The position numbers and the translations under genes were made by a program. The notes under the pieces were generated by a model. The model did not search any database and was not told the origin of the DNA. It saw only the letters and a program-made list of their open reading frames with translations. From Coffea arabica (lineage: Eukaryota > Streptophyta > Magnoliopsida > Gentianales > Rubiaceae), in assembly GCF_036785885.1 (NCBI RefSeq), contig NC_092312.1, positions 12,852,001 to 12,916,000 of the forward strand: a stretch of 64,000 bases of DNA. The letters run 5' to 3'. Numbering within the stretch: position 1 is the first letter of the stretch; every line of letters starts with the position of its first letter. Positions 1 to 64,000 of the stretch are shown here, piece by piece.

Positions 1-412
1 ACCCCGGCCAAATGGACAAATTGTCGCCTACCCACATTTGTTTTCACGGTTGACATTATTATAATTGCATGTATCTAGACACAAGACCAATGGTAGAATT
101 CTAGAAGCATGGAGCCAATTGGGAGCTAAGTCTGGCTTTCTCTTGGTCTATGAGCAGAGGACTTTTAGCTTATACTTTTTTGTTATGTTCACACTGTGAC
201 ACCTAACTACCAATAATCGAATTCCTTTAATCATACGCTAATCTACCCTCAAAAACAAAAATCATACGCTGATCTCTCTTTATTTTAATCATGCCTTGCC
301 TAAAAAAACATGGTAATTAAGAAGAACCTATTCAGAAGAGGCACATCAGTGAAAGCCAGCCATAAATTTAAGGTGGAGCCAATCCTTATGCTTATTCGAG
401 TTGTAAAATTTA

Positions 413-938
413 GGGTATAATATAATTTATCTAGCTGTAATTTGGCATTTTTTTTTCATATAGCTTTCCTATGATTTCAAAAGGTATGCATAAACCCTCA
501 TAGTTTAAATTAAAATATCAAAATGATGAAATTTGCATTCTATAATGGAGTCGACTAAAATGTCAAAAATACACCTGTGTAAAGTTGAAAATTATTTGTT
601 AACTACCGGGAGGAGGGGGGTTTATGTATATATTTTAGAAATATAAGGGGCTTATGTAGTAAAGTACTAAACTATAAGAGGGGTGTTATATGGTAAAACA
701 TAAAACTATACGGACTTAAAATATCGTGTATATTATGTTTATATATTTTGGTGACTTCAACCATTTTAATTTTTAAATAAGGATAATTTCGACATTTTCA
801 GAGGTTCCATTATAAAGGATCATTTTCGTCACTTTGATACTTTAGTTCAAACTATGAGATGTTATATATAACTTTTAAAACTATAGGGGGTTATACTAAA
901 AATTGCTAAATCACATTGGAGTGAAGTACATTTTACCC
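413..938. mobile_element. Fold-back MITE, Mutator-like (family M, copy 1)
   Basis: The first and last ~110 bases are imperfect inverted repeats beginning GGGTAWAAT, with matching inner blocks (a catagttt..aaatatcaaa type block on each side). A perfect 9-bp direct repeat, TAAAATTTA, flanks it at 404-412 and 939-947. A 9-bp target duplication is typical of Mutator-like elements. No coding capacity is visible. It ends about 460 bp upstream of the ERF gene start, so it may sit in the distal promoter. Confidence 0.7.
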
Positions 939-1278
939 TAAAATTTAAAAAAAAGAACCAAAATTTCTTCGATCTTTTGACTATTGTCCTTCAAATTGAT
1001 GGAGGTCTAGATATTATTGATAAGAGAATAGGATATTCTAAACTATTGCAGCCAAATCTTATAATATTCACGAACAATCACCATTAATGTCGTGGATAAA
1101 GTTGTGAAATGGAGAAGAATCGGAGGACCAATCTTCTCATGTTCTAATATTCCACCATCCAGTCAAACCAAAATTCTATCAAAATCAAAACCACATTTCC
1201 CCCCTATTTCCTAGTACCTTCCAATCCCTCAATAATAAATTCCATGACCCCACCGTAAAAATCTCTGGTAATCCTCAA

Positions 1279-1287
1279 CATAAATAG
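1279..1287 (+). promoter_or_regulatory. Probable TATA box of the first ERF gene
   Basis: The sequence CATAAATAG lies about 120 bp upstream of the ATG at 1403, in the right place for a core promoter with a ~90-nt leader. It is a motif match only. Confidence 0.4.
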
Positions 1288-1402
1288 ATGGCTCAACCTT
1301 CCCAAGCTTTTAGAATTTCAATTTTGCAACTTTCACTAGTCAATTTCCTCTAGAAATTAGCATTGTATTGTTGATCAGCAGCAAGGGAAGGCAGGGCAGG
1401 CC

Positions 1403-1984
1403 ATGGTTCCATATCCCCAGGCAGAATTACCTCTTAACGAGAATGACTCACAAGAGATGGTACTATATGAAGTTCTGACTGAAGCAAATGCCATTTCACC
1501 CTCAAATTTCCCTTCTTCAAGAAACCAAGCTTCTGTGAATAAGATGCTTCATCGGCCATCTCATGCCACAGGCAAGAAGCATTACAGGGGTGTTAGGCGT
1601 CGGCCATGGGGAAAATACGCAGCAGAAATTCGCGATTCGACGAGAAATGGTACTAGAGTTTGGCTTGGAACCTTTCAAACTGCAGAAGAAGCTGCTTTAG
1701 CTTATGATAGAGCTGCATTCAGGATGCGCGGTGCTAAAGCTCTGCTTAATTTTCCTTCAGAAATAGTAACAGCATCTGAATCATCGATATTGAGGCAAAG
1801 AGTTCATCATAATCATCATGCAAAGCTGAACCTAGATCGACAGGAATCAAATTCAAGTAGTAGCTCCACTGAAGTTTCGTCTGGGACGGGGCTGGGATTG
1901 GCTTCATTTGAATCAGAGAATGCAGCTGGGGATTTGTCGAATGCAGAGTCCGAAGAATACGCAGCAACTTTCTCGGTGTTCTAA
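1403..1984 (+). CDS. AP2/ERF transcription factor, probable group IX
   Basis: Single-exon gene, 193 aa. One AP2/ERF DNA-binding domain spans about residues 59-118: [19 protein letters not shown], then VWLGTF, then the amphipathic helix [16 protein letters not shown] and LNFP. Alanine and aspartate in KYAAEIRD are the ERF-type signature, not DREB (valine and glutamate), so GCC-box binding is expected in the nucleus. The N-terminal 58 residues are acidic and polar. The C-terminus is serine-rich (poly-Ser near residue 150) and ends in an acidic stretch before ATFSVF, which could be a transactivation region. The ATG at 1403 has a good context (CCATGG). Intronless structure fits the family. The group IX assignment (ethylene/jasmonate-responsive ERFs) comes from remembered domain sequence and was not tested by phylogeny. 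Confidence 0.93.
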
Positions 1985-3124
1985 AATGTTTAAAGACAGG
2001 AGATCGAATTTTATTCCACTTCTTAGGAAACTATGATGTATTATAGCTGTGTTTTTTCAATCTGCGTGAGAATTCTCTAGCCATTCTCTCTTCCTTAAAT
2101 TTTCTTGAGATTTAATCTCTATCCTAGTAAATACTTTGGTCCTGCAACTCTCCAGCAAATATGTTCATGCAGCTAATTTATGTTCAGCTAAAAGAATTGA
2201 ATCGCCCACATTAGCTGGCTCGGTGCTTGTACTTTGTACAAGTTTAAATTGCTCGATCAAGTTTCTCGAGAACCATAGAAAATGGTTAAAAAGTCCAGGG
2301 GCTAATTTCTTAATATTATGAAAGTTTCATGGAGAAAAGCTTTACAAAAAATTTTCTGTCATCACTAGTCGACCAATCGAAAAGTTGTGCCTCTACAAAG
2401 TTTTTGGCATTTAGCTTAACAGTAATTAGTTCGTATTAAATGATCTATTGCTTTGAGCGTCGTATCAACCGTAGGAAAATTGGGATCCAAGACTTCCCTC
2501 CCGTTTACACTTTTCTGGTTCCAAACGTAGGCAGAGCATGCATCCATGTGGCACAATTCCTACATTTCAAGATTCATCTTGTACATTCTTTTCCAAGGTC
2601 GACTGATGAGGCCCTAATGTTATAGAAATTCATAAAATTTTAACCAAAATTTGGATCAAATGAAAGTCATCTAGTAATAATTAATATGTAGTAAGGAAAT
2701 TAGATCAAGCAGACCTTAATTTAATAATTAAAATTAAAATAATAAGAATTAGAAATCCTGAATTCAAATCTCTCTTTTCCTCCCCTTCTCAAATTTGACC
2801 TTTCCTTTGCTTAAAAAAAATGTAATAAGAAAACTAGTAAGCAATCATATCATGGGGTTATGCACTTTGTACGAATCGCTCAATCCTTTAATATTTATAA
2901 CCACAATATCACATTTTTTTTATATACATAAAAGTTTAGATGGTTCCACTCTAATTAGCACCACGAATCATAGATCAAGATATATTTCTGAAATTATAAA
3001 TCGTTTACAAATCGTTTATTAATACAGTCATCACACATACTTTTATAAAGAAAAATAATCTGTCCTTACTAGTTGCACCAACTCAATCGGCACCAGAATA
3101 CCGCATCACTATTCACTACTTGGC
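1985..3124. other. Intergenic, downstream of the first ERF gene
   Basis: AT-rich spacer. The first 200-300 bases probably hold the 3' untranslated region of the ERF gene. I see no other gene, RNA or clear repeat here. Confidence 0.5.
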
Positions 3125-3535
3125 CAGACGGGATCCTCTGTCCATTATTTTCTGTCCACTTTCCTGTCCAATATAAAACTATGTAGTTCCACTTAATATA
3201 TCTACTGATGTGGCACATAAAAAAGAAAGACTTTTTGACTACCTTACACCAGAAAGAAAAAAAATTGTTTTGTTGAAGAACTTCTTTCAATCTTCTAGGC
3301 AGAAAACAGTGGCAACAGGTTTTGGGAATTGTAACCGTAGCAATAGGGTTTTGGGAATTGTAATAAAGTTGTGTAAACAAAAGAAACCCAGAAAAGAAAA
3401 AAGAAGAAGAAGCATAAGGCAGTCAAACAGCCTTTCTTTTTTATGTGCTATATCAGCAGATATATTAAGTGAAACTACGTAATTCTCTGCATTGGACATA
3501 AAAATAAATATAAAATATTGGATCGAGAATCCAGC
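3125..3535. mobile_element. Long fold-back MITE (family F)
   Basis: Left arm 3131-3240 and right arm 3421-3532 are inverted copies of about 110 bp. Shared blocks, read inward from both ends, include GGAT(c/t)CTC, TGTCCAAT, a CACTTAATATATCT block and CACATAAAAAAGAAAG. The ~180-bp loop holds a small direct repeat (TTTTGGGAATTGTAA twice). Overlapping open frames on the two strands encode almost the same peptide because of the symmetry and are not genes. A diverged single arm of the same family lies at 25811-25919. Confidence 0.7.
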
Positions 3536-3780
3536 CTAAGTGTGAAGTCTACTGGCACGCGTAGCGTAACTTTACCAACAAAACAACTGCCCCATTCGAC
3601 AACAAGCATCCGTGCGAGACCGCTGAAAATGGAGGCACAAGACCGTGGCTGACCAAAACCCCGAGAAATTCTAGAACTGAGTGACAGAAGCACTGACGAA
3701 CGCCCTACTCCAGCCTGCACAGTCTTGGAATTAAAAATTCAACAACTTGTACTCAGTTTCAGGAGTTTCAGGTGTAATAT

Positions 3781-3990
3781 TTTTTTTTTTTCTGAAACAA
3801 TAAGTGATTTTATTAATATTGTGTAAAAACTATATATATTTAGCGGGCAAAAGTTCAGTTAGAGGCTTAGAGCTATACAAGTGCACTATGACACTAAGGG
3901 TTAAGCCACTCTTCACCCAAAAAGCAAAAATATGCTTAGCTCATAATTGCTAATATGTGTCAGCTCTATCACTAACTTCATTTCTAGACA
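3781..3990 (-). mobile_element. LINE 3' end fragment, reverse orientation
   Basis: A poly(T) run is followed by CTGAAACAATAAGTGATTTT and TATTAAT, the reverse complement of the TTAATAAAAT..GTTTC-poly(A) tail common to plant LINE-1 elements. A second copy at 44459 shares gattttattaat and a ctatacaa..gtg..ac.a.gacact block at similar spacing. The far end is not defined and no coding frame is left. Confidence 0.4.
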
Positions 3991-4495
3991 AAACAAATGA
4001 ACATTTCACGAACATAGAGCCTAAGCTACTGATGATGTCTTCTAAGTGGGAGTATAAACTCAATTTTCTAGAGTTCGGGTATAAAAGATGTGCCTTCTTG
4101 GGCTAAATGCTTGATATTCATACTTGACCATAAGAAATTACTCATAACTGTTTGAGTTTGACACTGTAACAAAACTTTGAATCTTGCGAGACTGGCATTA
4201 CAGAATAGGATAGGTACAATTTAGCGTCGGTCTGTATACTGATCTCGTGTAATTTTGTGAATTACCTATGTAAAAATTGATGTATTACCCAACAAAAAAA
4301 TATTGATTCAAATATGTGTAGAATTTATTAGTTTACATTATACAGTCTCCACAAAAAAATATAAAACTGAAACCTAAGATATTTAGCACAACAAATAAAG
4401 TTCGCATTTTTAGAAAACTCGCACTAGTCCTCTCCCTCCACGTGATCTCGTTTTAAATTCTACTTAAGTTGTGCAATCTGCAGTTATTTGATTCA

Positions 4496-4968
4496 GGGTA
4501 AATTATACTTTACCCTCTTGTGATTTAAAACAGTTTTATACAATCGTTTTATGATTTTAAAAATTATACATAACCTTCTCATGATTTGAATTATAATGTC
4601 AAAATGACAAAAATTCTACTTTGTAACAAAATAAGCTAAAATGTCAACATTACCCACTTTTAGAAGTTGAAATAGCTAAAGTTGCCAAGGTGTAAAATGT
4701 ACTATAGAATACACTTTACCCCCCCGGGGTGGTTTATTGTTTTCTCATATAATTCTCTTATAATTTTTTTAAATTTATACATAATCTCCTATGATTAATA
4801 AATAATTTTGATTTTGACATCAAATATTTTTAGTAATTTAGTAGTAGAGGGCAAGTTCGGTCTTTGACTCCTTAATCCAAATTATGCAGGAGTTGTGTAT
4901 AGTTTTTAAAACGATACGAGGGTTATGTGAAAATTTTCATGTTCAAAGGGATAAAGTGTAATTTGCCC
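4496..4968. mobile_element. Fold-back MITE, Mutator-like (family M, copy 2)
   Basis: The ends read GGGTAAATTATACTTTACCC and, from the other side, GGGCAAATTACACTTTATCCC, with inner inverted blocks matching those of copy 1 (tgattt, ttataca, cataacc, aaaatgacaaa). The flanks TTTGATTCA (4487-4495) and TTTGATTGA (4969-4977) form a 9-bp target duplication with one mismatch. It has no coding capacity. A LINE has inserted almost exactly at its right border. Confidence 0.7.
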
Positions 4969-4987
4969 TTTGATTGAATTGAAGAAT

Positions 4988-5378
4988 GTAAGGGCTGTGT
5001 AGCAGAACTCTGGGCTATGGCTTTTGGACTTGAGCTAGCATGGGAACTGAGATTGAGGAAAGTGACCTTAGAATCAGATTCACGGATGGGATTGCAGCTG
5101 GTGAAAATATGCTCCCAAGATGGCCCTCACTTTAATCTAATCCGAAGGATAAGAGGTGCCAAGAACAGAGAAGGGGGTTGTCAACTGAAGCACACGTGGA
5201 GACAGGAATTGCTGCGCTGACCATCTAGCGAAAATCAGCCTGGATTTAAGCCCGGGATGGAGGAAGCTTGAAGAACCCCCACCATCCTTAAGATCTTTCC
5301 TAAGCCATGATGTAATGGGTGTTAGCCAAGCTAGACTAGTCTCTCTGTAGACCCAAAAAAAAAAAAAAAAAAAAAAAA
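4988..5378 (+). mobile_element. 5'-truncated LINE with RNase H remnant and poly(A) tail
   Basis: The translated start, AELWAMAFGLELAWEL then VTLESDS, is the RNase H segment (RVT_3 type) at the C-terminus of plant LINE-1 ORF2. The conserved remainder (the EAN..AD..A segment) continues in another frame, so the copy is degenerate. It ends in 24 A residues at 5355-5378. Flanks GAATTGAAGAAT (4976-4987) and GAATCGAAGAAT (5379-5390) form a 12-bp target duplication with one mismatch, so the insertion is about 391 bp long and strongly 5'-truncated. This is a dead fragment, not a gene. Confidence 0.8.
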
Positions 5379-5719
5379 GAATCGAAGAATATATAATTGT
5401 CAAAGGATGCAATTGGTTGTCCAAAGAAACAATCTTGGATCCAACATAATTTAAGAGGACAAACCACAATTCACCCAAGGAAAGAGATGAGAATGATATC
5501 CCATATCAATCTCGAGATTCTTCAAATCTCTACCATGAACTCTGCTGCTTTTTGATTAAGGATGATTCAAATGATTCAATATGATAGTCTATAAGTGAGT
5601 ACACAGCTTTTCCACACACTGGCGCGTAGAAATTATGGTGATGTACAAATAAGGTACATATTGTTGTAACAACATGAAATCTTCACACTACATTTGTATT
5701 GCTAATGCTACTTAACCAG

Positions 5720-6586
5720 TTACGGTAAGGAGAACAAATTTTCTAAATATTCGCTTTCAAGATTTGGAAATTGTAATAAGTTGATGTCACTCATAGCAGC
5801 TTCTTCCCAATTTGCCGCTGAAATCTTTGCAGATTGAGCATTGTTGATGAAAGAGTCCTCATTTTCGTCCCATTCTCTTAATACCCTTTTTCTAGAATTA
5901 GACATGATTTCACCACAAGTAACTGAAGCACTTGTAGCAGTATCATTAGTCTGACAAGAAGTTGCTGATGAATCCATGTAATCTTGTGGAATAGATTTAC
6001 ACGTTCCCATGGCTTCCGCAACTGTTTCAAGTGGGAAGTTAAGATATGCCTTGGGACCTCTGATTTTCAGTGCAGCCTTGTCATAAGCCATAGCCGCTTC
6101 TTCTGCTGTTCCAAAAGTCCCAAGCCATAGTCTACCTCCTTTTCTTGATGAATCTCTTATTTCAGCTGCATATGTGCCCCATGGCCGCCTTCTCACCCCG
6201 CGATAATGTCTTGTAACAACCTTCTTGACCTTCATTTCATCAGCTCCCGAATCCATCTTCTTGCTACTGCATGTTTCTTGTGAATCAACAGTCCTTGATG
6301 ACTCTGTATTGTTTGGAAGATTTGCTCCATCTAGAGGTTGCTCCCATGCTTCGGCTCCCATGGATATAAACGTGCCTAAACTTGGAAGCCTTTCTAGTAG
6401 TGATCCGTCTCTGGAATTTAGTCCAGGCAAGTCATCCCATGTTTGGGAAGATTCAACTGGATTTTGGTGTGCATTTTCTAACTCACTCTTGGCTATATAA
6501 TTAGCCCAAACATTCTCCAAAATCGTGGATTTCTCGTCTTGAGCCATTCCACTTGAAGCGAATATTCTATTAACTTGATAAGGCAT
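5720..6586 (-). CDS. AP2/ERF transcription factor
   Basis: Single-exon gene, 288 aa. One AP2/ERF domain covers about residues 127-186: [19 protein letters not shown], then [20 protein letters not shown] and LNFPLE. The ERF-type alanine and aspartate are present, so a GCC-box binding nuclear regulator is expected. A basic stretch, [10 protein letters not shown], precedes the domain and may assist nuclear import. The N-terminal ~120 residues are acidic and serine-rich. The C-terminus has a basic [11 protein letters not shown] and an acidic-hydrophobic end. The start at 6586 is the first ATG after a good TATA box; a second in-frame ATG at 6547 (MAQDEKS) would drop 13 residues. It converges with the other ERF gene but is not a close recent copy: the domains differ at many positions and the flanking regions do not align. 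Confidence 0.93.
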
Positions 6587-6633
6587 AGAGAAACAGAGAA
6601 TGATCAGGGAATGTTCTCCTCGATTTGCATAGC

Positions 6634-6643
6634 TTTATATACA
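6634..6643 (-). promoter_or_regulatory. Probable TATA box of the second ERF gene
   Basis: On the minus strand the sequence GTATATAAAG lies about 50 bp upstream of the ATG at 6586, implying a short leader of some 20-25 nt if that ATG is used. Confidence 0.5.
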
Positions 6644-6649
6644 TTGCCT

Positions 6650-8810
6650 TGGTCTTTGATTTTGATGGCTCCACTAGCTACGGTTTATCCGAGTACATGA
6701 ATAGGTAATCCAGTAAGATGCTTGTGCTGCAAATTAGCTAACTTCAAGGATGATACCTGATACCAGGGTGTAGACAACAAGAAAAGTAGCTGGCTTGAGT
6801 TCTTTTAAATTGATTGCTGGAAAAGTACTCGTTTGAATTTGTCATTCATTTTAAGTGGAATATGCTTATGGTGTGATTTCATGGATATCTTCCCTGCACT
6901 CAACGGTAATCGTGATATAAGGGAAAATTTTTTTAAAAATATCTCAAAAAAATGCTTATACTTGGAAGGTTGTACAGTAGTATTTGGAAATAGATTTGAA
7001 TCATTGTGCTCTTTACAAGCTCTCTGGGATTACACTAACTCCACGCCACCAGCCTTCATGGGAAAGATTTTTAGTAGTAACACTTTTCAGGTTCATTTGG
7101 ATGGTCCATTTTTTTTTATTAGAGGAAAATGGAAGGCCCAAACTCCAAAAACTAAAACTTGGCTCTTTTTTCGAGTTTTTTTTTCTACTCTCCCATCTCT
7201 TTTCACACCCTTTCCACCTCCAATTATCAAACACAATATTTGAATTTTGAACCTAACAGTAGAAAAAACTTCAAGAATCCTTTCCTAGTCGGTGAACCAA
7301 TCCTCAGCTTTCATATGAGGGAATAAACATGCACAAATACTTATGAAGCAGCTCATGCGCAATTTGTCGGATTTGATGGTTTGTGATTTATAATATAATT
7401 TTTCTTATTTTGTAATTTTGTTAAATATAATAAATTTTCAAATTAGATATATCCGTAACATGTTCTATATATTTTTTGTCATTAGTGCAGTTTTTTCTGT
7501 TAGACAAATCATATTGGACGATAACTAACTAATTTATTAATAATATTGACCCCTATTTTATTTGAAAAAAAAAAAGAAGAAAGCAAGGATAGGGAGAAAG
7601 AGATTTTTTTTTTTCTTTTGTCAAAAGGGAGAAAGAGATTGATCATCTGAAAAATAACATTTCGAATGATTTCAAATATAAAATAGAATAGGTTACACAA
7701 CCGTTCTGATCTCGAAAAAAAAAAAGAAAAAAGAAAAAAGAATGGCTTCAATCAACTTCCTCACCGCTTAAAATATTACCAGCTTCGATTCTTTTCCCCG
7801 GCACCTTCCTGTAACATACCTAAACTGTATCCAACTAGAGAAAAGAGATCACAATAAAATCTTGGGCTGACCGAAATTTCTTTTGAACTTGGCGAGATGG
7901 GGCAATCGGAGGAGGCCCTGGTAAAGATATGATCAAAAAATATTCGTGTGTCACCACCAATTAGTCAAAATTGCTTGCTGGTCAAGGTTAAAATATACTA
8001 ATTTGTTTGTGTGTGTGAACTTGAAAAAGTCTTTTATTTCTTCTCATTTTCGTTTTCTGAAGACTTCAATACTATTCTGCATAAGCAAAGGGAAGACGTT
8101 TCCTTGGTGATACTTCATCCAGAACAAGACCAAAGAGAAATGACAAGGAACTAAGGGATGGATTTTAAATTGTAGGCTTCCGTGATCACGAAGATTAAAG
8201 ATACTTTAGCTAGCAAACATTCCTACATCCATTGGAATTGCTTGCTTTGATTCTGTGCAAGAAAAAAACATTCATGCATTGCACTTTTGTGATTCCAAAA
8301 CTTAGATTCCTAAAAGTCCAACTCAAGCTTTGATGGAACAAAATTATTACAACGCAAACAATCAGCTGTAGCAGATTGAAGGATTAAATTTTATTATTAT
8401 ATCTGTATTCTGTAATTTTTTTTTTTTTTTTAAAAAATGACATGCGACATCATGTTACTTTTCAGGCCTGAGCTGTTTCGGTTTGAGCCCAGTACATTTA
8501 GATCTGAAAACTCGAAGCCCGTTTGAAAATTACCTCATTCTTTGCCTATGTAACCCATGAGTCCATTGAATTAGTCCATTTTAGAAAAGCCTATATAACC
8601 TGTATCACAATCTGTGTTGGCATTTCCACCATCCCCAAAGGATTTTTTTTTTTTTTTGTTGAAAAAAAAAAGTATTATAGAGAAGGAAAAAGAAGAAATG
8701 CCAAAAGGAATAGAAATGGGATGGTGACAATCAGGCCTACGTATTAATTGTAGTAACACTAAATGATGAAAATAAGAAGGAAATTGAAAAAAAAATAAAA
8801 AAATCAAAGG
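6650..8810. other. Intergenic, AT-rich, no gene seen
   Basis: Spacer between the second ERF gene and the GDSL cluster. Several poly(A) and poly(T) runs (near 7566, 7716, 8416, 8641) break up short low-complexity frames. No conserved protein or RNA was recognised. Confidence 0.4.
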
Positions 8811-8812
8811 CA

Positions 8813-9204
8813 TGGACGGAGCCACATGTATCTAGGTGTGGATAATTGCCCCCACTTAAATTTGAGAAAATCAACTATTAGGTTTAGAAATTTTAAAAAA
8901 CTCTAAAAATTACTTCTTATTTGACCCCATTAAAATTTAATGCATCCTTTTTTCTTATCTATATTGACCCCCCCCCTAAACAATTAAAAATTCATAATTA
9001 TTACCATCTACGAGGATTTTGGGACTCGTTAAAATTAATTTTCACATCTAAATTTAAGAACAATACGAACTTCATAACCTATATTAAACCTTAAAAAGAG
9101 AAACAAAAACATCCATTGATTTAAACCATCCATACTATTACTTCATTTCATGTAATATTAAAAATCAACCCTCCCTCCTTACCCTAGGGTCTAAGCTCCG
9201 CCAC
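8813..9204. repeat. Possible short transposon with GGCGGAGC-type ends
   Basis: The segment begins TGGACGGAGCCACAT and ends, read from the other strand, AGTGGCGGAGCTTAGA, giving short imperfect inverted ends around CGGAGC. Such ends recur around dispersed repeats in many plant genomes. I could not find a convincing target duplication, so the borders and class are uncertain. Confidence 0.35.
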
Positions 9205-9727
9205 TAATCAACAGGATCTCGAGAGAATGAGTTGAAAAGAATTCAAAAGTCTTGGTGCGGTTGCTTAATTTTCAGGAGCACGACGGTTTCATGCTTTTGC
9301 GGCTGTCCAGTTTCCATGTATTTAATGTGGTTGAAGGAAGGCGTAAAAGATTAATTCAACAAACCCGCTGTTTTGCAATTTCTAGTTAATGTCTTGATTG
9401 ACATTTAAGGTTTTGACTTTTAGAAAATGAATTCACTGCAACTCTGTCAATTAAATTCATACTTCCTCTGCCAATCTTCCAAGTGCAACTTTTGGTACAT
9501 GAAGCCAAAATCAGAGGTTACCTATGATGGTCATGTAAATCTTTGTTGCACACGAAAAATGAAGACTCCAAAATGCACACGTAAATCTTTGTTGCACAAC
9601 AAAATTGTGAATGTGTATATTCCTAACCAACTCCATTATGACAAGTATTTTTTTCTCCAAAAAAAAAAAAGAAAAATAAATGTACGAATATGTCGAACTC
9701 CTTTATTTGTTGGACATCTCGTTGTGA

Positions 9728-9738
9728 CCATAAATAGG
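9728..9738 (+). promoter_or_regulatory. Probable TATA box of the first GDSL gene
   Basis: CCATAAATAGG lies about 65 bp upstream of the ATG at 9797, a usual core promoter distance. Confidence 0.4.
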
Positions 9739-9796
9739 ATAACTAACCCCAACTCCTTTCGTGTCAGATTGTTGCGGTAGCAATAAGCGCTCGAAA

Positions 9797-12700
9797 ATGA
9801 ATTCTCCATATGGGTTTTGGCTGCCTCTTCTCATTTGCTATTCTCTGGTATTCTTTTCAGCAAATACCATCGAAGCTGAAACAAAATCAAGAAAGCTTCG
9901 GGAGCTGATCTCCAAGAATTCCATTTCATCTGTTGTTGTCTTTGGTGACTCCACAGTGGACCCTGGAAATAATGACTATATAGGAACTGCTTTTAAGAGC
10001 AACTTCCCACCTTATGGGGAGGACTTCTTTGGCCACATTCCTACCGGGCGATTCAGCGATGGACGGCTTGTTACTGACTATTTGGGTAAGTTTTCCGGCT
10101 TCCCTTTACCTGCTTTTTTCTCCCTTTGCACCACATTATGGAGTCTGTTAACTACTTGTGGCTTTTGTTTGAGATTGTTTAGCTGAATATGTGGGGTTAA
10201 AAGAAACAATTCCGCCATATTTGGACCCAACACTTAGCGTGGAGGAGCTCATAACCGGAGTCAGTTTTGCTTCTGCGGGGTCCGGATTCGACCCTCTTAC
10301 AGCTAAACTAAGTGTACGTCTGGCTCTCATTCTCTTGCGTGTGTCTCCGAGATTTTTCTTCCCGTTCCATGACAGTTTTACAATAATGAAGGAGTAATTG
10401 TGTAATTGGTACTCCTGTTCTGCTAGGATTGGTTTCGGATTTGCATGGCAGAAAAGTGGCTCACTCATAAATCCACAAAATAATCTTGAACAGATTTTGT
10501 GATTCATGTTTGGACAAAATTAATAAAAAGGAGTACCTTTTTTTAAGGTGTGATGTATGTACGCTTAAAAAAATAATTGAAAATTGTGTTAAAAGAATGT
10601 TTTCACAAAACCTGTTTTATGTTTGTACAAAAGAAGCAGCAGTTCAGACAAGACCAAAATCGTAGTAGTAGTGATCCAGTATCAGGTATGACCGTGCAGA
10701 GTAGTTCATTTCTTTAATTATTCTGCAACCATTGAGTTCTGACCATAAATACAGCGTTTGTCATATTTCGTCACATCTCCATTGTCCACCTTGATAATTA
10801 TTGATCTACTGGTGATATTTCCTGCTTCGGTATGTAGCAAATATGTACGTGTGATGATGACCGTAATCGAATCCATTCAAACGTTTTTACATAAAAAAAA
10901 ATAGTAAATATGCAGAAATTCTATAATAGGCTATCCACGTTGAACTATCGCATTATAACTATACTCTCTCTCTCACATACACACAAGAAAAAAGAACCTG
11001 CTAGTCTTCATCCCTATATTTGGAGTTCCAATTGACGAGGGGCAATTTAAAATAGAATTACTCACAAATAATGGATTTAAATCAAACGTGCTCTAAAAGT
11101 GCATGTGATAAAATTTGAATCTTCATATAGCCCCGTCATGAATTGTATAAATATTCACTTTACTCCCTGTGATTTTTGCATTTATCCACGTAATTCCTCT
11201 ATGTTCTTATACAAGGTAATTAAGCCGTCGATTGATTTAGCATTTAAGTAAGGATACTATTGATATTTCAATTAACAACGTTATATATGTTAATTTTCGT
11301 CAAGTTTCCACTTTATATAAAATCATAGGGGATGAAGTGGACAATTTGAAACGTTAGAGGGGTTATGTGGTAATAGATGAAACCACATGGGGCCAGGCTA
11401 CATGTTACTTACCCTATTATTTACTTTGTGCTCTTTGATAAAATGCAATAGTTTAAGGTGACATAGTTTCCTTCTTTGCCGCTTCCAGTAATTAAAAAAA
11501 ATTGCAAGAAAATTCTTGGCTGTGCACCTCCTGAGACACTTAAACTGTGTAGAGTCGAGTAACACTAATCACTAATTAGAATCAACGTCTCAGAAGCTAC
11601 AGTTAACACGTTATGTATTGTTGCAGAATCCCAGAAGCAAGAACAAGTAATAACGTAAGAGATTGTCAAAGGAACTACAATCTAATATCGTATTGGTGCT
11701 TTTATAACGTGCTAAATGTGGCACCTGCACACAATTATGTACACGAATACGTACACATTCGTACTTGTAGGTATTTTTGGACTCTTGGGCATTAGGATAT
11801 CTTTGAGTTACTGGTAAAGATGATCTGCTTTTACACTCTTTTTTGGTAGTTTGGTTGTTTTGCTGGAAATTTTCTTGATAAGAAAGGCCAATTCCTTGTG
11901 ACTTTAAGCATGCATATTTGCAGGAATAAGTTTTAACTAGTAACTGTGTAAATTCTAAAAACCAGGTGATGATGCTTCACCAATAATAGTCCTTTTGAAC
12001 ATACGTACGTTATGGACATGCCATAATGTAAACCAGTTGCTTTACAGAAATTATTACCTTTCTGGTATAATAAATTAATAATGTACGTAGATCGAGTAGC
12101 AGAAAGACACTTCATCTGTAATTAAAGAAAGAAAGAAAAAACTTAAATCAGTCATGTAGAAGTTACTCCAATTATATTTCCTGAAAAAGTAGTTCAATTA
12201 GTTTGGTATGTTTTATGATGTGGCAGGGTGTAATTCCAATGCAGCAGCAACTAAATTATTTCAGAGAATACAAAGCAAGAATTGAAAAAGCCATTGGAGA
12301 GAAGAAAGCAAAAGAGCTGATTAACAAGGCCGCCTTTCTAATAAGCTGCGGCACAAACGACTACGTGGTCAATTACTTCAATGACCCGATTATGCAAATT
12401 AACTACACGGTCTCAGCTTACCAGAAGTTCTTGTTAGACAATGCCCACCAACTTCTCAAGGTTAGTCTTCTAAATCTTTTCATTATTAAGCATGCATGCC
12501 AATTATTCTAAACCTTGTAACTGCAAAAATTCCTAGGATTATTTAATTAGTGGGTTCGCAGCTTATGACTATATATAAATTGTGGCCTAAAAAGGGGAAA
12601 AAAACTATGAAAGTATGTAGATATTGTAGCCCAAGTGGTAGATATGTAGGGCCTGACGAAGTCATGCTCTGATTTCTAACTTTACACCCCCAGTAATGAA

Positions 12701-15700
12701 GATGGCACCGGAATTTATTTTTTAAAGTAAATTGAAGAAAAAATCATTGATTAGGATTTAGGGAAAATGTTAAAGAAACTTTCTAAGACAGATAATCCCT
12801 TAATGAGTTATTTGGTTGGATTTCTCTTCTTCTTTTTTTTTTTTTTGGACACAATAGATTCTAGTTAACGCCTACTCCTACTCTCTATTTGGGAGAAAGG
12901 GGAATCCAAAGTAGGGTTGTCAACGGGCCGGATCCGGGCCGGAATTCATTATTCCGGACCCAGACTCGAATTACTATGTCGGATCCGGACCCGACCCGTT
13001 TATCCGACGGGTCTTTTATTCTACGTTCCGGATCCGGATCCGGCGGTCCCGGATCCGGATCCTGGTCTACCCGAACAAATTTACCAAATTTTATAATTTC
13101 TAATAAAAATGAGAAAAAAATATATTTGTAAACTAATTTCTAACTAATGCAAAGAAAAAATCAAATAAGAAAAGAAATCAAATTAATTTTATTAAAATAC
13201 ATCACCCTAATCAAATTATATTGATAAATATATATTTTTTAAATTATTAATTCATTTATATCCGGATCCGGGTCTAATACGGGTTGGAATACTATATTCC
13301 GTATCCGACCCGTTTTTTTGTTTGACAAAACGGATCCGGGAAACGGAATTAAATCCCTACCCATACCCGCAATAATTTCACGGATCCGGTCCGGATCCGG
13401 GTCTAGACCCGACCCGTTGACAGGCCTAATCCAAAGGAATAAAGGGAAGAGAATTTGGAGGAAACTGAATTGTAACCAGACCAGTCAAACTAGTGAAAAT
13501 TTTAGAATGCAAGTTAAGGGATTTGATTTCTTAACCTATATCCAGAAGAATATTAAAATCTCTTTCTAGTATTCAGCTACTCTATAAGTGGTTGGTTAAA
13601 ATACGGTTGGATTTCAGGATACTAAAAATATTTAAGGGCATGCTGACACTTTCAACAAACATTTATTTTGCATTAGTTTCGTCCAGGCTGTCCTACTGGG
13701 TTCCGTACACACAATGTGGAGCTTCGTGGTGAGTTTTCCACCATGGCCACCGCAGCCTCGTCCCTCTCAGCCCCTCTTTTTGCGAATGTGGTTATTTTTG
13801 TCCCAGCCATCTTTGAAGTTTCGGGTGAAATTGAATTTTTCAACAAATAGACTAATTTTTAATATTTTTTATCTCACATATATTATATTATTAAAATTAA
13901 CATGTAATCAGATAATCTTTCATCTAAAGTTAAACCACATTATTAATTTATGGTCATAGAAAAAAGAATAAGATCAATGGTTAACTGGGGAAGGATTGGT
14001 TGGGTGTTACGAGGGGAGGACGATAAGTAAGAAGTCCTATATTCAAAATCTCCCACTTACAAAAAAAAAAAATCTACGGTCAATTACGTTTCCAATATTA
14101 GTAAAGAATTTTCTTTTCAATTTTTGATCTAATATTCATGTTTTCTAAATAGGATTTATACGTTCGATTTATTAATCTATTCTTACAAAATAATTTATCT
14201 TTTAGAATTCTGTGTACATTGAGCTAGCTTCTCTCAATTACCATAAGAACGTCAATGATAGAAGAAAACTATTAGTTTTAATCACTAATGGAAACTTAAC
14301 CACAAAACACACACACACAAAATATTCATCAATGTGCAGCAAGTTGATACAATGTTTAATGGTGGCATAATTGCAGGGATTAATAGATGAGGGAGCACGG
14401 AATATTGGTTTAGTGGGGTTGCCACCAATGGGGTGCTTGCCTGTTGTAATAACCCTTAATTCGATCAGTGCATTTCATCGAAATTGTATTGAAAAGTATT
14501 CCTCTGCTGCAAGGAGTTACAACGAGGGGCTTCAAGAAATGTTGGCTTCTGCCCGACGCTCCGATATCAATCTAGTTTATGGTGACATTTACAATCCGAT
14601 CAATGACATGATCCAAAATCCTAGCAAATATGGTCAGTGCATTTACTCCTCATTTGCATTGGTTTTCCTTCTTATTTTTTGGCATGTTATTTTGGTCATA
14701 ACTAAAATTGCAGATTAATGCTGTATGTTTCTAGTTTTCCTTTTTTTTTTTTTACTCCCTATGTTCATAGGAACCTATTGCTAGCTTATCTAGGTAGCAA
14801 ACCCCAGGATTATGTACAATTCAAAAGGCAAAGACATCTACGTGCAAGATTTTGGACTTTGGGACCTCTATCACACTTTTAGCTGTTGGAGTTGTGGTTT
14901 TTTAAATGTGGCATTTATCTCTTACTCCCTACCTCCTATATAAATATAGGCTCACTTTCCTTTTGTATCTATCCCAAATTATAGGCCCATTTCCTTTTTT
15001 AAAAAAGTAGTTAGTTTGTTATTTTACTAACATACTCATATTTAATGTATATATTTATTAGAAATTTTTTAATATATTAGTTGCCTTCTAATGGCTCCAA
15101 ATTGAAAATTTTGATTGTTTGGTAATTTTATTTTTGTTGTTCATTTTAGTGAAAAATGTAACATTAAGTCGATTGACTCTTGCATTGAAAAATTAAAGTA
15201 CTCTAAATTCCAAAAACAATATAGTAACATGTGACTCTTACTTTGAATAAATGATCCAATATTAATAAAGGGGTATTTGAGGAAAGTATGAAGAAAAAAT
15301 AATTAATGTAACTACATTAATAAAATTTCTTAATCTGTGTAAAAAAAAAAATATATCTACCTTTATGAGACAGATATCATTCTAAAATATCTCGTAACAT
15401 GAGCGTAAAAGCAAAATGTATAACAGAAGATTCAAAGCCAAGAACTTGGTTGCATACTTGAAATCTATGGAGTAGTATTGAAGAGCAAATATGCGAAACT
15501 AGGAAAAAGCAGGCAGCATTTCGTCTTTTAACATATTATCTTGTTTTTTTTGTTTTGTTTTATGTATACAAATAACTTTATAAAAAAGGGATAATTTCAT
15601 AAACCTTTCCTGAGGTTTCTAACTATTTCACTTAGCTCCCTCAAAATTTTAAAAATTACACATACCTTCCTTGATTTGACACTTTGGTAATCAAACATTA

Positions 15701-16902
15701 AAATAAGGTCAAAAATTTAATGCATACCCTAAAATGCCCTTATCTTATAAAAGTTTAATTTATTCTTTTAAACAATTATAAAATAAATGGGCACAATTAC
15801 AAAAAGAATAAATGTCAAATATTTCATGCTGATATTTGTTGTTTGATGACCAGCTATCGCTACAATAGGTTACTTTTCATAATGTTTTACTGGGAATAGA
15901 GATTCTTTTTAAGATAGAGAACAAAGAGTTATTTTGATTTTTCTTTTAAGTTTGTGGACTGGTTCAGTGGTAGAACTACCATAGTGTGGTAGTGATTTTG
16001 GGCAATTTATTTTAGGCTATTGTTGATTTATTCTTGATTTTGATATCAAAAAAGGAAAGATAAAAACAAAAGCTACAAAAAAAATTGAATGACAAAGAAA
16101 ATTATCAAAAAAATATTACTCCTTCCGTCTCAATTTATTTGTCATGTTTCGAAAATCTAACTTTTTAAGAGCGGTGCTTTGATTGTGATATTTTATTTTT
16201 CTTTCTAATCTTACTTCGCAAATTCAAAAATTTGAATGACAACATACATATGATTAAAAGAAGGGTATATATTGAAAGGAGAGATTAAAAGGTGTTTTGA
16301 CTTTCTTTAAATGACAAATATTTTAGAACATTATAAAATAAAAAAGTATAACAATTTTAATGAGACAGAAGGGTACTAGTTTGATGTTTGATCAAGATAG
16401 AGATTAAGAACAACATTGATAGTTCTTCAGATTTTCTCATCCTTTATATAAGCATGTCAAACAAGGGAGTTTTATTAGAATGCTAAAATTGGTATTGCCA
16501 TGTTAAATTTTTAAATGGGCATGGGAGGTATATATAATTTTTAAAACCTTAGGGGTGTTAAGTAAAATTGTTAAAAACCTTGGAAGAGGTTCCTGAAGTT
16601 ATCCCTTATAAAAAAATTCTTGTCTTTTTCAGCGTCTCAATCTCGCCATTCCTTAACGGTACCACCACATTTTGATGTAACACTAAGAATGGTCTCCAAT
16701 GTCTGTAGGTTTCGAAGATATTAATACTGGTTGTTGTGGGACTGGACTGATTGAAGGATCATTCTTATGCAATCAAGAGTCCCCAGTTTGCCCTGATCCG
16801 TCAAAGTTTATCTTCTGGGATGCAGTACATCCAACTCAAGCAGCATATTACAATTTGTTCAAGTCCCTACGTTCACTCGTTGATTCCTTCATGAGGGGAT
16901 AA
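9797..16902 (+). CDS. GDSL esterase/lipase (gene A)
   Basis: Five exons: 9797-10085, 10183-10313, 12227-12460, 14377-14632, 16709-16902, giving 367 aa. All introns are GT-AG and phases agree. A hydrophobic signal peptide opens the protein. Block I is VVVFGDSTVDPGNN with the catalytic serine at 52. Block II is GVSFASAGSG, block III is CGTNDYVVNY (Asn 184), and block V is WDAVHPT (Asp 341, His 344), so the Ser-Asp-His apparatus looks whole. Conserved cysteines occur in NTGCCGTG and FLCNQESPVC. By family it hydrolyses ester bonds in the secretory or extracellular space; the substrate is unknown. It most resembles Arabidopsis At5g45960 from memory. The gene spans 7.1 kb because introns 2, 3 and 4 carry transposons, whereas gene B, with the same exons, spans 2.7 kb. 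Confidence 0.92.
11143..11414. mobile_element. Fold-back MITE, Mutator-like (family M, degraded copy 4)
   Basis: It lies in intron 2 of GDSL gene A. The left end holds TATTCACTTTACTCCCTGTG and the right end, read inverted, GGGTAAGTAACATG, then blocks around CCACATAACCCCTC that mirror CCACGTAATTCCTC on the left. The layout matches the other family copies, but the left terminus has decayed and no target duplication is clear. Confidence 0.5.
12912..13428. mobile_element. hAT-type non-autonomous transposon with GGATCC-rich ends
   Basis: It lies in intron 3 of GDSL gene A. The ends are inverted: TAGGGTTGTCAACGGGCCGG on the left and, from the other strand, TAGGCCTGTCAACGGGTCGG on the right. An exact 8-bp target duplication, ATCCAAAG, sits at 12904-12911 and 13429-13436, which with the TAGGG-type ends indicates the hAT superfamily. 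The outer ~150 bases on each side are packed with CCGGATCCGG or half copies of it (about ten GGATCC hexamers by eye), while the middle (13060-13260) is almost pure AT. No transposase frame is present, so it must have been moved in trans. Confidence 0.85.
13985..14072 (+). mobile_element. SINE-like fragment with poly(A) tail (copy 1)
   Basis: It lies in intron 3 of GDSL gene A. The sequence GGATTGGTTGGGTGTTACGA, then a degraded pol III B-box-like stretch (atattcaaaatctccc), ends in 12 A residues. It aligns along most of its length with 26251-26345, where the B box reads GGTTCGACTC. No target duplication was found. Confidence 0.4.
15586..16607. mobile_element. Fold-back MITE, Mutator-like (family M, copy 3), with a nested element
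   Basis: It lies in intron 4 of GDSL gene A. The inverted ends are AAGGGATAATTTCATAAACC and, from the right, AAGGGATAACTTCAGGAACC, continuing through GAGGTTTCTAAC / AAGGTTTTTAAC and ACTTAGCTCCC / ACTTAACACCCC. Flanks are both (T)TATAAAAA, so a target duplication is likely but A-rich and imprecise. A Stowaway-type MITE is inserted at 16119-16373. Confidence 0.65.
16119..16373. mobile_element. Stowaway-type (Tc1/mariner) MITE
   Basis: It begins CTCCTTCCGTCTCAATTTAT and ends, read inverted, CCCTTCTGTCTCATT. A TA dinucleotide flanks each end (16117-16118 and 16374-16375). The CTCCNTCCGTC terminus and TA target mark the plant Stowaway group. It is nested inside a family M MITE, so it is the younger insertion. 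Confidence 0.75.
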
Positions 16903-19392
16903 CGCCAATCAATTGTCTCCTTGTTGTCAATGTAATGGCGTGCGCAAGAATTTGTAAGGAGGTCACATTTACAACACGAAAAAGAAAATAAATTTAAATA
17001 TTGTGTACATCAGTTTGTTGTGTTTCATGTAAATGAATCTCGTTCAACGAAAAAAAAAAAGGGGCATAATAGAAATTACTGCATTATTGAAATATGTTGA
17101 ATCTTTTGTACTTCGATTAACTCTCTCTTTCGCTTTTGTATTTGTGAAGATTGGTAGGAAAATTTTTCTTTCCTATTTTCTTCCTAAACGATTGATGAAC
17201 TAAATGATTGGGATGCCCTTAGCAAACATATATATTGACAGAATGAGTATATTAATTAGTTTGATTAATTGCCACCTTCAAGCTTTTGGCCTGCCTTCAT
17301 ATATTTGCAAGAGTATTTTTGAAACTTGCAAATTTTCAAGCTAGCTACTACTTCAAAAGTGGAATATATACAATTGATAAGCTTTAACTAGGTAGTCAGA
17401 AGTGAGGATGTGATTGTGGTAATCTATTCTTTATACTCGGTCATTTCCTATGATTTGATCAAGTGAAGATGGTTTATGGTTTCTTTGCACGGCTTTTTGC
17501 AGCCTAGCCGAGAGTTTTAATTATCTTCTCAATTAGAGCCTTCCCCTTTCAAAGTTTTCTTAAGCTCATCTCAGACGGTGTTTCTTTAGGAAATCCTAAT
17601 CTTGCCGCCCGTTCAGGAGCAACGAGAGACTCTTCTAGCAAACTAATTGCAGCTTTTGCGCTTTTGGATGGGATTCGTCTTTGGTTTCATCATATATAGT
17701 TTGAAAGATTGATGATGTGCTCATTGAGCTTGATTCATATATATAACCAATGCTGTAAGAGCATCATTAGTAGGCCTTGTTCTATTGATCGGAGGATTCA
17801 GCAAATTAACCTATTGATCAATCCACAAGAATTGCGAACTCAATTCCATTTACAAAGAGTCAATCAAGTAGCATGTTTTAGCTAAGGAAGAATGTAATTG
17901 AAGAAGAAACATCACTTTTGATTTTTCTCTTTGCCCATGTTAGCGAAGGATTTCTAACATTAGATCCTTTCCTTTGTGCATATTTTTGAATTTCGTCATT
18001 ATGATGTAGTGATTCTTTTTTACTCAATTAGGGGATGGGCTATATATTGATGACTTATGGCCTTTTAGGGAGAGATGAAGTGAGTGCTTAGAAGTTAGAA
18101 ATCGGGCTTCCATCCAAGTAAACACCTTTTTGGGTTTTTTTTTTTCTCTTTTTTTCCGAGTGGATTATATATACTTAGCAGGATTATATTTTTAGTTATT
18201 TTTAAAGGATTTGTCTAACGGGTACTAAGAATAATAGTCTCTGCTGCTACTTTTATAAATTGTACATACTAACCAGCTGGATAATGGGCATTTAAATAAA
18301 TCTTTTTCGGATGCATTAAAAGAGATAAGAAATAACTTAATCTCCTGCATGCAGTAGTACCGAAGATCCTTAGTTTGCTCTAGCTTTTATTTATTAGTTT
18401 GCTAATTTCCCTTCACCACAAGTTTGGTAAGAAAATATGGAAATTGCAATAAAGAATAACAAGCAATATATAATCAAGTTAGGTATGAGGTTTTATACAA
18501 TACTCTCATCCATCCGAAATATACTTCCACCTATACAATCTACAGAAAGATGATTCTGAAACAAAGAACAATATATAGTTATCCACGTAGTAACATTAAT
18601 TCCTAGCTAGTCATCATATAATATCAGTTGGCAAATATTTCGTAAAACGTAAGATTTATCTAATTAACTTATATGGAGGTGTAGACCAACCACCTTTTTG
18701 CATAATTATGTATCAAATTCAATTTGAAAAAAAAAAAAAAGTGTTCAAATCTAGACCCTTAATTAACTCAGAGATAAAAGTCTTTCACATATCCGTTAGG
18801 TAATAGTCTAACTTTTCACCAAATTTTGTGCTAAAAGAGTTTTAGTTTAGCTTCAGTTGCCCGACCTGGAGAAATATTTGATGCCATGGTCATGTCTACA
18901 TTGCTTGCCCCTCGACTTCTGTGTTCTTTTCACCCTTTCGTGTTCCATACTTCTATGAGCAATGGTCCTTGATCTCCAATCTGAAAATTCCTTGGCCTCA
19001 GCTTTGCCATGGATTGCTTCATTAAGTTAAAGTCAAGATATTTTCTTGTTGGAACCGGCAAAGTTGGTTCAGAAGGAAAAGGGTAGTTGAGAACTCATTG
19101 AAACAATTCACGAACAATTTGGTGTAGCCTCCAATCTCATCAAACCAAAACCAAATAGGAACTGTCGAATCTAGTTGTTACCTCAACCAAAGGTTAAAAA
19201 CAAAAATTAATAAAAAGGTAAGCTTTATATATTGTAGCCTACACTTGTTAACATGATAGAAAACCAACCTTTTTGAGGCCTATGCATGATTGATTACTTT
19301 ACTTTGATTAGCTCCACAGATATAAGGCTGGCTGGCTGGCTGGCTTTTCATCATTTGTTCTTGCATACGGTTCTTTGAGCTTTCGAGTTATC
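16903..19392. other. Intergenic between GDSL genes A and B
   Basis: It holds the 3' end of gene A and the promoter of gene B. I recognise no other gene. A (GGCT)n run, about four units, lies at 19328-19345, about 50 bp before the start codon of gene B, preceded by a weak TATA-like GATATAAGG. Confidence 0.4.
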
Positions 19393-22126
19393 ATGATCAG
19401 TTCTATGGGAAAAACTAGCATTTTCTCTCTTCTGCTCCTTCTGTTGTTTCTTTCTGGCACTATTTTCATTTTCCAAGCAAAGGCAGAAACACTAAACAAT
19501 GCCGGGAAGAATTCAGTTCGAGCCATTTTTGTTTTTGGAGATTCTACTGCGGACCCTGGAAATAATAACTACATAAGCACCGCATTTAAGAGCGACTTTC
19601 CACCTTATGGAAGAGATTTCTCCAACCAAATTCCAACGGGAAGATTTACTAATGGAAGGCTGGCTAATGATTATATTGGTGAGTCCCTAGTAGTAGTACA
19701 TTTGATTTCTTTCTTTGAGTGAAATTAAGAAACAATTAAGTTAAAGATCAAAAACCTATACATATGTACAATGTTTAAGTACCATGATTGTATGTATTTT
19801 TTTTTAAAATTTTAATTTTTGCATACATGATTGTAACACACAAATTTGGTCATGGTTATAAAGTGCAGCCAAATACCTTGGTATCAAAGATTTAGTGCCA
19901 CCTTATCTGGATCCAAACCTCAAAATTGAGGAATTGGTGAGTGGAGTCAGTTTCGCATCTGCTGGATCCGGATTTGACCCGCTCACACCACGAATAGGGG
20001 TCTGCTGTCTCCATCACTCTCTCTTAACTAGCTAGAACGAAAATAATTCAGAGTTATAAAACCCATATGCTGAATTTTTTATTAAAAAAAAAAATTTTTT
20101 TAACAATCTTCTGCAGAATGTGATCTCCCTGTCAAAGCAGCTGGAGTACTTCAAAGAGTATCAATTAAAAGTGGCCGCAGCAATCGGGCAGGAGAAGACT
20201 GGAGAACTAATAAGAAATGCCATGTTCCTTGTTAGTGCTGGCACAAACGACTTTGTCGTCAATTATTTCACTATGCCGATTCGAAGGAAAAGCTATACCA
20301 TTTCAGCTTACACAGACTTTTGTCTGCAAAACGTACAGCATTTCTTGCAGGTTGGTTCCCCACCCAACCCCGGCCCAAATTGCAATTTGTATAATTTTTC
20401 TTTTCATCTAGACAGCTAATATTTGCATCGTCATGTACGTATATGTTGTTGGCTTCTTGATTTTCTTTTTCAATACGGCATTGAATTCAAGGGAATTATG
20501 GCGCTGAATGAAACATAGAAATAAATGTTGGTCCAATCTTGAGCTTCAACCATATGGTCCATAAACATGCATCTGTATATTTTAATAGAAAGTAGCCTTT
20601 TATTGATCTTTACTTGCAAAGGCAGGGACGGAAAACTATAACTTGATGCTCTCTCTCTCTCTCTCTCTCTCTGTTTTTTTTTTTTCCCAAAATTTTTTTC
20701 CCTTTTGGGAAAAAAAATTTCATGGTCCCTTCAAAGATGGTGGTAGTATGGGGAAGAGGGGAAACACAATTTTGATTGTGTTTGGATAGCCAACTTTTGA
20801 ATCTTTTATTTTGTCATTATGAACACTACATCTCTAAAATAGTTGGACGTGGGTTGACTGTCTGTGCATGAAATTTAACAGTTTTTGTGGCTCAGATTAA
20901 TTGAAGGTCCAACTTTTCTATGTGAAAGTGAGCAATTGTTGTTTCCTAAGTCCTAATCCCTTCCAAAGCACAGAAGATTAGCAAAACACGAATAATTAAT
21001 GGTCGAAGCTAAGCTGGTATACACTTAATTAGAAGAAGTTTCCAGCAGAAATGATGCGATTGCGTGATTAATGTGGAAGTCAAGATGGCCACCAACCATG
21101 GTGACTATTGGGTCAGATCGGTGCGAGGAATTTAATGTGTCAAATGATCATTTGTGTTGAACTGCATTAGAGAAAATAGAACTATGTTAACTAACAGATA
21201 TGCAGTGGACACTTATTAAGAGTTTTTTTTTTATATTTTTTTTTATAAAAATATATAGTTAATTTAAAAAAGTATTCAAATGTAAGAATGTAATACTACA
21301 TATATAAGTGTTTACATTCACAAAAGGTTTACTAATACCAATCATTCACATATGTGTGTGTGTGTGTGTGTGTGAGAAATTAATGAAGGAAACTAAATCT
21401 TCTTTTGGTTTTTAATATTTGGAAGGATTTGTGGGATGTTGGAGCTCGACGAATCGGAGTTGTTGGGCTGCCACCGATGGGTTGTTTGCCGGTTGTCATT
21501 ACCATCTACGCCGATCACCCCCTAACGAGTCGCGGCTGCGTCGAAAGTATGTCGTCCGTCGCTCAGGATTACAATCGGAAACTCCAGAACCAACTGAACG
21601 CCACCCAAATCAGATTAGCAGCTAATGGTTCTCGAATTGCCTATCTGGACGTCTATGGGCCATTGGCAGAAATTACATCCCAAGGCCGTAAATATGGTTA
21701 GTCCCCCCATTTTTTATAAGCTAGCTATGTTGAAGGATTTCATAAACCACCATTTTTTTTTCCTTTTTTTTTGTCATGACTTAATTAATCACTTTCCAAG
21801 ACTAATAATTAACCCATTTAATTTTAGTGTTTTTCTAAAGGGGGTATTCGTTAATATGCATTTTGCTTAACTTTGAATTATTAGGTTTGTGAGAGTCACA
21901 GATTGAACTGCCAATTTATTGTGTACGTGTAGATTTTGACGAGGTTAGCAGAGGTTGTTGCGGCACGGGGTGGCTTGAAACATCATTTATGTGCAACCCC
22001 AGGTCGTTCGTTTGCCCGGATGCATCCAAGTACGTGTTTTGGGACTCAATCCACCCAACCGAGAAATCATACGGCCTTGTCTTTCAAGCCCGTCGGCCTA
22101 CGATTGATTACATTGTCAGTGATTAA
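19393..22126 (+). CDS. GDSL esterase/lipase (gene B)
   Basis: Five exons: 19393-19678, 19869-19999, 20117-20350, 21426-21696, 21933-22126, giving 371 aa. A second in-frame ATG at 19405 would give 367 aa, the length of gene A; the upstream TTG is not a start. The long hydrophobic leader (SLLLLLLFLSG) is a signal peptide. Block I is FVFGDSTADPGNN with Ser 51, then GVSFASAGSG, AGTNDFVVNYF and WDSIHPTEKSYG, so the catalytic residues are all present. The donor of exon 2 (GGG then gtctgc) is weak but keeps the 131-nt exon. Close in sequence and exon lengths to gene A, from which it lies 2.5 kb downstream in the same direction: a tandem duplicate. Both resemble At5g45960 from memory. The substrate cannot be inferred. 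Confidence 0.92.
20676..20722. repeat. Small AT-rich hairpin in intron 3 of GDSL gene B
   Basis: TTTTTCCCAAAA and TTTTGGGAAAAA face each other across a short loop just after a (CT)n run at 20651-20672. It could fold as RNA, but it is low-complexity and no function is implied. Confidence 0.4.
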
Positions 22127-22472
22127 TGCTTCCTTCGTTAACCTCTCTATTCCTGCACTAATTCAAATTATACCTCAAGTAAATGTCTATCGACTTAATT
22201 ATCTGAAAAAAGCTAGAGTTCATTCATCTCAGTTTGGTTATTCGTCGAATTCGCAATAAAGAAACCGCTTTTGCATTTCAATAATATCTCTTCTAACAAT
22301 TCATTTCATGAGTACAATTAATAAACGACGACTGCACTCAAGAATTTGCAACCCTTTTTTTTTTTTTTTTATCCTCAACTCAATGCATAATTAGCAGCCC
22401 TTTTTCTTTTTGGAGCTTAATTTCTTTCAGCATAGCAAACTCACAAGATGGCTAAGCAAAACAATTCTTTCC
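22127..22472. other. Convergent 3' ends of GDSL genes B and C
   Basis: The 346-bp gap between two stop codons facing each other must hold both 3' untranslated regions. Transcript overlap is possible. A poly(T) run lies near 22351-22370. Confidence 0.5.
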
Positions 22473-25137
22473 TCAATTGAGAAGATCAACACTGATTGTT
22501 TTTAAAGCTTCATCAGCAAGAATCCCGTACAGGCTCTCTGTGAAGTGAACTGCATCCCAAAACACATACTTTGTCCGGTCGGAGCACGTAGCCAAACCCC
22601 GGCAGGTGGCGCCATATTCATAGGTTCCTGTCCCACAACAGCCCTTTAATGCCTCTGTAAAACCTGCACAAAAAATCCCGTCTCATCATTAATCATTCCT
22701 AATTAATTGCCTCGTAAATAGTAAATACTACTAACCATATGATTTTGGATTCTGAATTACTGTTCCTATGATGGCGTATATGTCCAGAAAGGAAGTTTTA
22801 AGCCCCAGGGACCCTTTTAAGCTTGTCAACTCTTGCCTTAACTTTGTACCGAATGAAAGGGCCAATTTGTTCAATGCTTCGTCGCATTTGGTCTCACCCC
22901 GAAACGTCAATACTAGTGGGAGGCAGCCAAGAGGGGGAACTCCCACTACCACTACTCTTCTTGCTCCTATAGAGTGCATTTCCTGCAAAAGACATACTGT
23001 TGAGGTCATTATAAATCATTTTGAAGTTTTGTGTCGCAAGTCTGACTTCACTTGGTTCTCAATTAATACAACTATGAAGTCCTTGTCGTGTATAAATGGG
23101 ATTTTCTTACATTTGTCAAAAAAAAAAATCAGTGGGGCTGGCTTTAAGTGGTGGTTGATTATGATTATTAAAAAAAATTGGATAGTTTAAGGTCCAAAGA
23201 AAATTAATTTACCTGTCAGGATTGCAATTTTTTTTTTTACAATAATAGTTAAAAAACACTGTAACACTTTTTTTTTTTTTTTTTTTGAAATATGTGATCG
23301 AGTAAGAAGGTAGCTAGCAAATGTTTTAAAGTAAATATTTCCAAAGAACTCCAAAAGAAACATTTTCCCCCAAAAAGCTAAAACTTCAATCGAGCACTTA
23401 ATTAGATAGTTCAATGGTTTAAGAACCAAAATAATTTTGCCAAAAAGTTAAGGGACCACATGCATTATAATTTTCCGATCGAGGGCAGACGCACCTTGAT
23501 GGCACTAGACATAGAAGTGATCAAGAAATCTTCGTATTGTGCCACACTGAATTGTTTTGAACGTACAGGTTCCAGAAAGTAGTTTTGGAGGAAATCATTG
23601 GTTCCCATACTTAAAACAAAAACAGCATTGTTTATAAGTTCTTCAGCTTTGGTTGCTCCCACCAGCCGCCTCAGGTGTATCATGTAATGCTTGAGATACT
23701 CCATTTGTTTGGACAAGGATATAACACTCTGCCCCACAATTTATAAGCAAAAAAGAGAAGAGAAAATTAATCAAGTTACAGTTTTTTTTTTTTTAAAAAA
23801 AAAAAAAATCAACCAATAAATTGAAGAGAAATTGGGTCTTTCATCATATAATTACTGAGAGATTTGCTGTGAGATCATCGTAACCCGAAGCTGCTGATGC
23901 AAAACTAATGCCATGCAACATGTCTATCTTGTTCAGATGTGGGTCGAGGAAACCTCGTATAATCTTCTTGTACCCTAGTGCCTCCGCTGCAAAATTCCAA
24001 AAAAAAAAAATAATAATAAAAAAAAAAGAACGAAACACAGAAAAGCTTTTTCTTTCTTTTTTTTTTTTTTTGAAAATAACACAGAAAAGCTTTGAGTGAT
24101 ACATACAACATAACTAACAAAATAAGGCAAACGAGTAATATTGTCAGGTTACCAACCAATATAACATTCTCAGGTGTGCTGAGTTTATGGTGACATGCAA
24201 TAAATGAAACACGTGGTAATTACTTACAATAGATTATAGTACTAAAACAAAAATGCATGCACTACGCCATTAAACAAAGAGGTTAATTATATTTACCATC
24301 CCTAAAGTTTGGCAAATTACTAATTAAACCTTAGAGTCTGACCAAATAGCAGTCGAACCCATTTGGTAGTTTTTGGTCGAGTTTGAGGCCCTAATCATGA
24401 CCTCCGTGAAAATAAAAAAACAAGCCTGAAGTAAAAAATTTTACAGAATTTGGGCTCAGATCATGAGACGGTGGTGGCCTACAAATGGCGGAGACAAAAG
24501 GCAACATTGCTGCTACTGCTAAAGTTTTTAGAAAATTTGCAAAAGAAGGAGATCAACAAAGTAAAATAGAAAAGAAAAATAAGAGAAAGGCACATGACGA
24601 TTTAGAAAGACTACATCGTTTGGTACTTGTAAGATTTTGGTCATCTCATCTATTTCGTCTCGGATATTTGACGGAAGTTATTCATACGAGGAAATCTGTT
24701 ATTTGGCCAAACCTCGGGGTTCAAACTGTAGATTGGTTAAATTTTGAGGAAGGTAAATGTAATTAACCCTTAAAAAAAGAGACACCCTATTATAGTAGCA
24801 TGTAATTTAATCCCATTTTTTCTCAAATTTTATGGGATTTTGGGGAGCAAGATGTTTTAACTTACTTACCTATGAAATCTGTAGCAAGTCTGCCATTAGT
24901 AAACCTTCCAGAAGGGCGGCCATTGATGAAATCCTTCCCATAAGGTGGGAAGTTGCCTTTATTTGTAGTGTCAAGACGATTATTGTTGCCTGGATCAACA
25001 CTAGAATCTCCAAAAACCAACACACATGTCATGTTGTTTTTGGCTGCCAGTAGTCTCAGCTGACTAATGTCAACGGCTTCTGTGAGGCCAAATGCTGCCA
25101 TGGCCAAGAACAGAATCGCCATTTTCATCAGACCCAT
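22473..25137 (-). CDS. GDSL esterase/lipase (gene C)
   Basis: Five exons on the minus strand, in transcript order: 25137-24870, 23986-23856, 23728-23495, 22982-22736, 22663-22473, giving 356 aa. Exons 2 and 3 are 131 and 234 nt, exactly as in genes A and B. A signal peptide (MGLMKMAILFLAMAAFG) precedes block I, VLVFGDSSVDPGNN, with Ser 45. Block II is GISFASAASGYDDLT and block III is MGTNDFLQNYF. Block V reads WDAVHFTESLYG: the catalytic Asp and His are kept, but the usual proline after His is phenylalanine. The protein is clearly more distant from A and B than they are from each other and recalls At5g45950. Intron 1 contains a family M MITE. Confidence 0.9.
24280..24770. mobile_element. Fold-back MITE, Mutator-like (family M-related, copy 5)
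   Basis: It lies in intron 1 of GDSL gene C. The ends are AGGTTAATTATATTTACC on the left and, inverted, GGGTTAATTACATTTACC on the right. Flanks TAAACAAAG (24271-24279) and TAAAAAAAG (24771-24779) agree at 8 of 9 positions, with one extra base at the right border. A 93-codon frame inside (24485-24766) matches nothing I know and runs into the right terminal repeat, so it is not called as a gene. Confidence 0.6.
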
Positions 25138-25810
25138 AGTTAGCTAGCTAGCTAGCTCATCCAGTTTCGAATTTGATGCCTTTGCAGAAACTGGAGTTCA
25201 AGAATGCAATGGGAGTTTTTTTTTTTTTTTTTTTTTTCTGTTGATTCTGAAAACACAGAAACATTTCTCTTTAACGGCCTACGATGCATTAAATTTTGTT
25301 AGGTGGCACATTGAAAGTTTGTACGACAAAGTCGTGTGAAATCCTTTGTGTTCCGGTCTACTTTAGTAGCAGAAACTATTAAGCAATTCAACTCAATTGT
25401 TTACCCTTCATAAATGGGCCACTTTTAATTCAAGACGTTTAGTGAGAAATGCACCAATAATATAACCATTGTTGGACTCCACAAGTGAGAAATGCCATAT
25501 GAAATTGGATTTGGAACGTAGGCACCAAATTAAAATGCCTCAAGACTTGACGGCAATGACCAAAAACATGAGACGAGAGTTTAAGCTGGAGCTTTTGATC
25601 ATTTTCTCTCTTTGTTTTTGATATCAATTGGGACCATTTGGTTGAGTGGGGTTGGATTCCAGGTTGGAACATGAAAATAAAGGTTTAGCAGTGTTGCACA
25701 AGGATTTTACATTACTTTGACATTGAACGAATTGCATTGATTAAGTAGACCCAGAGTTGTTCAACCAACTGGAAAATCATATTGCCCTTCAATGAGTACC
25801 AACCTGCCAG

Positions 25811-25919
25811 GGCAGACGGGATCCTCTGTCTAATATTTTGTGTACATTTTTCTGTCCAATACAAAATTACGTAGTTTCATTTATTATATTTGCTGATGTG
25901 ACACGTAAAAAAAAGAAAG
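25811..25919 (+). mobile_element. Single arm of fold-back MITE family F
   Basis: It starts GCAGACGGGATCCTCTGTC and runs through TGTCCAAT, ACGTAGTTTCA and GCTGATGTGACACGTAAAA, matching the left arm of the element at 3125-3535 from end to end with scattered changes. No opposing arm follows, so it is a partial copy or has lost its other half. Confidence 0.6.
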
Positions 25920-26250
25920 TGGAAACAAAATAGGGCGCAGATAAAGGCTCAAATTAATGCAGCTTCTCAACTCATTTGCTGGAGTTTTGGACAACCTGTG
26001 TGCACCTTCCTAATCAAGGACAGGGACTTTCAAAATTGTTACCATTTTTTTTTTTTTTTTGTTTCTTCACTTTGTTTGGGATGGTTGTATACCTATCTAT
26101 AGTACTCCATATAAAACTGTATTAAATGATTTACGTTTTGATTTTTTTTTTTTTTTTTTTACTTTTGTGATCTGCCTAGCTAATATGTCCTTAATTGAAA
26201 GATTGTAACTTCTTAATGTGATGGACAAACAAGTCATTACAAAGATAATG

Positions 26251-26345
26251 GGAGGGGAAGAGATGGGTTGGGTGGTAAGAAGGGAGGGAGCGTATATAAG
26301 TGAAAACTTCTGGTTCGACTCTTTCCATTTACACTTAAAAATAAA
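26251..26345 (+). mobile_element. SINE-like fragment (copy 2)
   Basis: GATGGGTTGGGTGGTAAGAA is followed by CTGGTTCGACTC, a plausible pol III B box, and a short A-rich end. It aligns with 13985-14072. The tRNA-like head suggests a SINE, but the 5' end and any target duplication are unresolved. Confidence 0.4.
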
Positions 26346-27260
26346 AGTCATTAAAATGATAAATGCATTTGTTTATTAAATTTTGGGAACACTTCTGTAT
26401 CTAAGTAGAAATCTACCTAACAAAAACTTTTGTACATCTCTGTCAAATTGCGACTAGAAAATCTATTGTTGGAAAATTTCTTCATGGAAGTAGAGATCTT
26501 CCCAACAGAGACTTCAATTGAAAACTAGAAATTTATCATCATTCAAAGTATAATTACACTTGGGACCCTAATAGAAGATAGAAGCACCGTGTTATTTTTT
26601 TCCCTTTTTTTTTTTTTGTTGTGGGCTAGAAACAGATCAGCATCCATATAAAAAGTTGAAAACAAGCTCTTTTAAGGAAGGCTATCGTTATTGGCCAAGA
26701 CTTCACAGGATCGAGGGTCAGATAACAATTATCGACAAGGTGATTTTTTTTTGCCTCCCTCGTATCCTTCTATATATAAAGCATGAGGCGGGGGTTTAGT
26801 GTTAAAATTTTGTGTCATTTTTGAAGTTTTGAATTTTACCCCTATAAAAAAGTGTAATGGAAGGATCAAGACAAGAATATAAAATAGAGAAATTTATACT
26901 GGCGTTGACCATTTTTTATCGACTTTCTATGATTTTCTTAACAAATTATCAGTTAGGCATGCCAATCAGTGGCTTACGTGATTTCAGTGGCATGTCATTG
27001 ATGTTCTATTGGACACTACCATGATTTGGATGACAGCCTTCCTTTCCCATTCCATGAACTCAGATACATTTCTTGTATGACAGCCTCCTCATTAAGCCAT
27101 GCAAGACTAAGGGGAGGAACATGTACACCCTTATTTACCCAGGGAAAAAACATACAGCAGGAGTAGATAGAAGAGAACAGAATTGGAATGACATTGAAAT
27201 TAAAGCTGACAAGAGGAGCTTCATGCATCAACTCAGAACCAAGCACGTTTGCACTCCCAT

Positions 27261-27302
27261 ATATGTGTGTGTGTGTGTGTGTGTATATATGTGTGTGTGT
27301 GT
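27261..27302. repeat. (TG)n microsatellite
   Basis: TG repeats interrupted by TATATAT. Confidence 0.9.
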
Positions 27303-28029
27303 TAGAATAAGATATCCTAACTTTAGGCTTTCTGGTTTGTCATGCTCCTTTTCTTTTGTAACTAGAAAAAGTAAACCATATAGCTAGCTAATACTATAGT
27401 TTACTCTTGATGTCACTCTGTTGTTTATTAATTAGCTGAAGAAGTGCTGGAAAATAGGATACAAACACGAAGTTCCTAGAAATAAAGATTCTATTTTATC
27501 GATGTTTGTCAAAAATAATCATATGATTGCCAAGCTTTACACAGTTAACCACAGACGGAAATGCAACAGCGTTTTAAAAGGCATTACTTGCTTTTGCTTA
27601 GCACATATAAAAATTTAAATAAAATTAAAAGCTGCATACCTTTATGGCCTTAATTACGGATCAGACACAGGAAGGAAAAAGAAAAAAAAAAAAGCGTGAT
27701 GTTGAGTCATTGAAATCTTAGATTGAACAAGAAACAAACCGGAGGACCTAATTTAAATATTTCACCAGGTAACCATGTGAGGCCCCGATGCCGTCCCATA
27801 TGGAGAGTATAGAGGATATTCAATGAATACAAGTCCCAACCCATGGGCCATTCAATAATTTGGACTACTATTTTTAACCCGTGTTTTCACTCTTCGAACC
27901 AGCCCTTGAGCCCGGAGCATTACAAATGATACTAAAGCAAATTTTGCATGGTCTCTGCACAATGTGAGCATTACAAAATAATGTTTAAAATCATTATTAG
28001 CTTAACCACTCATTATGTTGACAATAACA

Positions 28030-28102
28030 TCCGTTGTAGTCTAGATGGTTAGGATACTCGGCTCTCACCCGAGAGACCCGGGTTCGAGTCCCGGCAACGG
28101 AA
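28030..28102 (+). tRNA. tRNA-Glu (anticodon CTC)
   Basis: A 73-nt cloverleaf: acceptor arm TCCGTTG / CAACGGA with discriminator A, D arm GTCTAGATGGTTAGGAT, anticodon stem CTCGG / CCGAG with loop CTCTCAC (anticodon CTC at 28064-28066), and T arm ACCCGGGTTCGAGTCCCGG containing the pol III B box GGTTCGAGTCC. There is no intron and no encoded CCA. A TTTTT terminator follows. It decodes GAG codons in the cytosol. All stems pair, so it looks functional. It lies 285 bp upstream of the SNI1 start codon, on the same strand. Confidence 0.96.
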
Positions 28103-28104
28103 CC

Positions 28105-28109
28105 TTTTT
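28105..28109 (+). terminator. RNA polymerase III terminator of tRNA-Glu
   Basis: Five T residues, three bases after the mature tRNA end, the standard pol III stop signal. Confidence 0.85.
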
Positions 28110-28240
28110 GTTTAGTTGCCTTCACATTTTGCTCGATTTATGGCTGGAGGGTGGCTCCTTCAAACAATTCTTTTCCTAGTTTCCTTCCTTCCTTGCTTGG
28201 TTTATTTTGTTTGTTTTTCCGCCCCTGAAGCAACTTCAAT

Positions 28241-28251
28241 TTTGGCGGGAA
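28241..28251 (+). promoter_or_regulatory. E2F-like site upstream of SNI1
   Basis: TTTGGCGGGAA fits the plant E2F/DP consensus closely and lies about 137 bp before the SNI1 ATG. It would suit S-phase or DNA-damage-linked expression of an SMC5/6-associated protein. This is a motif match only. Confidence 0.5.
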
Positions 28252-28387
28252 CAGACCCAAAAACAAGCAGTAAGTAACAAATGCCCCTACCTTCTCAAGT
28301 TACTGTGCTGGGGCTTCAAATTTTGTAGAAGACAAAGGAAAGAGGGGTTTGGCAGAAGAAGAAGAATACTACTGGTACAGAATAAAG

Positions 28388-31300
28388 ATGGAGACGCGCA
28401 AAAGAGGAAGAGGACTTGGAGCAAACAGGGAAGGCGGAAGAGGAAATCAGAATAAATACCAGAAGAATGAGAGTAATTTCAACAGGGGGAGGGGTGGGCG
28501 TGTGGGTTTGGAAGAAAATACTCTGGCAATCCTTGACACCTCTTCCTCCGCCTCTTTCCACCACCTCCTCGACGACCGTGAGTAGAAGTAATTCTTTTAT
28601 GAAGGATGGAGTATTAATTTTGTGAATTTTGTTCGTATTAATTTTTTGGTATTGTCCATCCATTTTCAGGGCTTGCTTTTCTGGACGCAGTTCGGTCGGC
28701 ATCTTTGGTTCCTGAAAACGACAATCCCCCAACTAAGTACATGTTTTCTTTTGTCAAATTTCTCGTCTTTTAATGCACATGATTTATATTTTTCCTGTTT
28801 GATTAAGTCATTAAAAGTTCACGAAGAAAAGAAAAAGGAGATGGAATTATATCCGTAATTGGATATGGATTGTTGATGACCATATTTTTTGGGTATTCTT
28901 TTTCCTGAATAATTTTTAGTGGGGATTTCTGTGTAAGATTGAGTTTTTTTTTTTTTTTTTATCTTTTATATTGAGCCACTTGATTAACTGTCACAATATG
29001 TTTCTATATATATATTTTAGAAGTTTTGCTCATAATATAGAAAAGAATGGGGAGGGGGACTGGGAAAGGTCAAAATCAAATGCTCAGTGTAAGAGAAGGA
29101 GCAAAAACCCTCACCATCCTCAGGTTTTTAATCAGATCTTGGTGTTTAATACATATGTGATTATTTTCAACTGATCAAAAGTGAAGTTCTTTTGTGGAAA
29201 TATTACTTTAGCAACTGAGTTGGATTGCATATTTGCTGTTTCTTTATTACTGATTCAAGCAGTGGACATGATTCTGATCAATTGAAGTTTTAAGGTTACA
29301 TTGGTTGTTTGAGTTGAAAATTGGTGCTCTATTAGATCTTTACGAGCTGCATAGATTGGAATGACCTCCTCGGGATGTCTTCTTGACTTTTCTAATGTAC
29401 AAGTTCTTTGAGATTTCGAAGTACCAAAATATCAGCGTGATTATTATGGAGAACTTTTAGATGCGGCTGATCACCCATTGAAATTAGACTGTTCTATCTC
29501 TTGGTCTCAATTTAGAGGTGGCCGTGATTGTTTCTTGATCACCCTTACTTGTGTTCATGAATCTATGTGTACATCAAGTTATGAACTCGATTGTTTGTAG
29601 CATTTAGGGAACTTAGACTCTGTCATCTTATGTGCCACTGATGTGACCATGCTTTCAAAACAGTTATATCATGTCTTTTTCTGTGGTTGAAAACTGGTAA
29701 AATAACTTCTTTGGTTTATGCTGAAACTTCTAAAGCACATTTATCCCAGGTTTTTGGCTGACTGACTAATTTTGGAATTCTGATTATACAGAAAAATGTT
29801 TGTGGCGGTTTTTCAAATTTTGAAGGATGAAAGTTCACTTGATCTGATAATTGCTAGTTATCAACTTCTTTTTGAGTTGAATAAGGTACTATTTGGTCAT
29901 TCTTTTTATGACATTCTAAAGTTTAGGTTTAATCAAGCTTATCCTTCATTACAGCGATATCCGTGGGTATACTTGCCTAAGATGGAAAAGTCAGAGTCAT
30001 CCACACCCTCTAAAGTACATTGTGGACTTATTGTGGCTGAAGAGGTAACTGTTCTATTTCTGATTGGAGCTATCTTCTTTATGTCAATGACTGATTTTTT
30101 GTTTGTTCAAAACACATAATAGCACTCTCTGCTGCATGCCAGGCTTGGTCTCCTTTTGGTTGTAATGAGAGGGATGAAGCTACTGATACCTCAGGTGGAT
30201 CAATCAACCCCCTTGTAAGTTGTATTGCTATCGTGCCTGCATTTTATTATTCATCTCATATAGAATTCTAACAAACTGCTTGAATATCTTCCACTTGGCT
30301 TATATCCTCCATTTCATTATTCTTTAATTGCCAATGGTTGCCCATAATACTTTGATTGACATAAGTTCTTACTTTCCTATGCTAACGAAGTACTTTGTTT
30401 TGGTTTCAGGCCTTCCATTCTCTGATGCAAGATATTGCTAAAGGAGCTACTGAGGAAAGGCGCAACACAATAGAAATAAAGGTCAGTTACTACCCCATGT
30501 CATCTTGCAATGTCATTGAGCTTTTGTTGCTTGAAAGTTTAGTTTTCACTTACCAAGCTGCATGAAGTGCCAATGTTTAACAGCAGGATTGGAGTTTTTC
30601 TTGACATCTAGAACTATATATTCACAATGTGCAAATTCTCATCTGTCGTATCATTTTCTTGCAGTCACTGCAGAACATGTTACTGTTTCAATATCTTGTT
30701 AATGTTCTTGAAGGAGATCTTTTCCCTCGAATTCATGCATTTAAAGGTAAAATTGCAGTTGAATTTGTGACATGTGATTAATGTCTATACTTTGTTAATT
30801 GGATCATTATCTTTGCTGCAGAAAGTTTAAACTGGATTCTTTTGAGGGAGTGCATCCTTAACAAGATTCTAGTATGCTTTTCTATTCTTTGGTTTCAGTT
30901 CTCATAACTGTTCATGTTTTTCTCATTATGTACTATACAATATTCACCCTGTAAGTTCTGCTTCCATCATACTGCAGGGGTCCAGGAAACTATCTTACAA
31001 AGATTTAATTAAGGACTGCATGTCTCTCATAGGTGATCTTTCTTGTGATAAGACTAAAATCACTTGTGATCAGAAAGGGAAAAGAACTTCTTTGGCGGAG
31101 CTACAGAAGGATTGTCATGGCCCTTTAGAGTTAGCTTTACCCGAAGTAGAAAAGAATACATGTCTTGCCCTGAAGAAACTTCTGCAGATGGTTAGTTGAG
31201 AAGCTCTCCATTGTAGGGACATCTTGAATTTGTGCCTTTAGTGATTGTGAAATTTTTGGACCATTCAGATTATGGAGCTAGATTCATCAAGGAACATAGC

Positions 31301-33799
31301 AGATATGACTGGCCTTATCACCAGAGCAGATGGGGCAAGGTATTTTCCTCTTCTTTATCGATAACACAGTGCATCTATGTCTTAACTTTGACCATTCAGT
31401 TAAAAGGTTCTGGCTTTTCGATGTGGTGCAGGATTCCAGCTGCAGAGATCATTTTAAATGAGCTTTCATACAGTAGTGATCTCCTTTTCTCATTTTTTCT
31501 GGTGCTCAGCCATAGTCTCTCTCTTCTCTCTCTCTCTCTTTCACATGCAATGCTCACACACGTATGCATGCACGCTGCATTGCTGGAGAATAACTGAAAC
31601 CAAAGAAGTAATGAATGCACATACCAACAATGGAAATTGTACTTGATTAGGTTTTTAAGAAGTGTCCGGCAGATCTTAGTTCAGTAACTTTGCTACCTTT
31701 ATGTGTGAGCATGTTTGTCTTTGCTGTGCATTTGGGGAAGATTTTGCAGAGTGGGGCAACTGGGGGCCAGAAGGCAATAGATTTCCCTGTTTGGCAGGAG
31801 TTGAGAAGAAGGGGATGGGAAAATGAAAGCAGAACATCAGGGGAGGGTCAACCCTTCTCAATGCCTTTTCATATTTCTAACTTCTCCATCTCAGAAGCTG
31901 TGTTAAATTAGCCTTCAAATGATAAAATTAGACACAATTGGCAGTAACTCAATGTTCAGTATGAATTGGTAAAACTCTTTTTTTTTTTTTCTGTAATTAG
32001 TTAGAGTCCTAACAAAGAACTGAAACTTTGGTGAAGGGTTTTAAAACCTCTCCCAGCCCTTTCATCTCTCGCTCCTTTAATTATGATACCCTAGAACTTG
32101 TTTGGTGGTGTTTTCGGAACTGTTTTCTCTCTGTCAGTCTGGCAGGTGGGAACCAAGCTGGTACTGAATTTGTTTACTTTGGTGCATTGATGATGACAGC
32201 TCTTCGATGAACCTGAGTGGAAGCTAAAAACCATTGTGCAGTACTTTCAGAAGTATATTCCAAAGGTAAACTGGATAATCCAATTCTTTTCTTTAATTCA
32301 AAAGCTTTGCATGATGGATGATCTATGAATTGTGTGATGATCAAATTGTGAACTCTTGTTTGTCCAAATTATGTCTCCAAAATACCAATGTCCTGTTCCT
32401 CGCATTCTTCGACAAACCTACATGACATGGTTGTCCTTTAGATCCTTGACACATTCAATTTGGATATTCATTCTATTTCTGCTGTGCTGAAATGGAAAGG
32501 GTTATTCTGCTGTATTACCATGAATGTATTGGTTGTGTACTGTGCTTGATTTGCATTAAAAAATCTGCTGATTAAGGGTTTTCTGTTTGTCTTAGCCTAA
32601 AAACTTCATGAAATACTTCCATAACATTTATCTTGTAAAGAATTGTATACAATATCCAGACATTTGGAGCCTTCTCTCTTCTCTTAAGTTCACTAGCCAT
32701 TAGAAGATACATTTTGCTTGTAGGGTCATTTTTAACATTTACAGGGAAATGAAAGGTTGTTTCAGGAATTACTTACTACCTTCTTTCTTAAATGGTCTGC
32801 CTGCTTTTCCATGGAATTACCTGGACAAAGTTTTTTGACTTGCAACTTTTTAGGCTGTAAACTAGACAAGTAGAGAATTCATTTACCTCTCAACCAGTCA
32901 AATCAGACACTGATATGTTGTTAATTTCTCTACTTTTTGTTGATTGCAAATTCTGAACTCTCATGTCTCTTTCTGTATTCGCAATTCTTAGATTATTACC
33001 TGCCTGGAATTGTTGGAATGGTTATTGACCATTAGCATTGCAACTCTCATGTTATATTTACTCTCATGTTATATTTTATATAACAGTCTTCTATCCGAAC
33101 AAGGCGGTCTAATGGCTCAAGTAGTGATGCAACTTTTGATGGGATATTGAAGTGCTTTTCAAATGAAAACAGCGCAAAAGGAATCATTAAGAAAATGAGG
33201 CCAGACGTCACTCAATTGCTTTTAGCGCATGGCTTTCAGGTGAACAATAAAATTGTTGTAGATGTCTTGCTTAATTTCCAGATTGCATATACGGGGATTG
33301 CAGTGTTGTAGCTCTAGAAATGGATAGAAGTAGGTTTGATAGAAATCCTAAAATCAAGCTTAGAGTAATTACAGAGTTTCAACTTTACCCCTGGCATCCC
33401 CCCCTTCCCCGGGGCCCAAACAAAACTGGACATAAGGAAAGCATAGAAAATATATGAAGACAATGATATGAAATGAAAGCAAGCTGCAATTAGGGCAAAG
33501 AGTGATTATGCAATAATCAAAATACTATGTTTTGCCTTACTCTATGTTTGGCATTTCTTTTCAGGCTTTCTTGTCCTTGTCCTCAAAACATTCAGTTGAA
33601 GATGCCTCTGATAGCAAGCAGGATGTCAGAGGCAGCTCTATTATGGAAATATGTGAGAATGTAGTGTCTGCTTTTGCTTGTTTCAGAAAGGAAGACAAGT
33701 AAGATGTTCTTAATTGATGTGATTTTCACATTTGCGCTGTCTTTGAATTTCCCTGATAATTGAAACAGTTTAGCTCAGGAAAGTGTACGTGTCTATCTA

Positions 33800-33853
<54 letters not shown>

Positions 33854-34428
33854 GTAGGTGACTTAAGACGTCCTTCTCTTGTTCTGGTAGTTTATTTTTT
33901 GTTGGAATTTAGATAACTTTTCAATCCAAATTATTGCAACAAAGGATAAGTTCACTAGTTCATCAAACATGCTGAAGTGCAAGGCACTCTGTAATGCTCC
34001 AGAGTTTAAAAATGAGGACAAAGAGTGTTTGGTCACTGCACGCAATTATTAGGCATAATAGTTTAGAGTTTTGGCATTCATTCGTAGCGTGGTGCATAAG
34101 TAATAGAGATTACAGTGGAGTCATGTTTTCTACAATTTTGAGTGACATGAGCCGTACAAGTGCATTTCTATCCTGAAGATCGTTGATTATTATGTTACCT
34201 GATGACATTCCAATCATAGTTGTTTAACCTTATTTAGAATATTGGAAAATTGTAAATAAAAAAAAGGATGCTGTAAGATCATGTAAAGAGAAGTGAATAC
34301 AAATTTTGATAAGCATTTTTATTGTTGTCAATTGACATACCTTCTGCAGGCAGTTTACCTTTTCGCCTTTCAGTAGAGAAGCACTATTTACGGCCGCAAG
34401 TGTACTGTCAACAGGTGCCCGTTCATGA
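28388..34428 (+). CDS. SNI1: SNI1, SMC5/6-associated negative regulator of systemic acquired resistance
   Basis: Fifteen exons: 28388-28577, 28670-28736, 29792-29885, 29955-30044, 30143-30214, 30410-30481, 30665-30746, 30822-30871, 30978-31190, 31269-31339, 31432-31501, 32200-32265, 33087-33239, 33565-33698, 34350-34428, giving 500 aa. Phases agree throughout. Recognised by ordered matches to Arabidopsis SNI1: TLAILDT, then LAFLDAVRSASLVPE, PPTKKM, LFDEPEWKLKTIVQYFQKY, RTRRS and the end EALFTAASVLS. The family protein is a helical-repeat nuclear factor that represses pathogenesis-related genes and is a subunit of the plant SMC5/6 complex, affecting recombination and the damage response. The N-terminus is Arg/Gly-rich (METRKRGRG) and the total is longer than the ~430 aa of Arabidopsis. 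The donor of exon 11 (CTG then gtgctc) is weak; that border is the least sure. The ATG at 28388 is the first in frame. Confidence 0.88.
33802..33851. repeat. (AT)n microsatellite in SNI1 intron 14
   Basis: About 25 AT units between the last two SNI1 exons. Confidence 0.9.
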
Positions 34429-35426
34429 ATTATTGTTTGTACATCAAAAGTCTCAAATTTGCTGGCCAACACTACAGATATAGGAACATGTTTTGTAAGG
34501 ATATGTCAATGTCAAAAGTGGTTTGAATCATAATTATATGAGCTTTTTGTTTAGCTGAGAAATGGTTTGAATCATAATAGTTGGTGATTATGATTAAAGT
34601 TTCTCTGTGATGCCTTCTCAAAAACCCTCTTTTTTTACAATATTACATCATGTCAGCAGGAAGTTATTGAGCTGCGTTTGCAAAACAATTACATCATATT
34701 AAGTTATGGCACTAAAATGATTCTCAAAATTCAACATCACATCATGTTAACGAGTTATAGTGCTACAATGATTGACAAAGAAGGAAGTCTTCTTCCATAT
34801 CATTCAGTTTCTTGTCAACCACATACATGGGGTATATGCGCGTATGACATTGTTTCACTGTCCATTATGTTACTTGAGCCATCGAAGGCCTTATGCTTGA
34901 AGTCAAGTTCAGCTGATTGCAAGGTTAAAATGAAGTTTAACATGCAGTTGCACCATTTTAAAATCCCCTCAGGCTTCTTGATTCTCTCTTGTGTGTCTCC
35001 TGGAACCAATGGCATGGAAGCATGGTTTGTGTATAGGATATACTAATGAAGAATGGGCGGAAAAAGCACTGATCTCCAAAGGCCTCAGTTTACTGATGTA
35101 CCTCAAGCATGCCGACAAAATGAATTTCCTCCAGTATAAGAACTTAAGAGCCATTGGCATACCAATTTTACTGTAGGGAACATAACATCTCAGAATCCTT
35201 TGTTACAAGTAAAACAATGCAGTCCTCCTAGAGAAAAGGAGGACAATTGACGAGCATAATGTACTTTCACAAACCAAATGTCCGGCATCTCCATGTCTTC
35301 GTCTGCTCAGACAAAACATGTCAACGCATGCCTTATCCTCGGCCATCCCCTAATCATCCATGCTATGAATCCACAGTAGCCACCATATCCCCATCCTGAA
35401 GCCATTGCCCAACAAAGCTGGCCTTG
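34429..35426. other. Convergent 3' region of SNI1 and DTD, with unassigned frames
   Basis: Both 3' untranslated regions must lie here. On plus, a frame at 34678-35046 (no ATG at its start) and one at 34991-35176 encode peptides I do not recognise. An imperfect direct repeat of about 55 bp (ACATCATATTAAGTTATGGC and ACATCATGTTAACGAGTTAT) lies at 34692-34790. These may be transcribed SNI1 tail sequence or an old repeat. Confidence 0.35.
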
Positions 35427-38400
35427 TTATGATGCTTCCACTGTGTCATTTGTATTCCTGAAACGATCAAATAAGTTGGTTTAAACTCACAGCAAAATTA
35501 AGATTTGCCGGTAATGCCAAAGCATTGATGGCATGCACAAACCTTGATGCTTGTACCGAATCAAGTTGCATTGTCACTGGACCATCGTTAACCAAATTGA
35601 CCTTCACCGACATAGAAACATGTCAGAATTGTGTTCTCACACTAAAAAATGTAAAGGTAAGAACTCAAAATACAGAGTTACGGAGTCCTGCCTTCATCAT
35701 GGCTCCGAAAATGCCATCTGCAGAGGACAGGAAAATTTTTGAGAGGTCAAGAAATAAAAATATTTGAGGACAGCAAAATCAAAGATAGACAATGCAGGTT
35801 AATTATTCTCCACTTTAGGATAGTGGAAAGATAGCAACAGGATTAAGTATTAACAGCATATCAGCAAGTTGGAAGATACAGAATCCAACTAGTCTCAAGC
35901 ACAAATAAGCAAACATATGTCCTCAAAAGTTTTAACAGACCACTATTCTAGTAACTAGAATAGGAAAACGGCACTGAAAATTATAAGTCTGAGGCACACA
36001 ACCTTGAAGACTAAAGATAACCATTCAAGAGTAAGTGTTGAAACGCCATTAAACAGCAGCTGTAACAAGGAAAAATTTGTTGTTCTAACAAAGTCGATCA
36101 AACTTCATTAAACAGGGTAAGAAGTTCCAACCATCAACTATCAAAGTTGAAGAATGTTGGTTATCATTTTACACTTGCAACTGCCATAATGATACTTCTC
36201 ACTTCCTGAGGTACCACTATTCATGAACAATTTCAGTGACAGGCATTATTTTCTATAGGAGGTGAATTAAAAGACTAGTCTCTTCATCAGGGGATTTGCA
36301 TTTCCTTCATATGTGGCAATCATTATTAGAGAACTGAATCCACAATAAAACCATACATAACATGAGAACGTAAAAAAGAATATACCAATAAAAGAAAAAA
36401 AAATACCAGCAAGACATATTCTGTAACAGTTAACCATGAAGTCCTAATAAACTTTCTTATGAACATTAATTCAGATTTTCATATGCAATTGCGACAAATA
36501 CATTATGATTTTAGTCAATCTTCTATTACCCAATTGGCTTTTCATTTTGAAGAATTGAAATAATACATATAAGAACACTTAAATGATTGCAAAAAGGCAA
36601 ACAAACACTTCCAGCTTATCCAAAATCAAAGCTATGCCATTACAGTAGGGTCCAAAGAACATGGAAGCTTCCTAGAAACAAGCAGGCTTGGGTGCAGATT
36701 GAGGCTAATAACCATAGTTTAAATAGATGATTTGTTAATTTTTAGAAGAAAGTTTTCCATTCTATCCGTGTGACTAGTAATCAATCTTTAGATATGCAGC
36801 ACAGATCAGCTAAATTATGCAATCATGATATCTTTATGCAGTAATTCAGAAGTAAATTTTGTAAGAAAAGTTTTAGTACGAAATCTAAAACTAGGGGTGT
36901 AGAGCTTCGTAGCACTATTCTATCCGTGTGACTAGAAGAAAGTTTTCCATTCTATCCGTGTGACTATTAATTGAAATTAAGACTTACTGGTGGTAAGAAA
37001 GTTTATGAGCCTTAACGTTAACAATCATTGGACTAATCATCAATTCTGCCTAATGTAACCAGAGGCATATCCACTACCAACTCTAGCATAAATCAGAAGA
37101 AATGATAAGCAAAGGAAATAAGTAGACAGCCAAAAAAGGGCTTACCTTTTATAACATCAGGTGTGTAAGCTTTTCGAAATTTTTCAACCACAGATTCATA
37201 GAACGGCCTTGCTTTCTCAGGAGGCATGGCCACGTGAAAATCAGGTTTGTTTCCCTTTAAAATCCCATACAATGTAAACTGGCTCACTGTACCAGCAAAC
37301 CAGCATCAGAAGCAATACAAGTACAAATTATTAAGACCTAGTGCTCTTCCACAGTATCTTCAAAGAACAAAGATAAAGCATCATCAATTGACAACAAGAA
37401 AGGTGAAAGTAAAGCACCTACCCAATAAAACTTCCAAATTCTTTTGCATGACCTGCAAATGAAAAAATTCCCACGAACATTATTAGGAAAGCAATAGATA
37501 ACAGATCATTTTTACCTTACCATTTAAATCATGTAGCATTTTCAAATCCTCTAAATTGGAACTTTATCTTCCTTGTGTCTATGGCAATTCCAACATCCCA
37601 TGAAATTTTTGTTGTACAATTAGTTTAAACTCAATAACTCATTTTGACTTCCTTTCTACTTTCAATCAAACATGACTTGATGCTGTCAGCGGATAAGATT
37701 AATATTAATAGTCTAGCAATATAAATCCACCATGGCAATTTCTACTTCTGCTATCGAAGTTTGTAAAACTTTTAAACACAGTAATTCAATACAATTCAAC
37801 TTATAAGGCATACAATTCAACTTATAAGGCACTAATTAACTCGAACTGAATTCATACGATCAAACTATATATGCACCTAGAACCTTTAAGTGCAACTTTG
37901 GCGAGGAAAATCAAAATAATGCAGGCAATAAAAGTAATTACAGATATCATGATATAAAATTACATAAATTGCTTGAAAGATGCAAATGCTAAATTTTGTA
38001 CAACATCTAAAAATACCTTAATATTACGCCATAATTTGAAATGTCAAGATATTATATAATCCTAAATTAATAACATAATGTAATAAATAATCATAACCCT
38101 GCTCAAAGGGGAGGAAAAGTTAATCATAACCCTATGAATCTTTCAGAACCAAAACACATTACTATGTTTGAGGGAGTTCATCAGAAAATTACATTTTGAT
38201 CCCATGTCTTTCCAGTTTTCTCATTTGGAAATAGTCTCATGTTCAACACTTTCCGACATCTGCGGCACCAATAAATAAGTAAATAAATAAAACAATACAC
38301 CAATTAAGCAAATATATACCAATAAAAATCATATCCTTCAGAAAAAAAAAACAAATAAAAAAACAGTTATGTACATGTACTCAGCATCAGAGTCCGCGTC

Positions 38401-38613
38401 GGATTCATGAAGGCCAACCAGAACAAGCAGGCCCGGCCCGATTGCCGAAACAATACGCCCCTCAACCTGCTCATTGCAGCTGAATTTACGTTGCAAAAAA
38501 ATTTAAGAAAGAAATAAGAAAGCTGGAAGGAAATTCTTCTGTGTTCTCGTGTGCGAAATTACGTTGCTAACCTCGACGCTGGCGGAGGCAACGCGCTGAA
38601 CCACCACTCTCAT
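35427..38613 (-). CDS. DTD: D-aminoacyl-tRNA deacylase (D-Tyr-tRNA(Tyr) deacylase)
   Basis: Eight exons on minus, in transcript order: 38613-38572, 38466-38375, 38259-38193, 37452-37422, 37286-37146, 35717-35692, 35601-35543, 35457-35427, giving 162 aa, the usual DTD length. The start MRVVVQRVASASVEVEG, the middle GPGLLVLVGLHESDADSDAE, the motif SQFTLYG (residues 79-85) and the motif NDGPVT (138-143) are the landmarks of DTD; the last two form the active-site pocket with its cis-proline chiral filter. The enzyme removes D-amino acids wrongly attached to tRNA and also clears Gly-tRNA(Ala) in the family. Intron 6 has a GC donor (AAG then gcagga) and a GAAG acceptor, needed to join MMK to VNLVNDG. 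An upstream in-frame extension exists but matches no family sequence, so the ATG at 38613 was chosen. Confidence 0.92.
36737..36970. repeat. Local repeats in DTD intron 5
   Basis: ATTCTATCCGTGTGACTA occurs three times, twice preceded by AGAAGAAAGTTTTCC, showing short-range duplication within the intron. Confidence 0.7.
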
Positions 38614-38937
38614 TGCTGTGATTTCGATAATCCGGCGTTTCCTCGGTGCGGAGAAGCAGTTGGGACGGTGGCGGCGCAATTTAGCCGCCACAGTGCAGGT
38701 GGCTAATATGTGGGAGAAATTAGGGGGTTGTTTGGTTTTTACTAAATTCATTTTTCCGGTTTGGGAATGGGGTTTTAGGATAAGCGGCCCAAACCAAAGC
38801 CATTGAAGCTGCCGTTTCAGGGAATAAAATTGCTCAAGGGACACCACTATCTTGCATTATTCTATCCATATTTTGTTATTTGGAGTTGACTGTTGAGTGA
38901 ATAAGCCAACTTTTACCTTCATCAACTTAAAGAGGGA

Positions 38938-39381
38938 TTTTGGTTGTATCTTGTGGGGTTAATTTAACTGTTGTTTGTGAACTTCTTGTCAAAAGAAAAA
39001 AAAGACTTGTTGGCGAGGTTAAAATCAGAGTGAGTGAGTGCTAGTTAGTGCTTAGTAGAGGCTCCCCTGTTCCCTCTCCCTGTGTTCCACATCGTTTGTT
39101 GAGTGTGTGCGTGAGTAGTACTTAAGTTCCATTGGTGCAACCAAAAATCAACAATTGCCTTTTGGTTGTATCTTGTGGGGTTAATTTAAGTGTTGGCGAG
39201 GTTAAAATCAGAGTGAGTGAGTGCTAATTAGTGCTTAGTAGAGGCTCCCATGTTCCTTCTCCCTGTGTCCCACATCGTTTGTTAAGTGTGTGCGTGAGCA
39301 TACCAATTGCCTTTTGGTTGTATCTTGTGGGGTTAATTTAAGTGTTGTTTATGAACTTCTTGTTAAAAAAAAAAAAAAAAA
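38938..39381 (+). mobile_element. Composite poly(A) retroposon with 14-bp target duplication
   Basis: AACTTAAAGAGGGA flanks the segment at 38924-38937 and 39382-39395, and the segment ends in a run of about 20 A, so it was inserted by target-primed reverse transcription. Inside, TTTTGGTTGTATCTTGTGGG occurs three times (38938, ~39159, ~39311) and a ~130-bp block starting GTTGGCGAGGTTAAAATCAG occurs twice (from ~39010 and ~39192), with an internal A-rich tract after the first 3' end. It is a chain of related units, not one monomer. No protein is encoded; it resembles a SINE-like retroposon of unknown family. Confidence 0.75.
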
Positions 39382-39395
39382 AACTTAAAGAGGGA

Positions 39396-40419
39396 CAGTT
39401 TCTGTTTTGGCACCCTTTCTATAGGTCTATCCCAATTTGGTCCCCTCATTTTATGAACTTAGCTGATTTGGTCCCTTACTTAAATTAATGGAAAAATCTT
39501 AACTCAACCATCTTCTTATAAGCATTCCCTTAATAAAACATGTCCAATTTTTGTTAAAATCTCATGAAAGAACCAAAAAGATCGTGTCCGAACTAGATCC
39601 AAACTAAATGTCGAAGATTCGGATCTGACAGTAAAATACAGAACAAATAACTCAATTTCGACGTTCGACTCAATTGAAAATTTTAAAGAAATAAATTAAG
39701 TAGAGAATCGTATTTTTTTTCCTATCTTCTTGTCAACCAAATCCCCCCTCCCTATTTATACAGTCTTATCAGATAAAAAATGAGAAGGTAGGGTGAGTCT
39801 ATCTCCTAACTTCATGATAAGTGCTTTACCAGACAACTAAAGATTTGTAATTATTCCTCAATCTGTTCAGAAAGTAGACCTGTTTGGCATGACACGTGTC
39901 CCCAATAAAATCTCTGCCTCTACATCTCACGAAGGTGATTTAGAGTTGGTTATAGACGAAAGTATTTGCGATGTCATAGGAACATGAATCAAGATGGTAG
40001 AAGTGTCCACATTTTGTCCTTTGGATGGCAATTGGTAACGATAATTAGCTTGCTACAAACTAAACCATTTTGCATGTGAGATGCCATGGATGGAGAGTTT
40101 AGACAGCTACGACAGCATATTAAAACATTGAAAGGTAAATTTTGCCCGCTCTACAAATATTCATCCCACGAAAATGAAGATCATAATATGTCAGTCCTCT
40201 AAAACTAGTTGCCTTCGCGAAAAATCTCTAAAAATGAGCCTCCTGGCACTGCTGACAGCGAAAATCTATGGATGCAAGACATCAGAGCAATGAATGGCAA
40301 GACACTAAACAAATAGAAGAGAGTGGTAGAAGAAAAGGAATACCTTAAAATTTTGGAAAAAAAAAACATATAAAGAATATGTAGGAGGGAAAAAAGAATA
40401 TAAAAAAAAAAATCAAGAA
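39396..40419. other. Intergenic, downstream of the peroxidase gene
   Basis: AT-rich spacer holding the 3' untranslated region of the peroxidase (minus strand). No gene was recognised. Confidence 0.4.
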
Positions 40420-42919
<2,500 letters not shown>

Positions 42920-45781
42920 AATGGCTCAACTCTCAAGTTAGTTTTGTGGGAGAGCACCACCGCTTTTGGACAAAATAACAAACAAGAATGGCTACTACTT
43001 GTACAGGAGAATGGTGATGAAAGTGAGAAGTGGACGACTGTCTATTGGTGTCTAATTAATGCATAGCCATGTTCAAGAAGGGAGAATCAAAACCCGTGAT
43101 GCCCGCAAAATTATTAATTCTGTTTCACGGATACACAGGGAGCAGATTTAAAGTGAGAATGTACTTTCCACATTGATGGAGGTGACAAAGGAAAATGTAA
43201 TGTTACCATGACAAAAGCGCAATTTTACAAGTTCATAAAGTCGTTTTTACCATTTTTCAGAAGCTTCCTTATGTTGAATTTTCATCCAACCATCTTGTCC
43301 AAACGTTTCTTCAAAGGGAAGTTGGATACCATGATGAAAAAGTTCAACTATCTAGCAGTCCTCGAGTGAATTACTGTTAAATTCACGAGAGATTTATTTG
43401 CCACTACTTAAGTGGCCTGCCTGATTACTTGAGCTTTATTTGTAACCATGACGATTAGGCCGTTTCTTCTTTTTGTACTCAGGAAAGTAGCTTTTGACTC
43501 TTAAACAACTGATTCGCATGTAGCATCTTTCACGGGCTTGCTGAATTATTAAACTTAATCCAGTTATATATTAAACTTCTTCTTCTACCCCAGATCATTA
43601 GAGCTTTTCTTTATCCCCCTAAACTTGTAGATATTAAAACTGAACATGGTCCTGAAGAAATTGCATACATGATGGTGATGTTTATTGGTGGAAAGCAGTG
43701 CGAGTTACTCAGTTCATAGCCTAATAAGATAGAGCCCTATTGAGATATTGGAACTTAATTAACATTGAAAGACAAGGATACATATCAATTAGACAGACTT
43801 CTTGGTCAGCAGCATTTGTGTGGTACGTGCGTTCCTCTTCCAGTTCTTTGCCTCATAATCTATACTATTTCTCCACATATTAAGTATGATATACTGGAAA
43901 GAAGTGCTCCGGCATCCAATTATATGCATGGTCGGGGTAAAACAAGAACCAAACTGCTGGTATTTTAACACTCATAACAGATGGAATGTGGCCGCTGCCC
44001 CCACTTCGCATGTGCTGATGTGCAAAGTGCAATAAGGGGGATCACTGGAAACCTGTTGTTCATACAGCCAATTGTTTTAGCTTGAAGATTTGGTGCCTTT
44101 GTTCGTTGTTATGTTGCTTTCATTGAGACTGACTTGCAACAGTCTACTCTCTCATTCATCATGCAATTGCCTTTTCCAACTTCATTGAATCATTGTAATC
44201 ATTAAGTGGATTGACGACTTTTTTGTGAGCTCAGTAAAAGCTGTGGATGGACCATCTGATTCTGCTCCATGTCCATACCGTACCTGTACTCTTGCATTCC
44301 CCAGCTTTTATTTTGCGCATCCATATCTGTCTAAACCTGAAGAAAGAGGACTGAAGACATGAACTGACTGACGCTTCAAAATGCTTGTACTAAATGAAGG
44401 ATGCGTTTAGTGATTTACACTGATCTCCTTTATTGGTGCAATCGGTTCAAATATTTACTTTTTTTTCCCCGGAAACGAGATGATTTTATTAATAAACTAG
44501 GCATTGTAATATTTGAACAACGACTTAATCAACTATACAAAGTGTACCACGACACTTAAGAAGTAGCAAAAGTTCTTTCCTCATCTCTGAGAATACTTAA
44601 TGCATAAAAGCTAAGCCTATTACTCCACAATATTTACTCCGCAAGTTGTAATTTTGACACGACTTGCAAAATGATCTAACGATAATATTTTTTTTTTATA
44701 GTGTTAATAAGAGATTTCGAACTTGAAACCTCTTACGTACCAGCAACTCATTTTTTCCTCCTCCAAAATTTATACATTAGTCTAATTAATGTGTGTTTTC
44801 AAACAAATTTTAAGTATATTAATTCACTAAAGCTACTTAAATAATAAAGAGTATCACTTAAAAAAATCATTCCAAACAAAGTAGACAGTTTACTGTTTTC
44901 CTAACCAAATAGATTAACCAAAATCTAAAAAATAGAAATTAAAATGAACAACAAACAATAATATCAAGAGTCAAGAAGTAGGTACCTAGTGGACTCCAAG
45001 AGGCCTCCAAATTTGTATCCTACATTTTTAATTTCTTCAGTCTAATTTCAAGATACACATGCTAAAATGAGTAGTGTTTTAGAAAAAAAAAATGAAAAAG
45101 AAATTATACTCAGTTCACGTCAAACTTATCTTCCACGTCTACGACGTCGTACCGGTTTAACATGCTGGATCCTCTCTCAAAATCAAAAAAGAATGCTAGA
45201 ATGGTAGTTGGAGGCTTCTCCTGCGTCAGCAGCTAATTGCATGCGCTCTCACTGTAATTCCTTCCGTTGGTAGCTTATCTTCAGGTAATTTTCCGATGTT
45301 GCAATTTCCTGCTCATGGTTTTGAATCGTTGTTTAATGGGTTTTTCTCTCAAGGTAGCATTTTATTTACTCATGTACTTTTTTGGGTTAAATCAATTCCA
45401 CTTCTGTCAACTGTTTGATGAAATTCCCCAACCATTTCTTTGCTTTCTATGCACCCATTTTTTTGTCGTTTACCCATATGTTACAAGACAGTTTGGCTTT
45501 CATTTCTGTGGTATTATGGTATATGGAGGTGGCAACGGTGACCGAACATGCAAGGGCATGTTGCTTTTTACGTGGTTTGTTTGGTTTTATCTCATTTTAC
45601 AAGCCCATCTCCCTGAAATTCATTGCAGTGTGGTGGGCTTCCTCTTTCATGCTAAATGAGCTGTTGAAAGATTTAATTTTTGCTGCTGCATTTTGTTTTC
45701 ACCAATGTATTTGCTTTCCCTCTTTTATCATAACTGGGAAAGTGAACTAAAATGTTATGGATGTTTTGCAGATAAAGGATA
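42920..45781. other. Divergent intergenic region between the peroxidase and ATP11 genes
   Basis: It holds the promoters of two divergent genes. A LINE 3' fragment lies at 44459-44660. Frames in the right part (45267-45750) have no recognisable product and may be leader or 5' intron sequence of the ATP11 gene. Confidence 0.4.
44459..44660 (-). mobile_element. LINE 3' end fragment, reverse orientation (second copy)
   Basis: Poly(T), then CCCCGGAAACGAGATGATTT and TATTAAT, read as a LINE poly(A) end on the minus strand. It shares the ctatacaa..gtg..ac.a.gacact block with 3781-3990. The 5' limit is not clear. Confidence 0.45.
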
Positions 45782-48700
45782 ATGCAAAGGTTAGCCAGGA
45801 GGGCCCCAAGGAGGACGTTATTGTGTGCAGTGGGTGTTATTCAAGACAATGTTTCACACTGTTTAGTTGCGAAACGATCATACAGTGCTGCATCTCTGCC
45901 AAAGCATATTGAGAAATTGAGAAAACCTGCAATTCCTAGTGATTTCTTGAAATGGAGTGGGCTTGGGTCCTATAGGACGTCGAAATTTGCTTCTGGGTTC
46001 AGTCCTCTGCAACCTAAGCCTTTGGAATCGATTATTGATATAAAGCGATCTAACAGCAAAACTCCAGAAGAACTTGCTGACATTTGGGATGATGTAATGC
46101 ATTAAACTGTTCTTGTGATTCTTACCTTCCTTGAACTAAAAACTTAGACTTTTTGATTTACCATAACTGGTTATGTTTATCATATGTAGAAAGCTGTGAG
46201 AAGTTTCATCATATGTCCAAATGATGCAATCACAAGTTGACTAATGACTCTTTGTTTATGATCCACATTTTTGTTATAGTCAGTAGATTTATTGTTTTAC
46301 TTGCTGTTTTATATCAGTATCACTTGGGAAGAGGTCACATTGGGGCATCAATGGACGCAAAGTTATACCATCTATTGAAGCAGAGAGCTGAAAATTGGTA
46401 ATCCATGTGCATGATCTTTCCTTTGACACATGTTTGTTCCTTAATCTCGGAAAAACTTTCTTATTTTTTTTTTAGCCGATATTTCGTGATTCCACTGTGG
46501 AAAGGAAGCGGTTACACAACGATTTTTTTTCAAGGTCAGATCACTTGTTACTTGCTTTTCAAGCACCACTGTTTATTTTTCGTCAACTCTTTTGAAATTC
46601 CGTCATCTATGGTGGATTATTAATGTGCCAGTCACATTCATTAGAGTGTTTCAACTAGCTACATTTCTATTCACTACATGGCTATTCTTTTGGTTCATTC
46701 AATATTGTTATTAAGTTTTTGTGAATTGGGATGGTTGATGCTCCATCAACCACGTCTCCTTTCTCATCCTGCAATTCAGTAAATAATCAATGTATATCAA
46801 AAGCATGTACCTGGATAGCAATATTTCAAGCTTGCAAAACAAAGATTAATGGAAGGGGATTATATAGGAAGACTGATTCATGCATGATTTGGGTTTTTAA
46901 CTCCAGCCAATAGTGATTACCATCTTATACTTCAGGTTCTTTTAGGTGGTAATCTGTTGCAGGGGAATCAAAGGGTGTTGAACTTCATTCTATTACAGTT
47001 TTATACGCGCTATTTATCTTGCGTTTCTAGTTGTAATACATTGTAAAGCTTATCTTTAATGCTCTGGTTCTTTTCACAAATCAATGTTTTAAATTAGCTT
47101 TCTTTCTTGCTTCCTGACTCCCCTTGTTTAAGAACTTTTTCATAAGCAATCACAATCAGAAGAAAGGTTGGCAGCATCTCCAAACATATTGACGTAAGTC
47201 ATATGGTGGTGGCTAGCCTTGGCAAACAATTTGCATTTTCCTTGGCTATAAAACATTTCATTAACTAAACTGGTTTTTTTTTTTTTCAATCAAACTAAAA
47301 TCTACACTAGCTTAGGATAAAGCAAGTTTATGCCAATTTCAAGATACATAATTCAGTTCAAATTTTCCTACTAATTCATATTTCAATTTTTTTTTCTGCT
47401 TCCTGATATTGGTAGAGTAGAATAATTGTTTTGTCACCACACCTGTTGCTCCATCCTCCCCAGTAGGAATGTCTTAGTTTGATTGGCCATGAGGTTTAAG
47501 AAATTGTTGAAGATATGTAAGAGTTTAAAGAGAAAATGAGGAATATGTGCAGTCCACTGGATTAGTTAACTGATGTTTAGAGCATTGCATGGAACATGTT
47601 GGTTGTACTACCTTCCTTCATTTAGAAAGTATTTGTTTAAGGAAAGTGGACGTTATTCTTGGACGGAATGAAAGGCAAGAAAAACATTTAAAAGTGAGAC
47701 AAAGAAATACTAATGGAGTTGTACTTACTGAGATAACATACTAGATGGTCACCTATCTGCTTGTATTTTGGAAGTTCAGGGGATGGCTTGTTATCTTTAA
47801 GCAACTTGTTCCCACAGCGTTAGCATACCCGCTGCTTCACAGCTGTTTTCTTGAAAGAGCAGGCTGCTTATGGATGCTATCTCTCTGACACCTTCACTTT
47901 GTCTTTAATTTTTTGCCTTGTGTTCTTCAGTTTCTTTTGTTTCGACATACCTCTTGCCAACAATGCTTTGAAGTTTGCTTTGCACAGTACATTATATAAG
48001 AAGTCTATCTATTGCATGTATGTTTTTCATATATCATTGTCATTCTCGTGCTTGATTGCCTGAAATTAGGATTGTGTGTCCTATTAAATTTTTTGGATAA
48101 TTCACAATGACCTTCAGACTGTTGCCTCTGTCTTAATACTTATGTGCATATTTGTTGGTGCTTAGGAAAAGCTTTTCAGCCCTGAGACTTCTTGAATATT
48201 TGTGTCTCTTTTAGCGGTATCTTTGAAGAGTTGTGAATAAGTTTGTCTCATTTACAAATGATGCAAAATTGATGTACTTTTCACTGGGAGTAAATATAGA
48301 TGTTTTCATTAGATTAAGCTGTAATTCTCAAGCTAGAAAAAACTTACCTAGAAGCCCAAGCCAAGAGGTTGTGCAGTATTTGCTTGATAAGCATTCGTAT
48401 TTCAACTTTCTAATTGGTGTGGTGCAGCCAACAAGCTACTCGTAATCATTACTACAAGAATTTTCTGTTTGTATCTATTATATGTTTGCAAGGCCTTGTT
48501 ACATGGCTATTTTCCTTCTGTTTTGTCCTGGCCATAATTTTTATATCATCCCTGTATATCAAGTCATTTAATCAGCTAGTATTGATATGACTATTTCATC
48601 TGTTGAAATTAATTTTGGAGTTTGTTTTCATTTTGCAATAGAGCACCTATATTAAGCAGGAAGTTTTTTTTTTTTTTTTAAAAAGAAAAGGTCCACTCTG

Positions 48701-49454
48701 AGATTCCATTTTATGTATTCTGTTGTCTGATGGACAAGATTAGACCATGTTATTAAGTTTTCTCTGAGAATGGACGGTTACAAAAATGGATTAGCTGATA
48801 TGCTAAGAAGTAGAAGTGAAGTCTTAATACATAAATGCAGTATTGGTAGCATATCAGGTATTTATAGGTTAAGGTAAACGTGGTAGTTTTGTATTTCTTA
48901 ATTTCATGTCATGTGTTGCCAATATACCATTCGTCAGTTACTTCAGTATTTCTTCCAATGATTTTAATTTTTATCCCATCTGCTCCTCTGCTGCCCAGCT
49001 TGAAAGAAAAACTAATTACATGATGATATCCTAGCTACCCTAAGACGACATTCTTATGTTTTCAGGATTCACTTATCTTTCAGTGGCCTTCATTGTCTTG
49101 AAAATGCATTTCTTTGGTCATCGCTTATTTATTGAACAATTTGATGCAGTGCAAATGCCACACATGATTTTCACTGGTCTTGAAGATTACAAAGCAAGAG
49201 GAACTCAGGCTGCTCCCTACTTCACTGTCTCTTATTACACTGAATTTGCAGAAAGCAAGGAATTGGTGCTTATTAGGGGTGATGTTGTGTTTACAAGCAA
49301 GCTCAGTGACTCAGAGGCCAAATGGCTCATGGAGACTGCACAATCATTTTACTTGAATGATGTCAGGTACAAGTTAGTTGAGCGTTTCAACAAAGAAACA
49401 CGTGATTTTGAGTTCAAGGATGTTTTGCAAGCATTGGAGATGCCAATTTTGTAA
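45782..49454 (+). CDS. Mitochondrial F1-ATPase assembly factor, ATP11 family
   Basis: Four exons: 45782-46093, 46318-46397, 46476-46534, 49150-49454, giving 251 aa. The first ~50 residues are rich in Arg, Ser and Ala with few acids (MQRLARRAPRRTLLCAVG), as in a mitochondrial presequence. The ATP11 domain follows: PEELADIWDDYHLGRGHIGA, the FVIPLWKGSGYTTIFFQ stretch, MIFTGLEDYKARGTQAAPYF and the C-terminal LVLIRGDVV segment. Family members bind free F1 beta subunits and promote assembly of the alpha3beta3 hexamer of ATP synthase in the matrix. Length fits the plant proteins. Intron 3 is 2.6 kb, much longer than the others, and holds no recognisable gene or complete transposon. All splice sites are GT-AG with matching phases. 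Confidence 0.92.
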
Positions 49455-49904
49455 GAGAAGTGAAGATGGAAACTTGAGCAAAAGAGCATGAGACCTGCAG
49501 CCGGATGACAAGCAACAGAATGTGAACACAAGTTTTGTATAATGTCATTATTAACTGCAGCTACAATGAGTTTTTTTTTTTTTTTTTTTTTTTGGTTAAC
49601 TGAAATCCTTCTTAGACTTGGAGATTTTATCTTGGAGTCCTACTTGTTTACTAAAAATACGGGAATGAAAATTACAGGACAACTTATGGGAGAGATGTGT
49701 CATCGTGTCCTAACCTCCTTGCGAAATAACTACCTGCTCGTATGTGCCTCGCACCTCGGATGCTGTCCTTGGAGTGAGTTTGGTGAGTGTGTTATTGTAG
49801 CAGTTATGCACGTTGCTAGGTTACTTAATACTGAGGCGATTCATGGGCAAACTGCATTTACTTGCACTATAGAGGAAAATTAGATTTTATCCAAATACAT
49901 GACA

Positions 49905-50078
49905 CTCTTACTAGTAGGATTTGAATTTGAAAAATTCAACTCAAATTCTGTCCAAATATATTGGATTGGGTATGAATAATAAAAAAATAAATTTTATTCA
50001 ATCCCATGACTTTTTTACTAGTAGGATCTGCATTTGAAAAATTCAACTCAAATTCTATCCAAATATATTGGGTTTGGG
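49905..50078. repeat. Diverged tandem repeat, 107-bp period
   Basis: CTAGTAGGATTTGAATTTGA at 49911 and CTAGTAGGATCTGCATTTGA at 50018 start two copies that both continue through AAAAATTCAACTCAAATTCT and CCAAATATATTGG. The second copy is cut short. Confidence 0.75.
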
Positions 50079-50631
50079 TTAGATCTGAATAAAACCTCAC
50101 TCGGAAGACGAAGCCAGCAGTCTTTCTTATCATGATTACATTACCAGTCCAATGGCAAAAAGGGTATCCAATGGCAAGATGGTCAAACGGCACCCCAAAC
50201 AAAAATACCAGCCATATAATCTTGAATCTCCACCGTTCAATCGCTCTGCACATGGCTGGAGAATTACGAAAATACTCACACACTGAAGATGCCAACGAGT
50301 GACCACGGAACACTGTTCATAACTCTATCCGCCCTTTTATTCTGCTGGGATTTACTTGATCTTGCCGAATGGATGGTAGATTATAGATTTATTTTCTTCC
50401 ATTCCAACAATTCGAATCAGGGTTTTTCTTTTCTAATTTTTCAGGCCTCAATTCGACATATTATTTTTTTCATTCATTCCCTTTCAGGATCAATCATAGT
50501 CTTTCAAATTTTATTGACTTTATAGCTGAATTCCCGTTTTATCTAAATGTATAAAAGATGCTAGCCGCACGCTTATCTTACTACATCTAAAGCGAGAGTG
50601 TCATTTAATGTATTCCCTAATCTAATCTTGG

Positions 50632-50831
50632 CTCTGTTTGGATCCCCTGTTTTTTAAATGTTTTTCAAATACAATAAAAATTTTTAAAAAGTACTCTAAA
50701 AACTAATTTAAAAATTAGTTTAATTTTTTTAAAAAAATTTTAAAAATATTTTTCTAAAAATATTCCAAAATATACTCAAAAAATAAATTCTGCTGCAGCA
50801 AAATTTTTCAAAAACACCCCCCAAAACAGCT
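50632..50831. repeat. AT-rich hairpin-forming MITE-like block
   Basis: The left end GCTCTGTTTGG...GTTTTTTAAA and, inverted, the right end GCTGTTTTGGGGGGTGTTTT are roughly symmetrical around many short TTTAAAAATT palindromes. This looks like a non-autonomous element, but no target duplication was found. Confidence 0.35.
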
Positions 50832-51263
50832 AATTATTTTTAAAGATAATTATATCATTTCAACTACCTATCTCACTGTAGGCTACATCTATCCTATATT
50901 TGTTGAATTAACCTGGGTTTTAGCATTTAAATATTCCAAAATACTACTATTCTCATATGAATTATGAAATAATTATTCACGCTTCAATCTTGTACATATA
51001 TAGTTCCAGACAATAAAAAGTAATCTGTGGAATTCAAGGACTAATCGAAGAAATGCACCCTCAAAGGTCAAAACCAAGAAATTAGTAGTAATATTTTTCA
51101 GAAAAAGAAAATCCTTTTGGTAATTTGCCAAGGTAAAATTTAAGAGTCGTAGATGTGGCAAAATTTGGTCTCTACGGTCTAGGAGACCAAACCTGCCTCA
51201 AGCTTTTACAGTTTGCAAATTCACTTCTTTCTCTGCTTTCCTCTTTCTTCCAGGGGACCGCCA

Positions 51264-51272
51264 CTATATAAT
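51264..51272 (+). promoter_or_regulatory. Probable TATA box of API5
   Basis: CTATATAAT lies about 210 bp upstream of the API5 ATG, allowing a leader of about 180 nt. Confidence 0.35.
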
Positions 51273-51478
51273 GCTCAAGTCTTCTGGAAGGTAATACTAT
51301 ACCGTCTCAATCTTCGCTTTCCACACTGTTCTATCCAACCAAATCAACCTCCGTTCAAATCGATACAAAATCTGTATTTTGATTCGACAAATTTAGCCAA
51401 TTCCTTAAACCTTAACCTTCATCTTTTCACACAGTCACGTAGTTAAATTAAGCAGTAATTTAGAAGCTCTGAAGTAAG

Positions 51479-54400
51479 ATGACCGAGAATTCCGACGAGG
51501 CCAAGGACATAGATGAGCTCTACGAGTACGGGGCACGCCTCAATGAAGCCAAGGATAAGACTCAGGTGCCCCCAACTTCTCTCCGATTTTTGAATTTTGG
51601 GGTTTTAATAATTTGCTGCAAGATTGAATTTTGACTGCGAATTTTGGTGATTGATATGAATGTGGTGTTTGTTAGCATGTGGAGGATTACGAGAATATAA
51701 TAAAGGCGGCAACCAGTACCAGCATTAAAGCTAGGCAATTAGCTGCTCAACTGATCCCCAGGTTCTTCAAGTTTTTCCCAAGTCTTTCGGTCAGTGCTGT
51801 AGATGCCCATCTTGATTTATGTGAAGCTGAAGAACTCGGGGTCAGCGTTTTCTTAATCTTAATCTCATCTTTTTTTTTTCGAAATTTTCTTATTGATGAT
51901 GATATTATACAATTTAAGTATATCTGATAGTGTTCAGTTGTAGATATTGTTCTTGTTGAACTCTTAGGCAGAATCGAGCAGAATGAAGGAGGAATTTTCT
52001 TAGTTAATTGCAACAATTATTTTCAGCAAGTACATGCTTAAAGTTGATATATATTTGAATGAAGCAATTTTTCAACTGTTTTTTTCTGCAAGTTCATAAG
52101 TAATGGTGGGAAAGATCACAATTTGGAACAGAGGAAGTGGAAAAGATTTAATTTTTTAAAATAGAATTTTAAAATGTGGTCAGCTGCATGATTCTGTTTT
52201 TGTTGAAGGCTTAGACTTGGTGCCTTGCTCAATTTAGCAGATATTCATTAGTTTTAAACTTTTTTTTTAATAGCCTGATACTACTAAACATCAAGTGTAA
52301 TGGAACTCAAGCAGCAGCAAGAGAAACAGTATTGAAATGCCTGATCTGTGGATTCCTTATGGTGTAGGACTATTTGGCAAAAAGATCAGGGAAACTATAT
52401 TGCCTTCTTCATAATTGACTTAGGTGGTCTATTTTCTGCATGATATAGCAGCAACTGGCTGGGGTAGGTGGTGGTTGAGCTTCAGCTTGTGTGTTTGGAA
52501 GATGGAGACTTTTATGATCTTGTTGAGGCAGAAGATAGATTTTATCAGTGCCGTCGTGTGCATTATCATGGAAGCTTTTGCAGTACTTTCTTTAAAGGAG
52601 TCTGTTCTTGTTCTCGTATAAAAAGTTCCAAATAGTTGGGAACCTGATCTATGTGTAAGATGGATACAGAATGAAATGTGGTGAACATCCAAAAAAATTC
52701 TTCTCATTCCTCAGGCTTATTACACCCTTGATTCCCTCCTGAGGATGCCGTTTTCAGATCCTTTAGCTGGCAGCATTTCACTCATGCGTGTACCTGCAAG
52801 TGAACAGTCTGATATTGATATGATTGTTGACACCCAAATTTTGTTGGTGTACCTTGCTTTTTAATGGTACACATCCACCATTCACTTGAGAAATTAGGGA
52901 AGTGGAGGTTGTTTGTGAATAAAGAGAAAGCCATGTGGAGAAAGAGGATTTGGTTTTCAATTAATGGGTTTTGAGAGAGGAGGATCAACATCTAAAGAAA
53001 TCAACATTATTTGTCAGTTAATAGATTGGAAACCTTCAGGAATGGATGGGAGGAGTTTAAACAACATATGCCAAAATGAATAAGCACGCCTCTCCATATT
53101 TTACCCACCAAAATGCTGCATGGCTAAGATCTTTGGGTAATTGGCATCCTGCAGCCTATTTCTAAAAGTAATTTGCTGTATCAGGAAGATATACATTTTT
53201 TGCAAGCATACATGCTGAGTCTGTTGAGTTGCAATTACTTGTTAGTGCTGAAGATAGAAATTGGCTTGGGTTGCATGTAGGAAGTTATCAGTGAAGATAC
53301 TATAACAGAATGAACTGTTTTTCTGTGGAAACATAAATTGGTGTCTGATGCTGCTATCTTTTAGGCTTGCTTTTTTCAGTCACGTAACAGATCATGAATG
53401 AATTCTCCTAAAAGGCTACATGTCAGTGGCTCTGGTAATGAGAATGAAGGGACAATTAATCAATTGCAACATTTTGAGAGAATAGGGCTCATGATCCACA
53501 TTGTAGGCGACTGATATGATGTTCTGAGAAGCTTCGAGCTAGATCAAAGATTTCTTTTAGAGTTGGAACATCTGCATGAGGTAGATTAGCGGGATTTGCA
53601 TTAATGTCCTTTTGCATTAATTTTGGTAGCATAGAGAAGGAGAGGAACAACAAAATGTATTGAAGGAGTTCAGAAGGCACAACAACAAGAATGTGACTCT
53701 GGAGAGTGGAGAAAACCTTTTATAATGCTCAATGTTCATTATCCTATTCAACATATGCTTAGGAGTTAAATTTTTGGGTGATCTGCCATTGTATTGCTAG
53801 AATAGCAGGTGATTTTTATTTCTTTCAATTTTTTTGTAAATGGGCTGCAAACCTTGCTGCAACCCGTTTTCTTTCCTTATTTTGTTTCATGAATCATGAG
53901 AAAGGTTTAATTGACTATCCATGAGCACTTGTCCATAAATTTGTTAGTTTTCAATATCAGATTCTATTAAACATTCGTGTGGTATCTGATGTGTTTGAAA
54001 AGTGTCGGATACGTGAAGTAATTTTGACTTGCTGTTATGGATACGGTTAAGAAGTCTGGGCAGCTTCTACTTACTCTCTCTCTCTCTCTCTCTCTCTCTC
54101 GCTCTCTCTCATACATGCACAGAGATTATATGAGCACACACTCATTTAGTTTGAAAGTTCGCATACAGGTAATTTTCCTTTTGCTTTGAAAATATTGTCG
54201 GGTTTGTTCTTTGATATGATTTGATGGCCTCTATAGTGGTTCTTATTTGCTTGCATATGATGAAATTTGCATAAGTGAATCTAAACTTTCTTCTGTAATC
54301 TCATAGTGCTTGTATGAACTGTGATGACACTCTTTTGTATTTGTTCCTAAATATTGTGCTTTTGATTTCCAATCAAATCTTGCAGGTTTGCGTGCAAGCA

Positions 54401-55652
54401 ATTCGTGGACTTCCTCTTTTCTGCAAAGATACACCTGAACATCTTTCTAAGATTGTTGATATTCTTGCCCAGCTCCTAACTGCTGGTAAATTTGTTTTTT
54501 GTTCTTGCCCAGCTCCTCACTGCTGGTAAACTAGTTTTTGTATTTGAACTTCCAGTTGTCTTTAATGTTGTTCATGTCTGATCTAAAAACATGGTTGATG
54601 CTTGTAGAGGAGAATGTTGAGCGCGATGCAGTACATAAGGCTCTTTTATCCTTATTGAGGCAGGATGTTAAAGGTACTATTGTACGATGCAACACAATAC
54701 TGATTGTATTGTGCTTTTGATTTCCAATCAAATCTTGCAGGTTTGCGTGCAAGCAATTCGTGGACTTCCTCTTTTCTGCAAAGATACACCTGAACATCTT
54801 TCTAAGATTGTTGATATTCTTGCCCAGCTCCTAACTGCTGGTAAATTTGTTTTTTGTTCTTGCCCAGCTCCTCACTGCTGGTAAACTAGTTTTTGTATTT
54901 GAACTTCCAGTTGTCTTTAATGTTGTTCATGTCTGATCTAAAAACATGGTTGATGCTTGTAGAGGAGAATGTTGAGCGCGATGCAGTACATAAGGCTCTT
55001 TTATCCTTATTGAGGCAGGATGTTAAAGGTACTATTGTACGATGCAACACAATACTGATTGTTTTTCTGTCTCTACTTTTTACTGGACAGTCAATACAGA
55101 ATAGAATGATATAGGTCTCAAACTTTCTATTCTATTTGATTTGAGAATGCTACATCTTTCTTTGATATGTTTCAAAGCCTAATTGGTATCCAAAGATGGA
55201 CCACAGGTTAGATACGGTTTCAGGATATCAGCTATTGGTGTAGCTCTTGATCGGTCTATGGTTACTGAAAATGATAATCACATTTAAATCCTTTTTTAGT
55301 TTTATTCGGTCCGAAAAAATACTAATCAGGAATAGAACTGCCTCCAGGATTTGGTTTGGTGACATACACTGAAACTACCTTCTTGAATTTGGAGCCTCAT
55401 ATTTATGTTTTCATAGTGTAGATGTTAGAATGATGCCACTGGACTAGCTTTAGAGGGTGTAACATTGTGCTTATACCTTGATGCTTTAGTTTCTATTTGT
55501 TTTCAGGATTCCTACTTTTGCTGTATATGAGTGATTGTATCCTTATTTTCTTGTGCTATGTAGAGAACAATCATGTGAAGTACAAGCTCATGAGTGATCA
55601 CTTGATAGAGTTTATTTCTTTAAACAAGTACACTTTGGTCAACTTCTGACTA

Positions 55653-55691
<39 letters not shown>

Positions 55692-58600
55692 GTGAGAAAA
55701 ACATACTCCAATGCTCAGACTTTAGTCGTTTGTCATGCTTCTTTGACTGTTGTGCCTGTAGATTCCACTTTTCATTGCAGTGGTCGAACTCAAGTCATGT
55801 AAGCTCCAAATTTTGTTGGTTGAAATACATGACTCTGTAATTCTATGTCGATTAGGTTTAGCTTGGTATTAGCATTCTTTACATTATATTATCGCAGATT
55901 GGTGTTAAATCTTACAACTTAGGATGAATGTCAGTAGGTTATGGTCCACTTTTGTTCAGTTGTCCATGGTTGTTCATTGTAATTTACGATTTTTCTTTTG
56001 TTTTTTGTGGGGTGAATATAAAAAGTTCTTGTTGCACTGTGAACATTGCCACTTAAACTGGCTTGATCAGCAGGCAAACGTGTATCAATGATTGGTTTCC
56101 TTGATCAGAAGGCACATGTATATGAATGACTGGTTAGCTGATACATACATATAACATATGGCTTTGACTTAATATATATGTTTCACTAGAAACTTCAATT
56201 CATACCTACTAGAACTTTGGAGTATGGCTCATGGCTATTAGAGTCTTAGGCTACACATTACAAGATGCGGTGATTGTTCCATTAGTTTGGGAGCTTTTCT
56301 CATATCATTTCACATTCAATGATAAAAAAACTCAAGCAAGGGTAATTGCTATGACCAATTCACATCAGAGTGATACCACTATGTTCGATGGTTTTGTAAC
56401 ATTGCTTGTTTATGTATCTTTTTATGAATATATTTTAAATGCTGTTTTAGTTTTTTTTTTTTTGGGAGAGAGGGGGGGTGGGGATTCCATATTATACTAG
56501 CACCTTGTTTGGGTCTTCGGTGATCCAGAGGTATTGTCTTAGAATTATAGAGATCATGCCGTATGTACAATCTTTAATCCATTGGTAAAAAGGAATCCCA
56601 TTGCAATACTCTGTTTCCGTCTAATAATTTGATATGTGGTCTTCTATCTTCTATATTTCCTTCTAATCTTAGCCTTTTTGGGGTGGGTGAATTGTTGTGT
56701 TTGGTTGAATCACTGCAATGGTTAACCACCACTCAAGATTTATCAAGTCGGTAAACTGAACTTTCTTTTGCAGCTTCTTTGACAGCCTTATTTAAGCACA
56801 TTGAGAGTGTTGATGAGCAGATGACTGATGAGAATCTTCGAGAGAGAACCTTAAGTTTTATCAGAGACAAGGTTGGGTGAAAATTACATGGCTCAGTATA
56901 TGAACTTTGCTGCTCTTTTTGGTTTTATATTTAATCAACATACTTTATTTTAGGTATTCCCTCTTAAAACTGAGTTGCTGAAGCCACCAGAGCTAATGGA
57001 AAGACACATGACTGATTTGATTAAAAAGGTACGTCTCTCTGTGTGTATTAATCCAATTGCTCCTCTGTTGAACCATAGAACTTTCAGTTTGCAAATTCCT
57101 GCCAAGCATGCAGCATTGATTATTAACTGCAATTCTTCTTTTAGACAAATTTTCTGTTTTATACCTATGGAAATTGCTGATATGTCTTCGTGTTGATGAT
57201 TGTAATGTTTTCAATATTAACAAAGGAATTTGCTAGGTGAGGACGAATAAGGGTGCTTATTGCAGAGCTGGTAGTCTGAATTGTTTGATATGATGATTTA
57301 AAAAAGGAAATAAAGGGTAAGAAACTGATTAGTTCTTTTTGCAGAGTCTACAAGATGTGACGGGAGCAGAATTTAAGATGTTTATGGATTTCTTAAAAAG
57401 TTTAAGCATATTTGGAGAAAAAGCTCCTCCTGAGCGTGTTCAAGAGCTCATTGAGATCATTGAAGGCCAAGCTGATCTTGATGCTCAGTTCGATGTAAGC
57501 AATTGCTCATTACCTGATGACATGGTTGACTCTTGCTGCAACCCCCCCCCTCCCCCCTTCAAAACCCATCTGAAAATAAATGAAAAGTTCCCTCAAAACA
57601 AGCATTCCAAATAAATATATGTCATTTATGGGCAAGTGTTATTATAATTTTTTTTGTTATTAATAATTTTTTGGGCTGACCATTATTAAGATCCTTAAGA
57701 GTGTGAAGAGCACATCAACTTACCATATTCATATTTACAAAACTTGAGACATGATTTTGTTGCCATATGTACATGGATGTCATTCACTGGAAGCAGATAA
57801 TCTTCTTGTAGACTTCTTTGATCCTTTTTCAACCGCATGGTTAAGGTTAACCTTTTTGTCAGATTGATGAAGAGAAGATACCATATACAATGCTTTCGAA
57901 GTGCAGGGGATCTTCATCGCTATGTTTGTCTGGTAGTTGAACTTAAAGATACTACCATAGCAATCTAGTGACTTAACAGAGTCCTGTCTACTATTTTGCT
58001 ACTTGTATGCGATATCCAAATGCAAGAAGAAAAGGCTAACTCTTACAAGATGGCTTCTGCCAAACTACTGCATTGCTGAAATGTTGTCATGTTATCTGTA
58101 GTTTATTGGGTGGGTTTTACATTTCACATGTTCTTTTCATCCTACGTTAAATTTTCCTTTTCCCTGTGGACATTTTTGTCATGATGCCATCTGAATCTCA
58201 CTATTTTTCTCATATAATTAAGCTAGTTTTGTAACCAAGGTTCTGACATTTTCAAGTGAAACTCTTGGCCATGCATAGAAGCAATAATTCTTTCTTGTTC
58301 CCTTCCCATCTTATGCACCTATGCTTGGTTTTGTAGTATAATCTATCTACAGCAATTCTTGAAATGATGGCTTCTAAAATGCAGGTTTCAGATGGGGATC
58401 ACATTGCTAGGTTAATAGCATGCTTGTTTATGGCTATCCCATTTTTTGAGGTTTGTGCTATTGTTTACCTTGATGGCCCTCTTGAGTCAATTATAGACTG
58501 GTCTGTTGAGCTGAAATACTGTTTCCCATGCAGAGGGGTGCATCCAATGGCAAGTTTCTTAATTACTTGAACAAGCACATTTTTCCTGTTTTTGACAAGG

Positions 58601-60506
58601 TAATTTTGCATTTCCTAATGTAGCAGGATTTAGCTGTTTCATTAACAATGTCTGGCTGTTCATCTGATATTTAAATGCTCTAAGAGGAAATCCCACTACT
58701 TTTTTATGTGCCTATAGTGGTTTGTCCTTGCATAATCTGCTGCTGATCCCCATCTTTGCAGTTATTATTTGAGAAATCATTAGGATATGCTGTTGCGGAA
58801 TGAGATTGCACTTTCTTGTTGCCTGGTTTTCTTTTTGGCTGGTTGGATTATTGAAGTGTATTGCTTGAAGTGAGAAAGAATGAAGTCGAAGTATTTAAAA
58901 AACTGTCTTAAGGGGTTTCAATGTTTGTCTGACTTCCAACTCTGTAGCTAGAGTAGAGCAGTTGCGCATAGTTGAGATGGTTAGAGGTGAATGCAGTTTG
59001 AACTGAAGACATTCTCTGAGATGCCCTTCAAATAATAGGTCTACTTAGTGGTTTGAATTTGGTCTGGCCTCATGAAATCTGAGCATTCGAGGCACTTGTT
59101 TCCAATCAAATTGGCTATTCATTTGTTAAGAGCCTCAGCTTCCATCCTTACATGAGCCTTGATTACTTTACCCAGACCCCTCCAGCATACAGTATTGGTA
59201 GCCTTTATCTTCTCTAGTGAATTATTCTGATAACTATATTTAGTGGATTCAGTTAGCTCATGTCATAAACTGATATACAGAAATTCTTGCTGTCATTGAG
59301 CGCTGAATAACTTAAGTAGAGGCAGTCTGCTTATTATTCACTTGTCATGACATAATTGCCATTCTTTAAGGACTATACATATGCATCAACCTTTCGATGA
59401 AGAGTGGTGACCATGCTGATGAAACAGATTTGTAGTTGTTTGGCATGTTCTGGTTGGTAACTGGGGGAAGTCATGAGCTAAATATATGTTGTTGTTTTGC
59501 ATGATTGTCTAAGATGGAATAAGAGCACTTTGATGGGCAAATTTATCACCTTATCGCTACGGATATACTTCATGGATTCATTCCCATATAGAAATTCATC
59601 AAACATTTCTGCTGTTTACCAATCTGTTTAAACTTACCTAATGGCTATTTGTTTTTTTCACGTCCAAGTATAGATTCCACTCTATTGTTTGAAATCTTCT
59701 CTTAAGTTCTTTCTTGGCAGCTTCCTGAAGAATGGAAAGTTGACCTGCTCAAGGATCTTGCTGAGAGTTCACCTTACACCACACCTCAGGATTCAAGACA
59801 AATCCTTCCCTCTGTTGTTCAGCTTTTGAAGGCAAGTATATAGTTTACGACTTATGGAAGACTAATTTGTTACAGCTTGTAAAGCACCTAGAACATAATA
59901 TATGAGACCCAAGCATGGTTGGAAAGAAAACATTTTTTCTTCTCTCCCCAAATGTCTCCCTCTCTGTCTAGCTATATGCATCTATTATAAAGATTTTTAT
60001 CTTTATACATTCATTGTGGCCACAGTCTTGTTCATTCTGAGTCTTGATTTATTCTCCTCTAATACTAGTATGAGAGGCCTTCAATTTACAGTATGAAGAA
60101 TGAGTCTATTCCCTTATAACTATGTATAAAAATACTGCTTATTTGATTGATTGGATATTATTTCTTTTTTTCAGAAATACATGCCTATAAGAAAAACAGG
60201 AGAAGAGATGAACTTCACTTATGTCGAGTGCTTATTGTATACATTCCACCATTTAGCTTACAAGGTCACAAAGTCTCTCTTTCCTTCAATTTCTACTACA
60301 TTTTCTCCATTTACACTGCTCATTTTTTTCTTCTTTTCCTTTAAATAGGCACCCAATGCCACCAACAGCTTGTGTGGTTACAAGATTGTGACTGGCCAAC
60401 CTTCTGATAGGCTTGGGGAGGACTTCTCAGAGTATCATAAAGAATTCATAGAACGGTAGTTTGTTGATTGTAGCAGTACAATATTTTGATCCTTACCTCC
60501 CTCCCT

Positions 60507-60545
<39 letters not shown>

Positions 60546-61502
60546 CTGTGAATATAATGCATAAACTGGGCAATTGCCTATCATGTATAGTTTTGTGACT
60601 TCCTACACGAGGCATGCAATTCAGAATGAAGAGGAAAGATAATTACTAGTCTACTGCATTCAGTAATTGTACAGAATTGGGACAAAATTGCTCAGAAAAG
60701 ATCAATATCATGTGACAGAGAGCATCAGGAAATCTTCTTTCTGTAGTTAGAAATGTCTTGTAGTCTACGAGTGAAGAGGGACTGTGAGTATAGAGCCATT
60801 TATTCTTCAATTTAATTTAATACTAAACTCTAAAATGCAATTTATTTTAGTGCATATATTTGATAACTGTTGCTTTGTGACATCCTTTGACAGTTGAAGC
60901 TGAAAATATTCAGTAATTCTTTTCCTCTTCTGCAGAGCTTATATGTGTTTGTCTGTGTGGGTTTGGGCATGTGGTATGAGAGAGAGGGAAAGAGGGGAAG
61001 GAGGTTTGAAAGTTGATGTTCATTTGTTTCCATTACAGCTTAAATTGTGTGGAAGAGCTAGCTAGGGCTACCATGAAGAAATTAACTCAAGGAATGGCTG
61101 AGCACAACAAAGCATTGACGGCTGCTACTTCTGAGGAAGCAAAGGCCAGCATAGTGAGTTGACCAAGCCAGAGTTAAGAGTTATTTTCTGGATTATTTAT
61201 GTCTTAGTGTGTCCTAATTGATTTTTCTTTTTCCCTTTGACCAAATTTCAGAAGACACAGAAGCAGAATACCACAACTGGGTTGCGTACTTGTAACAACA
61301 TATTGGCTATGACACAGGTGAATGGGGATAAAATTCCTGTAGACTCCTGATATAGAAATACTTTAACTAATGCTCTTGACAATTTCTTGATTATGCAGCC
61401 ACTGCATTCAAAATCACCATCATTTATTGGTGACAAGAGAATTGACTTATCTTGGAAAGAAACTAAGAAACTTTCTCCTCCATCAAACACTCCTGCAGCC
61501 GG
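51479..61502 (+). CDS. API5: Apoptosis inhibitor 5 (API5), 3' end outside the window
   Basis: Exons: 51479-51565, 51676-51840, 54386-54485, 54608-54673, 56774-56871, 56954-57028, 57345-57494, 58385-58450, 58534-58599, 59721-59831, 60175-60264, 60349-60455, 61039-61153, 61252-61317, 61399-61502, about 488 aa so far. Exact second copies of exons 3 and 4 lie at 54741-54840 and 54963-55028. Landmarks of API5 are the start ELYEYGARLNEAKDK, VQAIRGLPLFCKDTPEHLSK, VFPLKTELLKPPELMERHM, GEEMNFTYVECLLYTFHHLA and the GLRTCNNILAMTQPLHSKSP end. The family is an all-helical HEAT/ARM-like nuclear protein; rice API5 acts with a DEAD-box helicase in tapetal cell death. Intron 10 is GC-AG (AAG then gcaagt). The visible end, PAAG then gtatgt, is a splice donor, and the basic GKRP-type tail of about 65 residues is missing from the window. 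Confidence 0.9.
54074..54110. repeat. (CT)n microsatellite in API5 intron 2
   Basis: CT repeats with one G interruption. Confidence 0.9.
54352..55061 (+). repeat. Perfect 355-bp tandem duplication containing API5 exons 3 and 4
   Basis: Units are 54352-54706 and 54707-55061. I see no difference between them by eye. Each includes the end of intron 2 with its acceptor, exon 3 (100 nt), a 122-nt intron, exon 4 (66 nt) and the start of the next intron. The intron between exon 4 of the first unit and exon 3 of the second would be only 67 nt. Confidence 0.93.
55655..55689. repeat. (AT)n microsatellite in an API5 intron
   Basis: Alternating AT between the duplicated exons and exon 5. Confidence 0.9.
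60496..60542. repeat. (CCCT)n(CT)n microsatellite in API5 intron 12
   Basis: CCTCCCTC units run into pure CT repeats. Confidence 0.9.
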
Positions 61503-61800
61503 GTATGTTTGGAACTGCAAAGCTGTCATGTCAAGATTGTCTAGCTCAACTACATTTTTGGTTTAGAGTTTTTGATGTTTTCCGATCATATAAATGTGGA
61601 CTGTGAGTTATGCGGTGATCATTCTTGAAGTCCTGGTAATGAGTAGTGTGTTATACTTGGGAGAGAATCCTGGGTACTTGAGAAAAGGGTGGAACATTGG
61701 CAAAGAAGGTGGAAGCAAATGCACAATAGAGATTCTTTGACATTCACAATAGTAAATAGTTGAAGATTTCTGTTTCTCCTTTCTAAGGTACAGGCATTAC

Positions 61801-64000
61801 TTATAGAAAGAAAGACCTTTGAAGCTTAGTACAATGTAAATATGAATTGAACTGCAGCTCCTGTTTTAAAACATCAAGCTTTGCATGAAAGATTCGAGTG
61901 AGGAGGTCCGGCCTGTTATGTGCTTCATCTGTTGAAAGCATGAGATTCTTTATCTCTGGCCATGAAGGATTGCAAGTCATTGTAATGAATAAATCTGGTT
62001 TGCCAAATTTCTGGACCAAAGCCATAGCATCAACATATCTCCTTTTCATGTCTCGAGGGCCTCCTATGAATGAAGCTGGAAGGACTACTCGTTGGCCTAC
62101 TTTTGAAGCTTGGCATTGACCTGTTATAACACTATCCATTACGCCTTGCAGCTGCTCTCTCCTTATGAATTCTTGTTTGCTTTTATAGTAATCCAATCTC
62201 TGACTTTCAATTTTGATATACATATCCACAACATATTGCTGAAGTAATCTACCAGTGTTAAGTATGTTTGGAGAATATTTGTCTCTGATCTGCAATTTAT
62301 AAGCATAATATTCTCGCATTGACACAAATTCACCATTGTTTTCAGGATCATTGGAAACTGAAAGTTACAAAAATAAGGTATAAGTAACTGGTTTCACTAT
62401 ATTATTCTCGCATTGACACAAATTCACCATTGTTTTCAGGATCATTGGAAACTGAAAGTTACAAAAATAAGGTATAAGTAACTGGTTTCACTATATGAAG
62501 TTGCATACATTGATAAGATATAGGATCATGTGAGACTAATCGAAGATAATGCGAGTAGTATGTTCTCAAAACAAGTAATTCAGCATCAGTAATTATGTAA
62601 GCAAGATGTGAGCAATGCACATAAGTAATGTATAAGACATTTGCATATAGATAATGTATTAGTTATTCATCTTAGGAATACCTTCTTCTTCAGCAGATAT
62701 CATGTGTTCAGCAGATTTGAAATTGGTGAGGACAGCAGTAGGTTTGTTTCTCTGAACAGATCTTTTTCTCTTTTTGGCATTTTCTCTGACAAATCTTCTG
62801 ATTCCAGGATGCCAGCCTGTTTCACCAAGTGCAAATAATAGTGGATATTGGAGAGGATCGTAACAGCCATAATAGTACTGGACGAGGTGATCCCTTCCTT
62901 CTTTTGTATAAATTTTAATGTGTCTAGCATAACTTGTTCCTGAACTCTCTGTTTCTGTCCAAAGAGCTGCAACCTGAGAAGCTGTTGGATGGTTGAATAC
63001 TCGTTGATCATTCTGTGAATGTGATTTCAGGACTATCTGATATGAATCCAAATTTGGAACGTTTCTTAGACTGCGCAGAAAACATGCGTATGGATTAGAC
63101 TTCATGACTTCCATGATCTTCATTACTATACTCTCTGTTAATCTTTCTGAAACTGCCATTCTGTTTTGAAGCTCATGATCTGTATCATGAAAATACAGTT
63201 GCAGATATAATCCAGATCCTCCATGTGGAATATGATCTTTGATAAAGTGATAGCTTTGTCCTTGAACTTTGAAGGTATAAATGCCATTTGTTCTCTTGCA
63301 AAGTGATTTATCATAGTGTACACCAAAGGAAGTAAAGGCAAACATATTATTATATGTTCTGACATATGTACGAAAGGATAAAGCTTCATCAGAATGACCA
63401 GTGAACAATTCTACAAGAATATCTGGCAATTTATTCTCATGGAGAACTACTTGTCCGTCTGAGCAACAGAAATTGGGTGTCTCAGAGTGCATTTTTTTCC
63501 CTCCACAGTACTGACAATCAACTTTTGCAGGTAATCTATCTGCCTGATGATTAATAAATTCGAGTGCATGAACTCCATCAACAGGCTGATTACCTATAGA
63601 TTTAGCAATTAGTTCAGCTAAACTAAAGGTTGGAACTGAACATAAGGAGGTAAAAGAGGAACAATCAGTGATTTGTAATCTGTACCTCTGTTTTTTTCTT
63701 TTTGTTATTAATAGCTTTCACTTGTTTCGCTGATGAATGCTTTTTGCCTGAATGATTCAAGTATATATAATTAGAAGCAGAAGCCATAAGCTTTATACAT
63801 GTAGTGGTAGCAATATGATCAAGGTATTTGTATGAATAGAAGTGGTTTGAGGTTACATAATGCATACTGAAGTTTTCTGATCAACATCAGAAGCAATTAA
63901 ACAATTTAATATATTTTAATGAGATGGTTATTTGATGGATTTTTTATGCCAAATTAGTTTACAACAATAGTGAGAAATAAGAAACTTGATAGTACACAAA
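61801..64000 (-). mobile_element. Truncated Helitron (rolling-circle transposon), 5' coding part
   Basis: The minus strand encodes the N-terminal part of a plant Helitron Rep/helicase in two exons. The first runs from about 63690 to 62682 and holds a zinc-finger-like CQYCGGKKMHSETPNFCC and the region around HGGSGLYLQLYF, ending AEEE. An intron (62681-62358) follows, then an exon to 61801 with VSMREYYAYKLQIRD, LQQYVVDMYIKIE and the Helitron-like signature DLFITMTCNPSWPE. Family-like sequence stops near 61850, before the HUH nuclease motif; the helicase and the 3' CTRR-hairpin end are not seen. The copy therefore lacks the parts needed to move. Its 5' terminus is outside the window. It lies beyond the last visible API5 exon, probably within the API5 terminal intron. 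Confidence 0.85.
62309..62496. repeat. Perfect 94-bp tandem duplication across a Helitron splice acceptor
   Basis: Units 62309-62402 and 62403-62496 look identical. Each contains the minus-strand acceptor AACTTTCAG followed by TTTCCAATGATCC, so a second copy of the acceptor and exon start lies inside the intron. Confidence 0.9.

Follow-up and report, generated by a model that had tools for sequence, protein, structure and literature searches.

An exact 355-bp tandem duplication of API5 exons 3 and 4, most likely real, in one homoeolog of coffee, with a predicted loss of reading frame on full inclusion

In the intragenic tandem exon duplications described by Kondrashov and Koonin (2001) and Letunic et al. 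(2002), whole exons are copied side by side with pieces of their flanking introns inside one gene, a description that also fits the coffee locus presented here. As far as these accounts go, the coffee locus differs from their cases in that two exons were copied jointly, as a pair whose length is not a multiple of three, and in that its copies are identical, so that using one or the other adds no isoform. In Arabis alpina, PEP1 is likewise reported as a plant gene with a partial tandem duplication; there, exon 1 and the promoter are duplicated and separate start sites are used, whereas coffee API5 repeats internal exons behind one promoter and full inclusion of these breaks the frame (PMC3527215). 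In a human tandem duplication of EHMT1 exons 2-10, the transcripts described show the junction between the copies and, within the repeated exon, a premature stop, and nonsense-mediated decay of the joined copies was deemed rather unlikely in that account; EHMT1 is a 145-kb disease allele, however, whereas the coffee duplication measures 355 bp and lies in a probable polyploid with an intact homoeolog (PMC4209064). FLM/MAF1 of Arabidopsis provides a plant precedent for the choice of one of two neighbouring exons, but the exons described there differ in sequence and in interaction motifs, while those of coffee API5 are identical (PMC3266260). The duplication reported here is thus an ordinary kind of event with precedents in PEP1 and EHMT1. 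The locus itself was absent among the matches listed in literature searches on tandem exon duplication in plants, on exclusive splicing or decay and on intragenic duplication, and a search for Coffea with API5 returned, going by titles, no paper on this gene.

The window, by which we mean the whole 64-kb stretch of DNA analysed (C3:12852001-12916000), carries a gene whose exons 3-5 match PF05918 with an E-value of 4.4e-36 and a score of 125.3 bits (curated cut-off 27.4). Further exons match the same family between 51673 and 60456, and the protein encoded by exons 1-15 matches human API5 (3u0r) at an E-value of 5e-55. The Pfam matches and the modelled exons bear out the API5 identity and the exon numbering proposed in an earlier sequence-only reading of this DNA. 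The exon model was built by hand from homology and splice signals, and its features, together with those of the duplication, are as follows.

51479..61502, plus strand: API5 exons 1-15, from homology and splice signals, with the ATG at 51479
54352..54706, plus strand: first 355-bp unit, composed of 34 bp from the end of intron 2, exon 3a, intron 3, exon 4a and 33 bp from the start of intron 4
54386..54485, plus strand: API5 exon 3a, 100 nt, phase 0 on entry
54462..54539, plus strand: nested 40-bp tandem repeat in the first unit, doubling the exon-3 donor
54608..54673, plus strand: API5 exon 4a, 66 nt, phase 1 on entry
54674..54740, plus strand: hybrid intron 4a-3b, 67 nt, made of 33 nt of intron 4 and 34 nt of intron 2
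54707..55061, plus strand: second 355-bp unit, with exons 3b and 4b, identical to the first
54741..54840, plus strand: API5 exon 3b, 100 nt
54817..54894, plus strand: nested 40-bp tandem repeat in the second unit
54963..55028, plus strand: API5 exon 4b, 66 nt
56774..56871, plus strand: API5 exon 5, the acceptor for exon 4a or 4b

The two units stand in direct tandem at 54352-55061 and agree at 355/355 bases, as had been claimed of two identical units holding exons 3 and 4: the period-355 array is exact. An identical run of 356 bases (54352-54707 against 54707-55062) sets the unit at 355 bp with a 1-bp (T) ambiguity of the breakpoint. All four exons (3a, 4a, 3b and 4b) have an AG acceptor and a GT donor. 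As in a tandem exon duplication, therefore, the copies are adjacent and direct and comprise whole exons with their splice sites, and a close relative of the locus, C4, holds the single-copy state. A scan for exact tandem runs (period 60-2000, run of 60 bases or more that also spans 0.6 or more of the period) returned from the 64-kb window this array and one 94-bp array at 62309, and from 45.5 kb of C24 the 355-bp array as the sole run; there was none in 80 kb of C4, in 20 kb of C3 past the window or in 10 kb each of C9 and C10. Exact runs being so scarce in the scanned parts of these contigs, the 355-bp array is not a chance occurrence. A plasmid search with the unit gave no match. When a single unit is used, the frames of C3 exons 1-15 join with no other stop or frameshift, which is consistent with a recent event or with continued function. 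We note that the modelled exon 10 has a GC donor (AG/GCAAGT, at 59832-59833), and that the same holds in C4.

A genome search with the 355-bp unit found seven places: two on C3 and two on C24 at 100%, one on C4 at 88% without a 40-bp stretch, and a 95-bp part of exon 3 at 86% on both C9 and C10. Judged from these matches, C9 and C10 appear to hold a second API5 pair. We call C3 and C4 homoeologs on account of their collinearity across the window and of a genome consistent with allotetraploidy; the comparison of contig pairs covered these two and, beyond them, the API5 matches on C9 and C10. With two units in C3 and one in C4, the duplication belongs to one homoeolog, and a single unit is the simplest ancestral state. 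The C4 gene has an open frame of 563 aa over 16 exons, from which the C3 protein differs across exons 1-15 at residue 13 only (E13K). Two coding substitutions (51515 and 57473) separate the two genes over these exons, in addition to a silent C/A in the gapped end of exon 3; an argument about selection from these differences was rejected, as they are too few. The remaining carrier of the array, C24, is a contig of 85,510 bp that overlaps C3 by 16.5 kb and is identical to it base for base over 51059-61857. Over the approximately 5.7-kb end that corresponds to 45320-51058, the two show 42 differences, 40 of which are single-base indels, as expected of raw read error. This identity and these read-like indels rule out C24 as an independent third gene; it is likely to be a redundant contig or the true continuation of C3.

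The age of the duplication was judged against the distance between the homoeologs, which amounts to 47/3791 noncoding sites, or 1.24%, within 2 kb of the array. Had the units arisen when C3 and C4 split, this local rate predicts about 4.4 differences between them over 355 bp and 2.3 over the 189 noncoding bases of the unit; the zero observed has a chance of 0.012 in the first case and of 0.096 in the second. The corresponding chances at the whole-gene noncoding rate (59/8580) are 0.087 and 0.273; the local rate is preferred because the 3' third of the gene is without any substitution. The 95% upper limit on the divergence between units, 0.85% over all sites, equals 0.68 of the local C3-C4 distance. 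With the species split placed at 4-6 million years and polyploidy at 350-610 thousand years in the published account (PMC11018527), any age as far back as a few million years agrees with the identity of the units, which is compatible with a duplication before or after polyploidy. The sequence-only reading had concluded that such units must be very recent, kept alike by gene conversion or misassembled, which does not follow where the homoeologs themselves differ by just 1.24% nearby; on the same ground, the identity does not compel us to assume either great recency or conversion between the units. Moderate youth is favoured, and conversion, while possible, is not needed to explain the identity.

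The nested 40-bp repeat is found in each of the two C3 units, C4 having a single copy, and on that evidence it predates the 355-bp duplication. It doubles the exon-3 donor, with GTAAAT at 54486 and GTAAAC at 54526. Three substitutions and one gap separate its own two copies. This exceeds what should have accumulated after C3 and C4 split (chance 0.003 with the whole-gene rate, 0.014 with the local one), so the repeat may go back further and have been lost from C4, or may have formed with errors.

Exons of 100 and 66 nt give a pair of 166 nt, which is not a multiple of three, in agreement with the earlier claim that the pair is out of frame. Translation of the 3-4-3-4 form reads GLRASNSWTSSFLQRYT before a TGA that is exactly the 18th codon past the 4a-3b junction, where a stop within 18 codons had been predicted. 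Sixteen exon combinations were followed as far as exon 15, exon 16 not having been found on C3. Three of these remain open (3-4, 3-4-4 and exon 3 alone) and 13 stop early, at codon 157 in 3-4-3-4, at 135 in 3-3-4 and at 155 when the 67-nt intron is retained; 3-4-3 also ends early. The second donor of the 40-bp repeat yields an exon 3 of 140 nt, and the five forms beginning with it stop at 131 in four cases and at 162 in one. As exon 4 measures 66 nt, the set of in-frame forms is wider than one exon 3 with one exon 4, to which the sequence-only reading had confined it: that form is indeed open, but so are 3-4-4-5, with 22 additional residues, and exon 3 alone, with 22 fewer.

We lean towards the explanation that API5 on C3 acquired the 355-bp duplication after its split from the C4 lineage and is now a homoeolog of reduced output or a null, tolerated by virtue of the intact C4 gene. 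The event would have been an intragenic tandem duplication with breakpoints in introns 2 and 4 that have 1 bp in common, suggestive of end-joining or template-switch repair. It would have copied all splice sites along with a branch-point-like motif, such that 3-4-3-4 is probably the default RNA, at least in part. This RNA would stop at the TGA in exon 3b with many junctions downstream, an arrangement expected to favour nonsense-mediated decay, while some transcripts probably retain a single copy of each exon and yield the normal protein. The resulting loss of C3 output would be buffered by C4 and its open 563-aa API5. Decay is not a given, since it was called rather unlikely in the EHMT1 case. 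The locus offers a clear natural example of a tandem exon duplication that is out of frame, very probably in a polyploid crop, where the intact homoeolog serves as an internal control, and it could reveal whether plant splicing takes in the two copies together, leaves one out or yields RNA destined for decay.

Much depends on the intron between exons 4a and 3b, whose size of 67 nt is as the sequence-only reading had put it. YTNAY is the branch-point pattern, and the hybrid intron has two such motifs, 21 and 38 nt from its 3' end, in addition to GT and AG ends and an A+T content of 66%. The exon-4 donor agrees with the donor consensus at 5/8 positions, as do five other API5 donors, one more scoring 4/8. 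Because the intron has these splice signals and the donor is on a par with others of the gene, full inclusion of 3-4-3-4 is expected in at least part of the RNA. Its length is below that of the 14 other modelled API5 introns, all of which measure at least 81 nt; validated introns of 56 bp are mentioned as reported in a published account that names no organism at that point (PMC6310983), and the hybrid may therefore be spliced.

The same intron is the starting point of the chief competing explanation, under which the C3 locus stays productive: poor recognition of the 67 nt, or skipping of the inner exons, would leave one exon 3 and one exon 4 (3a-4b, 3a-4a or 3b-4b) and hence the normal protein. 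The open 3-4 frame, the shortness of the intron relative to the 81-nt minimum of the others and the modest donor score all speak for it. Yet the sites of the two copies are identical and give the splicing machinery no basis for a choice, the donor score is shared with or exceeds that of six others in the gene, and failure to remove the intron brings a stop at codon 155. We regard a fully productive locus as possible but rather unlikely. The sequence-only reading had gone further in proposing that the pairs serve as mutually exclusive exons. Such exons are sequence-diverged copies that give different isoforms; here the copies are identical over 355/355 bases and would encode the same protein, and the proposal is without direct support. 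Most of its RNA checks, moreover, would not discriminate, as junctions 2-3, 3-4 and 4-5 read alike from either of two identical copies. The only diagnostic features predicted for RNA are 4-3, 4-4 and 3-3 junctions or a retained 67-nt intron, and a silent marker in exon 3 tells the homoeologs apart (A at 54478/54833 in C3, C in C4).

That the second unit is an artefact of assembly seems improbable. The units are identical, the assembly shows an oddity nearby, a fork at 61858 between C3 and the unplaced C24 despite the di-haploid state of the published line, and the two contigs may share reads. However, two contigs carry the array and are alike base for base over 51059-61857, which is support rather than proof, and the assembly is very probably the published Arabica one, for which hifiasm is reported to have been run on HiFi data with library fragments of 20 kb, the di-haploid ET-39 being the reference individual (PMC11018527); such fragments would far exceed the 711-bp array. 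The 355-bp array thus most likely reflects a genuine tandem duplication within the gene of one homoeolog. Skipping of exon 3b alone, which would give 3-4-4-5 and lengthen the N-terminal helical repeat region by 22 residues, is in frame, but nothing in the DNA favours the loss of 3b alone and a single added helix in a HEAT-type array may not fold, making this outcome very improbable. Equally hard to credit is a regulated poison cassette, in which inclusion of 3b-4b leads to decay and the inclusion ratio sets the API5 dose from one subgenome after polyploidy, perhaps by feedback, API5 being linked to mRNA export and splicing-associated factors: the frame logic suits it, as do the reported ties of API5 to Acinus, a component of the ASAP complex, and, in rice, to homologues of UAP56 (PMC10813780), but the duplication is absent from C4 and no regulatory element was found, an Rfam scan of 50000-64000 at gathering scores giving 0 matches.

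The 3' end of the C3 gene is a place where the assembly merits checking.

61858..64000, minus strand: non-homologous stretch within the last API5 intron, starting with a truncated Helitron replicase-like frame

At 61858, C3 departs from its homology to C24 (near 68985) and C4 (near 12624376), with CTGCAGC at the junction common to the C3 and C24 continuations. A PF14214 (Helitron replicase-like) match lies within 61801-62361 on the minus strand (E 5.5e-41). Beyond this breakpoint, C3 also holds the 94-bp tandem duplication, at 62305-62496, whose copies are 98% alike. On both C24 and C4, exon 16, which encodes the glycine- and arginine-rich tail, lies just past the 61858 point. When 2.9 kb of C24 including this exon were searched against the genome, 41 matches were listed (40/2170 candidates scored): two of full length, to C24 and C4, and 39 short ones of at most about 155 bp, three of which lay on C3; among these listed matches exon 16 was not found on C3. 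Likewise, megablast of 22 kb of C3 beyond 61858 gave no match to 45.5 kb of C24 or 80 kb of C4. The junction is either a real rearrangement of C3, with C24 as the alternative form, or a wrong fork in the assembly, in which case the true gene continues as in C24. The absence of the last exon from C3 could accordingly reflect an assembly fork rather than a loss from the gene.

Immediately upstream, over 58319-61857, the 3537 aligned sites of C3 and C4 are free of substitutions, against about 44 expected from the divergence nearby; two single-base length differences occur in this stretch. Past the 61858 point, C24 and C4 differ at 77/4995 sites. The 58319-61857 stretch looks like a tract of homoeologous conversion or exchange, and larger homoeologous exchanges have been reported in Arabica (PMC10805892, PMC11018527).
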